NCBI GenBank assembly: GCA_003170295.1
Contig: PNAJ01000061.1
Coordinates: 33,630-97,629 of the forward strand
Source: Bryobacterales bacterium
GTDB lineage: Bacteria > Acidobacteriota > Terriglobia > Bryobacterales > Bryobacteraceae
DNA: 64,000 bases
Reading direction: 5' to 3'
Shown here: one piece after another, positions 1 to 64,000 of the stretch
Layout: every line of letters begins with the position of its first letter
Position numbering within the stretch: position 1 is the first letter of the stretch
Program-made: the position numbers and the translations under genes
The notes under the pieces: generated by a model
Told to the model about the DNA's origin: nothing
Seen by the model: only the letters and a program-made list of their open reading frames with translations
Database searches by the model: none

Positions 1-531
1 GATGAGCCCGATGTTTTGAGCCTCCCGAGCGCCGATAGAATCGCCGGTTGTGAGTAACTCAAACGCACGCTTTTCACTGACCGAACGACGCAGGATTGCC
101 ATAACCATTGCCGGAATGAATCCGATCTTCACTTCGGGATAGCCAAACTGCGCCGATTCCGCCGCCAGAATGAGGTCGCACGCGGTAGCCAATCCGCAGC
201 CTCCCGCGAGCGCCCGTCCGCGCACCGCCGCGACGACCGGCTTCGGATGATGCCGTATCGCAAGGAACAAATCCGCCAACTCGCGCGCGGTCGCCAGATG
301 ATCCAGCACTCCCGCCTCGGCCGTTCGGTCGAACGCCGCAAGATCCGCTCCGGAACAAAAGTCTTGACCAGCACCCGCAAGCAGGACCACGCGGACTTTT
401 TCATCTTCCGCCGCCAGGGCGAGGGTATCCTTGAGCAGTCCGATCAACTCATCGCTCAGAGCGTTGCGCTTTTCCGGGCGATTGAGCGTAATCCGCGCGA
501 CCGCGCCATCCACGCTATAGAGGATCGACAT
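1..531 (-). CDS. Enoyl-CoA hydratase/isomerase family protein (partial, runs off left edge)
   Basis: Reverse-strand reading from ATG at 531: [29 protein letters not shown]...KPVVAAVRGRALAGGCGLATACDLILAAESAQFGYPEVKIGFIPAMV; crotonase fold motifs. Not in the ORF track because it has no stop inside the window. Confidence 0.9.
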   Translation of the reverse strand, partial: MSILYSVDGAVARITLNRPEKRNALSDELIGLLKDTLALAAEDEKVRVVLLAGAGQDFCSGADLAAFDRTAEAGVLDHLATARELADLFLAIRHHPKPVVAAVRGRALAGGCGLATACDLILAAESAQFGYPEVKIGFIPAMVMAILRRSVSEKRAFELLTTGDSIGAREAQNIGLI

Positions 532-838
532 CGATTTCCATCCGCAACAACGCCGAGCTGTATGTTTTACCTTGAGGATCGGCTTTCAGGGCGAGCGTCC
601 CTCCGCCGTCCAGGCTTTCATGAAGAAGAAAGTTCAGCGCACCTAAATTCGGCAGTTCATAGCGCTGCACTTTACCCAAACAAACTCCGGCGAAATGTTC
701 TTTCACCCGCTCGGCCGTAACCTCGCGCACGAGAATCGGGTAGTACTCCGGCTTGCGCGCGATGATGCCGACGTTCGCCGTGTCGCCTTTATCACCGGAG
801 CGCGCGTGCGCCAGTTCAATTAGTTTTCGCTTGGCCAT
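515..838 (-). CDS. AtuA C-terminal-like (ferredoxin-fold) small subunit protein
   Basis: [41 protein letters not shown]...; [12 protein letters not shown] motif; sits directly after the AtuA-like ORF with a 19-nt overlap. Confidence 0.8.
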
Positions 839-2190
839 ACCGTCACCTCCGGCGTTAGCTCGCGCTTTGGAATCAAAGCCGGCCAATATGCTACGATTTC
901 TTCAACTCTTGGCCGTCCGCCGCCGAGCCCGGTTACGATAGGCGGACCATTCAAAGCCAACGGCGCGAGCTCTTTCGTGAATCGCTCCACAGCTGCGCGA
1001 TTCTCCGAACGCACACCGATTCGCAAAACAACTTCAGGCAATTGCGCCGCGATCTCAGGCGATGGTTCAGCAGCCGCGATGCCGTGGCATGCGTTGGCAC
1101 CTAGAAACTCCGTGCGCACGGCGTCGAAGCGCAATCCCAAACGATCCAAGCGTTGCCGCAAAATGTGATCCGCGGCACGCGCTTTTTTATACGCGTCGGG
1201 CCACGCGTACACCATCGATCCGATGGACTTGAATCCCGCCGAATAACTGATCGAAACCTTGTAGAAGTCGGTCGCCGCACGACCGCGAATGCCCGAGAAG
1301 CGCACGCGATCCGGGCCGGCCTGATCCAGATGAATCGTGGTGAAATCCGCCACACAATCCGGGGTTATGTATTCGCGCGGATCGCCCATCTCGTAAAGCA
1401 ACTGCTCCTTCACCGAAGCGACCGTTACCCGCCCGCCAGTGCCCGCATGCTTCGTGAGACAGAACGTCCCGTCCGGCTCAGCCTCGACGATTGGATAGCC
1501 GACATCCTCCAGGTGCGGAATTGTTTCCCAATCCACTTGGCAGTTCCCACCGGTCGATTGAGCGCCGCACTCGATGCTATGTCCCGCGATGGTGCCGGCG
1601 GAGAGCTTGTTCCAATCGTCGGCCTTCCAACCGAATTCGTGGATCATGGGCGCAAGTGCGAGACCGGTATCGGTGACGCGCCCCGTGATGACGATCTCCG
1701 CGCCCTTCGTCAGCGCATCCACGACCGGCCAAGCGCCGAAGTAAACGTTCGCGCTCTGCACATTCGCCCAAATGGCCGCGAGAGGCTCCCCAGTATCCAT
1801 ATTCTTCAACTCAATGCCGCGCGCGAGAAATGAGTCGAGCCGCTCCATGATGTCATCGCCTGCTACAGTCGCGACGCTCACCGAGATTCCCTGCCGCTTC
1901 GCCACATCGAGCACGGCGTCTTTGCACGCGGTAGGATTCACGCCGCCCGCATTGGCGATCACTCGAATACGCCGCTGCTTTAAATCTGGAAGCACGCGAG
2001 CGATCATGTCGACGAAATCGCGTGCATACCCGGTCTTCGGGTCTCGCGATCGCTGCTTTTGCAGGATCGACATCGTCACCTCGGCCAGATAGTCGAGCGT
2101 CAGATAATCGATGGGCCCGCGCCGCACCTGTTCCACGGGTGCTTCCAGCGAATCGCCCCAGAACCCTTGTCCATTCGCAATTCGAATCAT
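820..2190 (-). CDS. Acyclic terpene utilization AtuA-like family protein (DUF1446)
   Basis: 456-aa [49 protein letters not shown]...; family-typical N-terminus and operon context with acyl-CoA enzymes. Confidence 0.85.
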
Positions 2191-2193
2191 GTC

Positions 2194-4551
2194 TTATTCG
2201 CGCGAGCCGACTGCGGTCTTCGGCGCCACCCGCAACCTGATCGCTTGTGGTGACGCGTACGAACTCTGCTGACTGGAGCGTGTCTCAATCGCACCCGAGA
2301 CGTAAATGAGCTGGTCCACCGGCTCCGCATTCGGCAATGCTTCGATCATGAAGCTGCGGCGCGACTCATCCTCATTGAGGAGCACACCATTCAATCCGAT
2401 GTCGAGCACCCGGACGCGAGGCGGCAGATTACGAACCTCCACGGGAACGCGTCCCCGAAAATCGCCCTGCCTCGCGATGGAGACAGTGATCTCCGCCGAC
2501 CCGCCAGGCTCGATCGTGACCTCCTTGGTTTCGGCGGTCATCAAGATATCGGCACGAGGCATCAGCGAAATCAATTTCAAATGATCTTCCGGGCTCGCCA
2601 AACGCACGGTGGTCGCGCCACCGATTAAGGCTTTACCCGTGGCTTTGAGTGGCGCTGCCCCATCTAGAGTCGCGTTCGAATCCGCACTCAGCGCGATGGT
2701 CGCCGAGACTTGACCGGCGGCGATCATGCCGCTCGATGCATGCAAACCGACGGGCAGATCGGCAAGTGAAACACTGATCGGCCCATCGAATCCATGTTTT
2801 CTAAGGGTAGTAACGGTAAGGGGAATCGTGCCGCCGGCGGGCACATTGGGATTTCGCGGATTCACTGTCAACCTAAAGTCCGGACGAGGATGCCGGGCCG
2901 TGAGACGATAGCCGTAGGTTTCGCCGCCGAGGCCTTGTACATCGCGAATGCAAACAATGTAATCTCCATCAGCGGGAGCGGTAAAGTGCAACAGGGAATC
3001 TTTCCCATAGCCCGGACCGCCGTCGTCGTTGCGATAGAACAGATGCGCGATGGGCAACCCATTCGGCGACAACTTCGTTCCGGGCGGATGGATTTGCACT
3101 TTGTAGAGAGCCGAATCGACCGCGTGCGCTTCCGCCGTCGTGTCGAAGAATGTCAATCTCTGCCCATTGAAGCCCTCGAAAACGGTGTCGTTATCGGGCG
3201 AAAGCGGCAGAGCCTCGGCACGAATAATTTCGCCGCCGATCATGACGTAATCGCCAACCTTGATGCCATCCCACGCCAAAATGCGTAGGCCGCGTCCCGC
3301 CGAATCGTGATCGCGCAAAGTCAGCGCCGTCTCCCACACAGGCCGCCCAATCGCGCGCTCGATCGGCCGTCCCTTCGTGTCGAGAATCTCGAGATAGGAA
3401 TCCAGATCGCTTCCGAGCCGCCGCGCATTCACCTCGAAGACGAGTTGTTCGCCCTTCGAAGCCCGAAAGCGATAACGATTTTCTGCACCAGGTTTGTCGA
3501 TCCGCCCATTCACCGTCACGGGTGTGGCAATGGCGCCTCCTTGCGATTGAACCTCCGGCTCGGCACCCAAGGCGACGCGCACCGTATTAAACGCATTCTC
3601 CGGCCGCAGTGTCAACGTATCTTCGGAATCGGCTGACTGCGTGCCTTCGACTTTGAATTTCGCAGAAGTATGATAGCCACGAGTTGCGAGTTCCGCGGTC
3701 GAGCCCAGTTGCACGCCGAGTGGATACACACTCGACACCAAGGGAAACTCCCCGACCATGATCCGATAGAAATTCCCCGCGCGGCCGCTGCGCTGATAGT
3801 CTTCGATGCGGATATAGTAAGTACCAGCTTTGTCAAAGTGACGCGCGAACATCACTTGGTCTGAACCGCCGTTTTCGCCAAATGTCGCGACCAGATTTAG
3901 ATCGCTGTCGAGAATCGTCACCACCGGCTGCAGTGCGGAGCCAATCAGCATCGCTCCATTCAGAAATGAAAGCTGCTGCCCCGCTTTCACTTGAATCTTG
4001 AAATAGTCGATGTCGCCAGGCCGAGAAATCGTGCCCGCTAAGATCGCCGGCAGGAAGGTCTCGAACGCATTCTCCGGGGTATCGTTCGGCTCCTTATCGG
4101 GAGCTTCGCCGTAATACGGTTCGATGAGCAATTTGCCTTCAGGACTGGTGCCGAGCGGCGTCAATAATCGAAAGCTCACAGGACCGATTTGCGCATCGGG
4201 CGCAACGTCAACCTCGACGGTCACCAGGTTGCGTGGCGGCAGAGGACCTACATCGACTGTTGATGCAGTGCCATTCGAGCCTAGGCGAATATCCGGCAGA
4301 TCCGGCAATTCCTTCACGCGCACGATTCGCCCCATCACACCCGGCTCACTGAAGTAGATCGCGCGGGCATTGGCGAGGTTGAGACCCTCAACGGTAATTT
4401 CAATCGTGGTCCCGCGCGCGACCCCGAGCGGGGAAACCGAGTTGAGCGTTGGGGGAGTAATTCGGGTACCCGTCGGATGATCGCTGCTTCCGGCGATCGC
4501 CGACACTGCGAGTCCCACGCCAATGCTATTTCGCAGCCAACTCGTTCGCAT
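2194..4551 (-). CDS. Secreted protein with pre-peptidase C-terminal (PPC)-type domains
   Basis: N-terminal signal-like MRTSWLRNSIGVGLAVSAIAGS; repeated beta-rich blocks GDIDYFKIQVKAGQQLSF... and KPGAENRYRFRASKGEQLVFEV; start set at ATG 4551 rather than the track start 4671. Confidence 0.75.
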   Translation of the reverse strand: MRTSWLRNSIGVGLAVSAIAGSSDHPTGTRITPPTLNSVSPLGVARGTTIEITVEGLNLANARAIYFSEPGVMGRIVRVKELPDLPDIRLGSNGTASTVDVGPLPPRNLVTVEVDVAPDAQIGPVSFRLLTPLGTSPEGKLLIEPYYGEAPDKEPNDTPENAFETFLPAILAGTISRPGDIDYFKIQVKAGQQLSFLNGAMLIGSALQPVVTILDSDLNLVATFGENGGSDQVMFARHFDKAGTYYIRIEDYQRSGRAGNFYRIMVGEFPLVSSVYPLGVQLGSTAELATRGYHTSAKFKVEGTQSADSEDTLTLRPENAFNTVRVALGAEPEVQSQGGAIATPVTVNGRIDKPGAENRYRFRASKGEQLVFEVNARRLGSDLDSYLEILDTKGRPIERAIGRPVWETALTLRDHDSAGRGLRILAWDGIKVGDYVMIGGEIIRAEALPLSPDNDTVFEGFNGQRLTFFDTTAEAHAVDSALYKVQIHPPGTKLSPNGLPIAHLFYRNDDGGPGYGKDSLLHFTAPADGDYIVCIRDVQGLGGETYGYRLTARHPRPDFRLTVNPRNPNVPAGGTIPLTVTTLRKHGFDGPISVSLADLPVGLHASSGMIAAGQVSATIALSADSNATLDGAAPLKATGKALIGGATTVRLASPEDHLKLISLMPRADILMTAETKEVTIEPGGSAEITVSIARQGDFRGRVPVEVRNLPPRVRVLDIGLNGVLLNEDESRRSFMIEALPNAEPVDQLIYVSGAIETRSSQQSSYASPQAIRLRVAPKTAVGSRE

Positions 4552-5464
4552 GATCGACTTCATAAATCTCCAAAACTCCATTAAACAGTCCCGCCGCGAG
4601 AGAGTTTCCATCCGGGGAAAACTCGAGTCCGAAGGCCCAGTCTGGCTGATTCGGCATCGCGCGCACTTCACTTAGATCCGCCGCCCGAAACAATTTGATC
4701 GTTCGGTCCGCCGACGCCGATGCGAGATATTTCCCATCCGGCGACCAGGCGATTTTTAAGATCGCGCCCAGGTGAGCGATGAGAACGTTTTCAATCGCGC
4801 CCTCCTTCTCGGCGAGCTTCCATACGCGAATGGTTTTGTCGAGCCCGCCCGCTGCCACACGCGACCCGTCGGGGGAGAGCGCAATCGAATTAACGCCATC
4901 GGTGGGATCGGAAAGCGTATAAATGCGCGCACCCGTTGGGACGTCCCAGATCTTTATTGACCGGTCCGCCGCGCCGGACACAAGCCGCTTGCCATCTGGC
5001 GTGAACGCCAGCGCGTAGATCGAATCCACATGATCGCGGAGCGTGCGGATTTCCTTGCCGTCCGATGGATTCCACAGCTTGATCAGCTTGTCGTAACTCG
5101 CAGTGGCAATGATCGCGCCATCCGGCGAAAACGCGACCGCATAGATGGAATCGGAATGCCCGGCAATCGTAGATGTCACAGCTTGCGTGCTCACGTTCCA
5201 GATTTTTACTTCTCCTTTGCGAGCAGGCAGGCCGCCAGCGGCGGCGAGCAATCTTCCGTCGTGAGAAAATGCGACGGCGCGCACGGCCTCGGCGCTTCCA
5301 GAAAACGTCGCGACGGTCTTCTTGGTACTGGCGTTCACCAAGCGCGTCTCTTTATATCCACCGAGCGCGATGGTTGCGCCGTCAGGCGCCCAGGCAAGCG
5401 AATAAATCTGACTCGCCGGCGACGCGAGAGCTAACAGCCCGAGAAAGTGCGCAGCAAATTTCAT
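4526..5464 (-). CDS. WD40 repeat protein, predicted secreted
   Basis: MKFAAHFLGLLALASPASQ signal-like start; repeated ...VAFSPDGAIIATASYDKLIKLWNPSDGKE... units. Confidence 0.9.
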   Translation of the reverse strand: MKFAAHFLGLLALASPASQIYSLAWAPDGATIALGGYKETRLVNASTKKTVATFSGSAEAVRAVAFSHDGRLLAAAGGLPARKGEVKIWNVSTQAVTSTIAGHSDSIYAVAFSPDGAIIATASYDKLIKLWNPSDGKEIRTLRDHVDSIYALAFTPDGKRLVSGAADRSIKIWDVPTGARIYTLSDPTDGVNSIALSPDGSRVAAGGLDKTIRVWKLAEKEGAIENVLIAHLGAILKIAWSPDGKYLASASADRTIKLFRAADLSEVRAMPNQPDWAFGLEFSPDGNSLAAGLFNGVLEIYEVDHANELAAK

Positions 5465-7890
5465 TAGTGATTGAATAAGAATTCTTTGCAGGTGAGCATC
5501 GCCCACACCATGTCTTCTAATGCTTGCCGATGCGAGTCGCGGCGGGCCTCCTCGGTGCCTTTTTCAAGACGCGCCTTCTCGAGCGCAGCCGCAAGGGCCG
5601 ATTGCTCCGCATCCGTCGGATAGCGGCTGAACGCCGAAAGATACATGTACTCAAGGATGCGGCGGTCCGATAGCCCGAGCTTCAGGAAAAGGGCGATCGT
5701 GCCCTCAGGCGAGCTCAATTTTTTATTCAGGGTATCGCCGTTGATCACGTGCAGGGCCTGTGTAATCGTCGGATCGGAAGCACGCTCCGCCGCGTCGCAC
5801 AGGATCCGCGCAGGTCGTCCAAATGAGGCCAAAAAGTCCGATTTCACTTGGGTATCCGGCAGTTGCAAAGCGCGCGTACCCACCGGAAAACCCGCGAAAG
5901 CGGTCGGCGCACCCGTCACTTGCGACATCGCGTCGAGAATCACCTCGGCATTCAAGCGGCGAATGATGTGCTTCGAATAATAGATATTGTCCGATTGATT
6001 CGTCCCGTTCGCCTCGCTCGAAAGCTGATACAGGCTGGAATTCATAATGGTGCGGATCAGCCTTTGAACGTCGTATCCGTGCTCGATGAAATCTTTGCAC
6101 AGCGCCGCGAGCAGCTCTTCGTTCGATGCGGGATTGGTGGCGCGCAGATCGTCCATCGGGTCCACCAAGCCGCGGCCCATGAAGTTCGCCCACACGCGAT
6201 TGACGATGGTGCGCGAGAACATCGCGTTCTCCGGACTCGTCAGCCACTTAGCGAATACAATCCGGCGGTCCTCGGTGGAATCGAGCGAAATGCTGACGCC
6301 ATCGAGCGGCGCCGGTGGCAGCGGACGCGCCAGCTTTGGATGCAGCACGTCTCCGGAGGCCTTTGCGAATACGATGTTCTCACCCGCCATCGTGCCGTTC
6401 TTCACGCCGACACGCGCGAACAGATTCGCCATCTGGTAGTACTGCGTCTGCGTCCACTTTTCGAGCGGATGATTGTGGCAGCGCGCGCACAGAATGCGTT
6501 GTCCCAGAAACGCCTGTGTGGCGTTCTCACTCAACTCGATTGGATCTTTATGCAGAACGAAATAATTCAGCGCGCCGTTCTCTCGTGTGCTTCCGGAAGT
6601 CAGGAAAATATCGCGCGCAAACTTATCCCAAGGCTTGTTTTGTTTGACCGATTCGCGAATCCAATCGTAGAACGCCCACATCGCCGTCGAATTCAAGCGC
6701 CGGCTCGAAACCAGGAGCAGATCTGACCACTTATACGACCAATAATCGACAAACTCATCGCGCTGGATCAGCCGGTCAATCAACTTGGCACGCTTGTCCG
6801 CCGCGGTATCGGCGAGAAAGTTCTCGACGTCCTCTGATGTCGGCAGTACTCCGATCGCGTCAAGATACGCGCGCCGCAAAAACTCGGCATCACTCGCGAT
6901 CTTCGAGGGCGCAAGGTGCAGATTCTTCCACTTTGCGACCGCTAGATCGTCGATGAAATTGCGCCGCGGATATTGGCGGTACGTATCCGCGTCGATTTCA
7001 TTCGCAAAAGGCACCGATAGGCGGGAATACAAGACTTGGCTTGCATACCCGAGGGTGATCGCCGCTTCGCCCGAGCCGTTCATCTTCACGCGGCCCCAAT
7101 CGTCCACCGTTGCCACGCCCTCGTTGCTCGAGCCGAACTTCACCCAGCGCGTGACATCCTCGGAATGCCCGTCGGAATACTTCGCGCGAACCACTAACTG
7201 CTGCTCGGCCTCCGGCGCTAGCACCGCAGCAGTTGGGAACACTTCCAGCCCGCGAATCTGCACGTCTCCTAAAGACGGAGGAGCCGCGCCCGCCGCAATC
7301 CACTCCTCGATCACTCGATACTCGAGCGAGTCCTTCGCGAACCGCTTGCCACCCCCGTGTGGAATCGCAAAGGAAGGCTTCGCGACGATCAGGCTCGAGG
7401 CTGGATCGGTCAGCGACACGCGGCGGCCTAGCGATTGCCGCGTCAGCGTGTCGTAATCCGCATCCGGATCATAGCCGCGCAGTGATAGCTTGAAGCCGTT
7501 TTTTCCCGCCAGTGCGCCATGGCACGCGCCCTGGTTGCAGCCCATCTTCGTCATGACCGGAATGACGTGATTGCGAAAACTCCACGTGAATGGCGCGTGC
7601 GAATCCTTCACGCGCACCGCGACCGTCGCACTGATTCCTTTCGCGCGAGCCGTGATCTTAGCTTCGCCGTCGCCGGCGGGCCGCACTAGTCCGTGCTCAT
7701 CGACGATGGCAGTCTTCGGATCGGACGATGACCATTCCGCCATGCGCGTCCAGTCTTCTTGATGACTTGCGAGCGCCGCTTCGGCGACCATTTGCTGCCT
7801 CGCCTCGGGACCAGTCAATTCGATTGAAGCCGGAAGCAACACGATCTTCTGCGCCAATAACGGAACGGCGCACAGAAACAACAGTCTCAC
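5464..7890 (-). CDS. Ig-like/DUF1549/DUF1553 domain protein (planctomycete-type cytochrome family)
   Basis: MGCNQGACHGALAGKNGFKLSLRGYDPDADYD; ILCARCHNHPLEKWTQ; FSRTIVNRVWANFMGRGLVDPMDDLRATNP typical of DUF1549/DUF1553. Confidence 0.9.
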   Translation of the reverse strand: MRLLFLCAVPLLAQKIVLLPASIELTGPEARQQMVAEAALASHQEDWTRMAEWSSSDPKTAIVDEHGLVRPAGDGEAKITARAKGISATVAVRVKDSHAPFTWSFRNHVIPVMTKMGCNQGACHGALAGKNGFKLSLRGYDPDADYDTLTRQSLGRRVSLTDPASSLIVAKPSFAIPHGGGKRFAKDSLEYRVIEEWIAAGAAPPSLGDVQIRGLEVFPTAAVLAPEAEQQLVVRAKYSDGHSEDVTRWVKFGSSNEGVATVDDWGRVKMNGSGEAAITLGYASQVLYSRLSVPFANEIDADTYRQYPRRNFIDDLAVAKWKNLHLAPSKIASDAEFLRRAYLDAIGVLPTSEDVENFLADTAADKRAKLIDRLIQRDEFVDYWSYKWSDLLLVSSRRLNSTAMWAFYDWIRESVKQNKPWDKFARDIFLTSGSTRENGALNYFVLHKDPIELSENATQAFLGQRILCARCHNHPLEKWTQTQYYQMANLFARVGVKNGTMAGENIVFAKASGDVLHPKLARPLPPAPLDGVSISLDSTEDRRIVFAKWLTSPENAMFSRTIVNRVWANFMGRGLVDPMDDLRATNPASNEELLAALCKDFIEHGYDVQRLIRTIMNSSLYQLSSEANGTNQSDNIYYSKHIIRRLNAEVILDAMSQVTGAPTAFAGFPVGTRALQLPDTQVKSDFLASFGRPARILCDAAERASDPTITQALHVINGDTLNKKLSSPEGTIALFLKLGLSDRRILEYMYLSAFSRYPTDAEQSALAAALEKARLEKGTEEARRDSHRQALEDMVWAMLTCKEFLFNH

Positions 7891-9260
7891 GCGAACAACT
7901 CCTGCACCGGCTCCACCCCTCGATCCACCAGCGGAATCGGCCGTCCCTGCGCGCCCGGCAGCTCCACCGCGAGATCGATGCCGAGTCCTTTATAAACAGT
8001 CGCTGCAATTTGCGCCGGCGTGACAGGATGATCCCTTGGCGCGGCCGCAATTTCGTCCGATGAGCCTACCACCGTGCCGCCCTTCAGCGGTCCTCCTCCC
8101 ATCAGCATCGTCCAGCACTGCGGCCAATGATCGCGCCCGCCCGCGGGATTGATCTTCGGCGTACGCCCGAACTCACCGGTCGCCACGACCATCGTGTTCG
8201 ACAGCAGCCCGCGCTCGCTCAACTCTTCGAGCAGCGACGAATACGCCATATCGAACATCGGCCCCACCAAGTCGCGATAACAGCTGATCGGACTGAACGG
8301 CTTCGACCCGTGAATATCCCACGTGATTTCGTCAAACACGGTCTCGAACATATTGACGGTCACGAATCGGACGCCCGCCTCAATCAGCCGTCGGGCGAGA
8401 AGACAGCTCTGTCCAAATCGATTCATGCCGTATTTTTCGCGAATTTTTTCGGGCTCGCGATATAACTCGAACGCCGCCCGCGCCTTGGCCGACGACATCA
8501 GCGTATACGCCTGGTGAAAGGTCGAATCCAGCAGCCGCGCGTCTTGGGACGTTTCAAATTCGCCGACCGACTTATCGATCATCTCGCGCCAGTTGCGTCT
8601 CCGATCCACCCGTAACGCGGTCAAATAATCCGGAGGCAGCATGTCCGGCACCCTGAAGTTCGGATCCGATGGATCGGCGTTGAGCACGAACGGATCGAAT
8701 GCCTTGCCGAGATAACCAGCCGATTGCCCATGCGGCATGTTCCCGCCCGTATTGCCGATCGGCCGCGGCAACAGCACGTGCGCGGGCACGTCGCCATTTG
8801 GTCCCTTAAGTTTCGAGAGCACGCAGCCATAATGAGGATGCTCCACGCCACCCTGGAACAGGCGGCCGGTCTGCATCATCTGATGACCGGTATCGTGAAC
8901 TGCTGCCGCCGTGTGATACATGCTGCGGACCAGCGAAAACTTATCGGCATGCTTGGCCGTGCGAGGAAAATTCTCGGAGATTTCGATACCCGGAACGTTC
9001 GTCTTAATCGGCTTATACGGCCCGCGAATCTCTACCGGCGCGTTCGGCTTCATGTCGAACGTGTCGAGCTGGGACGGCCCGCCAATCAACATTAAGAGGA
9101 TGCAGTTCGTATCGCTCGATGCAGTCGCGCCCGACGCCCGCAGCGCAAACCAGTCCGTCAAGCTCAAGCCAAGGGCTGCGAGCGACCCGGCATGCAGAAA
9201 ATCCCGCCTTCGCAACCCGTCGCAAAACTCGACCGGTCGGTCGGCGTCCAGACGAAACAT
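7887..9260 (-). CDS. DUF1501 domain-containing protein
   Basis: RRDFLHAGSLAALGLSLTDWFALRASG (Tat-like leader), LLMLIGGPSQLDTFDMKPNAP, MVVATGEFGRTPKINPAGGRDHWPQCWTMLMGGGPLKGG. Confidence 0.92.
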   Translation of the reverse strand: MFRLDADRPVEFCDGLRRRDFLHAGSLAALGLSLTDWFALRASGATASSDTNCILLMLIGGPSQLDTFDMKPNAPVEIRGPYKPIKTNVPGIEISENFPRTAKHADKFSLVRSMYHTAAAVHDTGHQMMQTGRLFQGGVEHPHYGCVLSKLKGPNGDVPAHVLLPRPIGNTGGNMPHGQSAGYLGKAFDPFVLNADPSDPNFRVPDMLPPDYLTALRVDRRRNWREMIDKSVGEFETSQDARLLDSTFHQAYTLMSSAKARAAFELYREPEKIREKYGMNRFGQSCLLARRLIEAGVRFVTVNMFETVFDEITWDIHGSKPFSPISCYRDLVGPMFDMAYSSLLEELSERGLLSNTMVVATGEFGRTPKINPAGGRDHWPQCWTMLMGGGPLKGGTVVGSSDEIAAAPRDHPVTPAQIAATVYKGLGIDLAVELPGAQGRPIPLVDRGVEPVQELFA

Positions 9261-9288
9261 GGATTTGCCTCCTGGCGACTCGATTCTA

Positions 9289-9759
9289 TCATTCCTGTAG
9301 CGTGCCCGGCCGCGAAACCCGAGAAAATCCTTCTTTCACGCCCGGCGCAACCAGTCTTTCAGCCATTTCTTGGATCACTTCGTCCGGCACCACACGCCCT
9401 CTCGCCCGATTCCGCCGCATGCACTCGTCGACGGGCACGTCGAAGAACACTGCCTCAATCGCGGCATCGAACAAATCGGCCAGCTTGACGTACGGCCGGC
9501 GCTCATATGGCGTCAGATTCGTGGCATCCACATACGTCACTGGACGCCTTAGTTCCAACCGATGCTTCAGCAAATAGCGCAATACTCGAAACACACGCGC
9601 GTGAATGTTTTGGTTGTCGGGGTTGTCCGATAGCAACTCGCGCAGAGCGTCGCTCGAAAGCACTCCGTTTGGCGATTTGGATTGAACCCAGGTAGACTTG
9701 CCAGATCCCGGCAACCCAACCAACAGCACAATCAGCGGTCTCGAAGTCGTTTCCGCCAA
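9289..9759 (-). CDS. AAA/P-loop ATP-binding kinase-like protein
   Basis: LIVLLVGLPGSGKSTWVQSK Walker A; RRPVTYVDATNLTPYERRPYVKLA typical of polynucleotide-kinase-like P-loop proteins. Confidence 0.8.
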   Translation of the reverse strand: MAETTSRPLIVLLVGLPGSGKSTWVQSKSPNGVLSSDALRELLSDNPDNQNIHARVFRVLRYLLKHRLELRRPVTYVDATNLTPYERRPYVKLADLFDAAIEAVFFDVPVDECMRRNRARGRVVPDEVIQEMAERLVAPGVKEGFSRVSRPGTLQE

Positions 9760-9814
9760 GGACCACTTTAACTAAGGAAGGACTCTTGCAGGGACGATAA
9801 GAATTTTGGGACCT

Positions 9815-10831
9815 ATGATTTCACTGAAAAGACTCCTCGCTCTGGACGATGCCGATGCCAAATCGAGCGTTCGCCTCGTGGGGTTGATTCTGGAGGCCGT
9901 CGGTTGCCATGCTGTCGAGTCCGACCCGATGGAGCGCCAGGAGTTCCAGGCGTCTCTGCGCAAGCTAAGCACGCAAATGGAACAATCCCCAAACGGTGCG
10001 GGTGCGCTGGTCCTGGTCGGGGAAGTCATCAAGACCATTGACATGTATAATCGTGGCGTCGAGCGCTCCCTCGGCGCACAAACGAAGGAACTGCAATCGA
10101 TCGTTTCTCTCTTCACTCGCTCGATGCTGCAAGTATCCAAAAGTAGCGCCGCCTCCGCGGCTAAGCTCCGTCAAATTGAACACCAGATCGAAAAATGCTC
10201 CCAGAGCGAAGACTTGCGAGCGTTAAAAACGCAGTTGGAAAAATCATTGGGGACTATCTGCGAGGAGGCAGCGGCACAAGAACGCCGCAGTGAGGAAATC
10301 AGTGAGCAACTACGGGAAACCATGAGTCGTCCGGAGGCTGCCGCCGCCCTGTCGGAAGCCGTCGCCGACTTCGACCTCGTCACCGGCTTACCCAACTTTC
10401 GCGCCGCGGAACAGGCGCTGCGGGTCGCGAGTGCCGCCGGCACCAGCACGTATGCCGTGCTTCTCTGCGTGGACCGCGTAGAGGTGATCAACAGCCGTTT
10501 CGGCTTCGCCGTCGGGGACCGCATCCTGATGCTTTTCGGACAACACCTGGCCCAGCGCCTTGCCCCAACAGACCGGCTCTTTCGTTGGCGGGGCCCGGGC
10601 TTTGTTGCTCTTATCGACCGCACTGGTCCGGAAATATCGATTCGCGCGGACGTTGCTCTCATGGTTGCTGCCCGACTGGAGCAGGAAATCGAACTCGGCG
10701 GCCGATCCGTACTCCTGCCCGTCACCGCGTCCTGGATGCTGACTGGCATCGCCAACTCCAGTCTGGAAAAGATCTCCCAGAAACTCGACGCATTCTCAGC
10801 AGCGCAGGCGGGCGGGTCCAAGAGCAACTAA
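9815..10831 (+). CDS. GGDEF-family protein with degenerate active site
   Basis: DLVTGLPNFRAAEQAL...INSRFGFAVGDRILMLFGQHLAQRL...FRWRGPGFVALI; GGDEF fold motifs with the signature replaced by RGPGF. Start could be 9806. Confidence 0.75.
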   Translation: MISLKRLLALDDADAKSSVRLVGLILEAVGCHAVESDPMERQEFQASLRKLSTQMEQSPNGAGALVLVGEVIKTIDMYNRGVERSLGAQTKELQSIVSLFTRSMLQVSKSSAASAAKLRQIEHQIEKCSQSEDLRALKTQLEKSLGTICEEAAAQERRSEEISEQLRETMSRPEAAAALSEAVADFDLVTGLPNFRAAEQALRVASAAGTSTYAVLLCVDRVEVINSRFGFAVGDRILMLFGQHLAQRLAPTDRLFRWRGPGFVALIDRTGPEISIRADVALMVAARLEQEIELGGRSVLLPVTASWMLTGIANSSLEKISQKLDAFSAAQAGGSKSN

Positions 10832-10843
10832 AGAGATAATACA

Positions 10844-11620
10844 ATGAACACGTCTATTGCTCTCATCCACAGCTTTGGTCAGGATCCAGACGAGCGCCGC
10901 CATCAGCTGTTCGAGGAAGCTCCGATCGCTTACCACGAAATCGATACCGACGGGGTGATCCGCGACGTGAATCGGGCTGAATGCCACCTGCTAGGATACG
11001 CGCCGGACGAATTGATCGGCCATCACGTTTGGGAATTTGTGGCTGCGGATCATCGCCAGGCTGCTCGCCATGCAATCGCCAGAAAAATCTCCCGCGAGCA
11101 GCAGTTAAGCGTGGTCACACGCGAATACCGCCGCTGCGACGGAAGCTACATATGGTTGGAGATTCACGAAAGGTTGATTGAGAATGCCGAGGGAGAGGTG
11201 GTCGGTATCCGGTCCGCTTTGCTCGATATTACGGAGCGTCGCCGGTTCGACACGGAAATCCAAAGGCAATACGACCGGATGAGATTTATGCTTCGGTCAT
11301 GGGTCAGGGCTATCGTTACTGCCGATCCTCTCGGGAATGTCGATTCCATGAATCCCGCCGCCGAGAAACTCACCGGGTGGCGGCAACAGGACGCTCTCGG
11401 ACGCCGCCTCGAAGAAGTTTGCAGCGTGCGCCAGGACGCTGACGAGCCAGTGGACCTAATGTCGTGCATTCTCGCGGAACCCGTGATGTCGAGCCGCATG
11501 CGCAAATCCGTCATCGTCGACCGGACCGGTGCGAACTACGAGGTAAGTTGGATGATCTCGTCCATCTGCAACGACGAAGATGTCATCGTCGGAGCCGTCC
11601 TGGTGATTGAAGAGCTTTAA
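10844..11620 (+). CDS. PAS-domain protein (two PAS domains, no output domain)
   Basis: YHEIDTDGVIRDVNRAECHLLGYAPDELIGHHVWEFV and ...IVTADPLGNVDSMNPAAEKLTGWRQQDALGRRLEEV. Confidence 0.85.
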   Translation: MNTSIALIHSFGQDPDERRHQLFEEAPIAYHEIDTDGVIRDVNRAECHLLGYAPDELIGHHVWEFVAADHRQAARHAIARKISREQQLSVVTREYRRCDGSYIWLEIHERLIENAEGEVVGIRSALLDITERRRFDTEIQRQYDRMRFMLRSWVRAIVTADPLGNVDSMNPAAEKLTGWRQQDALGRRLEEVCSVRQDADEPVDLMSCILAEPVMSSRMRKSVIVDRTGANYEVSWMISSICNDEDVIVGAVLVIEEL

Positions 11621-11637
11621 GTCGCGGTTTCCGGTGA

Positions 11638-12303
11638 TTACACCAGATTAGGGATCTTGATGATCTTCTTCTGGATTGCGTACTGCACCAGTTGCGCCTT
11701 ATTGTGAATGTCGAGCTTGCGCATCAAATTAAACTTGTGCGCCTCCACTGTTTTCACGCTCAGGTTCAGATCGCAGGCGATTTCTTTCACCGAATTTCCC
11801 TCCGCGAGCATCTTCAGCACTTCGCGTTCGCGCGTAGTGAGCGTTGCAAATCGCGGCAGACGGTTGGCGGATTTAATGCGGCTGCGGAAATCGTCGACCA
11901 GTTGCGAGAGCATGCGGGGGCTCAGATAACTGCCGCCGCGGCACACGTCGCGCACGGCCGCCACTAACTGCTGGCTCGGGCTGTCCTTCAATACATAGCC
12001 GCTGGCCCCTACTTCCATGCCTTCGACGAGATAGTCTTCGTCGTCGTACATGGTGAGGAAAAGGACCTTGGTTTCAGGGCGGTTCTTTTTGATCTGCCGC
12101 GTAGCTTCGAAGCTGCTCAGACCAGGCATGCCGATGTCCATCAGCACCACGTCTGGACGAGCTTCGTTGGCCTTGTCGACGGCGTCGCCGCCATTGGACG
12201 CTTCCCCAACCACTTCCATATCGGTCTCCGCCGAGATGAGGGTCCGGATTCCTTGACGGAATAAGGTGTGATCGTCCGCGAGCATGATTCGAATCTTCGC
12301 CAT
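11638..12303 (-). CDS. LuxR/NarL-type response regulator
   Basis: IRIMLADDHTLFRQGIRTLI...VVLMDIGMPGLSS...LTTREREVLKMLAEGNSVKEIACDLNLSVKTVEAHKFNLMRKL. Confidence 0.95.
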   Translation of the reverse strand: MAKIRIMLADDHTLFRQGIRTLISAETDMEVVGEASNGGDAVDKANEARPDVVLMDIGMPGLSSFEATRQIKKNRPETKVLFLTMYDDEDYLVEGMEVGASGYVLKDSPSQQLVAAVRDVCRGGSYLSPRMLSQLVDDFRSRIKSANRLPRFATLTTREREVLKMLAEGNSVKEIACDLNLSVKTVEAHKFNLMRKLDIHNKAQLVQYAIQKKIIKIPNLV

Positions 12304-12339
12304 AATCGTTTTGCCTGACTTCTCTCTGAGGGACCCACC

Positions 12340-13950
12340 TTAGGTGATTTGCCTCTGTTTTGCTATCGGCAGTTCTATGGAAATCTTTGTACCCTTCTTA
12401 GTGCCTTCCATCCGGCTTTCCACATAGAACTCGCCGCCCAAAAGTGCTACTCGCTCTCGCATGCCGGACAAACCGAACGATTCCCGTTTGGCCAATGCCT
12501 CCTGCACGTTGAAGCCGACCCCGTTATCCTCGACAATCAGCCTCAGCCTTCCATCGGCGGATGCAAGGGAAATGTTTACATTGGTCGCCGAGGAGTGTTT
12601 GCCAATGTTGTTGAAACATTCCTGTACTAATCGATACGAAATGATCTCCAGTTGCTGCGGCAGGACACCCATTTTGGAAAGTTGCAGCTTCACGCGGCAT
12701 GTTTGTAGCCGCTGAAACCGGTTTACAAGCTGCCGGAGCGCGGCGCCTAACCCCAATTGTTCCAGCACGGCCGGACTCAACGCGGAGATCAGGCGACGCA
12801 TTTCGAGAATGGTTCGCTCGGTTAAGTCTCGCGCCTCCCGCAGCTTTCCCCGCATCTCGCCTTCACTTTCCGGTAGCGCTTGCTCGATCAACTCGATCTG
12901 CAAACGGATGCACAGCAGGCTCTGCCCCGCTTCGTCGTGAAGCTCGCGCGAGATGCGGCGGCGCTCCATCTCCTCCACATGCAACATATGCTCGGCAAGA
13001 CGGCGAACTTGCTCTTCTCTCTGCGCCAGATCTTCCATCAGACGGGCCTTTTCGGCGGCCATCAGGCAGCGCTCCGCGGCGGCTGCCAGCAGTTCCTGTT
13101 CGCGCGGCAGCCACTCGTAAGGCTTCGTGAACCCGAACTGCATCACGCCCGCCGTACGCCCGTCCGCTGCCAGGGGGATCGACCAGCAGGACTGGAAACG
13201 AGCATGCCACGTGCCGTCCAGCATGACGCTGGAGCTCAGCGCTTCGCCCGAAAGATGCCTCGGTTTTGATAGCTTCTTGGTAAGTCCCGGCTGGTTGGGT
13301 ACCGAAAGATCCGCCGCCTTCGGTGTTCCCGCTCTGAGAACCCATGCCGTGGACTCGTCGTTCAGCATGTACAGACGGCCCGCGTCGGCGCGGCAAACAT
13401 GCACCAGCGAATCGAGAAAACGCCGCAACAGCTCGTCGAGATTGCGCGATTCCAGCTCGACTCGGAACAGTTCGTAGAATGCCTGCGTCTCCGCTTCGCG
13501 CACCTGATAATACGCGTTGTTCAACGTCAGGATGACGCAAAAGTGAAGCTGCTCCCGTACCCACTGAAAATTAGAGTTTTCATCCGGGTTCAACGTTTCA
13601 AGCACCGGAGAGAGGATCTGGTCGTACTCTTCCAGAGCCTCCAGGATCGCGCTCGGCGGTAGGTTGAGCTTCGCGAGTCTTCGCCCGTTGTACTCCACCT
13701 GTTCGATGAATTTGAGCGGCGGCTGGCCTCGCGAGAGAATCCGTGCGGCAGCACCAGGAGTGATAGCCGCCAGCGCCAGGCGTTGCCTGGGCTCGAACTC
13801 GAGTTTCCGCAGCCGGTTTAGGAATTTGCGATCGATCTTGTCGGTATGGGGCTCCAGCAACACCGCCAGGCGATGCAGATGGACGCGTAACTGGTCGCTT
13901 AATACATCGGCCGCATCGGCCAATTCGGGCGAAATCTGCTCCGTCTGCAC
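12340..13950 (-). CDS. NarX-type sensor histidine kinase (GAF + HisKA_3 + HATPase)
   Basis: MERRRISRELHDEAGQSLLCIRLQIELIEQAL; VEDNGVGF; FGLSGMRERVALLGG. Confidence 0.93.
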   Translation of the reverse strand: MQTEQISPELADAADVLSDQLRVHLHRLAVLLEPHTDKIDRKFLNRLRKLEFEPRQRLALAAITPGAAARILSRGQPPLKFIEQVEYNGRRLAKLNLPPSAILEALEEYDQILSPVLETLNPDENSNFQWVREQLHFCVILTLNNAYYQVREAETQAFYELFRVELESRNLDELLRRFLDSLVHVCRADAGRLYMLNDESTAWVLRAGTPKAADLSVPNQPGLTKKLSKPRHLSGEALSSSVMLDGTWHARFQSCWSIPLAADGRTAGVMQFGFTKPYEWLPREQELLAAAAERCLMAAEKARLMEDLAQREEQVRRLAEHMLHVEEMERRRISRELHDEAGQSLLCIRLQIELIEQALPESEGEMRGKLREARDLTERTILEMRRLISALSPAVLEQLGLGAALRQLVNRFQRLQTCRVKLQLSKMGVLPQQLEIISYRLVQECFNNIGKHSSATNVNISLASADGRLRLIVEDNGVGFNVQEALAKRESFGLSGMRERVALLGGEFYVESRMEGTKKGTKISIELPIAKQRQIT

Positions 13951-13969
13951 ATCCGGTACTATCGGCGGA

Positions 13970-15157
13970 CTAAGGGGTTCTCATTAGTACTGTCACTACG
14001 TCGTTTTGCCCGCTCGCAACCGCCAGATCGAGCGCGGTCTTGCCATTTTTATCCTTCAGCGCAGGGTTCGATCCGCGCGCGAGCAGCGATTCGACAACGT
14101 CGCGCCTTCCCCACGACGCGGCCCGCGCTAGCGGTGTCTGGGCGTCATTATCTCTGGCGTCGATCTCCGCTCCGTGTTTCATTAGAGCCTCAGCGACCGC
14201 GCAATTGCCGGCCAGCGCGGCATCGTGCAGTGCAGTCGCGCCCTCGGCATTGCGAGCATTCACGTCGGCCTTGTGGGCGATCAATAATTCAACGATTTCG
14301 ACGTGCCCTTTCAGCGCCGCATCGTGGATAAGTGTCGTCGACCCAAGGGGCCCCATGCGGTCGAGCAGCAGAGCTACTACATCGGTCTGACCGCGCATCA
14401 CCGCGTCGCGCAACGCCCGCGCAGTCTCCAGTTTCGCGCCTTTTTCGATGAGCAGATCTACCATGCGTACCTGGCGGTAATGCAGCGCGTCATCGAGCGG
14501 TGTCGACCCGTCCTTGTCGGGCGCGTCGATTCTTGCGCCAGCCGCCAGCAATAGCGAGGCGACATCGGTGTGACCTTTCACGCAGGCGGCATGCAGCGGC
14601 GTTACCCCGTTCCGCGGATTCGCGCTTTTCGCATCGCCGCCCTTGGCGATCAGCAGCCGAACCATCTCCGTTTCGCCGCGCCACGCCGCCTCCTCGATGG
14701 GAGTGGACCCGCCTTCATCGCGGACATTCACGTCCGCTCCGCGCGCGATCAGCAGCGTCGCGATTCGGCCTTCCCCGCGTCGCGCCGCCAGATGCAATGG
14801 CGTCGCACCGAAGCTATTCGAGTTTATATCGGCTCCATGGGTGAGCAAGACCTCGACCACGTCGAAGCGGTTCATCAGGACTGCGTAATTGAGCGGCGTC
14901 GATTGTCCTTCGGAGTGACGCGCATTCACGTCGCCGCCCGCTCGAATCAGGTATTCGACGATCTCCACCTCGCCCGCCCACGCCGCGTCGTGCAGAGCCG
15001 TGCCACCCAGGGAATCCCGCCCGTTGACTGGAGTGCCGCTCGCGATCAGCGACTCCACCGTCTTCAAATCGCCCGCACGCGCGGCACGATGCAGTTCCTC
15101 GACGCTCGGCGTTTGTGCCAGCAACAGCTCGGCAAACGCGAACAGCAAGCGCCGCAT
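13970..15157 (-). CDS. Ankyrin-repeat protein, signal-peptide-like N-terminus
   Basis: MRRLLFAFAELLLAQTPSVEELHRAARAGDLKTVESLIASGTPVNGRDSLGGTALHDAAWAG... about ten ankyrin repeats. Confidence 0.93.
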   Translation of the reverse strand: MRRLLFAFAELLLAQTPSVEELHRAARAGDLKTVESLIASGTPVNGRDSLGGTALHDAAWAGEVEIVEYLIRAGGDVNARHSEGQSTPLNYAVLMNRFDVVEVLLTHGADINSNSFGATPLHLAARRGEGRIATLLIARGADVNVRDEGGSTPIEEAAWRGETEMVRLLIAKGGDAKSANPRNGVTPLHAACVKGHTDVASLLLAAGARIDAPDKDGSTPLDDALHYRQVRMVDLLIEKGAKLETARALRDAVMRGQTDVVALLLDRMGPLGSTTLIHDAALKGHVEIVELLIAHKADVNARNAEGATALHDAALAGNCAVAEALMKHGAEIDARDNDAQTPLARAASWGRRDVVESLLARGSNPALKDKNGKTALDLAVASGQNDVVTVLMRTP

Positions 15158-15167
15158 GAAGACACCT

Positions 15168-15683
15168 CTACTTCTTATTCAACACCTGATCGAGTTCCGC
15201 TAGGAATCCCGGTGTCTCGATGGCGAGTTGGCTCCAGTCCCGCACAATAATCCCATTCGGATCGATCGCGAACAAGTGTGGCGTGTCGAAGCCGGGAGTG
15301 GCAGGCGTCGCCTTGAAATACGCAACCGCAACCTGACTTGAGTCGAACACAATCGGTGAAGTTGTTCGGGTCTCGACGGCGTATCGCGTGACTGTTGCTT
15401 GATTGTCAGGAGGAAGAACGATCGAAAGGACCGCGACCTTCCCCCCGGATCTCGCCATCACCCCCTCCAGCTTCTTCGACAGTTCCTTGCAGTGTGGACA
15501 ATCGGTCTTCATGAAATCGAGCAGCAGCCATCGCCCGCGGTAATCGAGAATATCGTGTTGCTGGAGTCTGGCATCGGGCAACGAAAAACTCGGTGCCCTT
15601 CGCCCGGAAAGGCCCTGGTTGGCCAAAGGCTGGCCCGTCAAAAAAAGTGCCGCGCATGTTAGCGCCGCTGAAAACTTAAGCAT
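15168..15683 (-). CDS. Thioredoxin-like/redoxin domain protein
   Basis: GRRAPSFSLPDARLQQHDILDYRGRWLLLDFMKTDCPHCKELSKKLE; CPHC redox motif. Confidence 0.85.
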   Translation of the reverse strand: MLKFSAALTCAALFLTGQPLANQGLSGRRAPSFSLPDARLQQHDILDYRGRWLLLDFMKTDCPHCKELSKKLEGVMARSGGKVAVLSIVLPPDNQATVTRYAVETRTTSPIVFDSSQVAVAYFKATPATPGFDTPHLFAIDPNGIIVRDWSQLAIETPGFLAELDQVLNKK

Positions 15684-15695
15684 CTGCCCAACGTA

Positions 15696-16460
15696 TCATT
15701 TTGCCTTCTTAGGGGCAAGATTCTTCGGGACAATTTGTATCTCGAACAACTTCGGCCACCACTTTCCCGTGACGAACAACCTCCTTCCGGCCGCGTCATA
15801 GGCGATCCCGTTCAGTACATCCACCCGCGTCTTGCGGTCGTCATCCGTCAGCAGGCCAGCCAGATTCACCCGTCCCAGAACCTTTCCATCGACCGGGGAA
15901 ATGCGCAGCATCTGGTTCGTTTCCCAGACATTGGCGTAAATCTCGCCCGTCACCCACTCGAGCTCGTTCACTCTCTCGATCGGTCCCGCATCGTCATGCA
16001 CCGTAATACGCCTTTTTTCGCGAAGCGTCGCCCCATCCCACACCCGTATCTGCGCAGAGCCGTCGTCCATGTAAATCTGCCTGCCGTCGTTGGTGAGCCC
16101 CCACCCCTCGCCCACATAAATGAACGTCCGCTTCTCGCGCATCGAAGCCAAATCGTACACGAACCCCAACTGCGTTCGATAGGTCAATTGTACGATCTCC
16201 TGATTGAGAATCGTGATACCCTCGCCGAACAGATGCGGCGCCAGCTTCATTTCCTGCACCACTTCGCCGGTTTCAAGCTTCATCTTTCTCAGCACCGAAT
16301 GCCCTTCCTCGCCGGTGCTTTCGTAAAGGTATCCACCGCGAAATTCCAGGCCCTCCGTAAACGAGGTACGATCGTGCGGATACACGTGGATCACTTTGTA
16401 TCCGTACTCCGGAGTCGCCGCTGTCAGGATCCACGCACACAGCAATAGCCTCAAGATCAC
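15696..16460 (-). CDS. Glutaminyl-peptide cyclotransferase
   Basis: [42 protein letters not shown]...[33 protein letters not shown]. Confidence 0.9.
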
Positions 16461-17473
16461 GACTTCGCCTCAGCCAGCCGCCGTAGCGATTCTTCATACG
16501 GCGCGCGCGCCACGCCGCGTTCCGAGATGATCGCGGTCACGTACCGCGCAGGCGTCACATCGAAAGCCGGATTCTCGACTGCGATATTTTCAGGCGCCAC
16601 GGGCACTCCGAATACATGCGTCACCTCCTCGGCCGACCTCTGCTCGATCGGAATCGAATCACCTGATTCGAGAGTCAGGTCAAACGTCGACACCGGTGCC
16701 GCCACATAGAACGGCACGTTGTTTTCTTTCGCCAGCACCGCGAGCGAATACGTGCCGATCTTGTTCGCGACGTCGCCGTTAGCCGCGATGCGGTCCGCGC
16801 CCACCACCACGCAGCCGATCCTTCCGGAGTGCAGAAAATGACCCGCCATGTTGTCCGTGATCAGCGTCGTCGGAATGCCGTCCTGCTGCAGTTCCCACGC
16901 CGTCAATCGCGCACCTTGCAAAAACGGCCGCGTCTCATCCGCGAACACGTCGATGTTTTTCCCCGCCTCCGCAGCCGCGCGAATTACCCCGAGAGCGGTG
17001 CCGTATCCAGCCGTTGCCAGCGCTCCCGCATTGCAGTGGGTCAACACCGTCTTGCCGTCGGGCACGAGTGCGGCGCCATGTTTCCCCATCGCTCGGCAGA
17101 TCGCGATATCGTCGAGCCGTATCTTTTTCGCTTCCTCAATCATGCGCCGCACCAGTTCCTCGCGTGGCACGCCCTTCAGCGACGCCCGCAGCGTGCGCAT
17201 CCGATCGATCGCCCAGAATAGATTCACGGCCGTTGGCCGCGTGCTCGCCAGCGTTTCGCACACCCTCTCGAAATCCGCGTCTTCCTGTACCCCCAGTGCC
17301 ACGCCCATTGCCGCCGCGACGCCAATCGCCGGAGCCCCGCGAATCACCATGGAGCGAATCGCCACTGCCACTTCCACGTAACTGCGGCAGGTCACAAACA
17401 CCTGCTCCCTCGGCAGCCGCGTCTGATCGATCATCACCACGCCCGCATCGGTCCATTCAATAGTTTCGACCAT
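16457..17473 (-). CDS. mtnA: S-methyl-5-thioribose-1-phosphate isomerase
   Basis: [78 protein letters not shown]. Confidence 0.95.
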
Positions 17474-17595
17474 GAATTCTTATTCTCGCATTGCCTTGTC
17501 TGGCCGCTCCCTAAACTTCGTGGTTCGCGCTCATCTTGACACTGAACCGCGACCGTCAGGGAGCGGACAGACGCCTCACTGCTACTCTAAAACCA

Positions 17596-18501
17596 GTGAC
17601 CCGCAAGCGATTCGAATGGAAACTCCGCGACCGTACTCTCAACTTGGGGGATCGTACCGTGATTTTCGGCGTGCTCAACCTCACGCCCGATTCTTTTTCC
17701 GACGGCGGAACCTACCAGGACCCCGACCGCGCCTTCGCCCGAGCAGTCGAGCTTGAAGAACTGGGCGCGGACGTAATCGACATCGGCGCGGAATCCACGC
17801 GTCCCGGCTCTGCGCGTATTTCCGAGGCCGAAGAACTCCGCCGCCTCGTTCCCGTGCTCAAGCGCCTGCGTGGAAAATTGTCCGTCCCCATCTCCGTCGA
17901 TACGTACAAAGCAAGCGTTGCGGAAAAAGCCTTTGAGTTTGGCGTAGAGATTATCAACGATCCCAGCGCACTCACCTTCGACGCCGACCTCGCCCGCAAA
18001 GTTGCGAACGCCAATGCCGGTCTGGTCCTCAATCATATGCGCGGCACTCCCGAAACCTGGGCCAAATTGCCGCCTCTCAAGGATCTGATCCGCACCGTTC
18101 GATCGGAGCTTGAAGCCGCAGCGCATCGCGCGACACTCTCGGGAGTCGATCGAAAGCGCATCGTCGCCGACCCCGGCCTCGGCTTTGGCAAGCGACGCGA
18201 GCAGAATTCCGAGATCCTGGCGCAGCTTGGCGAACTCGCCCGCCTCGAACTGCCAATCCTGGTCGGCCCGTCGCGCAAGCATTTCGTCGCTAAGGAATCG
18301 ACGGACGCAACGGAGTTCGCCACCGCCGCCGCCGTTACCGCCGCGGTTTTGAACGGCGCGCACATGGTCCGCGTTCACGATGTGAAGGCCATGAGGGCCG
18401 TGGTGGAGGTGGCTGACGAAATCGTGCGTGCCGACCCTGCTAACGCTTCTGACAAACCGGACAGTAATGTGTCCCACGGCTCGCTACGACGGCCTTCTTA
18501 A
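17596..18501 (+). CDS. folP: Dihydropteroate synthase
   Basis: TVIFGVLNLTPDSFSDGGTYQDPDRA; DVIDIGAESTRPG; IVADPGLGFGKRREQN; VGPSRK. GTG start at 17596 preferred over 17536. Confidence 0.95.
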   Translation: MTRKRFEWKLRDRTLNLGDRTVIFGVLNLTPDSFSDGGTYQDPDRAFARAVELEELGADVIDIGAESTRPGSARISEAEELRRLVPVLKRLRGKLSVPISVDTYKASVAEKAFEFGVEIINDPSALTFDADLARKVANANAGLVLNHMRGTPETWAKLPPLKDLIRTVRSELEAAAHRATLSGVDRKRIVADPGLGFGKRREQNSEILAQLGELARLELPILVGPSRKHFVAKESTDATEFATAAAVTAAVLNGAHMVRVHDVKAMRAVVEVADEIVRADPANASDKPDSNVSHGSLRRPS

Positions 18502-19222
18502 TCGCTGTGCCGCAGATCACGCAGGGCTCACCCTTGCGACCATAGACGCGATGCATCATCTGAAAATTGCCGCGATTCCCATCCGCGTCCACGTAATCGG
18601 AAATCGACGACCCGCGATGTTCGATCGCCAGCGTCAGGATGTCGACCATCGCCTGATGCATCCTCGCAACGCGTGGCGCGCTCAATCTCGACGCCTGTGC
18701 CAGCGGATGAATCCCGGATGCAAATAGCATCTCGTCGACATAAATGTTCCCAAGTCCCGCGATGAACGCTTGATTCAACAGCAGCGGTTTCACCCGCGTC
18801 TTCCGAGCGCGCAAGCGTTTTGAAAACTCCGCAAGCCCAACCAGCAGCGGCTCCGGTCCCAACTTCGCGACGCGCGTACTTCCCCACTCGATCCGCCCAA
18901 ACTGCCGCGGATCGTCGTACAGCAACACTCCATCGTCCAAAGTAAAAACTCCATGCGTGTGCACTGTGGCGACGCCCGATACCAGCAGCTTTCCTGTCAT
19001 ACCCAGGTGCACCGCGAGCGCCCCATCATCAAAAGCGATGACGATGAACTTGCCCCGCCGCGTAACGGATTCAATGCGCCGCCCGCCAACCCTCCGAGCC
19101 AGCTTCGCCCGGTTCCCCGGCGTCACGAAGCGCGAAGTGAATTGCGCCGAGATAATGCGCCGCCCCACCAAATAAGGACCCAGCGTACGAACCACGGTCT
19201 CGACTTCAGGTAATTCAGGCAC
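18440..19222 (-). CDS. mutM: Formamidopyrimidine-DNA glycosylase
   Basis: PELPEVETVVRTL (GTG start); GLGNIYVDEMLFASGIHPLAQA; C-terminal zinc finger CVICGTAIKKAVVASRGTHYCPVCQKR. Confidence 0.96.
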   Translation of the reverse strand: MPELPEVETVVRTLGPYLVGRRIISAQFTSRFVTPGNRAKLARRVGGRRIESVTRRGKFIVIAFDDGALAVHLGMTGKLLVSGVATVHTHGVFTLDDGVLLYDDPRQFGRIEWGSTRVAKLGPEPLLVGLAEFSKRLRARKTRVKPLLLNQAFIAGLGNIYVDEMLFASGIHPLAQASRLSAPRVARMHQAMVDILTLAIEHRGSSISDYVDADGNRGNFQMMHRVYGRKGEPCVICGTAIKKAVVASRGTHYCPVCQKR

Positions 19223-19527
19223 TAGGGCACATCAATGAGAATATCGTCCCCTTCCACCTTCACCGGGAACTTCGCGAGCTTCACATTCTCGTCGTAATCG
19301 TTCACGCCCGTCCGGCAATCGTACTCCCACGCGTGCCATGGGCAAATCAGCTTGTCGCCATCGACGTTGCCTTGCCCCAGCGGCCCGCCCGCGTGCGGAC
19401 AAATGCCGTCGAACGCGCTCAGTTCGCCGCTCACGTTGCAGATCGCGTACGTGCCCTCGCCCACTTCCGCTTCCATCACCGATCCCGGCGGTAGCGCCTG
19501 CAGAGATCCAACCTTTACGAATGCCAT
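19222..19527 (-). CDS. Rieske [2Fe-2S] ferredoxin-like protein
   Basis: MAFVKVGSLQALPPGS...FDGICPHAGGPLGQGNVDGDKLICPWHAWEYDCRTG; CxH...CxxH motifs. Confidence 0.93.
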   Translation of the reverse strand: MAFVKVGSLQALPPGSVMEAEVGEGTYAICNVSGELSAFDGICPHAGGPLGQGNVDGDKLICPWHAWEYDCRTGVNDYDENVKLAKFPVKVEGDDILIDVP

Positions 19528-19761
19528 ATTAGTTTCTTGTACCACGCCCTGAAAACATTTCGCTTTGTGGCGGACACCCTCGAAAACACATGGAGCTGCC
19601 GTCTTGTGGGGCGGGCTATCCAGCCGGCAGCCGCCTTTCGAGGCGCCTCTCTTTCCCCTTTCTTAAAAACTTTTCCTGTAGCTGCGAAGGCCGGCGAAAA
19701 CATCATGTCTTCGCCCATCCGCAAGCTTCCGCATGGAGTTTGATCGGCTTCCGGTGGCCTT

Positions 19762-19920
19762 TTAGTCCTCATCCACTGAATCCGGCAACGGCTTCTTGTG
19801 CTTGGGCTTCTTCCGGGCCACCTTCGGAACAATGGGCCGCGAAGCCTTCACCGGCCCAACGCGTTCCCGCGCAATCGCCCGCACTTCATTTTTCTGATCG
19901 AATTTGAGCTTCCGCTTCAC
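19762..19920 (-). CDS. Small (52-aa) highly basic hypothetical protein
   Basis: Reverse-strand GTG to TAA: MKRKLKFDQKNEVRAIARERVGPVKASRPIVPKVARKKPKHKKPLPDSVDED; fills the gap upstream of tatA in divergent orientation; below the ORF-track size cutoff. Confidence 0.55.
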   Translation of the reverse strand: MKRKLKFDQKNEVRAIARERVGPVKASRPIVPKVARKKPKHKKPLPDSVDED

Positions 19921-19958
19921 GCTTCCCGCCTGTGTTACAGTATGGATGAGGAGACCTT

Positions 19959-20138
19959 ATGCTTAAAAGTATCGGTCCGATGGAATTGGTCGTTATCCTC
20001 CTGGTAGCACTGCTGCTATTCGGCGGCAAGAAAATCCCGGAGTTGGCCAAAGGCTTGGGCGAAGGGATCCGCAACTTCAAGACTTCCTTGAAGGAAGGCG
20101 AACAACCCCCACCCCCCGACGATAAGAAGCCGGCGTAA
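19959..20138 (+). CDS. tatA: Sec-independent protein translocase TatA
   Basis: 59-aa [62 protein letters not shown]; TatA/E TM helix, [21 protein letters not shown] motif. Not in ORF track (size cutoff). Confidence 0.93.
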
Positions 20139-20193
20139 GCGCTTCCTGGCCCGGCCTGAAGTATTGGCGGACCTCAATCGGTATTCGAACTAC

Positions 20194-20233
20194 AAAAACC
20201 CCGCGCCGGCCCTATAAGCCTCGCGGGGTTTTT
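20194..20233. terminator. Bidirectional intrinsic terminator between tatA and HU
   Basis: aaaaaccccgcg-ccggccctataagcct-cgcggggttttt: 12-nt perfectly complementary arms with A/T tracts on both sides, between convergent genes. Confidence 0.92.
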
Positions 20234-20257
20234 CATTGCTCCGGCGTCCCGCCGGAG

Positions 20258-20563
20258 TTATTTCTTTGCCTTCGGCGGAACGATCGAGTCCTTCACCGCT
20301 TTCGCGACGCGGAACTTCACTACCTTCTTAGCCGGAATCTTGATAGCTTCGCCTGTCGCCGGATTGCGGCCAATACGCGCCTTGCGATCGACACGGACCA
20401 ACCGGCCGATGCCAGGCAGCACGGCTACGCCGCTCTTTTTGGTTTCCTTGATTGCGAGATCGGCGTAGGCGAGTGTGAATGCCTTTGCTACCTTGTTTGG
20501 TACTTCGACCGCTGCCGCCAGCTCTTTGATAAACTGCGATTGCGTCATCTTTGTTGCTGCCAT
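20258..20563 (-). CDS. HU-family DNA-binding protein
   Basis: MAATKMTQSQFIKELAAAVEVPNKVAKAF...LPGIGRLVRVDRKARIGRNPATGEAIKIPAKKVVKFRVAKAVKDSI. Confidence 0.95.
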   Translation of the reverse strand: MAATKMTQSQFIKELAAAVEVPNKVAKAFTLAYADLAIKETKKSGVAVLPGIGRLVRVDRKARIGRNPATGEAIKIPAKKVVKFRVAKAVKDSIVPPKAKK

Positions 20564-20647
20564 AATTCTCCTTTTTTCTGATTCTCCCGGTTGTACGATG
20601 CACGCCCACGCGCTTCTGAAACGCCCCGGACCCGCATTTGCAACTAA

Positions 20648-20677
20648 ATGATAAGGGATCGGTAAACCCGGTGTAAA
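20648..20677 (-). promoter_or_regulatory. Putative sigma70-like promoter for the HU gene
   Basis: On the minus strand TTTACA-N18-TATCAT about 85 bp upstream of the HU ATG. Confidence 0.4.
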
Positions 20678-20790
20678 GAGAAATATGCGGGGAATGGCCG
20701 ATTTTCCAGGGTTTTTCACAGGCGTGTGCGCCCGAGCTCCATGCCCGCCGCGATTTGCTACACTGGCGCATAGGGGCAAAGAAAAGGCGA

Positions 20791-22050
20791 ATGAACAACT
20801 TACGAGAGCTTCTCGAAAATATCAACCGCAAGTATGACGCTCGCCCGCTCCCTCCACCTCGCCGCATGCCGGTCGAGGAATTCATGCCCGGCGAAGAAGT
20901 CGAAACCGCCTTCGGCCGTCATTTCGAAACCGAAAAGCTGTGGGAGCATCATCGACATCATGGCAGCGCCGATATCGGCGCGCTGGCTTGTCTGCCGCAC
21001 GATCTTCTTTCCGTAATCGGGTGTGAAATGCCCTCCGCGCCCCCGGAAACATGGGCTTTTCTCGATACCGAGACCACCGGACTCTCCGGCAGTATCAGCA
21101 CGTGTGCGTTTCTAGTCGGCGTTGGCCGCATCACGCAAGAAGGATTTCACGTCCGCCAGTTTTTCATGCGTGGCTATCGGGAAGAGGCGAGTCTTCTCGA
21201 TGCCCTCTCGCGTTATCTTAAGAATTTCCAAGTGCTGATTACCTACAACGGCATGGCCTTCGACCAGCCGCTGCTCGAATCGCGCTATCGCCTCAATCGC
21301 GCCCGCTCCCCTTTTTACCGGCTGCCTCACCTCGATCTGCTCCATGGCGCGCGCCGCCTGTGGAAGCTCCGCTTCGATAGATGCCGCCTCGTCGATCTGG
21401 AAAATCAAGTGTTGGGCTTCGAACGAACCGGCGACATTCCCGGCGCGATGATCCCGTACGTCTACTTCGAATACCAGCGGACGAAATGGATCGAGCGCCT
21501 GGTCCCCGTCTTTCACCACAACGCGCTCGATATCCTCACGCTGGCCTGCCTCACTGGAATCGTCCCCCATGCCTTTAAGGACGCGGCATCGCGCACCAAT
21601 GCGGCCGAGTTAACCGGTATCGCAAGATGGCTAAACGAAGCCGGCGACATCGACCGCGCGTTGCCCCTCTACCGCCGAGCCGTGGAATCCGGCTTGCGCG
21701 ACGATCTCCTCTTCCGCACTTTATGGGACATTGCAAAAATAGAATGGAAGCAAGGCAACCACACCGCAGCGCTCGCGGTCTGGACCGATCTGGCGGCGAC
21801 AAAGAACCCTTTCCGAGTAAAGGCTTTTTTGGAGCTGGCCAAACACTCCGAGCACACCGAAAAGAACTACGCGCGAGCCCTGGAACTCACCCGCGACGCT
21901 CTCGCGCTCGAATCATCGGCGGAACTGGAAAAACGAGAACAGCGTTTGTTCAAAAAGACCAACTCACTTGCCGATACAAAACGTAGAAAAAATGCGGTTC
22001 AGAATGTCGTCCGCCGTCGTCGCCCCGGTAATCGCGTCGATGGGCCGTAG
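20791..22050 (+). CDS. Ribonuclease H-like exonuclease (YprB-type) with TPR-like C-terminus
   Basis: [29 protein letters not shown]...[20 protein letters not shown]...[12 protein letters not shown]...[15 protein letters not shown]. Confidence 0.85.
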
Positions 22051-23292
22051 CGCCGCATAGAGATCCAGCAGCAGCATCTCATGCGGGATGCCGAGGCCGT
22101 TGGCGGTCAGTGCTTGGCCGAGCGCCTCCTGCGATTCGCGCAGCAACTGCTCGTGCCGCAGACTGGTGATGAATCCGCCCTCCTGTTCGATCTGACCGCG
22201 CGGAGCAATCGCGTCGACAATCGCGCGCCGCAACTCAGCGATGCCCTCGCCCGTCAGCGCGGAAACGTTCAGTCCAAGATCCGATTTTCCAAGATCGCAT
22301 TTATTCGCGACCACCAGTGTTTTCCCCTGTGCGCGCCCAATCAGCGCTGTGTCCGATTCTTCGAGTGGCACTGAGGAATCGATCACCACCAGCGTCAAAT
22401 CCGCGTCCGCCATCGCTTGATAGCTGCGTTCGATCCCCAGGTTCTCGACGGTATCCTGACCTTCGCGAATCCCCGCCGTATCGACGAACTTTACCGGGAT
22501 TCCCTCCACCGATGCGGTCTCTGATACCAGATCCCGCGTAGTTCCGGGAATATCGGTCACGATCGCGCGGTCTTGTTCCAGCAGGCGATTAAAAAGGCTG
22601 CTCTTCCCGACGTTCGGCCGCCCGACGATGGCGAGCGTGAACCCTTCGTGCACCAGCTTGCCGTATGCGAAGCTCGCAATCAGTGCCCGGGTCGCATCCA
22701 GAATCGGCCTGATGAGCATCTCGATTTGAGACGACGGAGCGAACCCGATGTCGTCCTCCGCAAAATCGATCCCGGCTTCGAGCAGCGTGATTAACTGGAG
22801 CAATTGCTCCTTCACCGGCTTGACCCGCCGCGATACCGACCCCGTAGTTTGTTGCGCGGCGATGCGAGCCTGGTAAAGAGTCGTCGCATCGATCAAATCG
22901 CGCACCGCCTCGGCTTGCGGAAGATCGATCCGCCCATTCACATACGCGCGCAACGTGAACTCGCCAGGCTCCGCGAGGCGCGCGCCAAACTGGCAAGCGC
23001 GTTCGAGAGCGAACCGCAGCACCACAGGCGACCCGTGGCATGCGATCTCGACTACATCTTCAGCCGTATAGGATCGAGGCGCCGCGAAATACGTAACCAC
23101 CACTTGATCGACATCCGCCAATTCCGCCAGCACCGCACTCCACGGACGCCACGAAAAATCATCGGAAAACTCAAGGATTTTCTCAGAAATCGCCCGCGCC
23201 TCCGTGCCGGAGAGACGAACCACGCCGATTCCTCCACGCCCAGGCGGCGTAGAAACCGCAACAATCGTGTCTTTGAGATTCACTTGTGCCAC
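21964..23292 (-). CDS. mnmE: tRNA uridine-5-carboxymethylaminomethyl(34) synthesis GTPase
   Basis: [48 protein letters not shown]-terminus [13 protein letters not shown]. Confidence 0.97.
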
Positions 23293-23320
23293 CCTCTAAA
23301 TTGCTTTGGTGCCACGTTGG

Positions 23321-23440
23321 GCAGGTTGATAGAGATTGCTGAAAAACTCATCTCCCCCTCCGGGGTGGGGCGGACCCCCTGGTCCGCGGCCGATCCCCGG
23401 ATCGGCCCGTCCGGTGTCCGCGGGGCTGGTTTTATGGTCA
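23321..23440. repeat. Intergenic repeat remnant
   Basis: gcaggttgatagagattgctgaaaaactc is shared (near-identical) with 36424-36452; followed by GC-rich palindromic block ggtccgcggccgatccccggatcggcc. Confidence 0.6.
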
Positions 23441-23574
23441 AGAGGGCGATCAGAAATCGCGCACAAACCAGCGGGTCCAGCACCACTTGGCTTCCGAAGG
23501 TCACTTAATAAGAGTTTTCAGCGGCCTCTGATAACCTGCGGCCAATTGGCAATCGGCCTCTTCAGGCTGTGAAT

Positions 23575-24219
23575 CTATCGCCGCGGCCCGCGATCGCGTC
23601 CAAACCCGCCCGGCCCCCGCGGTCCACCTCTTCCGGGAGGCCCTCCCCTACGGTCACCCCGCCGCATTCCGTCCTCTTCCGGCCTCGGCCGCGGCGGACG
23701 AATCGGCTCCGGCAAAACCTTCAGATCCGATGGAACGATCACCACCTGCCGGATCGGACCTTCGCCAACGCTCTCGCTGCGAACGTCGGTTTCGCCGCGC
23801 AACGCCAGATGCAGGATGCGCCGCTCCCGGCTGTTCATGGGACTGAAGTGAAATGGCGCATGCGATTTCTTCACTCGCTCCGCCGCGGCAAGCGCGCTCA
23901 TTCTCAACTCTTCGATGCGCAGAATCCGGCGGTCATTCGCGTCGAAACAGATCCTCGAATGCTCTTCCCCAGCCATCCCCAGCGCTTCCATAGTGAGGTG
24001 TTCCAGCGCCAGCAGCAGCTCGGTCTTATTTTCGAGCAGCAAATCGACGTCGGGACCCGTGAACCGGATCATCAGGTCGGGATTCTCAAAATCCGGGTGC
24101 GGCGTTTCTCCCTCCGCAACCGTGAAATCGAGCTTAAAGCCAGCCAGCCCGAACACGTGCTTCAGGAACTTGTCAATGCGAGGGCCATCTTCGGCAACGG
24201 TAAACTTCTTCTGGGGCAC
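23575..24219 (-). CDS. jag: SpoIIIJ-associated RNA-binding protein Jag (KH/R3H) with RG-rich tail
   Basis: GTG start 2 nt after yidC stop: MPQKKFTVAEDGPRIDKFLKHVFGLAGF...LLENKTELLLALEHLTMEAL...RILHLALRGETDVRSESVGEGPIRQVVI; tail RRGDRRGGPPGRGGPRGPGGFGRDRGPRR. Confidence 0.88.
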   Translation of the reverse strand: MPQKKFTVAEDGPRIDKFLKHVFGLAGFKLDFTVAEGETPHPDFENPDLMIRFTGPDVDLLLENKTELLLALEHLTMEALGMAGEEHSRICFDANDRRILRIEELRMSALAAAERVKKSHAPFHFSPMNSRERRILHLALRGETDVRSESVGEGPIRQVVIVPSDLKVLPEPIRPPRPRPEEDGMRRGDRRGGPPGRGGPRGPGGFGRDRGPRR

Positions 24220-24221
24220 GT

Positions 24222-25940
24222 TCAGTTCCTGTTCTTTTTCTTCGCGACCGGTTTTACGTCCACGACTTTCGGCGACGGCTTGGGTGTGCCCCGATTCAAA
24301 AACCACTGCTGAGCAATGCCCACCACGTTTCCGGTCAACCAGTATATTACCAGCCCGGAGGAAGCGAAGTAGAACATGTACCCCATCACGAGCGGCATGA
24401 ACATCATCATCTTCTGTTGCGTGGGGTCCACGCCGGGACTCGGCGTCATCTTTTGTGAAAGGAACTGCGTCACCACCAGGATCACCGGCAACACGTGAAT
24501 CGCCAGCGTTTCCATCTGTGAAAGATCCGAGACCCACAGCCAATGCGCGCCCCGCAACTGAATCGCGACGTTCAGCACTTTATAAAACGCGAAGAAGAAC
24601 GGCAGTTGGAGCAGCATCGGCAGACAGCCTCCCGCCGGATTCACTCCGTTCACCTTATAGAGAGCCATGATCTCCGCGTTCTGATCGGCTTTCTTCGGAT
24701 CGTTCAGCGAAAGCCCCTTGTACCGCGCGTTGATGGCGGCGATCTGCGGCTGAATCGTCTGCATCTTCTTCGACGATTTCATGCTGGTCATCTTCAACGG
24801 AAACAGCAGCGTGTTGATCGCGACCGTCACCAGGATGATCGCCCAGCCGTAATTTCCACCAACGTGTCCCGCCATCCACTTCAACGCTTCAAACAGACCC
24901 TTGGCGATAATCCCGAACATTCCCCAATCCACCACTTGCTCGAGCTTTGGATTCACGCGCTTCAGAATCTCGATATCCTTAGGCCCCACGAAAAGCTCGA
25001 ATGAGTTGAATCCTTCCCCGCCCACCGCCGCTCCCACGCGCGGCTCTTCTTTGCCGTCCTTGAGGATGTTGTCGGAGTACGTGGTCAATTCCATCGACGA
25101 AGCGCCGGTAGGCAGCAGCACGCCCGCGAAATAACTGTCTTCGATGCCAGCAAAAGTATACTGACCGCCCGAAGTCACCGGTCCGCTCTTGGCATCCTTC
25201 GGATCTTTCTTTTGCAGCTCGTTGCTGAGCACCCCGTAGGATCTGGGCGCATTCGGATCGTAGAGCAGTGCGTGTTGCAGCGACGCCGGATTGCTGACCG
25301 TCTCGTCGCCGAATCCGCCCCGCCATTCGAGCGAGTGCGGCAGCATCACACCGGTCTGCGAAACCTGCGACGTCACGCGCGCCAGATAACTGTCCTTCGC
25401 GAACTGAAAGGTTTTCTTGACGTCCACGCGTCCGTCTGAAAACTCGAACGCCAGGTTGTAGCCGTCGCGATCCAATTTAAACAGCGCGGTATTCGGATCG
25501 AAGGTCGGTTTCTGACCCTTAAACTCGATTGAGAATGGCGCGGGGACTTTGGCAAGCGCCGCCGCGTTCACAAGATCGAGAGGCTTTCCGTTATGATCCT
25601 TGAAATCCCGAAGGACCCAGCTTTTCACCACCGCGCCTTTACTCGAAAAAACAATGTGGCAAAGACCCGTGTCGACCACTACGGTTTCTTCCTGGTCGCC
25701 ATGGATCTGCCCCGGCATTTCCGCCGCCGCCGCTGCAGCCACAGGAATCACGGGTGCTGGAGCCGCAGGGGGAGGCGCCGTCGCCTCCACCGGATCGGTT
25801 GTCTTAGAAGTCGCGGGCTTGTTCGCACCCGGCGCCGGCGCCGCCGCAGGCTTATAGATGTAAGGCGTCAGGAACAGCACCAGCCCCATCAGCACGAATG
25901 CGATGAGAAGCCGCGCCTCCATCGAAAGGTCTTTCTTCAT
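24222..25940 (-). CDS. yidC: Membrane protein insertase YidC
   Basis: MEARLLIAFVLMGLVLFLTPYIY; YGWAIILVTVAINTLLFPLKMTSMKSSKKMQTIQPQI...GGCLPMLLQLPFFFAFYKVL. Confidence 0.97.
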   Translation of the reverse strand: MKKDLSMEARLLIAFVLMGLVLFLTPYIYKPAAAPAPGANKPATSKTTDPVEATAPPPAAPAPVIPVAAAAAAEMPGQIHGDQEETVVVDTGLCHIVFSSKGAVVKSWVLRDFKDHNGKPLDLVNAAALAKVPAPFSIEFKGQKPTFDPNTALFKLDRDGYNLAFEFSDGRVDVKKTFQFAKDSYLARVTSQVSQTGVMLPHSLEWRGGFGDETVSNPASLQHALLYDPNAPRSYGVLSNELQKKDPKDAKSGPVTSGGQYTFAGIEDSYFAGVLLPTGASSMELTTYSDNILKDGKEEPRVGAAVGGEGFNSFELFVGPKDIEILKRVNPKLEQVVDWGMFGIIAKGLFEALKWMAGHVGGNYGWAIILVTVAINTLLFPLKMTSMKSSKKMQTIQPQIAAINARYKGLSLNDPKKADQNAEIMALYKVNGVNPAGGCLPMLLQLPFFFAFYKVLNVAIQLRGAHWLWVSDLSQMETLAIHVLPVILVVTQFLSQKMTPSPGVDPTQQKMMMFMPLVMGYMFYFASSGLVIYWLTGNVVGIAQQWFLNRGTPKPSPKVVDVKPVAKKKNRN

Positions 25941-25956
25941 ACGCTGAAACAGGCCC

Positions 25957-26181
25957 TCAACGGACCGGATCCAGACCCCCTTGATGAAATGGATGGCAGC
26001 GGATGATGCGCCTCACGCCCTTCGCAACCCCGCGCCACACGCCGTATTTTTCCACTGCTTGCATCATGTAAACCGAACACGTCGGCTCAAACCGGCACGC
26101 CGAGGGCAGCAGCGGCGAAAGCCTTCGCTTATAGATACGCAGCGCGCCGATCACAGTTCGCACAGAGGCGGGCGGCCTCAT
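25957..26181 (-). CDS. yidD: Membrane protein insertion efficiency factor YidD
   Basis: MRPPASVRTVIGALRIYKRRLSPLLPSACRFEPTCSVYMMQAVEKYGVWRGVAKGVRRIIRCHPFHQGGLDPVR. Confidence 0.95.
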   Translation of the reverse strand: MRPPASVRTVIGALRIYKRRLSPLLPSACRFEPTCSVYMMQAVEKYGVWRGVAKGVRRIIRCHPFHQGGLDPVR

Positions 26182-26243
26182 TGTCACTTGACAGATACTG
26201 CCGCCCGCCGGAGCTTGTTCTTCACGGGCCGTGCGGCTGTTAT

Positions 26244-26639
26244 TTATGAGATCCCGCATTTTTCGATTACCTTCGCGAGCGCCCGCTCGAGATCGGCGAA
26301 CGGAGCCAGAATCGCCGCCTTGCGTGGGTTGATGACGATGTCCCAATCGATATTCCAGTCCATCCTGTGCAGCCGGAATGCCGCTCGAAAACGCCTCTTG
26401 ATGCGATTGCGCACCACCGCTCCGCCCAGCGCCTTTGGGACCGTAAGCCCGATACGCACTCCTGCCGCATCGCCTTCGCGCCGCACCATACAAAACGCGG
26501 CGAACAAAGGACCGGATACGCGGGTGCCGTTATCATAGACCGTTCGGAAGTCGGCGGAGCGCAGAATGCGAGAAGAACGAGGGAACGACTGCTGGCCGCC
26601 GGAGCCGGTGTTAATGGGAGTTCCGGACAGCTCTTTCAT
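26244..26639 (-). CDS. rnpA: Ribonuclease P protein component
   Basis: [20 protein letters not shown]...[28 protein letters not shown]; overlaps end of rpmH. Confidence 0.93.
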
Positions 26640-26778
26640 CGCTGACCGTCAACTTATGGCGGCCCTTGGCGCGACGGCGCGACAGCACGGCGCGGCCATT
26701 CTTCGTGTCCATCCGGGACCGGAATCCATGAGTCTTCGCGCGCTTGCGATTATTGGGCTGAAATGTACGTTTCGGCAT
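26611..26778 (-). CDS. rpmH: 50S ribosomal protein L34
   Basis: Reverse strand: [55 protein letters not shown]; absent from ORF track (55 aa). Confidence 0.95.
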
Positions 26779-26863
26779 GGTCTTTCTTCACTGGCGCGGA
26801 GGCGCACCTGTAGGTCAATTTGAGACGCTTTCAGTATAGCAGACCGTTATGTTGTGTGTGCTT

Positions 26864-26903
26864 GGTGGCGCGAGCTTTAGCTTGCAGCGGCGGCTTCAGC
26901 CGT
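26864..26903. repeat. Short-hairpin intergenic repeat (ggtggc... family)
   Basis: ggtggcgcgagctttagcttgcagcggcggcttcagccg; two small palindromes after ggtggcgc, compare 27604-27627 and 55377-55401. Confidence 0.5.
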
Positions 26904-26966
26904 CGTCTTCTTCACACCAGGCACCGAACCGCCACGCGTAAGCATGCGGACAGACGCGAGGAGCCT

Positions 26967-27557
26967 TCACATCTCCAATTTCCCCTTCACCATCATGTCC
27001 TTCACCCGAAACTCCACCGTGCGGAACGGCGGCGTCACCCCAGGCAGATACAGCTCGAACGTCACCATCTTGTCCGTTGCCTGCACCTCGCGTGGAAAAG
27101 CCATGCGCAGGTAAACATCGTTCGCAGTAGGCGGGAAATGCCCAGTCACCTTATACTTCTTCCGCCCCACCCGCATCACCGACTCCTCCTCCATCCGCTT
27201 GGTCGCCGAAGCATCGTCAAAATCCTTAGTGCGAGGAATCCGGACCGCCACCACAATCTGCGTCGCCCGATTATCTTCAAGCCACAGCCGATACTCGGTG
27301 TCCATCGGAGTTTCAACAACCTTGCGCAGATACCGCAATTCCCGCTGCTTCTCGGCCTCCCGCATCGGCCCAGCGGTAGCGAGATAAACCTGCACCGCCG
27401 CGACGTGCGAATCTTTCGAAGCCCCCGTCCCCTCCGCCATCTGCCCCCAGGGAGAATCGGTAAACATGCGAATCAGCTCATCGTCAGTCCAATCAGAAGG
27501 AGCCTTCGTTTCCCAAAACGATGCGGCGAGGAAGAAGAGCATCGCGACCAGCTTCAT
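26967..27557 (-). CDS. Hypothetical secreted protein (GWxTD-like region possible)
   Basis: MKLVAMLFFLAASFWETKAPSDWTDDELIRMFTDSPWGQMAEG...; signal-like N-terminus, complete ORF, no confident family. Confidence 0.7.
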   Translation of the reverse strand: MKLVAMLFFLAASFWETKAPSDWTDDELIRMFTDSPWGQMAEGTGASKDSHVAAVQVYLATAGPMREAEKQRELRYLRKVVETPMDTEYRLWLEDNRATQIVVAVRIPRTKDFDDASATKRMEEESVMRVGRKKYKVTGHFPPTANDVYLRMAFPREVQATDKMVTFELYLPGVTPPFRTVEFRVKDMMVKGKLEM

Positions 27558-27609
27558 AACGTCGATTGTGGCACAGCCCCCCGATCCAGCCTGCTGGGGG
27601 GCGTGGTGG

Positions 27610-27627
27610 CACAGGCTTCAGCCTGTG
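27610..27627. repeat. Perfect hairpin of the ggtggc(a/g)cagg intergenic repeat family
   Basis: CACAGGCT-tc-AGCCTGTG, preceded by ggtgg and followed by atctgttttt. Confidence 0.6.
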
Positions 27628-27658
27628 ATCTGTTTTTGTCATTCACAACCCTCAATTT

Positions 27659-27772
27659 TCATGACCGCGCGAGAGCCTCATAAACATCCACGCGCTGTGT
27701 TGTTTTCCTCAACACATCGATTGGCTTCCGCTTTGAAACCTTTCGAACAACTGGGAGATTTGGAGAACCCAT
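27659..27772 (-). pseudogene. Truncated/deleted copy of the 105-aa gene at 28852-29169
   Basis: Encodes MGSPNLPVVRKVSKRKPIDVLRKTTQRVDVYEALARS vs intact MSSPSLPAVRKVSKRELRSIWNDPTFQSTLLRKTTQRVDVYEALAPP...; internal deletion and early stop. Confidence 0.8.
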
Positions 27773-28035
27773 GCTAACCGGGCAGCTTCGAGAATTGACC
27801 GAAAACTGCATTGCTGGAACCGTGTCGGTCTCCGGCTTCTCCGAACGCTTTGTGAGCCTCTACTTCGCCGGTCGGCAACACCGTCAGATTGCGCAGCGCC
27901 GTGGTAGCCCCTCGCCGAACGCTCCCGTGGGCATCGTTCGGAGTCGTCGCTTCGCTTGGAGTTGGAGAAGGCCCTCGTCTCGTAGCGAAGCATCGTGCGT
28001 CTGTCCCGTTACTCAATCTATAAGCCCAACTGTAA
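27771..28035 (+). pseudogene. Frameshifted copy of the 84-aa gene at 29168-29422
   Basis: MLTGQLRELTENCIAGTVSVSGFSERFVSLYFAGRQ... matches MLTGQLRELIESYVAGTVSVSDFSERFASLYFAVRQ; nucleotide similarity continues to about 28010 in other frames with indels. Confidence 0.8.
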
Positions 28036-28107
28036 ATTCCTCCGGCATCGGCGCTGGAGACGCAATCCGTTCCGTCGTGCCTTTTGCGATGATGGGCTGG
28101 AGGGTTC

Positions 28108-28809
28108 GTGGCGGTGGAAAAGCTAGCGTTGCTACGCTTTATCGAGAACCGAAGCTTGCAGCGGTATTTCCACGGCCGCGGGGTGGAAATCGGAGCACTG
28201 TGGCGTCGCTTTCCTCTCCCTCGGCGCGCACGCGTCTGGTACATCGATCGGCTGGGCGGCGAGGGACTGGAAGAGCACTACCCTGAACTGAGGGGCCGCA
28301 TCATCCAGCCGGATCTGCTGGCAGACGCCGCAGAGCTGCCGTTGGCTCCGGCCAGTCTGGACTTTCTGATTGCCAGCCACCTGCTCGAACACCTGCAATT
28401 CCCCCTGGCCGCGTTGCGTGCCTGGTACAACCTCCTGGCGCCCGGAGGCGTCCTATTGCTCCGGGTGCCCGACAAACGCTACACCTTCGATAAACGCCGC
28501 GTCCGCACGTCTTTGGCACACCTGTTGAGCGAGCATGACGACCCCAAACTGTTCGGGCTTCGAGACCATTACGCGGACTTTGTCGCGAACGTAGCGGACT
28601 TGCGCCCGGACACTCAGGAGTTCGAACAGACAATCGACGATCTGATGCGCCGGAACTACAGCATTCACTTTCACGCCTGGATCGACGATGATGTGCGCGA
28701 GATCGTAGACTTTACTCAAAGCGCTTGGCGGCTGGAGTGGGATCTCGTGGTCTTCCGCCGCGCCCGTTCGTACCGCAAGGAAACCACCGTATTGCTGCGG
28801 CGGAAATAG
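28108..28809 (+). CDS. Class I SAM-dependent methyltransferase
   Basis: GRGVEIGALWRRF...DLLADAAELPLAPASLDFLIASHLLEHLQFPLAALRAWYNLLAPGGVLLLRVPDKRYTFD. Confidence 0.85.
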   Translation: MAVEKLALLRFIENRSLQRYFHGRGVEIGALWRRFPLPRRARVWYIDRLGGEGLEEHYPELRGRIIQPDLLADAAELPLAPASLDFLIASHLLEHLQFPLAALRAWYNLLAPGGVLLLRVPDKRYTFDKRRVRTSLAHLLSEHDDPKLFGLRDHYADFVANVADLRPDTQEFEQTIDDLMRRNYSIHFHAWIDDDVREIVDFTQSAWRLEWDLVVFRRARSYRKETTVLLRRK

Positions 28810-28851
28810 CGGCTTCCCAGCTTCATAAGGTCGATTGTGTCACGGTGATTC

Positions 28852-29169
28852 CTACGGATCGCACATCGGTACTCCGTCCACCAGGAGAAATATCGGGTCG
28901 GCTTTTCCGCTCGCGCCGATAGATCCGTCGGGGCGACGGTACATATGGAATGTTCCCAAGAGCCGCTCATTCGGGTTGTCCATGAGATCGTAGACACAAC
29001 TGAGTGTCCCGTCTTCCTGGCCGGAATCGGGAGGCGCAAGTGCCTCATAAACGTCCACGCGCTGCGTTGTCTTCCGCAACAGTGTAGATTGGAAGGTAGG
29101 GTCGTTCCAGATACTCCTCAACTCACGCTTTGAGACTTTTCGAACGGCCGGAAGACTTGGAGAACTCAT
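28852..29169 (-). CDS. Hypothetical 105-aa protein of divergent cassette
   Basis: MSSPSLPAVRKVSKRELRSIWNDPTFQSTLLRKTTQRVDVYEALAPPDSGQEDGTLSCVYDLMDNPNERLLGTFHMYRRPDGSIGASGKADPIFLLVDGVPMCDP; second (decayed) copy at 27659-27772 supports it as a coding unit. Confidence 0.7.
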   Translation of the reverse strand: MSSPSLPAVRKVSKRELRSIWNDPTFQSTLLRKTTQRVDVYEALAPPDSGQEDGTLSCVYDLMDNPNERLLGTFHMYRRPDGSIGASGKADPIFLLVDGVPMCDP

Positions 29170-29422
29170 GCTAACCGGACAGCTTCGGGAATTAATCGAA
29201 AGTTACGTTGCCGGAACCGTTTCGGTCTCCGACTTCTCCGAACGCTTCGCGAGCCTCTATTTCGCCGTTAGACAGCAGGCAGGTGAAGCAAGCGCCGCCA
29301 GATTGTGTAGCGCCGTGGTAGGCCCTCTCGCCGAGCACTCTCGTGGACATCGAACCGACTCGTCCCTTCGGCTGGAACTTGAGAAAGCCCTCGTCTCGGA
29401 ACGAAGCAGCGTGCGGCAGTAG
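29168..29422 (+). CDS. Hypothetical 84-aa protein of divergent cassette
   Basis: MLTGQLRELIESYVAGTVSVSDFSERFASLYFAVRQQAGEASAARLCSAVVGPLAEHSRGHRTDSSLRLELEKALVSERSSVRQ; paralogous to 27771.. pseudogene. Confidence 0.7.
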   Translation: MLTGQLRELIESYVAGTVSVSDFSERFASLYFAVRQQAGEASAARLCSAVVGPLAEHSRGHRTDSSLRLELEKALVSERSSVRQ

Positions 29423-29463
29423 CTTGCTTGGCACGGGTTAGATTCTCTGATTCCCCCAGCGCC

Positions 29464-29495
29464 GACACCGAACCCTGACCGTCAGGGAGGGGACG
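29464..29495. repeat. Copy of dispersed intergenic repeat (gaccgtcagggagg core)
   Basis: gacaccgaaccctgaccgtcagggaggggacg; compare 17537-17570, 36436-36564, 55279-55310. Confidence 0.6.
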
Positions 29496-29544
29496 ATGCA
29501 GCAAGGAAGAAGAGCATCTCGACTAGCTTCATAAGCCCGATTTT
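29493..29544. repeat. Duplicated 5' end fragment of the 26967-27557 gene
   Basis: acgatgcagcaaggaagaagagcatctcgactagcttcataagcccgatttt vs 27518-27571 acgatgcggcgaggaagaagagcatcgcgaccagcttcataacgtcgattgt. Confidence 0.75.
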
Positions 29545-29575
29545 GCCTTAGCGTCTTCGAAGAGGAACAGGGGCT

Positions 29576-30379
29576 CTAGTCCTGAACCGACAGGCTGTAT
29601 CTATCTGGAGCCTGTACCGCCCGCTTGACTGGAAGGCCAGGGGCATGTCTCTTTACCAGATCTTTGATCGTATCGACATCGGCTCGGCACCCCGCGATTA
29701 CCGCCGTGAGCGCGCCGGGCGGCAGTGGGAGAAAATCGTTGTTCGTAATAGGCAGGGGAGGAATTTCGTCAGCCTGGCCGTCGCGCGCCAATATTCGGAA
29801 TTCGTTCTCATAAGTCCAATCTGTGGACTTGGTCACTAAAATCTGGAAGGCCTCCTCGGGGGAAAACGAAAGCATATTCAGGGCCGGGAGAGCGTCCCTA
29901 TACTTAACTTGCCATGCATTGCCGATCAATGACTGACTCGCGTCGAACTCCAAACAAATGCCTCGGTGATGGTTAGAATAGTGCGACCACATCAGCGACT
30001 TATCTGGGTGCTTCGCAAGGCAGTAGACGCGCCAGCACTCGACAATCTTGTTCCGCATGGATTCCCTGAATTCTGTCTGGCACATCTCAATCATTAAGGA
30101 AGCATCAGCCTGCAGCATCCTCTCGAAGGCTCGTTGATCGGCCGCAGAAAGGTTTGGACGCGGGACTTTTTGCATGTACTTTATGCACCGGGCCCGATAT
30201 TCAGGACTGATCATCTGCGTCGTGTCAAGGCATGGATAGCAATCCCATGGGTCATTGAAATTCTTGGGATTTGAAAGGTGAATGCGCTGATTAACGAACA
30301 TACCTTCCAGATACTTCGGGCAAAACGGTTCGTAGTGGTACAACTTTTGGATTCCCAGTCGCGCCGCTTTAACCGTCAT
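29576..30379 (-). CDS. DUF2971 domain-containing protein
   Basis: LYHYEPFCPKYLEGMFVNQRIHLSNPKNFNDPWDCYP...VYCLAKHPDKSLMWSHYSNHHRGICLEFD...TDWTYENEFRIL. Confidence 0.9.
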   Translation of the reverse strand: MTVKAARLGIQKLYHYEPFCPKYLEGMFVNQRIHLSNPKNFNDPWDCYPCLDTTQMISPEYRARCIKYMQKVPRPNLSAADQRAFERMLQADASLMIEMCQTEFRESMRNKIVECWRVYCLAKHPDKSLMWSHYSNHHRGICLEFDASQSLIGNAWQVKYRDALPALNMLSFSPEEAFQILVTKSTDWTYENEFRILARDGQADEIPPLPITNNDFLPLPPGALTAVIAGCRADVDTIKDLVKRHAPGLPVKRAVQAPDRYSLSVQD

Positions 30380-30457
30380 AAAAGGAAGCCACCTGCCCTA
30401 GTTTAGCCTGACGACCCATTATTAATTTGAAGCCAGACTTAGTTTCCATGACCCAGA

Positions 30458-30475
30458 AGCACCCAAAAAGGTGCT
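30458..30475. promoter_or_regulatory. Inverted repeat upstream of antitoxin (possible operator)
   Basis: AGCACC-caaaaa-GGTGCT, followed by aaggagg RBS (30483-30489) and ATG at 30497. Confidence 0.45.
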
Positions 30476-30496
30476 ATCCATAAAGGAGGCGCTCCC

Positions 30497-30787
30497 ATGC
30501 TCGATATCACCAAAGACATCCAGTCCCTCACGACCTTCCGCCGCCGCTCTGGCGACTTCATGAAACAGCTCAAAAAGACCAAACGCCCGGTCGTGCTCAC
30601 CGTCAAAGGCAAGGCGCAAGCCGTCGTCCAGGACGCTGAAGCCTATCAGCGCCTGCTCGACATTGCCGCTTTAGCAGACGCGCGTGAAGGAATCCGCCAA
30701 GGCCTGGAGCAGTCTCGGCAAGGACTCGGAAAGCCCGCCCGGGAGTTCTTCGCCGAGTTCAGGGCGAAGCATGGCATACCTCGTTAG
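30497..30787 (+). CDS. Phd/YefM-family type II antitoxin
   Basis: MLDITKDIQSLTTFRRRSGDFMKQLKKTKRPVVLTVKGKAQAVVQDAEAYQRLLDIAAL. Confidence 0.93.
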   Translation: MLDITKDIQSLTTFRRRSGDFMKQLKKTKRPVVLTVKGKAQAVVQDAEAYQRLLDIAALADAREGIRQGLEQSRQGLGKPAREFFAEFRAKHGIPR

Positions 30788-31085
30788 GATCCTGCCTCGC
30801 GCTCAGCGCGATCTTGACGCCATCTATGCAGCGATCAATGCCGAACACTCAGACGCGGCGTTTCGATGGTTCGACGGATTGGAGCGCGCTGTCTTCACTC
30901 TGGAGGAAATCGCCGAACGCTGTCCGGTTACGCCCGAGGATGCAAGTCTGAGGCATTTGCTTTACGGCAAGAAGCCCCATGTCTATCGCGTGATCTATCG
31001 AGTCGTGGAGAATCAGAACGAAGTCCACACCCTCCACATCCGGCACGGCGCGCGACAAGCATTCAAGGCCGACGATCTGACCTGA
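30771..31085 (+). CDS. RelE/ParE-family toxin
   Basis: MAYLVRILPRAQRDLDAIYAAINAEHSDAAFRWFDGLERAVFTLEEIAERCPVTPED...LRHLLYGKKPHVYRVIYRVVENQNEVHTLHIRHGARQAF; ATG 30771 overlaps antitoxin end. Confidence 0.93.
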   Translation: MAYLVRILPRAQRDLDAIYAAINAEHSDAAFRWFDGLERAVFTLEEIAERCPVTPEDASLRHLLYGKKPHVYRVIYRVVENQNEVHTLHIRHGARQAFKADDLT

Positions 31086-33242
31086 TCAATCCCCCCGCAA
31101 CACCGCCGCCGGATCGACCCTCAACGCCCTAAACGCCGGAACCGCACACGCCACCAAACTCGCCCCTACCATCAACCCCGCCGCGCCGAGACTCGCCCAT
31201 AACAACGATCCTCCCGACCCCGGCACAAACCCGCGCAGCAATCGACACCCGAGTTGCGCAGCAACGATCCCCACTCCTGTGCCGACCATCGCGATCGTCA
31301 TCCCCTGCCGCACGATCATCGCGAACACCGCCTCATACCGAGCCCCCAGCGCCACTCGAATCCCAATCTCGCGCCGCCTCCGCTCGACCGCACTCGATAC
31401 CACGCCGTACAATCCCGCCAAGGCCAGCAGCAACCCTCCTCCTCCCGCCACTCCCGCGATCCGCAGCGCGACCTTGACTCCGAACATCGCCCCGTTGTCA
31501 AAATACTCTCGCAGCATACGAGCGTCGCTCATCGGAATCTCCCCCGCCAGGTTCCGCACCGCTGCGAAAACTTCGGCATCGGATTCGACAAATAACGTCA
31601 TCCGCGACGCGAAATTGTGCGCATACGGCAAATAGAAATATGGACGCGGAGCCTCATCCCAGCGCATATATTTCGCCGTCTTCACAACGCCGGTCACCTC
31701 GACTACTTTCCCGCCGATCCGCATCTTTTCCCCGACGCCCACGCGCTTTGCCAATTCCTGATTCACGATCGCGCCATCCCGATCGTCAAAAGTGCGCCCA
31801 ATGTGCATGAGCTCGAAATATTCCGGCGTGACAATGTTCATCCACACCGTCATCTCTTCCTGGTCCCCAATGCTGATCTGCTTCTGCGCTCCGGTCATGC
31901 CCAGCGGTACGCTCTGCGCCAGCGCCACGCGCCTAACGCCGGGAAGGGCCTTCACGCGCTCCATTAATTCGCGATAGAACCCACGCGTCCGCGCCTCGTT
32001 ATATCCGCTCTGCCCCGGATCGAACGTCATCACGGAGATATGATCCGCGCGATATCCCAAATCCGCGTGCTTCGCGGCGTTCAGTCCCATCCATAACGAT
32101 CCGCCCGTAGCCACTAACGCCGCCGCGAGTGCGACCTCCACTATCGCCAGTAAATGAGGGTGGTTTCGCCTGCGATCTTTGTGCAGAGAACCCCGCGCTT
32201 GCATCACTCCGCAAACCACCGCCGCCACCATCGCCGACGCGAACGCCAAAGCGATGACGCGCCGATCAATATGAGCCGCAATCGAAATAGAGAAATCCGT
32301 CGGAAGTACGATCGACCGCCGCAGTACTTCCGTCACCACCCACGCAACAGGCAACCCCAAAACACAGCCGACTCCCGCCACGGCCGCCGATTCCTGCAAA
32401 GATTCGCCCAGCAGCCTCATCGGGCTCGCCCCCAGCGCGATCTTAATCGCCGTCACCCGCGCCCGCGCTTCGCCCCGCATCAACAGCGCTCCGCACGCAT
32501 TCGCGCATGCAATCGCCAGAATCAGCGCCGCCAGTGCGCTCAGCAGCCCAGCCAGGGGAGGCATCGTCTTGTCCGTCCGCAACCGAGCCGTCAACTCATC
32601 GAGCACGACAGCCCTTCGTCCCCGATTCGTCTCCGGATGCTCCCATTCCAGCCGTGTCGCGATCGCCGCGATCTCGGCGCCAGAGTTGATACCTCGAACA
32701 TGCACCGTCAAAAACCGGCGCGACCGATCCTCCAGAATCTTCCCGTCCCCATACGAGCGAATCGGAATATAAAGGTCCGCGTGCATAAACCGGTCCAGCC
32801 CGAAATCTTCGGGCGCAACACCGATAATGGTGTAAAGCTTCCCTCCGATGCGCATATTTTTCCCAATATCGTTAGCGCTTCCGTGCGCCACGACGACCAC
32901 CATCTGATCTTCCTGTGCGAACGTTCGCCCGAACCGCGCGCCGACCCCGAGCACCTCAAAATAATCGGGCGTCACCGCGAGCGCCAGTTGCATGCGCGCC
33001 GGTTCGCCGGCGGCGACGGGAATCAGACACTCCGCGACCATCGGTTTCGCCTTGCGAAAATCCAAGAAGTCGGGATACGATACGAACCCGAACGGCTGCC
33101 CTTCGGACGCCGTGAAAACTCGCATGATTTCGCGCGGTCGCTCGACCGGCAGAGGCCGCAGCAGGATCGCATCGACGATGCTCGCGAGTGCCGCGGCCAA
33201 TCCGATTCCAACGGCAAGAGAAAGGACAGCTAGCGTTCGCAT
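31086..33242 (-). CDS. FtsX-like ABC transporter permease (ADOP-like)
   Basis: LAVGIGLAAALASIVDAILLRPLPVERPREIMRVF...PDYFEVLGVGARFGRTF...; two FtsX-type domains, ...VSSAVERRRREIGIRVALGA...ALRVDPAAVLRGD. Confidence 0.9.
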   Translation of the reverse strand: MRTLAVLSLAVGIGLAAALASIVDAILLRPLPVERPREIMRVFTASEGQPFGFVSYPDFLDFRKAKPMVAECLIPVAAGEPARMQLALAVTPDYFEVLGVGARFGRTFAQEDQMVVVVAHGSANDIGKNMRIGGKLYTIIGVAPEDFGLDRFMHADLYIPIRSYGDGKILEDRSRRFLTVHVRGINSGAEIAAIATRLEWEHPETNRGRRAVVLDELTARLRTDKTMPPLAGLLSALAALILAIACANACGALLMRGEARARVTAIKIALGASPMRLLGESLQESAAVAGVGCVLGLPVAWVVTEVLRRSIVLPTDFSISIAAHIDRRVIALAFASAMVAAVVCGVMQARGSLHKDRRRNHPHLLAIVEVALAAALVATGGSLWMGLNAAKHADLGYRADHISVMTFDPGQSGYNEARTRGFYRELMERVKALPGVRRVALAQSVPLGMTGAQKQISIGDQEEMTVWMNIVTPEYFELMHIGRTFDDRDGAIVNQELAKRVGVGEKMRIGGKVVEVTGVVKTAKYMRWDEAPRPYFYLPYAHNFASRMTLFVESDAEVFAAVRNLAGEIPMSDARMLREYFDNGAMFGVKVALRIAGVAGGGGLLLALAGLYGVVSSAVERRRREIGIRVALGARYEAVFAMIVRQGMTIAMVGTGVGIVAAQLGCRLLRGFVPGSGGSLLWASLGAAGLMVGASLVACAVPAFRALRVDPAAVLRGD

Positions 33243-33303
33243 CGCGCCTCATCGTACCCGCCTGTTATTCCATTCCGAGCTCAGTTACACTTGTCCGTTA
33301 GCC

Positions 33304-35001
33304 ATGCGATTCGCCACATCTCTACTCCTGTCGCTAACTTACGCCGCTCTCGCCCCGGCGCAAGATTCCCGCAATACGGTTGTGATCGACTCCGACACCC
33401 ATTTCGCGCCGCCCGTTTTCAAAACCCGCGCTGAATGGGAAACGCGCGCCGTCCATTTGCGCAAACAGATCCAGTTTGCCGCCGGTCTCCTGCCGATGCC
33501 CGAGAAGCATCCTCTCAACGCGCAAGTTTTCGGACGGATCGAGCGCAAAGGCTACACCGTCGAAAAGGTCCTGCTAGAAACCATGCCCGGTTTCTACCTC
33601 GGCGGCAATCTCTACCGGCCCCTCGGGCGCATTGGACCCTTTCCCGCGATCGTCTCTCCGCACGGTCACTGGGCTTATGGACGTCTTGAGAACACGAACA
33701 TCGCCTCCATTCCCGGCCGGTGCATCAATCTCGCGCGGCAGGGCTACGTCGTTTTTTCCTACGATATGGTCGGCTACGACGACACCATTCAAATGCCCCA
33801 CATCGCCACCGGAAAACGCGAACAGTTGTGGGGATTCGGCCTGCTCGGCATGCAACTCTGGGATTCGATTCGCGCCGTCGATTTTCTCGAATCGCTTCCC
33901 GGCGTAGATCGCATCGGCGCCACCGGCGCATCCGGTGGCGCAACTCAGATCCTGATGTTGCAGGCAATCGACGACCGCATCAAATTCTCCGCGCCGGTCA
34001 ACATGATCTCGTCGATTTATCAGGGTGGCTCGCCTTGCGAAAATGCGCCGCTTTTGCGCATCGGCACCAATAATATGGAGATCGCGGCGCTCATGGCTCC
34101 GCGGCCGATGCTGATGGTATCTACTACACAGGATTGGACGAAAAACACTCCGCGCGTCGAATTTCCCGCCATGCAGGCGATGTATCGCTTGTACGACCAG
34201 GAAGTTAATGTGCAAACAGTGCAGATCGATGCGCCGCACAACTACAATCGCGACAGCCGCGAAGCCGTATATCGATTTTTCGCTAAAACGGTGCTGGGCG
34301 CGGACCCAAAATCGCCCGATTTCGTCGAAAAAGGATTCACGCCGGAAAAATTAGGCGATTTGCTCGCTCTACACAATCGTTCGCTGCCCTTAAATGCCCT
34401 TAAGTACACCGAAATCGTCGAGCAATGGATCTTAAATGCCCATAATTTTGCACCCAATCGGGAGCTTCTGGCGCTTGCACTCGCGGCCGACTGGCCAGAA
34501 AAAGTGCTTGATCAGCGCTACGGCGATCGCATCGTGTTATCGCGAGCAGGCGTCGGCGATCAAGTCGCGGGCGAATGGCACGACGGCACAAAACCCGCGG
34601 CTCTTCTTGTCGATTCAGACAATCCGGACCCGACGCGGGCTTCTCTCAAAATAACCGTCTTTCAAACCGGTTCCGCCGTCGCCTCTCGCGACCGCAGTCA
34701 TCCGATGTTTTTGACGTTCAATAAGACCGACGATGCCGAACGCGTGCAGGACATTCTCACTGCGCTCAAATGGCTCAATCAGGATTCGACGAAGCTGGTA
34801 TGCCGAGGAAAGGCCGCCATCTGGTGCACGCTCGCCGCCAGCGCCAGTCCAAAAAACGTGCAGCTCGACGCGCCCATCCCGCCGTCGTTTCACGGAACCG
34901 ATCAGGACTGGATCGACACCTGCTTCATCCCATCGATCCAACGCGCCGGAGGATGGCCTGCCGTGTTGAAGCTTACAGCCCAGCCACCGGCGCAACGATA
35001 A
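33304..35001 (+). CDS. Alpha/beta hydrolase, acetylxylan-esterase-like, secreted
   Basis: MRFATSLLLSLTYAALAPAQ signal; YLGGNLYRPLGRIGPFPAIVSPHGHW; GATGASGGATQILMLQAIDDRI nucleophile elbow. Confidence 0.8.
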   Translation: MRFATSLLLSLTYAALAPAQDSRNTVVIDSDTHFAPPVFKTRAEWETRAVHLRKQIQFAAGLLPMPEKHPLNAQVFGRIERKGYTVEKVLLETMPGFYLGGNLYRPLGRIGPFPAIVSPHGHWAYGRLENTNIASIPGRCINLARQGYVVFSYDMVGYDDTIQMPHIATGKREQLWGFGLLGMQLWDSIRAVDFLESLPGVDRIGATGASGGATQILMLQAIDDRIKFSAPVNMISSIYQGGSPCENAPLLRIGTNNMEIAALMAPRPMLMVSTTQDWTKNTPRVEFPAMQAMYRLYDQEVNVQTVQIDAPHNYNRDSREAVYRFFAKTVLGADPKSPDFVEKGFTPEKLGDLLALHNRSLPLNALKYTEIVEQWILNAHNFAPNRELLALALAADWPEKVLDQRYGDRIVLSRAGVGDQVAGEWHDGTKPAALLVDSDNPDPTRASLKITVFQTGSAVASRDRSHPMFLTFNKTDDAERVQDILTALKWLNQDSTKLVCRGKAAIWCTLAASASPKNVQLDAPIPPSFHGTDQDWIDTCFIPSIQRAGGWPAVLKLTAQPPAQR

Positions 35002-35713
35002 TCGGAGTCGTTGTCGGCGCCGCGGATCCCGCTTCGGGTTCCAAGGTCACTGCGACCGCGCCCAAGGTCGACAAATCCACAGGGCCCGAGAGAATGTGCA
35101 TCGCCGTGCTGTCGCCCCCGGATTGGAATAACCCGGCCGGACGCGGAGCTCCGCCTTTCGGAATCACCCACATCTCGTAGGTCTTGCCCGACTGCGCGGG
35201 CGGCAGGTTTGAGACGATCAGCAGCACTCCGAGCTTCGAGTGCACAAACACGTTGCCACGCGGGGGCGCAGGCTGGCCTTTTCCGAAACTCACCGGAAGC
35301 GTCGACGGATCGTTCAGAAAGCTCAGCGCCTGTAGCAACCGGTCGCGCTGCGCACTGACCTGAATTAAAGTGTGCCGCGCCTGCGCCAGTTCCGCTGCGC
35401 GCGACCGTTCCTGCACGCTGAGCCAGAGAGCGACCAGCAGCATCGCCGACGCCGCCAGCGCCGCGAGCCAGCTCCAGCTCATCCGCTGCACACCGACGCC
35501 CGCCAGCACCCGACGCTTCAAACGAGCCGGCGGCACTACTTCGGGCGCCATACTCATCAGCATGGCGTTCACTGCCAGCGCATCTTTTAACGCAGCGTGG
35601 CAGGTAGTGCAGCCGGTGCGCAGATGCGCGTCGATCTTCGCCTGATCGTCGGTATCGAGAACGCCGAGCGCATAAAGCTCGAAATCGTCGTGGAAATCCT
35701 GGCAATTGCTCAT
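34973..35713 (-). CDS. Anti-sigma factor (RskA-type)
   Basis: HLRTGCTTCHAALKDALAV zinc-finger-like; TM LAALAASAMLLVALWLSV; C-terminal domain GKTYEMWVIPKGGAPRPAGLF. Confidence 0.88.
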   Translation of the reverse strand: MSNCQDFHDDFELYALGVLDTDDQAKIDAHLRTGCTTCHAALKDALAVNAMLMSMAPEVVPPARLKRRVLAGVGVQRMSWSWLAALAASAMLLVALWLSVQERSRAAELAQARHTLIQVSAQRDRLLQALSFLNDPSTLPVSFGKGQPAPPRGNVFVHSKLGVLLIVSNLPPAQSGKTYEMWVIPKGGAPRPAGLFQSGGDSTAMHILSGPVDLSTLGAVAVTLEPEAGSAAPTTTPIIVAPVAGL

Positions 35714-36324
35714 GCGATTGCTTCCCCCGCGATTTCGTCGCGAAGAGCCTTCAAAGCGCTCCGCACCCAGGTTTTCACCGTGCCGAGAGGCTGATTCATC
35801 CGCTCCGCAATTTCGGTTTGAGAGAGACCTTCGTAATAGGCGAGCTCAATAAGCTGCCGTTGTGTCGGCGTCAATTTTTCGAACGCGATTTTCAGTAACC
35901 GTGCGCGATCGAGCGACGACGCGCGATCGTCGAAGTTCGAAAACATCACAGGGGATTCCAGGCGATCGAGCTCCAGTGCTCCGGCGGACATTTTCCCGGC
36001 TACCGAACGCAGGTAGTCGATGGCTCGATTGCGGGCCACCGTCAGGACCCACGGCCCCAGCGCGCCTCGCGTTTGATCGAAAGATTGAACCCGGTTCCAC
36101 ACGCGCAAAAAAGTTTCCTGTACTAAATCTTCCGTGGCGCCGCTGTTGCGCACCACGCGGTAAATGAGGGAATACGCTAAACGCCCATAGCGGTCGTAAA
36201 GATCCGACATCGCCCTCGGATCGCGATCCTTCAAGCGCTTCGCCAGGTCGCCATCGTCCTTGAATCGCAATGTGATTTGCAGCAAGGCGTACGATAGTCC
36301 GACCGGCAGCAGTTTCCAGAGCAT
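35710..36324 (-). CDS. ECF RNA polymerase sigma factor
   Basis: DPRAMSDLYDRYGRLAYSLIYRVVRNSGATEDLVQETFLRVWNRV...LTPTQRQLIELAYYEGLSQTEIAERMNQPLGTVKTWVRSALKALR; start uncertain (36384 also possible). Confidence 0.92.
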   Translation of the reverse strand: MLWKLLPVGLSYALLQITLRFKDDGDLAKRLKDRDPRAMSDLYDRYGRLAYSLIYRVVRNSGATEDLVQETFLRVWNRVQSFDQTRGALGPWVLTVARNRAIDYLRSVAGKMSAGALELDRLESPVMFSNFDDRASSLDRARLLKIAFEKLTPTQRQLIELAYYEGLSQTEIAERMNQPLGTVKTWVRSALKALRDEIAGEAIA

Positions 36325-36435
36325 AATGGGCGCTTGTGGCGCCTCAAATAGTGTATACGCAACGCGGTACCGGGCGGATTGCAAGGAGGTCTTCTACCGC
36401 GAGCCTGCTCTCTTTCCCGTGGGGCAGGTTCGCAA

Positions 36436-36564
36436 AGATTGCTGAAAAACTCGACCGAAGCTCCGCTCCCTGTGGTCGCGGCTCAGTAAGCATTTGATAA
36501 CAGGTAGCCTCGATACCGAGCCGTGACCATAGGGAGCGGTGAATGTGATGGTTTTCAGCAATCT
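36436..36564. repeat. MITE-like palindromic intergenic element
   Basis: Outer arms agattgctgaaaa / ttttcagcaatct; inner arms gctccctgtggtcgcggctcagta / taccgagccgtgaccatagggagc (imperfect inverted repeat). Confidence 0.75.
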
Positions 36565-36608
36565 CTCGCAGCCTATGGGCTCAAGTACGGCTTGTGCTGG
36601 TGTATCGA

Positions 36609-36984
36609 TCATTTTGACTCGACCAACTTTATGAGCCGGAATTGATTATCGCGCCAGTTGAAGTAGTAGGTTCCACATTCCTTTCTAAAATTCCGGCACG
36701 CGTCCCGAATCGCTCCCGAGAGCGGAGGGTCGTAAACGATGCCGGTTTTCACATCAACAATCGCCATCATCACGCACTGCGCACCGCATCCCCAGACGAT
36801 GACGACGTAGTGTCCCGCAAAGTTCGGCGCCGGCTTGTCATAGGTGAGAACACCGCCACCGTGCAACACACCCTCTCGAATCCGCGTTCGGTATCGCCGC
36901 TGCTCGGCAGTCGCCAGAACAATCTTCGAAACGAGGGATCGACTGTGCTGTTGCACCCGGCGTCGCCAGCGCTAAAAACACCAT
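36609..36984 (-). pseudogene. Hypothetical secreted protein gene, probable frameshift near the 5' end
   Basis: Frame 1 from ATG 36984: MVFLALATPGATAQSIPRFEDC...; other frame (ORF 36609-36956): SKIVLATAEQRRYRTRIREGVLHGGGVLTYDKPAPNFAGHYVVIVWGCGAQCVMMAIVDVKTG...; signal peptide and body in different frames. Confidence 0.5.
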
Positions 36985-37022
36985 CAAGACGTTCGCGCAC
37001 AGATCCACGATTGGATTCTACA

Positions 37023-38123
37023 TCAGGCACACAGGCGTTCGATCAACTCCCCTAAATATCCGACGCATTCGTGCAACTCCTTCACCGGCACAAACTCACC
37101 CGATTTGTGAGCTACTGTCATGTCTCCAGGACCGAAGACGATCGCTTCCGATGCGAGGCCGCTCAGATGCGCTGCTTCGGTGCCAAACGAAACCGTGGCC
37201 GCGCTACGCCCCGTGAGCGATTCCACCAGCGTCGCAAGATCCCTCGTCTCAGACGGAGCGAACGCCGGATCGAGCCGCTTCACGTCAAGCACTGCGTCCA
37301 CTCGCAACCCGGCGAGCGCTTCCCGAATTAACTCCGCCGCCCAATCACCCGCCTGACCTGGCACCGGCCTCCACTCGACCGTAATCCGGCACTCGCCCGC
37401 AACGATATTCTTCGCCGTGCCGCCCTGGATCATCCCGACGTTCAGAGTCGTGAAGGGTGGATCGAACGCGCGATTCTTCCGCGCCGCCAGCTTCTTCGCG
37501 ACGCGTTCCAGTGCGGTCACCACGCGCGCCGCGTCAAAGATCGCGGACCGTCCTCGCGCGGGAAACGCACTGTGCGCTTCCTTGCCGCGCACCACGATTT
37601 CCGCCAGGGCGTATCCTTTCCCGGCACACACCGGACGCAGTCCCGTCGGTTCCCCGATGATCATGTGCCGCGCGCGCAGAACTCTCTTTCGCGCAAGAAA
37701 CTTCGCCCCCACGCACCCGATCTCTTCATCGGCCGTCAGCACAATCGCCAGCGGCTTCGCGAGCCTCGCGACATCCACCTTCGCAGTCGCAGACAGCACG
37801 CACGCGAGAAATCCTTTCACGTCGCAACTGCCGCGTCCATACAATTTGCCGCCGCGAATCACCGGCCGCACCGCTTCGCTCCACTCCTGATTGTAGGGAA
37901 CCGTGTCCGTATGGCATACGAATGCAAGCTCCGCCGTACCGGGTTTCGTCGTGGCCAAGATATTGATTTTCTCCACGCCCGCGGCGTCGCGATACGGATA
38001 GCGCACGATCTTCCATCCAGCCAGATGCTTCTCCGCGTACCCGATCACCGGCTCGTTCGCAATTTGCGATACCGACGGAATCGCCACCAGGTCGAGCAAA
38101 ATATCTTCCACCTTCATCGCCAT
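37023..38123 (-). CDS. argE: Acetylornithine deacetylase (ArgE/M20 family)
   Basis: FVCHTDTVPYNQEWSEAVRPVIRGGKLYGRGSCDVKGFLA; VLTADEEIGCVGAKFL; HMIIGEPTGLRPV. Confidence 0.88.
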   Translation of the reverse strand: MAMKVEDILLDLVAIPSVSQIANEPVIGYAEKHLAGWKIVRYPYRDAAGVEKINILATTKPGTAELAFVCHTDTVPYNQEWSEAVRPVIRGGKLYGRGSCDVKGFLACVLSATAKVDVARLAKPLAIVLTADEEIGCVGAKFLARKRVLRARHMIIGEPTGLRPVCAGKGYALAEIVVRGKEAHSAFPARGRSAIFDAARVVTALERVAKKLAARKNRAFDPPFTTLNVGMIQGGTAKNIVAGECRITVEWRPVPGQAGDWAAELIREALAGLRVDAVLDVKRLDPAFAPSETRDLATLVESLTGRSAATVSFGTEAAHLSGLASEAIVFGPGDMTVAHKSGEFVPVKELHECVGYLGELIERLCA

Positions 38124-39418
38124 AACTTCCGCTGCACTTCACCGAACTCGCGAATAATTTCCTCCTGCAAACGGTGCCGCCCATCGCGAACCACTAGTTC
38201 GCCCGCGACACAGACATCGCGCACTGCCGTCCTCTCCAACGAAAACACCACGTGCGCTAACAGCGACCCGCGATCCGCTCCCGCCACCGAGCAGTCGTTC
38301 AAATCGATCGTAAAAAAATCAGCCGCGCGCCCGACTTCTAAACTGCCTCCAGGCGACCCTAAACTCCGCGCACCAGATTCCGTCGCGCTTTGAAACAGCC
38401 GCGATGTATCGAGCAGCGCTCTCTCGATCTTGTTCATCCGCAAGTGATACTCCAACTCGCGCGCGTCCTCGAGAATATCGATCTGCACGTTGCTGTCGGA
38501 GCCGAAACAAATCCGCGCCCCCGCCTCGAACAGTTTGTCCGCAGGCACCGCGCCATCCCCGAGATTTCGCTCCGATGTCGGACATGCGCACACAGTCGAT
38601 CGACCCAGGAACCGAGCCTCCTCGTCCGTAATGTGAATCGCGTGAACCGCCGTAAATCGCTCGTCCAAAATCCCGTTCTCATGCAGCAGCTCGACCGGGC
38701 GAAGCCCATATTCCCCGACGCACGCCTCTACTTCCGCGGGCTGTTCCGCGATGTGCATATGCAGAGGCAACCCGCGCGCTCGCGCATAAACCGCAACCGC
38801 GCGCACGTAATCCATCGGAACCGCCCGCACACTGTGCGGAGCCACGCCAACCGGAGCGCCACTCGCGATCAGCGCATCGGTATCGGAGAGAAACGTGTCG
38901 AGATCCGGCGTCAGAAACCGCACCTGCCCCGGATCGGGATCTTTCTTCCAACCCGCGCGCACATACGCCGTCCGCAGCAACGTCACCCGCAGCCCGAGTT
39001 CTTCGCCCGCCCTCAGAATCGCCCGCGCGACCTCCAGATCCTGATCGACGTAATGAAACTCGCCCACCGCCGTAATTCCAGAGAGCATCATCTCGAGAAA
39101 CGCCATGCGCGCCGCGCGATAAATCTCCTCTGGCGACATTGCCTTCGCCGCGTGATACATGCTTTCGCGCCAGGTCCAAAACGTGTCGCGATGAGCGGAA
39201 GTCCGATGTTCGGTCCGCCCTCGAATCACGCGCTGGAACGTGTGCGAATGCACATTCACCAGTCCCGGCAGGATCGCGCGGCCCGGCAGCCGATGCGCGG
39301 TTTTCAGATCCGCCTCCTCGCGGGAGAAGCCCTGAATCACGCCGCGATCCACCATCATCGCCAGGCCGGACTCAAACGCGCCGCCGGTGTAAACAAGATC
39401 CGCCAGCCATGCTGTCAT
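38114..39418 (-). CDS. hutF: Formimidoylglutamate deiminase
   Basis: AILPGLVNVHSHTFQRVIRGRTEHRTSAHRDTFWTWRESMYHAA...VGEFHYVDQD...CFGSDSNVQIDILEDARELEY. Confidence 0.9.
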   Translation of the reverse strand: MTAWLADLVYTGGAFESGLAMMVDRGVIQGFSREEADLKTAHRLPGRAILPGLVNVHSHTFQRVIRGRTEHRTSAHRDTFWTWRESMYHAAKAMSPEEIYRAARMAFLEMMLSGITAVGEFHYVDQDLEVARAILRAGEELGLRVTLLRTAYVRAGWKKDPDPGQVRFLTPDLDTFLSDTDALIASGAPVGVAPHSVRAVPMDYVRAVAVYARARGLPLHMHIAEQPAEVEACVGEYGLRPVELLHENGILDERFTAVHAIHITDEEARFLGRSTVCACPTSERNLGDGAVPADKLFEAGARICFGSDSNVQIDILEDARELEYHLRMNKIERALLDTSRLFQSATESGARSLGSPGGSLEVGRAADFFTIDLNDCSVAGADRGSLLAHVVFSLERTAVRDVCVAGELVVRDGRHRLQEEIIREFGEVQRKLWR

Positions 39419-39434
39419 AGATACAATCAGAATA

Positions 39435-40340
39435 GTGTTTCAATTCACCGTAGCGCTGCTGCTCGCTACTTCCTATGCTCTCGCCCAGCGAACGGTCGTG
39501 ATTGCGTACGGTGACATGCGCTTCACCGATCCGAAAGAAACACAGGCCACCAATCCCAAGGTCCGGAAATGGCTGGTCGATAAGATCGCGTCGGAAAAGC
39601 CCACCGCGATCGTCATCAGCGGTGACGTTCCGTACGTGGGAGAGCGCGCCGCCGACTATGCCGAATTTCACTTGGAGACCGCGCCCTGGCGGCTCGCGAA
39701 CACGCCCGTCTTTCCCGCCCTCGGCAATCATGAGCTGCGTGGCGACCTGGCCAAGTGCCTCGAAAACTGGTGGACCGAGTTTCCCCAACTGCGCGGAAAA
39801 CGCTGGTATATGTCTGAAATCGGCGCCAAGATCGTCGTGCTCACTCTGGATAGTGAGATGCCGCTCACCCTTGGCAGCGATCAGATCAAATGGGTCGAGC
39901 AGCGGCTTGTGGACCTAAAGAAGCCGGTCCGGTTCGTGATTTTCAATCTGCATCATCCGCCCGTTGCCGATATCGAGTCGGGCGCGGGAGCCAGCCACAA
40001 CCCTCGCCCCAACGAAATCGCATTCGCCGATTATCTGAAGACCGCGCCCCAAAGCAAACGCGTCCGCTTCATTGTGAATGCCGGACACATTCACAATTAC
40101 GAACGATTCCTTCGCGACGGGGTGATTTATCTCGTCTCCGGGGGCGGCGGCGCAGCGCCCGTCCCCGTCACCCGCGATGCGAACGACCTCTATAAAGGCA
40201 CGGAGTACCCGAATTATCACTACCTGAAATTTGTTCTGCGCGGCAAACATCTCGATGCCGAAATGATTCGCGTCGCCGACCCTTCCGCCTCCACGCCCAA
40301 GTGGGAGGTCAAGGATCGTTTTCAAATCTCGGCGCCGTAG
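39435..40340 (+). CDS. Metallophosphoesterase, secreted
   Basis: [15 protein letters not shown] signal; VIAYGDMRF...[10 protein letters not shown]...[12 protein letters not shown]...[12 protein letters not shown]. Confidence 0.88.
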
Positions 40341-40360
40341 CTCTGTTAAAATCCAGTTCG

Positions 40361-42292
40361 ATGAGTAACTCCGCAGTTTTCCCGCCCAGCCGCGAGTTCG
40401 TCCGCAACGCCCACGTACAAGGCATGGACGCCTACCTCGACCTGTACCACCGCGCCGAGCAGGACCCCGAGAAATTCTGGGCAGATATCGCCTCCCAGGA
40501 AATTTACTGGTTCGAAAAGTGGTCCAAAGTCCTCGATTGGCAGCCGCCTTTCTCGAAATGGTTCGTCGGCGGGAAGACCAACGTCTCTTATAACTGCGTC
40601 GACCGCCACTGCCTCACGCATCGCAAAAACAAGGTCGCGATTCTGTGGGAAGGCGAGCCCGGCGATCAGCGATTCATCACGTATCAGGAATTGCTGCGCC
40701 TCGTCTCGCGCTTCGCGAGCGTGCTCCAATCGCGAGGCTATAAAGCGGGCGACCGAGCCGTCATTTATATGCCGATGGTGCCGGAGCTTCCCATCGCCAT
40801 GCTCGCTTGCGCGAGACTCGGCATCGCCCACAGCGTTGTGTTCGGAGGATTCTCCGGAGAGGCGCTGAAGGCCCGTATTCAGGACCTCGGCGCGGCCATA
40901 GTCATCACTGCCGATGGTGGATTCCGTCGCGGCAAAAAGGTGAAGCTCAAACCTGCCGTCGATGAAGCTCTGGTCGATTGTCCCGATGTCCGCGACGTCA
41001 TCGTCTATCGCCGAACGTGTTCCGAGATAGCCATGAAAGAGGGTCGCGACCATTGGTGGCACGTGCTTGACGAAGGCGCGAGCGAAGATTGCCCCGCTGT
41101 CCCGCTTGACAGCGAGCATCCCCTTTACGTCCTCTACACCTCCGGCACCACCGGCAAGCCGAAGGGTATCCTGCACTCGACCGGCGGTTATCTCACGCAA
41201 ACCACGGCGACGATGAAGTGGGTTTTCGATCTGCATGACAGCGATACCTACTGGTGCTCGGCCGATATCGGCTGGGTCACCGGACACAGCTACATCGTTT
41301 ACGGCCCTCTTTCCGCGGGCGCTACCACGGTGATGTACGAAGGCGCGCTCGATTACCCGAACTTCGACCGCTGGTGGCGCATCATCGAAAAATATCGCGT
41401 CAATATTTTCTACACCTCGCCCACCGCGATTCGCTCGCTAATCCGGCAAGGCGAGCACTGGCCCGACGCTCACGATCTATCGAGCCTGCGACTCCTGGGT
41501 TCGGTCGGCGAACCCATCAATCCCGCGGCCTGGGAATGGTATCACCGCGTCATCGGAAAAGGCCGCTGCCCGATCGTCGATACCTGGTGGCAAACCGAAA
41601 CGGGGTCCATCATGATCGCGCCCATGCCCGGCGCGGTGCCTCTCAAGCCCGGCTCGGGAACGCTTCCCATGCCCGGAATCATTGCCGATATCGTCGATCT
41701 AAAAGGCATCCCCGTGGGTGACGATCACGAAGGCTTTCTCATCATCCGCAAGCCGTGGCCCAGCATGATTCGCACGATCTGGGGCGATCCAGACCGTTAC
41801 CACGAGCAGTATTGGGGCAAGCTCCCTGGAATTTATTTCACTGGCGACGCCGCGCGCCGCGATGCCGACGGCTACTACTGGGTGCTCGGCCGCGTCGACG
41901 ATGTGATGAACGTCAGCGGCCATCGCCTGAGCACCATGGAGGTCGAATCCGCGCTGGTTCATCATCCTGCCGTCGCCGAAGCCGCGGTGGTCGGCAAGCC
42001 TCATGAGATCACCGGCCAAGCCGTCTGCTGCTTCGTCACTCTCAAGAAAGGTGAGTGGGACCACGAAGCGCTCGGCAAAGAACTGCGCCAGTGGGTCGCC
42101 CACGAAATCGGCAATTTCGCGCGCCCCGAAGAAATCCGCTTCTCCGACGCCCTCCCAAAAACCCGCAGCGGAAAAATCATGCGCCGCCTGCTGCGCGAGA
42201 TCGTAACATCGAACACAGTCAGCGGCGACGTAACCACGCTCGAAGACTTAAGTGTGGTAACCAAGCTAGCCGCCCAACACGACGAAGACTAG
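40361..42292 (+). CDS. acs: Acetyl-CoA synthetase
   Basis: [96 protein letters not shown]. Confidence 0.95.
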
Positions 42293-42307
42293 CCGGTAAT
42301 TTTCCTC

Positions 42308-42336
42308 TTGACAAGAGTCCCGCTCGGCTTTACTAT
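42308..42336 (+). promoter_or_regulatory. Sigma70-like promoter of arsR-family gene
   Basis: TTGACA (42308-42313) - 17 nt - TACTAT (42331-42336). Confidence 0.8.
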
Positions 42337-42341
42337 ACCAC

Positions 42342-42357
42342 TAGGTTAATTAACCTA
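42342..42357. promoter_or_regulatory. Perfect 16-bp palindrome, predicted ArsR-type operator
   Basis: TAGGTTAATTAACCTA immediately downstream of the -10 box, covering the predicted +1. Confidence 0.8.
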
Positions 42358-42371
42358 ATGGTGCAATACGC

Positions 42372-42734
42372 ATGCAAGCCGATCAACTGAGCGTCACGTT
42401 TTCCGCCCTCGCGGACCCCACTCGCCGGGCCATCCTGTCCCGTCTGCTGTCCGGCGAATGCTCCGTAACCGACCTCGCGGAGCCCTTCGATATGACCATG
42501 CCCGCCGTCTCGAAGCACCTCCGCGTGCTGGAGCGCGCGGGCCTGATTGCGCGCAGACCGGAGGCGCAATGGCGGCACTGCCGCATCGAAGCCGGCCCCT
42601 TAAAGGAGGTGGCCAACTGGACCGAGCACTACCGCCACCTCTGGGAGGAGCGCCTCGATCGGTTGGATCGGTATTTACAACAAATGAAACCCAGGGAGAA
42701 GAAACGACATGATCGTGGGAAACGTAAGAAATAG
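42372..42734 (+). CDS. ArsR-family HTH transcriptional regulator
   Basis: FSALADPTRRAILSRLLSGECSVTDLAEPFDMTMPAVSKHLRVLERAGLIARRPEAQWRHCRIE. Confidence 0.95.
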   Translation: MQADQLSVTFSALADPTRRAILSRLLSGECSVTDLAEPFDMTMPAVSKHLRVLERAGLIARRPEAQWRHCRIEAGPLKEVANWTEHYRHLWEERLDRLDRYLQQMKPREKKRHDRGKRKK

Positions 42735-43212
42735 CGACAGCTTCAAAGTCACGACGCCCTCGGACCAGGAAATCCGCATGACCCGTCTGTTCGACGCGCC
42801 ACGGCAACTCGTGTTCGAAGCAATGACGAAACCCGAACACGTCAAACAATGGTGGGGCCTCCTTGGGGAGGGCCACTCGGTGCCGGTCTGCGAGATCGAC
42901 TTTCGCGTGGGCGGCCAGTGGCGCTTCGTGAACCGCCACCCCAAGGGAGAAGCGGCCTTCTACGGCGAATATCGCGAAATCACGCCGCCGAGCCGCGTCG
43001 TCTTCACGGAGATCTTCGAACAGTTTCCGGATAGCGTCTCCGTCGTCACAGCCGATCTCATAGAGGAGGGCGGCAAAACGCGCCTCACCGCAACTGTCCG
43101 CTATCCGTCGCTCGAAGTGCGTGACATAGTCATCGCATCCGGCATGGCCCGAGGCGCCGGCATCAGCTACGACCGCCTCGAAGACCTGGTTGTGGAACTG
43201 AACCGGTCCTGA
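42709..43212 (+). CDS. SRPBCC/AHSA1-type domain protein
   Basis: IRMTRLFDAPRQLVFEAMTKPEHVKQWWG...DFRVGGQWRFVNRHPKGEAAFYGEYREITPPSRVVFTEIFE. Confidence 0.93.
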   Translation: MIVGNVRNSDSFKVTTPSDQEIRMTRLFDAPRQLVFEAMTKPEHVKQWWGLLGEGHSVPVCEIDFRVGGQWRFVNRHPKGEAAFYGEYREITPPSRVVFTEIFEQFPDSVSVVTADLIEEGGKTRLTATVRYPSLEVRDIVIASGMARGAGISYDRLEDLVVELNRS

Positions 43213-43295
43213 ACTTCCGATACCCATGTGCCCCATAAGGCAAGCGGGCACATCCAAAACACGCGAGGATAGAGTGGTCAGTCGCCGTTTTCCGG

Positions 43296-44300
<1,005 letters not shown>

Positions 44301-44305
44301 TTAGT

Positions 44306-44776
44306 CTAGCGAATCGCGGCGATTTTCTCGATTTGAGCGATGTGGTTGAGGTCGTGGCCGCCCATAGTCTCGACGATGGTCCGAAACGTCATGGTGCCTC
44401 GTTCCGGATGGGTCGCGGGTTTTGAGAATGCGCCGGGAGGGAGCGAGGCAATGAGCATCACGTTGAAATTGCGCACGGCGGTGAAGACGGCGAGCGCGGA
44501 ATGGGCGTCGTAAGCGGCGTAGTTTGCGGCCCAGATGTCCTGATCGAAGGGCTGGATGACGTGGTGCGGTTCGGCGAGCGTTTGCCGGAGGCGATAGGCG
44601 AAGACAATCTCACAATCGGCGAGGTGGCAAAGAATTTCGCGCACCGACCACTTCCCCGGGGCCGGGGATTTACTGGCGTCGCCCACCGAATCGAGAAGCT
44701 CACGGAATCGCGCGGGGGTGGCGGCGATTACTGGTTGGGGGTCGCGGGCGCCGAGAAACGAAGCGTAGGGGTTCAC
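44306..44776 (-). CDS. DinB-family protein
   Basis: GKWSVREILCHLADCEIVFAYRLRQTLAEP...MTFRTIVETMGGHDLNHIAQIEKI. Confidence 0.88.
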   Translation of the reverse strand: MNPYASFLGARDPQPVIAATPARFRELLDSVGDASKSPAPGKWSVREILCHLADCEIVFAYRLRQTLAEPHHVIQPFDQDIWAANYAAYDAHSALAVFTAVRNFNVMLIASLPPGAFSKPATHPERGTMTFRTIVETMGGHDLNHIAQIEKIAAIR

Positions 44777-44882
44777 GAGCTAATTTTACAATTTTTAGTA
44801 CTAAGCGCTGTAGACGGGATCGATCGAAGAAGGTATACTTCTGGATCGCGGGTAAATGGGGCGGGTTCATACGGGGTCATAG

Positions 44883-47444
44883 ATGTTTGATTTTAAGGGC
44901 CGGATGCGGTCTCTGTTGAGGCATGCCGGTAAAGGGGACAAGAAGGTCGCCAGCGTTTTCGGAGTGAGCGCGGCGGCTTCCCATCGGGCAGTGCTGCACT
45001 TGCGCGAAGGCGCTCCTGGCGTTCCTATCTGGCTGTTTACGACGGCTGCGCCACTTCCTGAAACAGAGGCGCTTTGCGAGCGTGTTTACCGGCATCGGAA
45101 CGCGCTGGCGCTGGTGGCTGGAGCGCAATCGCACCTATGGCAGCGCTGGACGGCTATCAGCGTGGCGACGTGGACGGGAAAGACGACGGGGGCACGCGGC
45201 GCATGGGCTTTGAAGCTGGCTCCTTTTCTGATCCCGCCATTTCGCGTGCTGATCCTGAACGGAGACGGTGGATTTTTCGGCGCTACGCCTTCGAACATTT
45301 TCGTCCACTGCGAGCGCGCGGGTTGGGATGCCGTGCAATCGGGATGGGCCAGCACGCGGGAGGCGATTCATTCCGCGCGGGAGGCACTTCATAACGCTCG
45401 CGTCCACGCGGGGGAGGCCATTCGTCGCGCGCGCGTTCAGGGGCGGGAGGCGATTCGCCGTACGGACGTCCGCGGGCGGGGCTTATATCACGGACTTTGT
45501 AGACTGTCGGGCGCGACGGGGCTGCGGGTGCTGGCGACTGTGATGCGATGGACGTTCCATCCTCACGTGCGGTTATTCAAGAGGTTGCATGGCGATCAGC
45601 CGTTAATGCTCGATATGGTGGCATCGGAGGGAGAGAGCGTCGTTCATTTCACGCAGCGCGGGCCGCAGTGGGACGGCGAGGCTCTGGAAGAATTGGCGCG
45701 ATCGAGCGATGCGCGCTGGTTGCTGTGGCAGAACGGGGGCGAGGTCGATATAGTACCGGACGGGGCGTCTTTGTTCGGTGACGCGAGAACGTTCGCTGTA
45801 TCGCGGCAGACGCATTTTCGCGGCTGGAAAATGATGCTGGCCGCTACGGCTCCTTTCCGCACGTTGCAGGCGGGCGAGGCGAGCCGAGTACTTGCGCCGT
45901 TATCGGGAACGATTCTGGTGGATCGAAAAAAGCTGCTGGCGCTCGGCATCCCGCGCTGTAGTATGCCGGGGACAGCGTGGTTGATGCTGTTCTGGAAGGC
46001 GGCGGCGGCGGGATGGCGGTCCTACAGCATGGGGCGGCGTTCCGCGGAACACCTTACGGAGCAGCCGGAGTTTCCGATTCAGGATACGGCGTTCGTGTTG
46101 CAAGCGGCTTGTGATCGGACGTTGCGTTCTCTGTATCCGCGGCAGCAGGATCTTGCGCGGGGCAACATTAGTTTCGCGCCCGCGTTCGAGCGCATGGCGA
46201 GGAGGGATACGGGGCGGCTGAAGGTGCTGGTGGTTTCGCCATTTTTACCGTTTCCGCTGTCGCATGGTGGCGCGGTCCGCATGTTCAACTTGTGCCGTGA
46301 GCTATCGGATCGCGTGGACTTCACGCTGATCGCAATGCGTGAAGCCAAGGACCAAGTGGATTACGGGACGCTGCACGAGGTGTTCCGCGAAGTGCATATC
46401 GTCGACAAAGACGAACGGGCGTCGAATGACAAGCGTCTTCCGGCGCAGGTTTCGGCGAGCGAGTCGACTAGCCTGCGTGCGCTGATTTCGCAGTTGTCGC
46501 AGAAGCTGCTGCCCGACCTGATGCAAATCGAGTACACGCATTTCGCCGGATTCCGGGAGTGTGCGCCAGGCGTACCGGCGATTCTGGTGGAGCACGATCT
46601 CACGTTCAGCTTGTATCGCCAATTGGCCGAGACGAATCCCAGCGCGGCGTTGCGGCGCGAGTATAAACGGTGGCTGTCCTTCGAACGCAAGTGGCTCGGG
46701 GCGTATGAAGGCGTGTGGACGGTTTCGGAAGAGGATCGCGTTCGCGCGATGGAAGAAGGTGAGCGCGCGGCGGATCGCACATTTGCGATTCCCAATGGCG
46801 TCGATATTGAGCGATTCCAGCCTTCGGACGCGGCGGCGGAGACGCCTGAGATATTTTACGTCGGCTCCTTCCGGCACCTGCCGAATATTATCGGGTTCGA
46901 GAAGCTGTGCCAGGAGATCATGCCGCGGGTCTGGGCCAAGGCTCCGAATACGCGCCTCTCTATGGTCGCGGGACCCGAGCATGAATGGTTCTGGAAAAAA
47001 TTCGGGCGCAAGGACGATCTGCGCACCTTAGATCCAAGGATCGAGGTTCACGGATTTGTGGAGGATCTGCGTCCGCTTTACGCGCGCGCGTCCGTGGTTG
47101 CGGTTCCGCTGGAAGTTTCGGCGGGCACGAACATCAAGGTGCTGGAAGCGATGGCGTGCGGAAAAGCAATCGTCTCGACGCCCGTGGGTTGCGCAGGTTT
47201 GGATCTTCGGGATGGCTACGATATCGCGATTCGCAAGGAATGGGGCGATTTCGCAGACGCGGTGTGTGAGCTGCTGGAGGGAGCCGCGTTGCGCTCCGGC
47301 TTGGGCGGGCGCGCCCGGCGGACAGTGGAGCACGATTTCAGTTGGACGGCGATCGCGGAACGCGCCTACGAGAGTTATGTGACGGTGGCCGGCCAGCCTG
47401 CGCACAGCAAGCAGCATCGGGACCGGCGGCTGAGCGTCGCCTGA
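44883..47444 (+). CDS. Large glycosyltransferase family 4-type protein with N-terminal unknown domain and 11-residue repeats
   Basis: 853 aa; C-terminal GT4: VSPFLPFPLSHGGAVRMFNLCRELSDRVDFTLIAM...IPNGVDIERFQPS...IFYVGSFRHLPN...VPLEVSAGTNIKVLEAMACGKAIVSTPVGCAGLDL. Confidence 0.88.
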   Translation: MFDFKGRMRSLLRHAGKGDKKVASVFGVSAAASHRAVLHLREGAPGVPIWLFTTAAPLPETEALCERVYRHRNALALVAGAQSHLWQRWTAISVATWTGKTTGARGAWALKLAPFLIPPFRVLILNGDGGFFGATPSNIFVHCERAGWDAVQSGWASTREAIHSAREALHNARVHAGEAIRRARVQGREAIRRTDVRGRGLYHGLCRLSGATGLRVLATVMRWTFHPHVRLFKRLHGDQPLMLDMVASEGESVVHFTQRGPQWDGEALEELARSSDARWLLWQNGGEVDIVPDGASLFGDARTFAVSRQTHFRGWKMMLAATAPFRTLQAGEASRVLAPLSGTILVDRKKLLALGIPRCSMPGTAWLMLFWKAAAAGWRSYSMGRRSAEHLTEQPEFPIQDTAFVLQAACDRTLRSLYPRQQDLARGNISFAPAFERMARRDTGRLKVLVVSPFLPFPLSHGGAVRMFNLCRELSDRVDFTLIAMREAKDQVDYGTLHEVFREVHIVDKDERASNDKRLPAQVSASESTSLRALISQLSQKLLPDLMQIEYTHFAGFRECAPGVPAILVEHDLTFSLYRQLAETNPSAALRREYKRWLSFERKWLGAYEGVWTVSEEDRVRAMEEGERAADRTFAIPNGVDIERFQPSDAAAETPEIFYVGSFRHLPNIIGFEKLCQEIMPRVWAKAPNTRLSMVAGPEHEWFWKKFGRKDDLRTLDPRIEVHGFVEDLRPLYARASVVAVPLEVSAGTNIKVLEAMACGKAIVSTPVGCAGLDLRDGYDIAIRKEWGDFADAVCELLEGAALRSGLGGRARRTVEHDFSWTAIAERAYESYVTVAGQPAHSKQHRDRRLSVA
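45355..45479 (+). repeat. 33-bp tandem coding repeat (about 3.5 units)
   Basis: Units encode REALHNARVHA / GEAIRRARVQG / REAIRRTDVRG following a partial TREAIHSA unit. Confidence 0.8.
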
Positions 47445-47474
47445 TCACAGGCTGAAGCCTTTGAAGAGCTTTCG

Positions 47475-48032
47475 CTAGTGCGGCCAACTAATGTGCCCGG
47501 AGGCGTCCAGATCTATATCCACGGTCTCGTTGACGCGCAGGAATAGAGTGCTCGGATTCTTCATGCCCCACTGAACGTAGGGCACGACGAAATGCACTTT
47601 CGTCTGCAACCGGTCGCCTGACGCAGTGACCACAGCCGAGGCGGTCAGCGGATGGCTGGCTCCATGGATGGTGAATGTTCCATCGATCTCCACTTTGGAC
47701 TCGCCGTTGGCATTGACGGTTCCGCGCACGCGCGACGGCACGAAAGTGATTTCCGGAAATTTTTGACTCTCGATAATATTCTGATGCATTCGCTTGTCGC
47801 GAGCGCCGCTGCCGCTGTCTCCGCTGGTGGCATCTACGACGATCTCTCCGGAGGATGCGCCGGTCGAGGGATCGAATTGGATCGAGCCTCGTTTGACTTT
47901 GAACGAGCCATGAACGGTGTGCAGAACATCGCCAAGCGTGAATGCGGCGCGACTTTGGGAGGGGTCGAGTTCAAAGACAGCCTGCGCCTGCGCCGTGAAG
48001 GCCAGAATCGCGAACAGTGAGAGAGTTTTCAT
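47475..48032 (-). CDS. YceI-family protein
   Basis: AVFELDPSQSRAAFTLGDVLHTVHGSFKVKRGSIQFDPSTGASSGEIVVDATSGDSGSGARDKRMHQNIIESQKFPEITF. Confidence 0.92.
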   Translation of the reverse strand: MKTLSLFAILAFTAQAQAVFELDPSQSRAAFTLGDVLHTVHGSFKVKRGSIQFDPSTGASSGEIVVDATSGDSGSGARDKRMHQNIIESQKFPEITFVPSRVRGTVNANGESKVEIDGTFTIHGASHPLTASAVVTASGDRLQTKVHFVVPYVQWGMKNPSTLFLRVNETVDIDLDASGHISWPH

Positions 48033-49147
48033 GCCTTAAGGAATTTCCAGCCGAGCGCCAGCGGGAGACGTAACGCGAAGGAAGCGGGCGGTAACGCTCC
48101 GGCGTGAATTGCGAGCAAGCGCGAAAATTGCGCGGGCTCCGCTTCGAGCGCACGAATCGCACGCCGCCGGAAACCATCGCTGCGATCCATTGCGAGCATC
48201 ATCATTTCCATCAGGCGCGGCATTTTCGCGATGCGGCGGTGCGCGGATTGATAGAACGAAAGATTGCCCTCCAGGAGCGCGTCGCCCAGCACGACTGCTT
48301 GTTGAAACGCCAAAGAAAGCCCCAGCCCAGTGGCCGCATCGACGGAACCCGAGGCGTCGCCAATCAAAGCGAGGTTCGCGCCGGTAACTCGGGCGAAACG
48401 CCGCGAGGCCGTCATCGCGCCCCGGGCATGCGATGTTGCAACCGCCCCATCGAGACGCGCCACAAGCGCGGGGAACAACGGAAGCAAGTCCTGATAACGA
48501 AGCAGGGGATCGCCGCATACGATGGCGACGCACACTTCGTCGTCTCCCACCGGAGTGACATTCGCTTGCGCACCGTGCGCCCAGTAAACCTCCACCAGGT
48601 CCGACCATGGCTCGATTTGAAAATGGCGGCGCGAGCCGAAACGACGCGCATATTTTCCTACCGATTCCAGACCGGCCGCGCGGCGCAATGCCGACTGCAA
48701 TCCATCCGCGGCCACGATCCAACCGCAGCGCACCACCTCATCGCCCACGCGAACTCCACCAGGCGCAAGTCCGCGAACCGGCCTGCCCCAGTGGAGAGAG
48801 ACTCCAGCCTCTCGCGCGCGTTCGACGAGAAGCGCATGAAGAGTCGTGCGGCGAACGCCTGTGCCGTATCGCTGCGGGAAGCGCGCCTCGGCCACAGTAT
48901 CGCCATCGAGAAATCGGATGCCCGCGATCGGCGTTCCCGCGGAAGGCGGAAGCACGATTCCAAGCTCGCGCAGGGCGACCAGCGCATCGGGCATCAAACC
49001 TTCGCCGCAACACTTGTCGATTCCGGTATCGGACGAGACTCCCTCGAAGACCGCGACTTCCAGACCTTTGCGGCGCGCGGCGATGGCGGCTGCCAGACCC
49101 GCTGGCCCTCCTCCGGCAATGACGACGTCCCAGACTTGATTCACCAT
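48029..49147 (-). CDS. FAD-dependent oxidoreductase (geranylgeranyl-reductase/monooxygenase-like)
   Basis: MVNQVWDVVIAGGGPAGLAAAIAARRKGLEVAVFEG...VAADGLQSALRRAAG...ALIGDASGSVDAATGLGLSLAFQQAVVLGDAL. Confidence 0.9.
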   Translation of the reverse strand: MVNQVWDVVIAGGGPAGLAAAIAARRKGLEVAVFEGVSSDTGIDKCCGEGLMPDALVALRELGIVLPPSAGTPIAGIRFLDGDTVAEARFPQRYGTGVRRTTLHALLVERAREAGVSLHWGRPVRGLAPGGVRVGDEVVRCGWIVAADGLQSALRRAAGLESVGKYARRFGSRRHFQIEPWSDLVEVYWAHGAQANVTPVGDDEVCVAIVCGDPLLRYQDLLPLFPALVARLDGAVATSHARGAMTASRRFARVTGANLALIGDASGSVDAATGLGLSLAFQQAVVLGDALLEGNLSFYQSAHRRIAKMPRLMEMMMLAMDRSDGFRRRAIRALEAEPAQFSRLLAIHAGALPPASFALRLPLALGWKFLKA

Positions 49148-50190
49148 CGAAGTAAAATCAGCTCCGAACAAAATCCCGGACCCATGGCGGCGAGCAGACC
49201 GTACGTGCCCGGAGCCGGTTTTCGGCGTTCTAGGAATTCTTCCAGAACGAATAGCACGGACGAAGAAGAAAGATTACCAACGCGGCGCAGACAATCCCAC
49301 GACGCGGCGAGCGCGCTCTCGGGTAGGTCGAGCGCGTTCTCCGTGGCAGTGAGAATCGCGGGTCCGCCGGTGTGCATCACCCAGGCGCCGATATCACTTC
49401 GGCGCAGATCGTGGTCTGCAAGAAATGTGTCGATATCGCTCGCCAGGTGGCGATACACCATATTCGGAACTTCTTTCGAGAGGACGATGCGGAAACCTCG
49501 CTCGCCGATATCCCAACCCATCACGTCCTCTGTATCGGGATAGAAGATGGAACGCGTCGCGAGAATTTCGGGACCGGCAGACGGGTGGTCGTCACCAACA
49601 ACAATGACGGCTGCAGCGCCGTCACCGAATAATCCCGAAGATATGAGATTCGCGATCGACAGATCGTCGCGCTGGATGGTGAGCGAGCAAAGCTCGACGG
49701 AAAGCAGAATCGCCGCCTGATCGGGAAAGGCGCGCACGTAGTCGGCGGCACGCGCGATTCCGGCCGCTCCGGCAACGCATCCGAGACCGAAAATCGGCAC
49801 GCGCTTTATGTTGCGATTCAGGCCCATCAGGTTCACGAGCTTCGCGTCGATCGATGGACTTGCCACGCCGCTAATCGAGACGAAGAAGAACGCGGAGGGG
49901 TCCTGTATCGAAAGACCGGCGCGGGTGAGCGCGTGGCAGATCGCGTTCTGACCGAGCTCGCACGAGGTATCGATCCAGACTTGATTCGCTTCGCCCCAGC
50001 TCTTCAATTCCGGGTAGGCTTCAATCGGCAGCGCGAGCGACCGCGTCTCGACGCCGGTGCGCGCGTGCAAGCGGTCCAACATTTCCGGCGCTTCCAGCTT
50101 GTCCGCCCAATGAAACTTGAGCGCATCGAGAATCGTCTGCTGATCGTAGCGATGCTTCGGAAGTGCCGTTGCCGCACTCGCAATTCTCAT
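49141..50190 (-). CDS. Type III polyketide synthase (chalcone/alkylresorcinol synthase-like)
   Basis: GLGCVAGAAGIARAADYV (catalytic Cys), WVMHTGGPAIL (His), RVGNLSSSSVLFVLEE (Asn), AMGPGFCSELILLRW end. Confidence 0.93.
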   Translation of the reverse strand: MRIASAATALPKHRYDQQTILDALKFHWADKLEAPEMLDRLHARTGVETRSLALPIEAYPELKSWGEANQVWIDTSCELGQNAICHALTRAGLSIQDPSAFFFVSISGVASPSIDAKLVNLMGLNRNIKRVPIFGLGCVAGAAGIARAADYVRAFPDQAAILLSVELCSLTIQRDDLSIANLISSGLFGDGAAAVIVVGDDHPSAGPEILATRSIFYPDTEDVMGWDIGERGFRIVLSKEVPNMVYRHLASDIDTFLADHDLRRSDIGAWVMHTGGPAILTATENALDLPESALAASWDCLRRVGNLSSSSVLFVLEEFLERRKPAPGTYGLLAAMGPGFCSELILLRW

Positions 50191-50194
50191 GTTT

Positions 50195-50995
50195 CTATTT
50201 TGTCCCTTTTACCCGCACAAGTTCCGATGCATAGAGCCGGTTGTGGGGAAATTCGCGCACCAGCCCTTCCAGGATTCGCGCGGCGCTCGCGCGATCGTTG
50301 TCGCGAAGGGCGGCCACAGCCAGCAACATGCGGGCATAAGGCTGCAATAGGGATCCTTTTTCCGCGGTGAGGCGCAGCTTCGCGATTCCCTCGTCTTTAT
50401 TGGTTTGGGCGCCGGTCCAACTGAGCACCCATCGCACTGGCGCGGGCTTCTGACTGAGTAGATAGTTCTCGAGGCCGATGGCGATGTAGGCGTCGTAGCA
50501 ATCGGGGTGAGTCTTGAGGAGCTGCAAGGCAAGTACGCGGCCGGTTTTCACGGTGCGGAGAGCAGCCAGGTCGCGATGTTCGATCAGCGCCATGTAGTCC
50601 GCCTCCAATCCATAGGAAAGCACTCGCGCGAGCAACGCATTCCGGTCGAGAGGCGAGCGCGCGAGCGCGCGTTCGACGGATTGACGGCCGCTCCAAATTT
50701 CGTCGCCAAACGCTCGTTTAAGTGCGGGGTCTGGAGCTGGATGCTCCCGCTGAAAGTATTTATCGTCGTTGACGAACAGCTCCGAATCGAGGATGTGCAA
50801 TCGCTCCAATTCGGAAAACAGATACGCGGCGGCGTTCGACACGGGACCCATGGGATCGTCCGGATTCGCTTGCTTCCACGCAGCGAATTTTTGATGCGCG
50901 GAGGCGAAGTCGAGGTCGTACATGGAGCGGTAGCCCACCGCCAGATCTGCGGCGGATAGAGATAACGACAGCACGGCTAGAATCAAAATTCGCAA
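50195..50995 (-). CDS. Hypothetical secreted TPR-like helical protein
   Basis: TTG start: MRILILAVLSLSLSAADLAVGYRSMYDLDFASAHQKFAAWKQANPDDPMGPVSNAAAYLFSELERL...; signal peptide and TPR-like helices. Confidence 0.75.
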   Translation of the reverse strand: MRILILAVLSLSLSAADLAVGYRSMYDLDFASAHQKFAAWKQANPDDPMGPVSNAAAYLFSELERLHILDSELFVNDDKYFQREHPAPDPALKRAFGDEIWSGRQSVERALARSPLDRNALLARVLSYGLEADYMALIEHRDLAALRTVKTGRVLALQLLKTHPDCYDAYIAIGLENYLLSQKPAPVRWVLSWTGAQTNKDEGIAKLRLTAEKGSLLQPYARMLLAVAALRDNDRASAARILEGLVREFPHNRLYASELVRVKGTK

Positions 50996-51009
50996 AATGG
51001 GTTTCTTAC

Positions 51010-52368
51010 TTATATATTCATCACGCCGCGGGCGAGCGCGAGGGCTTCGGTCCAAAGCGCGCCCGAGGAGCCCAGTCCCACGGCAGCCGCCGTGACGCCG
51101 TCGACGTATTGATCCAGCTGTTCACGAGTGACCAGCAGGGGCGGAGCCGCTTTGAGAACCAGAAAATTATTTCCGCTGATCTGCGTGAGGATGTGCGACT
51201 CGCGGAACATGCGCCGCACCAGCATCTGTCCGAACGCGGCCGGATGGATTTTCTGGAACATCTCGAAATAGAGGCGCAGATCGAGCTTGCGCGGCGCCTG
51301 GAATTCGATCCCGTTCATCAATCCGATGCCGCGGACTTCTTTGACGACATCACAATTGGCAAGCGACGCGCGGAGCCGCAAGCGAAGATACTCGCCCATT
51401 TCCACGGCGCGATCGCCCAGGCGTTCTTCTTCCAGCACATCGAGAGTTGCCAGGCCCGCGCGCATCGCCAGGCCGTTTTCGCTAAATGTGGACGTGTGAA
51501 CGATGGAGCGCTTCAGCGATCCGTAGACCGCATCGTATACGGAATCGGTCATCAACACCGCGCCCACGGGCACTAATCCGCCGCTCAGCGCTTTCGCGAT
51601 CACCACGATATCCGGAACGATCGAGAAGTGGTGGCTCGCGAGAAATCGTCCGCTGCGGAACATCCCAGTTTGCACTTCGTCGGCCACCAGCAGCGATCCG
51701 TAACGGCGGCAGAGCGCTTGCGCGGTTTCGAGATAGCCGAGCGGCGGCAGAATTACGCCTCCTTCGCCTTGCACCGGCTCGACAATAAAGGCCGCGAATT
51801 TCCTGGTGGCCAGCGCTGCTTCGAGCGGCGCGACATCGCCAAAAGGCACCTGCTCCGCGCCCGGAAGCATCGGCCCGAATCCTTTACTCCAAAACGGATC
51901 CGACATCAGCGACAACGCGCCGCACGTCAGACCATGAAACGCGCCGTGCGCGGAGAGCAATCCCGTGCGCCCGGTTCGCGCGCGCGAAAACTTGATCGCG
52001 GCCTCCACACCTTCGCTGCCGGAGCTGCAAAAAAATACCTTTTCGAGACCACCGCCCGCGAGTTTTGAAAGACGCGAGGCGAGCTCGCCTGCCGTGTCCG
52101 CGACATGGCTTTGCAACATCGCCGGACCTCTGCGATCCAGTTCCTCATGCAGCGCGGCGATGATGCTCGGATGATTGTGCCCCGCGTTGTGCACTCCGTA
52201 TCCGGAAAGAAAATCGAGAATCGTGCGGCCATCCGAGACGTGCAGCTCCACGCCCTCGCAGCGATCGTACTCGACGTTCATCTCGAGTAGGTCGAGAAGT
52301 TTCGCCCATTGCGGATTGACGTGCGCCTGATACAAATCCGGCACAATCGCGGTAGAGATCGCTGGCAT
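51010..52368 (-). CDS. Class III PLP-dependent aminotransferase
   Basis: LDFLSGYGVHNAGHNHPSIIAAL; FCSSGSEGVEAAIKFSRARTGR; LLVADEVQTGMFRSGRFLASHHFSIVPDIVVIAKALSGGLVPVGAVL. Confidence 0.93.
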   Translation of the reverse strand: MPAISTAIVPDLYQAHVNPQWAKLLDLLEMNVEYDRCEGVELHVSDGRTILDFLSGYGVHNAGHNHPSIIAALHEELDRRGPAMLQSHVADTAGELASRLSKLAGGGLEKVFFCSSGSEGVEAAIKFSRARTGRTGLLSAHGAFHGLTCGALSLMSDPFWSKGFGPMLPGAEQVPFGDVAPLEAALATRKFAAFIVEPVQGEGGVILPPLGYLETAQALCRRYGSLLVADEVQTGMFRSGRFLASHHFSIVPDIVVIAKALSGGLVPVGAVLMTDSVYDAVYGSLKRSIVHTSTFSENGLAMRAGLATLDVLEEERLGDRAVEMGEYLRLRLRASLANCDVVKEVRGIGLMNGIEFQAPRKLDLRLYFEMFQKIHPAAFGQMLVRRMFRESHILTQISGNNFLVLKAAPPLLVTREQLDQYVDGVTAAAVGLGSSGALWTEALALARGVMNI

Positions 52369-52437
52369 GATACAACCTTTTGATGCGACCGCCCGGCTGC
52401 TGGTTCCTTAGAAGTTCCCGGGCGATACTATGGATGC

Positions 52438-52785
52438 ATGGCTGACGATTTGACCCCGCAGGTTCCGGCAACGACCGGCGACGCGACCGCGTCCAGTACC
52501 ACTGAGATGTCAGAGGATCTGCAAGCCCGCGTAATCAAGGTGATCGCGAAAACACAGCGTATTCCGCTCGAAACTGTGTCGATTGACAGCACCTTTGAAG
52601 AACTGAAGATCGATTCGCTCGACGGGATTAATCTGATCTTCGCCCTTGAGAGTGAATTCAGCGTCGACATTCCGGATGAAGACGCGCGCGCAATTAAGTC
52701 CGTACGCCAAATGGCAGAGGGGATCGCGCAATTAGTGGCGCTAAAAGCTGGCGAGCCCGTTCTTCCCGAACAAGGAGCGGCTTGA
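52438..52785 (+). CDS. Acyl carrier protein
   Basis: VIKVIAKTQRIPLETVSIDSTFEELKIDSLDGINLIFALESEFSVDIPDEDARAIKSVRQMAEGI; DSL phosphopantetheine site. Confidence 0.94.
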   Translation: MADDLTPQVPATTGDATASSTTEMSEDLQARVIKVIAKTQRIPLETVSIDSTFEELKIDSLDGINLIFALESEFSVDIPDEDARAIKSVRQMAEGIAQLVALKAGEPVLPEQGAA

Positions 52786-53987
52786 GGCGCGTTGCCGTTA
52801 CCGGCATCGGCGTAATCTCGGGGCTTGGCGCGAATCGCGAATCATTCTGGCGCGCGCTCGCCGCGGGGGAGAGCGGCATCCGGCCAATGGAACTGGTCGC
52901 GACCGGAACCGTTCGTTTCCCGAATGCAGCCGAGGTGCGCGATTATCACGCAGCCGATCACTTCGATGAAAAAGAAGTCGCGTTACTAGATCGGTTCGCG
53001 CAATTCGCCGCGGTCGCTGCGCGCGAGGCGGTACTCGACGCGTCGATCGTTTGGACTCAAGACCTGCGCGAGCGCACCGCGATCGTCACCGGCTCCTCCA
53101 CCGGCGGGCAGACTAGCGAGGACGAATCGTTTCGCGATTACTACGAGCGCAAGCAGACCCGCTTCTCGCCCTTCGCGATTCCCAAAGCGATGTCGAACGC
53201 CGGAGCGAGCCGCATCTCGTTGGAGCACGGCGTCACCGGACCCGTCTACACGGTATCGACCGCGTGCTCCTCCGCGAATCACGCCATCGGACAGGCGTTC
53301 TGGATGGTGCGCAACGGCAATGTGGAACTCGCAATCGCGGGTGGTAGTGAAGCGCCGTTTTCGCCCGGCATGCTGAAGGCGTGGGAAGGCATGCGCGTCG
53401 TTTCGCCGGACACGTGCCGGCCATTTTCGCGTGATCGCAAGGGTCTCATCCTCGGCGAAGGCGCGGGCATGCTGGTGCTGGAGCCTCTGGAACGCGCGCA
53501 GGCTCGGGGCGCGCATATCTACGGCGAAATCGCCGGATTCGGCATGTCGAGCGATGCCCATCATCTGACGCAGCCGCTTGCGGAAGGCGCGGCGAGAGCA
53601 GTGCGAGCGGCTCTTCGAGACTCTGACGCAGCCCCGGAAGCCATCGGATACATCAACGCTCATGGTACCGGAACGCTCGCCAACGATCCGACCGAGACCG
53701 ATGCCATCCGAGCGGTGTTCGGCGCGCACACTTCGAAGCTGCTGGTGAGCTCGACAAAATCGATGCACGGCCACGCGCTCGGCGCGGCTGGTGCGATCGA
53801 GGCGGCGGCGACTTTGCTCGCCCTTTCGCGCGGAATCATCCCGCCGACCGCGAATTTTCTCGGTCCCGACCCAGCTTGCGATTTGGACGTGGTCCCGAAC
53901 ATCGCCCGCGCAGTCGAGGTCGAGTGGGCGCTCTCGAACTCATTCGCGTTCGGCGGCCTGAACGCGGTGCTTGCATTGCGGCGTTGA
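52782..53987 (+). CDS. Beta-ketoacyl-ACP synthase (KAS II-type)
   Basis: RRVAVTGIGVISGLG; VSTACSSANHAIGQA (Cys); INAHGTGTLANDPTE (His); SSTKSMHGHALGAAGA (His). Confidence 0.95.
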   Translation: MRRVAVTGIGVISGLGANRESFWRALAAGESGIRPMELVATGTVRFPNAAEVRDYHAADHFDEKEVALLDRFAQFAAVAAREAVLDASIVWTQDLRERTAIVTGSSTGGQTSEDESFRDYYERKQTRFSPFAIPKAMSNAGASRISLEHGVTGPVYTVSTACSSANHAIGQAFWMVRNGNVELAIAGGSEAPFSPGMLKAWEGMRVVSPDTCRPFSRDRKGLILGEGAGMLVLEPLERAQARGAHIYGEIAGFGMSSDAHHLTQPLAEGAARAVRAALRDSDAAPEAIGYINAHGTGTLANDPTETDAIRAVFGAHTSKLLVSSTKSMHGHALGAAGAIEAAATLLALSRGIIPPTANFLGPDPACDLDVVPNIARAVEVEWALSNSFAFGGLNAVLALRR

Positions 53988-54006
53988 TCGTCCGATCATA
54001 ATTCCA

Positions 54007-55269
54007 ATGCGCATCCTGCTCCCATTTCTGACATGCGCGACGTTATTCGCACAGACCGACCCGCCCAAGAGCTGGATCGACCCTGACACCGGCCATCGCG
54101 TCATCCGCCTAACAGACGAGCCCGGCAGCGCCAGTCTTTACTTCAATCAGAACGGCTACACGCCCGACGGCAAGAAGCTCGTCTATACCACTCCGAACGG
54201 AATTTCTACGTTCGACCTCGAAACCCGAGCCGTGAAGCAGGTAGTCTCCGGCCGCGTGCGGATTATCGAGGTCGGACACAAGTCGCAAAGTGTTTTCTAC
54301 ACCAAAGGCGGTGCCGTCTTCGTCACCGATGTTGAGACCTTAGACACCCACGAGATCGGGCAACTTCCGCCACGTGGTTCCGTCGTGACCGTCAACGCCG
54401 ATGAGACGTTGCTCGCTGGCACGTATACGGAAGCCCCTGGTCCGGCTGGCAACGCATACGCTTCTCCGCAACGCCCCGCGCAAGGGTCTGATCAAGCTGC
54501 TCAATCCCATCCCCTCGACCAGCCCGCCAACAAGGGGCAAATGATGGAGCAGCGGCTGGCCGCTCACATCCCTATGGGGATGTTCGTCATGAATACGAAA
54601 ACGGGCGAGATCAAGACCATTCATAAGAGCACCGATTGGCTCAACCACTTGCTCTTTTCTCCCACCGACCCCACGCTCCTGATGTTTTGCCATGAAGGAC
54701 CGTGGCACAAGGTCGATCGCATCTGGACCATCCATACCGACGGTTCGCAAATCACCAAGGTCCACACGCGCACCATGACGATGGAGATTTTCGGCCACGA
54801 ATTCTGGAGCGCCGACGGCAAGACCATCTGGTACGATCTGCAAACTCCGCGCGGCGAGGATTTTTTCCTAGCGGGCTACAGAGTCGATACCGGAGAGCGC
54901 ACCTGGTATCACCTCCAGCGTAATGAGTGGTCGATTCACTTCAACGTCACGCGCGATGGCAAGCTTTTCTGTGGCGATGGCGGCGATCCCGGCCAGGTGG
55001 CTCATGCTCCCGCGGGCGAATGGATTTATTTGTTCCGGCCCGAGCTCATCGCCAATCGCGGCGGTTTGGATAAAAGTGACGATAAAGGCCTAATCAGCTC
55101 CGGCGTTCTTCGAGCCGAAAAACTGGTGAACATGTCGAAGCACAAGTATCATCTGGAGCCGAACGTCAGCTTCAGCCCCGATTCAAGCTGGGTGATCTTC
55201 CGCTCCAACATGTTCGGCCCCACCCATGTATTTGCCGTCGAGATCGCCAGATCCTCGGCAATGTTCTAA
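54007..55269 (+). CDS. Oligogalacturonate lyase-like beta-propeller protein
   Basis: IDPDTGHRVIRLTDEPGSASLYFNQNGYTPDGKKLVYTTPNGISTFDLETR...LLMFCHEGPWHKVDRIWTIHTDGS...LEPNVSFSPDSSWVIFRSNMFGPTHVFAVEI. Confidence 0.82.
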   Translation: MRILLPFLTCATLFAQTDPPKSWIDPDTGHRVIRLTDEPGSASLYFNQNGYTPDGKKLVYTTPNGISTFDLETRAVKQVVSGRVRIIEVGHKSQSVFYTKGGAVFVTDVETLDTHEIGQLPPRGSVVTVNADETLLAGTYTEAPGPAGNAYASPQRPAQGSDQAAQSHPLDQPANKGQMMEQRLAAHIPMGMFVMNTKTGEIKTIHKSTDWLNHLLFSPTDPTLLMFCHEGPWHKVDRIWTIHTDGSQITKVHTRTMTMEIFGHEFWSADGKTIWYDLQTPRGEDFFLAGYRVDTGERTWYHLQRNEWSIHFNVTRDGKLFCGDGGDPGQVAHAPAGEWIYLFRPELIANRGGLDKSDDKGLISSGVLRAEKLVNMSKHKYHLEPNVSFSPDSSWVIFRSNMFGPTHVFAVEIARSSAMF

Positions 55270-55278
55270 CGGGACGAT

Positions 55279-55310
55279 CCACTGAGCCGCGACCACAGGG
55301 AGCGGAGCGG
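55279..55310. repeat. Copy of dispersed intergenic repeat
   Basis: ccactgagccgcgaccacagggagcggagcgg; matches inner arm of 36436-36564 element. Confidence 0.65.
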
Positions 55311-55381
55311 GGAAGCGCTTTTTTGCACCCTCTGAATGCCTGCGCCCCCTCTGTCTTCGTGCTATTTGTTTGACAAGGTGG

Positions 55382-55401
55382 CGCAGGCGGTTTCGCCTGC
55401 G
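55382..55401. repeat. Perfect hairpin of the ggtggc(a/g)cagg family
   Basis: CGCAGGCG-gttt-CGCCTGCG preceded by ggtgg. Confidence 0.6.
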
Positions 55402-55461
55402 TTCGATTTTCCCGCTTTTTCAGTATCCTGCTAAGCTGGTTTTTGTCAGGAGAAATACCTT

Positions 55462-55971
55462 ATGGCTTTTAAGCTGACCGTGAACGGGCAAACGACCTCG
55501 GTCGATGCCCCACCCGATATGCCTCTTTTGTGGGTCCTGCGGGACGTGCTCAACCTGCGCGGCACCAAATATGGTTGCGGCATCGGCGCGTGCGGCGCAT
55601 GTACCGTGCACCTGAACGGCAAGGCCGTGCGCTCCTGCCTGACGCCGGTCTCGGCCGCGGCGAACCAGCCGATTATGACCGTGGAGGGCCTGTCGCTCGA
55701 TGGCACGCATCCCGTGCAGATCGCATGGCAGGATCTCGACGTACCGCAATGCGGATACTGTCAGGCCGGACAGATGATGTCCGCGGCAGCACTTCTTACC
55801 AAGACCCTGAAGCCCACTGACAAGGACATCGATACCGCGATGAACGGGAATCTGTGCCGCTGTGGAACCTATCTGCGCATCCGCGCCGCGGTCCACAAAG
55901 CGGCCGAATTGGCTGCGAATAAAGCTCCGCACAAGTCGACCGGTGCCGCCATGCAGCAGGAGGAGTTGTAA
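55462..55971 (+). CDS. (2Fe-2S)-binding subunit, isoquinoline 1-oxidoreductase alpha-type
   Basis: [57 protein letters not shown]...[18 protein letters not shown]...[19 protein letters not shown]. Confidence 0.96.
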
Positions 55972-55972
55972 G

Positions 55973-58237
55973 ATGAGACGCCCCAATGTAGGTATAGACC
56001 GTCGTTCTTTTCTCAAGGTAAGCGCGTTCGGCGCTGGCGGAGTGTTGATCGGCCTGCAAATGGAGCCGGAAGCCAAGGCGCAAGGCCGCGGAGCCCCAGC
56101 CGCGCCACCCGATCCACACGCTTATATAAAGGTCGCCGCCGACGGCACGGTCACCATCATGGCGAAAAACCCCGAAGTCGGCCAGGGCATTCGAACGATG
56201 CTCCCCATGCTGATCGCCGAGGAGCTCGATGTCGATTGGAAATCCGTCAAAATCGAGCAAACCGATTTCGACGACACGAAATACGCCCAACAAAGCGCGG
56301 GCGGCAGCACCGGTACCCCCAATAACTGGACGCCGATGCGGCAGGTGGGAGCCGGCGGACGCGCCATGTTCATCACCGCCGCCGCGCAAACATGGAAGGT
56401 TCCCGAAGCCGAATGCACTACCACTTCCGGACGCGTGCTGCATCAGGCCTCAAATCGCTCCCTCGGGTACGGAGAACTCGCTGCCACAGTCGCGACGCTC
56501 CCAGCACCCGCTCCCGCGAGCCTGAAGTTCAAGGATCCCAAGGATTACAAGATTATCGGCCACTCGCAAACGGGCACCGACGTCGGCGCCATTGTTACCG
56601 GCAAGGCGATTTTCAACATCGACGTCGTCGTTCCTGGCATGCAGTACGCCGTGTTCGAGAAATGCGGCGTATTCGGCGGCAAAGTCGTCACCTCCAATAT
56701 CGAAGACATCAAGAAACTGCCCGGCGTTAAGAATGCCTTTGTCATCGAACGGCCCGACATTACCGACGCGGTTCTGCCAGGCGACCCCGGCCTCGAAAAC
56801 GGCATCGCGATTCTCGCCGACACCTGGTGGCACGCTCAATCGGCGCGCAAACAACTGAAAGTCGAGTGGAACGAAGGCTCCCGCGCGCAGTATAGCAGCG
56901 TCGCTTACGCTCAAAAAGCGGGCGAGCTGAGCAAGCAGGCTCCACAGCGGGAAATCCGCAAGGACGGCGATCCCGACGGGACCCTCAAAGGCGCTGCCAA
57001 AGTAATCGAGGCGGCGTACTCGTATCCGTTCATCGCCCACGCTCCGCTCGAACCGCAGAACTGCACTGCAAACTTCAAAGACGGCAAGGTCGAAATCTGG
57101 ACCAACAGCCAGACCCCCGCCAACGGCCGCCGGATGGTGATGCAAACGCTTGGCCTCAAGGATAACGAGATCACGGTCCACATGGTCCGAGGCGGTGGCG
57201 GTTTCGGACGCCGTCTGTATAACGATTACATGGTGGAGGCCGCTTATATTTCGAAGCAAGCGGGCGTGCCCGTGAAACTCGTGTGGTCCCGCGAAGACGA
57301 CATGACGCACGATTATTATCGTCCCGGCGGATTCCAGTATCTGAAAGCCGGGCTCGATGGGTCGGGAAAAGTGGTCGCCTGGCGCAATCACTTCATCAGC
57401 TACGGAGAAGGAGAGCGCTTCGTCGCATCTGGCGCCATGGGACCGACGGAATTTCCGCAGCGTTTCGTCCCGAATTATGCGCTGAATGCCTCGGTGATGC
57501 CGTTAGGAATTCGCACCGGAGCACTCCGAGCGCCGAGCAGCAATGCGTTCGCGTTCGTGATCCAATCGTTCATTGACGAGCTCGCTCATGCCGCGGGCAA
57601 AGACCCTGTCGAGTTTCGATTGGCGCTGCTCGATTCCTCAGCTCCTGTCGTTCAACAAGGTGCCGCGCAGCCGGCCCCAGCAGGTGGGCGTGGCGGCGGG
57701 CCTCCCGGAATGAACGCGGAACGGATGAAAGGCGTCATGCATCTGGTCGCCGAGAAATCCGGTTGGGGCAAGCGCACGCTTCCCAAAGGCACCGCGATGG
57801 GCGTCGCATTCCATTTCAGCCATCAGGGATATTTCGCCGAAGTGGCCGAGGTAAAGGTCGACTCCGCGAACAAAGTGAAGATCAATAAAATCTGGGTCGC
57901 CGCCGACGTGGGGAGCCAGATTATCAATCCGAGCGCAGCCGATAACATCGTGCAAGGCGGAGTCATCGACGGATTGAGCGAGATGATGTCGCAGGAGATC
58001 ACTATCGAAAAGGGCCGCATCGTGCAGACGAATTACAATACGCACGGCATGGTTCGCCTCGCGCAGTCGCCTCCGGTGATTGAGGTTCACTACCTCAAAT
58101 CGACCTATTCTCCGACAGGCCTCGGTGAACCGGCTTTGCCGCCGATTCTGCCGGCTGTATCGAACGCCATTTTTACGGCCACCGGCAAACGAATCCGCCA
58201 GTTGCCTCTGTCAAAGTCCGGATTCAGCTGGGCGTAG
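55973..58237 (+). CDS. Xanthine dehydrogenase-family molybdopterin-binding subunit (isoquinoline 1-oxidoreductase beta-type)
   Basis: RRSFLKVSAFGAGGVLIGL Tat leader; GNPNVGQGIRT-like MAKNPEVGQGIRTMLPMLIAEELDVDW; VHMVRGGGGFGRRLYNDYMVEAAYIS. Confidence 0.95.
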   Translation: MRRPNVGIDRRSFLKVSAFGAGGVLIGLQMEPEAKAQGRGAPAAPPDPHAYIKVAADGTVTIMAKNPEVGQGIRTMLPMLIAEELDVDWKSVKIEQTDFDDTKYAQQSAGGSTGTPNNWTPMRQVGAGGRAMFITAAAQTWKVPEAECTTTSGRVLHQASNRSLGYGELAATVATLPAPAPASLKFKDPKDYKIIGHSQTGTDVGAIVTGKAIFNIDVVVPGMQYAVFEKCGVFGGKVVTSNIEDIKKLPGVKNAFVIERPDITDAVLPGDPGLENGIAILADTWWHAQSARKQLKVEWNEGSRAQYSSVAYAQKAGELSKQAPQREIRKDGDPDGTLKGAAKVIEAAYSYPFIAHAPLEPQNCTANFKDGKVEIWTNSQTPANGRRMVMQTLGLKDNEITVHMVRGGGGFGRRLYNDYMVEAAYISKQAGVPVKLVWSREDDMTHDYYRPGGFQYLKAGLDGSGKVVAWRNHFISYGEGERFVASGAMGPTEFPQRFVPNYALNASVMPLGIRTGALRAPSSNAFAFVIQSFIDELAHAAGKDPVEFRLALLDSSAPVVQQGAAQPAPAGGRGGGPPGMNAERMKGVMHLVAEKSGWGKRTLPKGTAMGVAFHFSHQGYFAEVAEVKVDSANKVKINKIWVAADVGSQIINPSAADNIVQGGVIDGLSEMMSQEITIEKGRIVQTNYNTHGMVRLAQSPPVIEVHYLKSTYSPTGLGEPALPPILPAVSNAIFTATGKRIRQLPLSKSGFSWA

Positions 58238-58851
58238 TGTATCGTCTGCTCGCATTCGTCTCCTTGGCATGTGCGGCGTTCGCTCAAGACGAGCGCCGCG
58301 TTAAATCGCCAAACGGACAGATCGAATTCCGCCTGTTCATCGCGACGCAGGAAAACAGCAATCTTTCCAGAATCGCCTACCAAGTGTTTTATCGCGGGAA
58401 GCCTTTGCTCGAAACGTCGTTCCTGGGCCTGGATATTCTGGACCAGGAACCATTGCTGGGTGAAAACGTCGGCCTGACCTCCTCCAGCTCCGCGAAAAGC
58501 GCGAAGTATAATTCGCTGGTCGGGAAATATATGCAGAACGGCTCTCTAGGCCGTCTGATTAACGTCGAAGTGCGCGCCTATGATGATGGCGTCGCATTCC
58601 GCTATGTGATCCCTCCGTCAACTCCGCTCATCGAGATCCTGATTGCGGAAGAAGCCACAGAGTTTCGATCCGCGCCGGGCGCCGTCTTCGAGGTCACGGA
58701 GTCAAAATCGAAAGACTATCCGCCGATGCATCTGATCCATTCGGATCAAAAGACCTTGCTCACCCGGCTGGATCGTCCGTTTCAAGGAGCTACTCCCCTG
58801 ACGTGCCCTTGGCGAATCATCGCGATCGGGCCCGATTTTAAGGTCAATTAA
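58237..58851 (+). CDS. Secreted protein resembling an isolated GH97 N-terminal domain
   Basis: GTG start overlapping previous stop; VKSPNGQIEFRLFIATQENSNLSRIAYQVFYRGKPLLETSFLGLDILD...VEVRAYDDGVAFRYVIPP; no catalytic domain follows. Confidence 0.7.
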   Translation: MYRLLAFVSLACAAFAQDERRVKSPNGQIEFRLFIATQENSNLSRIAYQVFYRGKPLLETSFLGLDILDQEPLLGENVGLTSSSSAKSAKYNSLVGKYMQNGSLGRLINVEVRAYDDGVAFRYVIPPSTPLIEILIAEEATEFRSAPGAVFEVTESKSKDYPPMHLIHSDQKTLLTRLDRPFQGATPLTCPWRIIAIGPDFKVN

Positions 58852-58942
58852 GCCTTCTTGGAGGGCGATTTTAGCGAATTTAAGGTCGTTTAAGGCCGCG
58901 TTGTCAAAATACCTCGATTTAGGCCGATATGCGTTTTGATCG

Positions 58943-61489
58943 ATGACGTCCGTGGGTTATCTGCGTAAGTACGGTTGGGTGGCGGCGGCTGGTCTGGCGC
59001 TGCTCGCGTCGATGCTCGCTGTGGAAAAATCCCGAGGTCCGGACTTGCGCGGCCGCACCTTCCGGATGGGCTACGAGGAATCCCCTCCGAGCCAGTTCGT
59101 CATGCCGGACGGCTCTCCGGCGGGAGCGGCCATCGATGTAGTGCGTGAAGCGGCGCGGCGGCGCGGCATCCAGCTCGTGTGGGTTCACAGCCATCACGGC
59201 GCGGAAGCAGCGATGGCTTCGGGCGAAGTGGATGTATGGCCTGTCTTTAGCGTTTTTCCCTGGCGAGCCTCCCGCTACTTCGTCAGCCGCCCCTATGTGT
59301 GCGTGCGGTACTGGCTGGTGGTGAATCAAGACAGCTGGCTGACCAGCACCAGCCAAATGAACGGCCGCTCGGTGGGAGTCCAATACGCGGGAACGCAAGG
59401 ATCCGTCGTAAGGTGGTTTTTGCCCGAGGCGCGAAGCGTGGCGCAATCGAACGTGGGAATTTTCCCTGCCGTTTGCAATGGACAAGTGGACGCCGGTCTG
59501 GTTGCGGAGAGAGTAGAACACCGGATTCCGGAGGTTCAAGAGGGTCCTTGCGCCGGCCGGTCCTTTCGCTATTTGCCCATTCCGAACGCGAATGGAAACG
59601 CAGGAGTGGCGGCGACGCTCACCAATCCCGACGCCAAATGGGTGGCGATCGCGCTGCGCGAGGAAATCAGCAATATGGGGCGCGATGGCACCATGGCCGG
59701 CATCTATTTCCGGCGGTTCCACCAATCGAACAACGACGCCTTGATGATCGATTTGACGGAGGACGTGAAACGGCGCAACCTGCTGCTGACGGTTGCGATC
59801 GGAGCCCTGTTCCTGATTCTCGGCGTGATTTGCTGGCAATATCGGCGCATGCGCACAGCTTGGAAAAGGGCGGACGAAGCGACCGCGGCGAAATCGGAGT
59901 TTCTGGCGAACATGAGCCACGAGATTCGCACCCCGATGAACGGCGTGATCGGGATGACAAGTCTTCTGCTCCATATGGATTTGGCGCCGGAGCAGAGGGA
60001 ATGCGCCGAGACAGTACGGCGGTCCGGTGATGCGTTGCTGATCGTACTCAACGACATTCTGGACTTCTCCAAACTGGAAGCGAGAAAGGTGCAGATCGAA
60101 TCCGTGCCCTTCGATCTCCGCCCGATCCTCGAAGATGTGAATGACATGCTGGCTCCGCAGGCGGAGGGTCGAGGCCTCGACCTGGTGCTGGAGTATCCGG
60201 CGACGTTGCCCCAGCGCTTCCTGGGCGATGGTGGGCGCATTCGCCAGGTGATGACGAATCTGGTGGGCAATGCGATCAAGTTCACGCCGAGGGACCATGT
60301 ATTGATTACCGTGACCTCCCAAACCCTGGATGCCGGACAAGCAAGTATGCTGGTTGCTATTCAGGACACGGGGCTCGGTATCCCGGCAAACAAAATCGAT
60401 GTGCTGTTCCAGAAATTCAGCCAGGTGGACGGCTCGACCACGCGTAAACATGGGGGCACGGGACTGGGCCTCGCGATCTCAAAACAACTGGTGGATCTGA
60501 TGGGCGGGTCGATGGGCGTCGAGAGCCTGGTGGGTGAGGGGTCGACGTTCTGGTTCGAAGTACCTCTGATGCTCGATTCCGAGCCGGAGGCGGCGGCGCC
60601 CTTGCCGGAATTGCAGGGCTTGCGGGTGCTGATCGTCGACGATAACGAGGTGAGTTGCCGCGTTCTGCGTGAACAGGTCACGAGTTGGGAGATGCGGAAC
60701 GAGAGCCTCCGATCAGGCGCATGTGTGATTGCTGCGTTGTCGAGAGCTACCGCCGACGGAGACCCGTACGATTTTCTGTTGCTCGACCTCCAGATGCCGG
60801 AGATGAATGCAGCAGAGGTGACCGCGTCGGTAAGATCAACGCCGGCGATAAGGGATATATCGATCATCATGCTGACGTCCAGCAGTGACAGGCATGGCCG
60901 CGCCAATGAACTGCTGGACGAAGGCGTGGATGCGTGCCTGACCAAGCCCGTACGACAATCGCACTTGCGGAACGCGCTGGCGATGACGCGGGCCAGAGGA
61001 CTGAATCGCAGCGCCCAAAGTCCCCTGGACGGTCCGCTCGATGCCGCTGCAAACGGTTCTCGCTCGATCGACAGCCTCAGGGGGAGGTTCGCGAGCGAGA
61101 CTTTGCGGGTGCTGGTGGCCGATGACAACGCAGTGAACCAGAGGGTGGCTGTACGGATGTTGGAAAGGCTCGGCCTTCGTCCTGATGTGGCTGGAAACGG
61201 ACTGGAGGCGGTGCGGATGTTGAGAGAGCTGCCCTACGACGCCGTGTTCATGGATTGTCAAATGCCCGAGATGGACGGATACGAGGCGACGAGGGAAATT
61301 CGACGAACCGAGAAGCAGGGCCAGCACATCGCAATTATCGCCATGACGGCCGATGCACTCGCGGGCGCTCGGGAACGATGCCTGGCGGCTGGGATGGACG
61401 ATTATATTTCCAAGCCGGTAAAGATCGAGGACCTCTCCAAGGCGATCGAGAAATGGCTTTTGTCAGTGGCTCAGCCCATTCTAGTGTGA
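58943..61489 (+). CDS. Hybrid sensor histidine kinase: SBP_bac_3-like sensor, TM, HisKA, HATPase, two REC domains
   Basis: [90 protein letters not shown]...[10 protein letters not shown] and [10 protein letters not shown]...[17 protein letters not shown]. Confidence 0.95.
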
Positions 61490-61553
61490 TGTCCCGGCGG
61501 GACGGGGTTATAACCCCTGGCGTGAGGCCTGGGGATTCGTCGCTTATGACCGT

Positions 61554-61925
61554 CTACCGGCCGCGCACGAACTCGTACCGCTCCAGCGTGGCCGCGAATT
61601 TCGACTCCGTGTCTTCCCGCAACACGGTGCCGACGCATCGCAGCCGCACTTCGAACCGGGACCCCGCCGCCTTCGGGAAGGTGATTACGTACTCGATCGG
61701 CGCGCCAACCTGGATCGAGGTTTCCGAGGTGAACAGCACACCTGCCGAGCTTACGTTCTTCGTCTCACCCGCCGTTTTCGCACTTTCGCCGCTCCGGATA
61801 ATCTCAAATGGGAGCTTCATTTCGAACCGCCGATGCTTGCGTTGTTCCGTCACATTGTTCACCGTACTATCGACTCTATAGCCAACAAGAACTAAGGTCA
61901 ATAGGGTAAGCAGTAGATTAAACAC
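61554..61925 (-). CDS. PilZ-domain protein
   Basis: TEQRKHRRFEMKLPFEIIRSGESAKTAGETKNVSSAGVLFTSETSIQVGAPIEYVITFP. Confidence 0.8.
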   Translation of the reverse strand: MFNLLLTLLTLVLVGYRVDSTVNNVTEQRKHRRFEMKLPFEIIRSGESAKTAGETKNVSSAGVLFTSETSIQVGAPIEYVITFPKAAGSRFEVRLRCVGTVLREDTESKFAATLERYEFVRGR

Positions 61926-62021
61926 CCTATGATTCTAGTACTTGCACAAGACTAGTCCTAGGACGAAAGTTTGGCCCGGTTCGGGGCGGAGCTGCTTGGC
62001 GGGTTGTGGGAAAATGAGATC

Positions 62022-64000
62022 TTGCTTGATCGCATCACCGTACACGGCGCACGGCAGCACAATCTGAGAAACATCGATGTCGAGATTCCCCGCAACACTT
62101 TCACGGTGATTACGGGGTTGAGCGGCTCTGGAAAATCGTCGCTCGCCTTCGATACGATTTACGCGGAGGGCCAGCGGCGCTATGTCGAGACGCTCTCTCC
62201 GTACGCGCGCCAGTTCCTGGATCAGATGGAGCGGCCGGAGGTCGATTCGATCGACGGTCTTAGTCCCGCTATTTCGATCGAACAGAAAACTACGTCGCGG
62301 AGCCCGCGCTCGACCGTCGGCACGATCACCGAGATTTACGATTATCTGCGCGTTCTGTACGCCTCAATCGGCGTGCCGCATTGTCCCACGTGCGGCCACG
62401 AAATCTCGCGTCAAACGACCGATCAGATCCTGGAACAGGTGCTGGCATTGGGCACGGCCGAGCGCGTGATGATCCTGGCGCCGATTGTTCGCGGGCGCAA
62501 GGGCGAATACAAGAAGGAGCTGGAGAAACTTGCGCGTCAAGGATTCCTGCGCGCGCGCATCGACGGCGTGCTGCGATCGCTCGATGAGGAAATCACGCTC
62601 GACAAGCGCAAGAATCACACTATCGAAGTGGTTGTCGACCGGCTGCTGATCAAACCGGAGGTTGCCAAGCGTCTGGAAGCGTCCATCATCACAGCGACGC
62701 GGCTGGCCGATGGGCTGGTGCTGGTGGCGGTGGTGAACGGCGAGGAGCGTTTGTACTCGCAGAAGCTGGCTTGCCCCGATTGCGGTACCAGCGTTCCCCA
62801 ACTGGAGCCTCGGTCGTTCTCATTTAACAGTCCTTTTGGAGCCTGTGAAGCGTGCACCGGGCTCGGCAGCAAATGGAGTTTCGATCCGGTGAAGGTGATC
62901 GCCGACCCATCGCGGCCGCTGCTTGACGGAGGACTCGCGGTCAGCGGAAATTCCAGCTACATGACGCACGCGCTGAGGGCGGAGGCGCTAAAGCTCCGCG
63001 TAACGCTCGACAAACCATTCGATGAATTGTCGAAGAAAGCGCAGAACGCGCTGATCGACGCTGCAATCGTTGTGCTCGACAAGCTGTACCAGGACGAAAA
63101 TGCGACCGACGCATGGCGGGAATGGTACATGCGATACATGTCGGCCGTGCCTTGTCCGGAATGTCACGGGAAAAGACTAAAACCGTCGAGCCTCGCCGTT
63201 CGTATTCACAACGTGGCGATCTCGGCGCTCACGGAGATGTCTCTTTCCCGCGCGCTGGACACGGTGCGAAACTGGACGCTGACGGAGCGAGAGCGGTTGA
63301 TTGGCGGCCGCGCCGTGGAAGAGATTCGGAATCGCCTGGAGTTTTTGCTCGCGGTCGGCCTGGAGTATCTGAGCCTGGAGCGATCTTCGGCCACGCTATC
63401 GGGCGGCGAAGCGCAGCGGATCCGGCTCGCGACGCAGATCGGTTCAAAGCTGCGCGGCGTGTTGTACGTTCTCGACGAGCCCTCAATTGGCTTGCATCCG
63501 CGCGACAACGATCGCTTGCTCGATTCCCTCGCGCGCCTTCGCGATCTGGGCAATACAGTGCTGGTAGTAGAGCACGATGCGGACACCATTGAGCGCGCCG
63601 ATTATGTGATCGACTTGGGTCCGGGCGCGGGACGGCTGGGCGGTCACCTGGTGGCGCAAGGAACGCCGCGCGAGATTGAACTGAATCCTAACTCGCTCAC
63701 CGGGCAGTATCTGACAGGGGCGCTTCGAATCGCGCTTCCGAAGAGCAGGCGTGCACCCGGCGAAAATCGCATCGTGATTAAAGGCGCCGCAGAGCATAAT
63801 CTCAAGAAGATCGACGTCGAATTTCCGCTCGGCCTGTTCATCCTGGTTACGGGAGTCTCGGGCAGCGGAAAATCGTCCCTTGTAAACGATATTCTTTATC
63901 CCGCGGCGGCGAAGGAAGTTTATGGATCGCGCACGGAGCCGGGCGCGCACACTTCGATTACGGGCCTCGATCTTCTCGACAAGGTGATCGAGATCGATCA
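62022..64000 (+). CDS. uvrA: Excinuclease ABC subunit A (partial, runs off right edge)
   Basis: [114 protein letters not shown]. Start tentative (TTG). Confidence 0.96.

Follow-up and report, generated by a model that had tools for sequence, protein, structure and literature searches.

The locus described here raises the question of whether two short open reading frames that point away from each other, with their start codons inside a single CATG, are real genes, whether their joined starts have been conserved, and what the two products may do together. The window, by which we mean the whole 64,000-nucleotide stretch of a Bryobacterales genome that was analyzed, contains both frames, and the overlap of divergent starts pointed out in an earlier note proved to be real.

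The gene pair and its decayed duplicate

Gene A (28852–29169, minus strand) encodes 105 amino acids and gene B (29168–29422, plus strand) encodes 84, each from an ATG. The two start codons, 29169–29167 for A and 29168–29170 for B, have bases 29168 and 29169 in common, and the CATG that they form (29167–29170) is assigned to no strand. From its homologues and the predicted structure of one of them, A is a putative toxin-like protein; B, whose homologues lie divergent to A, is a putative four-helix antidote, again with the predicted structure of a homologue as a guide. Neither family has a name. Both reading frames are real, conserved proteins, and they make up an uncharacterized module of two protein families that are absent from the libraries searched. 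The GGAG at 29159–29162 on the plus strand, within the first codons of A and spaced 5 nt from the ATG of B, is the likely Shine-Dalgarno sequence of B. With a pI of 5.2 the window's own A is acidic, and two residues of the family are missing from it, the Q of TRSQ, which reads TLSC here, and the K of PDPK, which reads PDPI. This A is therefore atypical, and the copy may have been altered or be on its way to decay.

The genome carries two copies of the pair in total, one intact and one decayed, the latter lying about 1.4 kb upstream of the former. As had been proposed, the second copy retains the junction, with the same CATG as at 29167–29170 standing at 27770–27773 (no strand), and both remnants are damaged. 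The A remnant (27659–27772, minus strand) has lost internal codons through an in-frame deletion, and its downstream part has been lost or replaced; the B remnant (27771–28004, plus strand) lacks 17 nt through a deletion, and its frame is broken. The truncation of the one and the deletion in the other indicate that the duplicate has indeed decayed. Next to both copies are repeats of a short segment from around the start of the gene at 26967–27557 (27518–27577, 28817–28843 and 29493–29552), and these repeats mark the duplication, with a methyltransferase gene (28108–28809) between the copies.

Just upstream of this region, at 24222–26778, are open reading frames that by eye resemble yidC, yidD, rnpA and rpmH, which suggests that a replication origin may be nearby. 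On the other side, about 1 kb from the CATG pair, is a classical co-directional type II module at 30497–31085, consisting of a Phd/YefM antitoxin (PF02604) and a ParE toxin (PF05016).

Conservation of the junction and the translation starts

To score the junction we assigned a start to each gene separately, taking whichever ATG lay closest upstream of its conserved core and ignoring the partner. Under this rule the exact CATG overlap was present in 42 of 63 non-redundant homologous loci, and the junction is conserved in distant relatives. The count rises to 44 of 63 if a slightly more upstream start is allowed in L032 and L036, and the two starts fall within an offset of −5 to +7 nt in 53 of the 63. 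When start-to-core distances were permuted between loci in 10,000 trials, exact overlaps averaged 5.0 with a maximum of 16; the permutation ignores relatedness, and the sequences are highly diverged. A set of Chloroflexota loci, which apart from a few stood outside model building, gave an exact overlap in 14 of 21 scored loci. Conservation of the junction is therefore far beyond chance. The earlier note had named homologues with another start and no partner as the observation that would speak against it. Such cases are exceptions only: in about one third of the loci the starts are displaced, mostly by a few nucleotides, and the few copies of A that have no detected B are described below.

Among the loci with the CATG, the distance between the two cores varies from 29 to 89 nt. 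The length from ATG to core varies from 5 to 22 codons in A and from 3 to 8 in B. The N-termini thus change in length while the starts stay joined. Around the junction only the CATG is invariant, the remaining columns carrying 0.65 bit at most. This speaks against a conserved operator, and a palindromic operator site was rejected on the same ground.

Overlaps of this orientation are uncommon. Divergent overlaps account for approximately 1% of well-characterized prokaryotic gene overlaps (457 of about 42,000; PMC2478687), and those shorter than 5 nt number 57 (331 minus 274) in 58 genomes (PMC2174442), an under-representation that has been attributed to constraint on start regions (PMC2174442). 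No class of overlap is rarer, and divergent cases are often set aside as misannotations; the one described here is nucleotide-exact across distant phyla.

The earlier note had also held that each ribosome-binding site must lie inside the partner gene, and this was borne out in an analysis of 44 loci, in which matches to the anti-Shine-Dalgarno sequence fall within the first codons of the partner. A Shine-Dalgarno duplex of −4.5 kcal/mol or lower was found for B in 36 of 44 loci (control, 20%) and for A in 19 of 44 (control, 16%), so that the signal of A is weaker than that of B but still enriched. An earlier exact-word test had been marginal for A; the duplex-energy test, with more loci, was clearer. 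The B duplex is the stronger in 35 of the 44 loci (p about 1e-6). In the window the energies are −6.4 kcal/mol for B and −2.4 kcal/mol for A, which has nothing comparable to the GGAG of B. This asymmetry leads us to expect that B protein should exceed A.

A consensus search recognized no sigma-70-like promoter. Leaders are favored over leaderless transcripts, given the enrichment of Shine-Dalgarno motifs and the lack of an evident positional −10 motif. Since ribosome-binding sites require transcribed leaders, each mRNA must start within its partner, and the two messages must have 5' ends that are complementary over both start codons. This complementarity follows from the geometry; any regulatory effect of it is an inference. 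The pair offers a compact and directly testable case in which to examine whether genes that oppose each other are coupled in expression by overlapping starts.

Two linked families and what they may do

Homologues of A share only about 20–35% identity with the window protein, occur in Acidobacteriota, Chloroflexota and other phyla, and nearly always adjoin a divergent B. A scan of genome contigs with the window A as a single protein returned no match, and the homologues emerged after the search was seeded with distant homologues. In a profile search of 396 Acidobacteriota genomes, A was found in 9, B in 9 and both in 8 (Fisher p about 6e-15), and B was detected in 34 of 36 genomes that host A, nearly always beside it. 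The copies of A in which B was not detected (L010/G321, L043, L053 and L151) lie at contig ends or are decayed or very divergent. A scan of species genomes yielded 37 further A loci, in Acidobacteriota, Chloroflexota, Rokubacteria, Deltaproteobacteria, Omnitrophota, Brocadiales and others; all but one come from metagenome bins, and single assignments, such as an archaeal one, may therefore be wrong. Viral contigs contributed 8 A loci, and 400 genomes drawn from the phylum of G412, the host of a Dehalococcoidia locus, contained A in 23. The module is consequently present in about 2% of the sampled Acidobacteriota genomes and about 6% of those sampled from the latter phylum. Searches of phage and plasmid collections gave no relatives of A, and plasmids gave none of B.

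Closely related pairs of loci show purifying selection on A and B alike, with dN far below dS. The values of dN and dS were 0.09 and 1.37 for A and 0.10 and 1.24 for B in the pair L038/L040, and 0.04 and 0.26 for A and 0.03 and 0.19 for B in L139/L141. G412 carries, besides the pair L027, a second and divergent A-B pair with an extra tandem B (L124:1686-3941). By eye, a transposase-like protein is encoded near the module in L013, L019, L021 and L049, and an integrase-like protein in L026, L047 and L054.

The two proteins differ in charge, with a median pI of 9.6 for A and 4.7 for B (4.5 over the first 80 residues of B). The A family has nearly invariant residues in the stretches TRSQ, HQY and DGxxGASGxPDPK. 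AlphaFold2 models of the L015 proteins gave for A a strand, two helices and five strands (E-H-H-E-E-E-E-E; pLDDT 86.5), and for B a four-helix bundle with pLDDT above 90 over the bundle and a disordered tail. No family in Pfam, NCBIfam, PADLOC or PHROGs covers either protein, the few matches of single members being weak and inconsistent. The fold of A returned no significant match; PDB and viral models gave SnoaL-like or unrelated proteins with low TM-scores, and we therefore claim no fold family for it. The A profile matched an Rhs toxin chain (9qp8) weakly, with an E of 0.33. The top two PDB matches of B were both ImmD, the immunity protein of colicin D, with probabilities of 0.97 and 0.92, E values of 0.69 and 1.3 that are not significant and, for the first of them, a TM-score of 0.66 on target length, where the four-helix bundle is a common fold and the statistics are weak. 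At all loci the A reading frames measure 61–133 amino acids, except in L026 (276 amino acids, fused downstream) and in the broken L063, and at none of these loci did A form the end of a large secreted toxin, as the C-terminal domain of a polymorphic toxin would. Long open frames around some A copies were considered as additional domains and rejected, being mostly antisense of B or broken genes; the exception is again L026.

Linkage, complementary charge, the ImmD-like B, the asymmetry of the ribosome-binding sites and the patchy spread together make a toxin/antidote-like module the simplest account of the pair. The pairing of toxin with antitoxin, or effector with immunity protein, which had been put forward before, is the idea that best fits a basic A, an acidic B resembling ImmD, and a stronger ribosome-binding site for B. 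We give about even weight to the full proposal of a conserved and patchily distributed module of divergent genes whose starts are locked at the CATG, with toxicity, neutralization and antisense coupling as its presumed workings. A, a small basic alpha+beta protein, would probably be a toxin that cleaves nucleic acid, and the acidic four-helix B would probably bind and block it, as ImmD does colicin D. With the ribosome-binding sites within the partner's first codons, the leader of each mRNA would be antisense to the translation start of the other. The stronger site of B would keep B protein in excess, and B mRNA could in addition mask the start of A.

Whether this amounts to a new class of module, across phyla, in which a single CATG unites the start codons of a toxin and its antidote and the antidote's leader acts as an antisense RNA while its protein also neutralizes, is a bolder proposal that we advance tentatively. 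If it is true, control by protein and by RNA would be built into four bases. In either form the proposal adds a candidate conflict module, often with a third gene overlapping its other end.

Strict linkage and opposite charges would suit any obligate complex, and a less probable explanation is that A and B form a non-toxic complex or a pair of regulators, such as an enzyme with its activator, with the overlapping starts fixing the ratio of their synthesis. The fused A homologue of L026 (L026:3977-4807, TTG start) is in keeping with such a role, as it is joined to TerB-like and BRCT-like regions, weakly matched and below the Pfam cut-offs. However, divergent genes would be an odd means of fixing stoichiometry, for which co-directional overlap is better suited, and the patchy spread, the decayed copies and the presence in only about 2–6% of genomes are more suggestive of an accessory module involved in conflict.

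The third gene, C, encodes a DUF6941 protein. It is convergent with B in 35 of the 63 loci, across phyla, and usually overlaps the 3' end of B, mostly by 26–96 nt; in L011-L051 and others this 3' overlap is antisense, so that B is overlapped at both ends. No other neighbor recurs in more than a few loci, and we found no mention of DUF6941 in the literature searched. The window has no DUF6941 gene, and in its place is a gene for a DUF2971 protein (PF11185; 29576–30379, minus strand), likewise convergent with B. The recurrence of C would accord with a three-gene defense or stress module that has A as its effector and from which the window has lost C. We consider this unlikely, since many intact pairs have no adjoining C (the window, L027, L037, L038, L040, L044, L045 and many in Chloroflexota), indicating that C is not obligatory there, and a search with PADLOC defense profiles gave no match among 43 A members and three B members.

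The least probable account is that compaction produced the overlap passively, starts that once abutted having been inherited without function; common descent would explain its presence, and the starts have moved in about a third of the loci without evident loss of the genes, but the CATG is kept far above the permuted expectation despite varying N-terminal lengths and core-to-core distances, in what is otherwise the rarest class of overlap (PMC2478687, PMC2174442).

Relation to known systems

Judged by membership, the A-B pair belongs neither with colicin D/ImmD nor with the classical type II systems; by analogy it may work like either. The toxin/antidote-like reading has its closest counterpart in the colicin D tRNase and ImmD (PF11429 Colicin_D and PF09204 Colicin_immun; PDB 1v74 and 1tfk), which likewise combine a basic alpha+beta protein with a small acidic four-helix partner. 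Catalysis in colicin D involves His, Lys, Asp and Ser, and A has nearly invariant H, S, D and K, a comparison of residue types. In contrast to colicin D, A is free-standing and has no delivery domains, and the A and B genes are divergent with overlapping starts. Colicin_D had no match in the window's own genome and 118 other Acidobacteriota genomes, none of 43 A members matched Pfam, and Colicin_immun had no match in the same genome or among 36 B members.

Type II toxin-antitoxin systems of the RelE/ParE-like kind resemble the pair in having two small linked genes, a sporadic distribution and, plausibly, neutralization of protein by protein, and the topology of A is loosely BECR-like. The BECR fold consists of an N-terminal helical segment followed by a four-stranded meander (PMC3482391). 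The order of elements in A fits this RNase core loosely, and no BECR entry was among the 50 Foldseek matches listed. Unlike type II systems, A and B match no family and B has no recognized DNA-binding domain; classical type II modules are co-directional operons, whereas A and B diverge in the window as well as in each of the 63 scored loci.

Antisense control at a start region is also a feature of type I toxin-antitoxin systems and of excludons. The geometry of A and B would likewise force complementary 5' ends over both starts if both mRNAs have leaders, with the difference that both strands encode conserved proteins here, and that antisense control of the pair is putative. The short divergent overlaps of prokaryotes share with A and B the overlap of two 5' ends on opposite strands (PMC2174442, PMC2478687). 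Such overlaps are seldom found, and the long examples that have been looked at proved to be misannotations, whereas the overlap of A and B is a fixed 2 nt across phyla.
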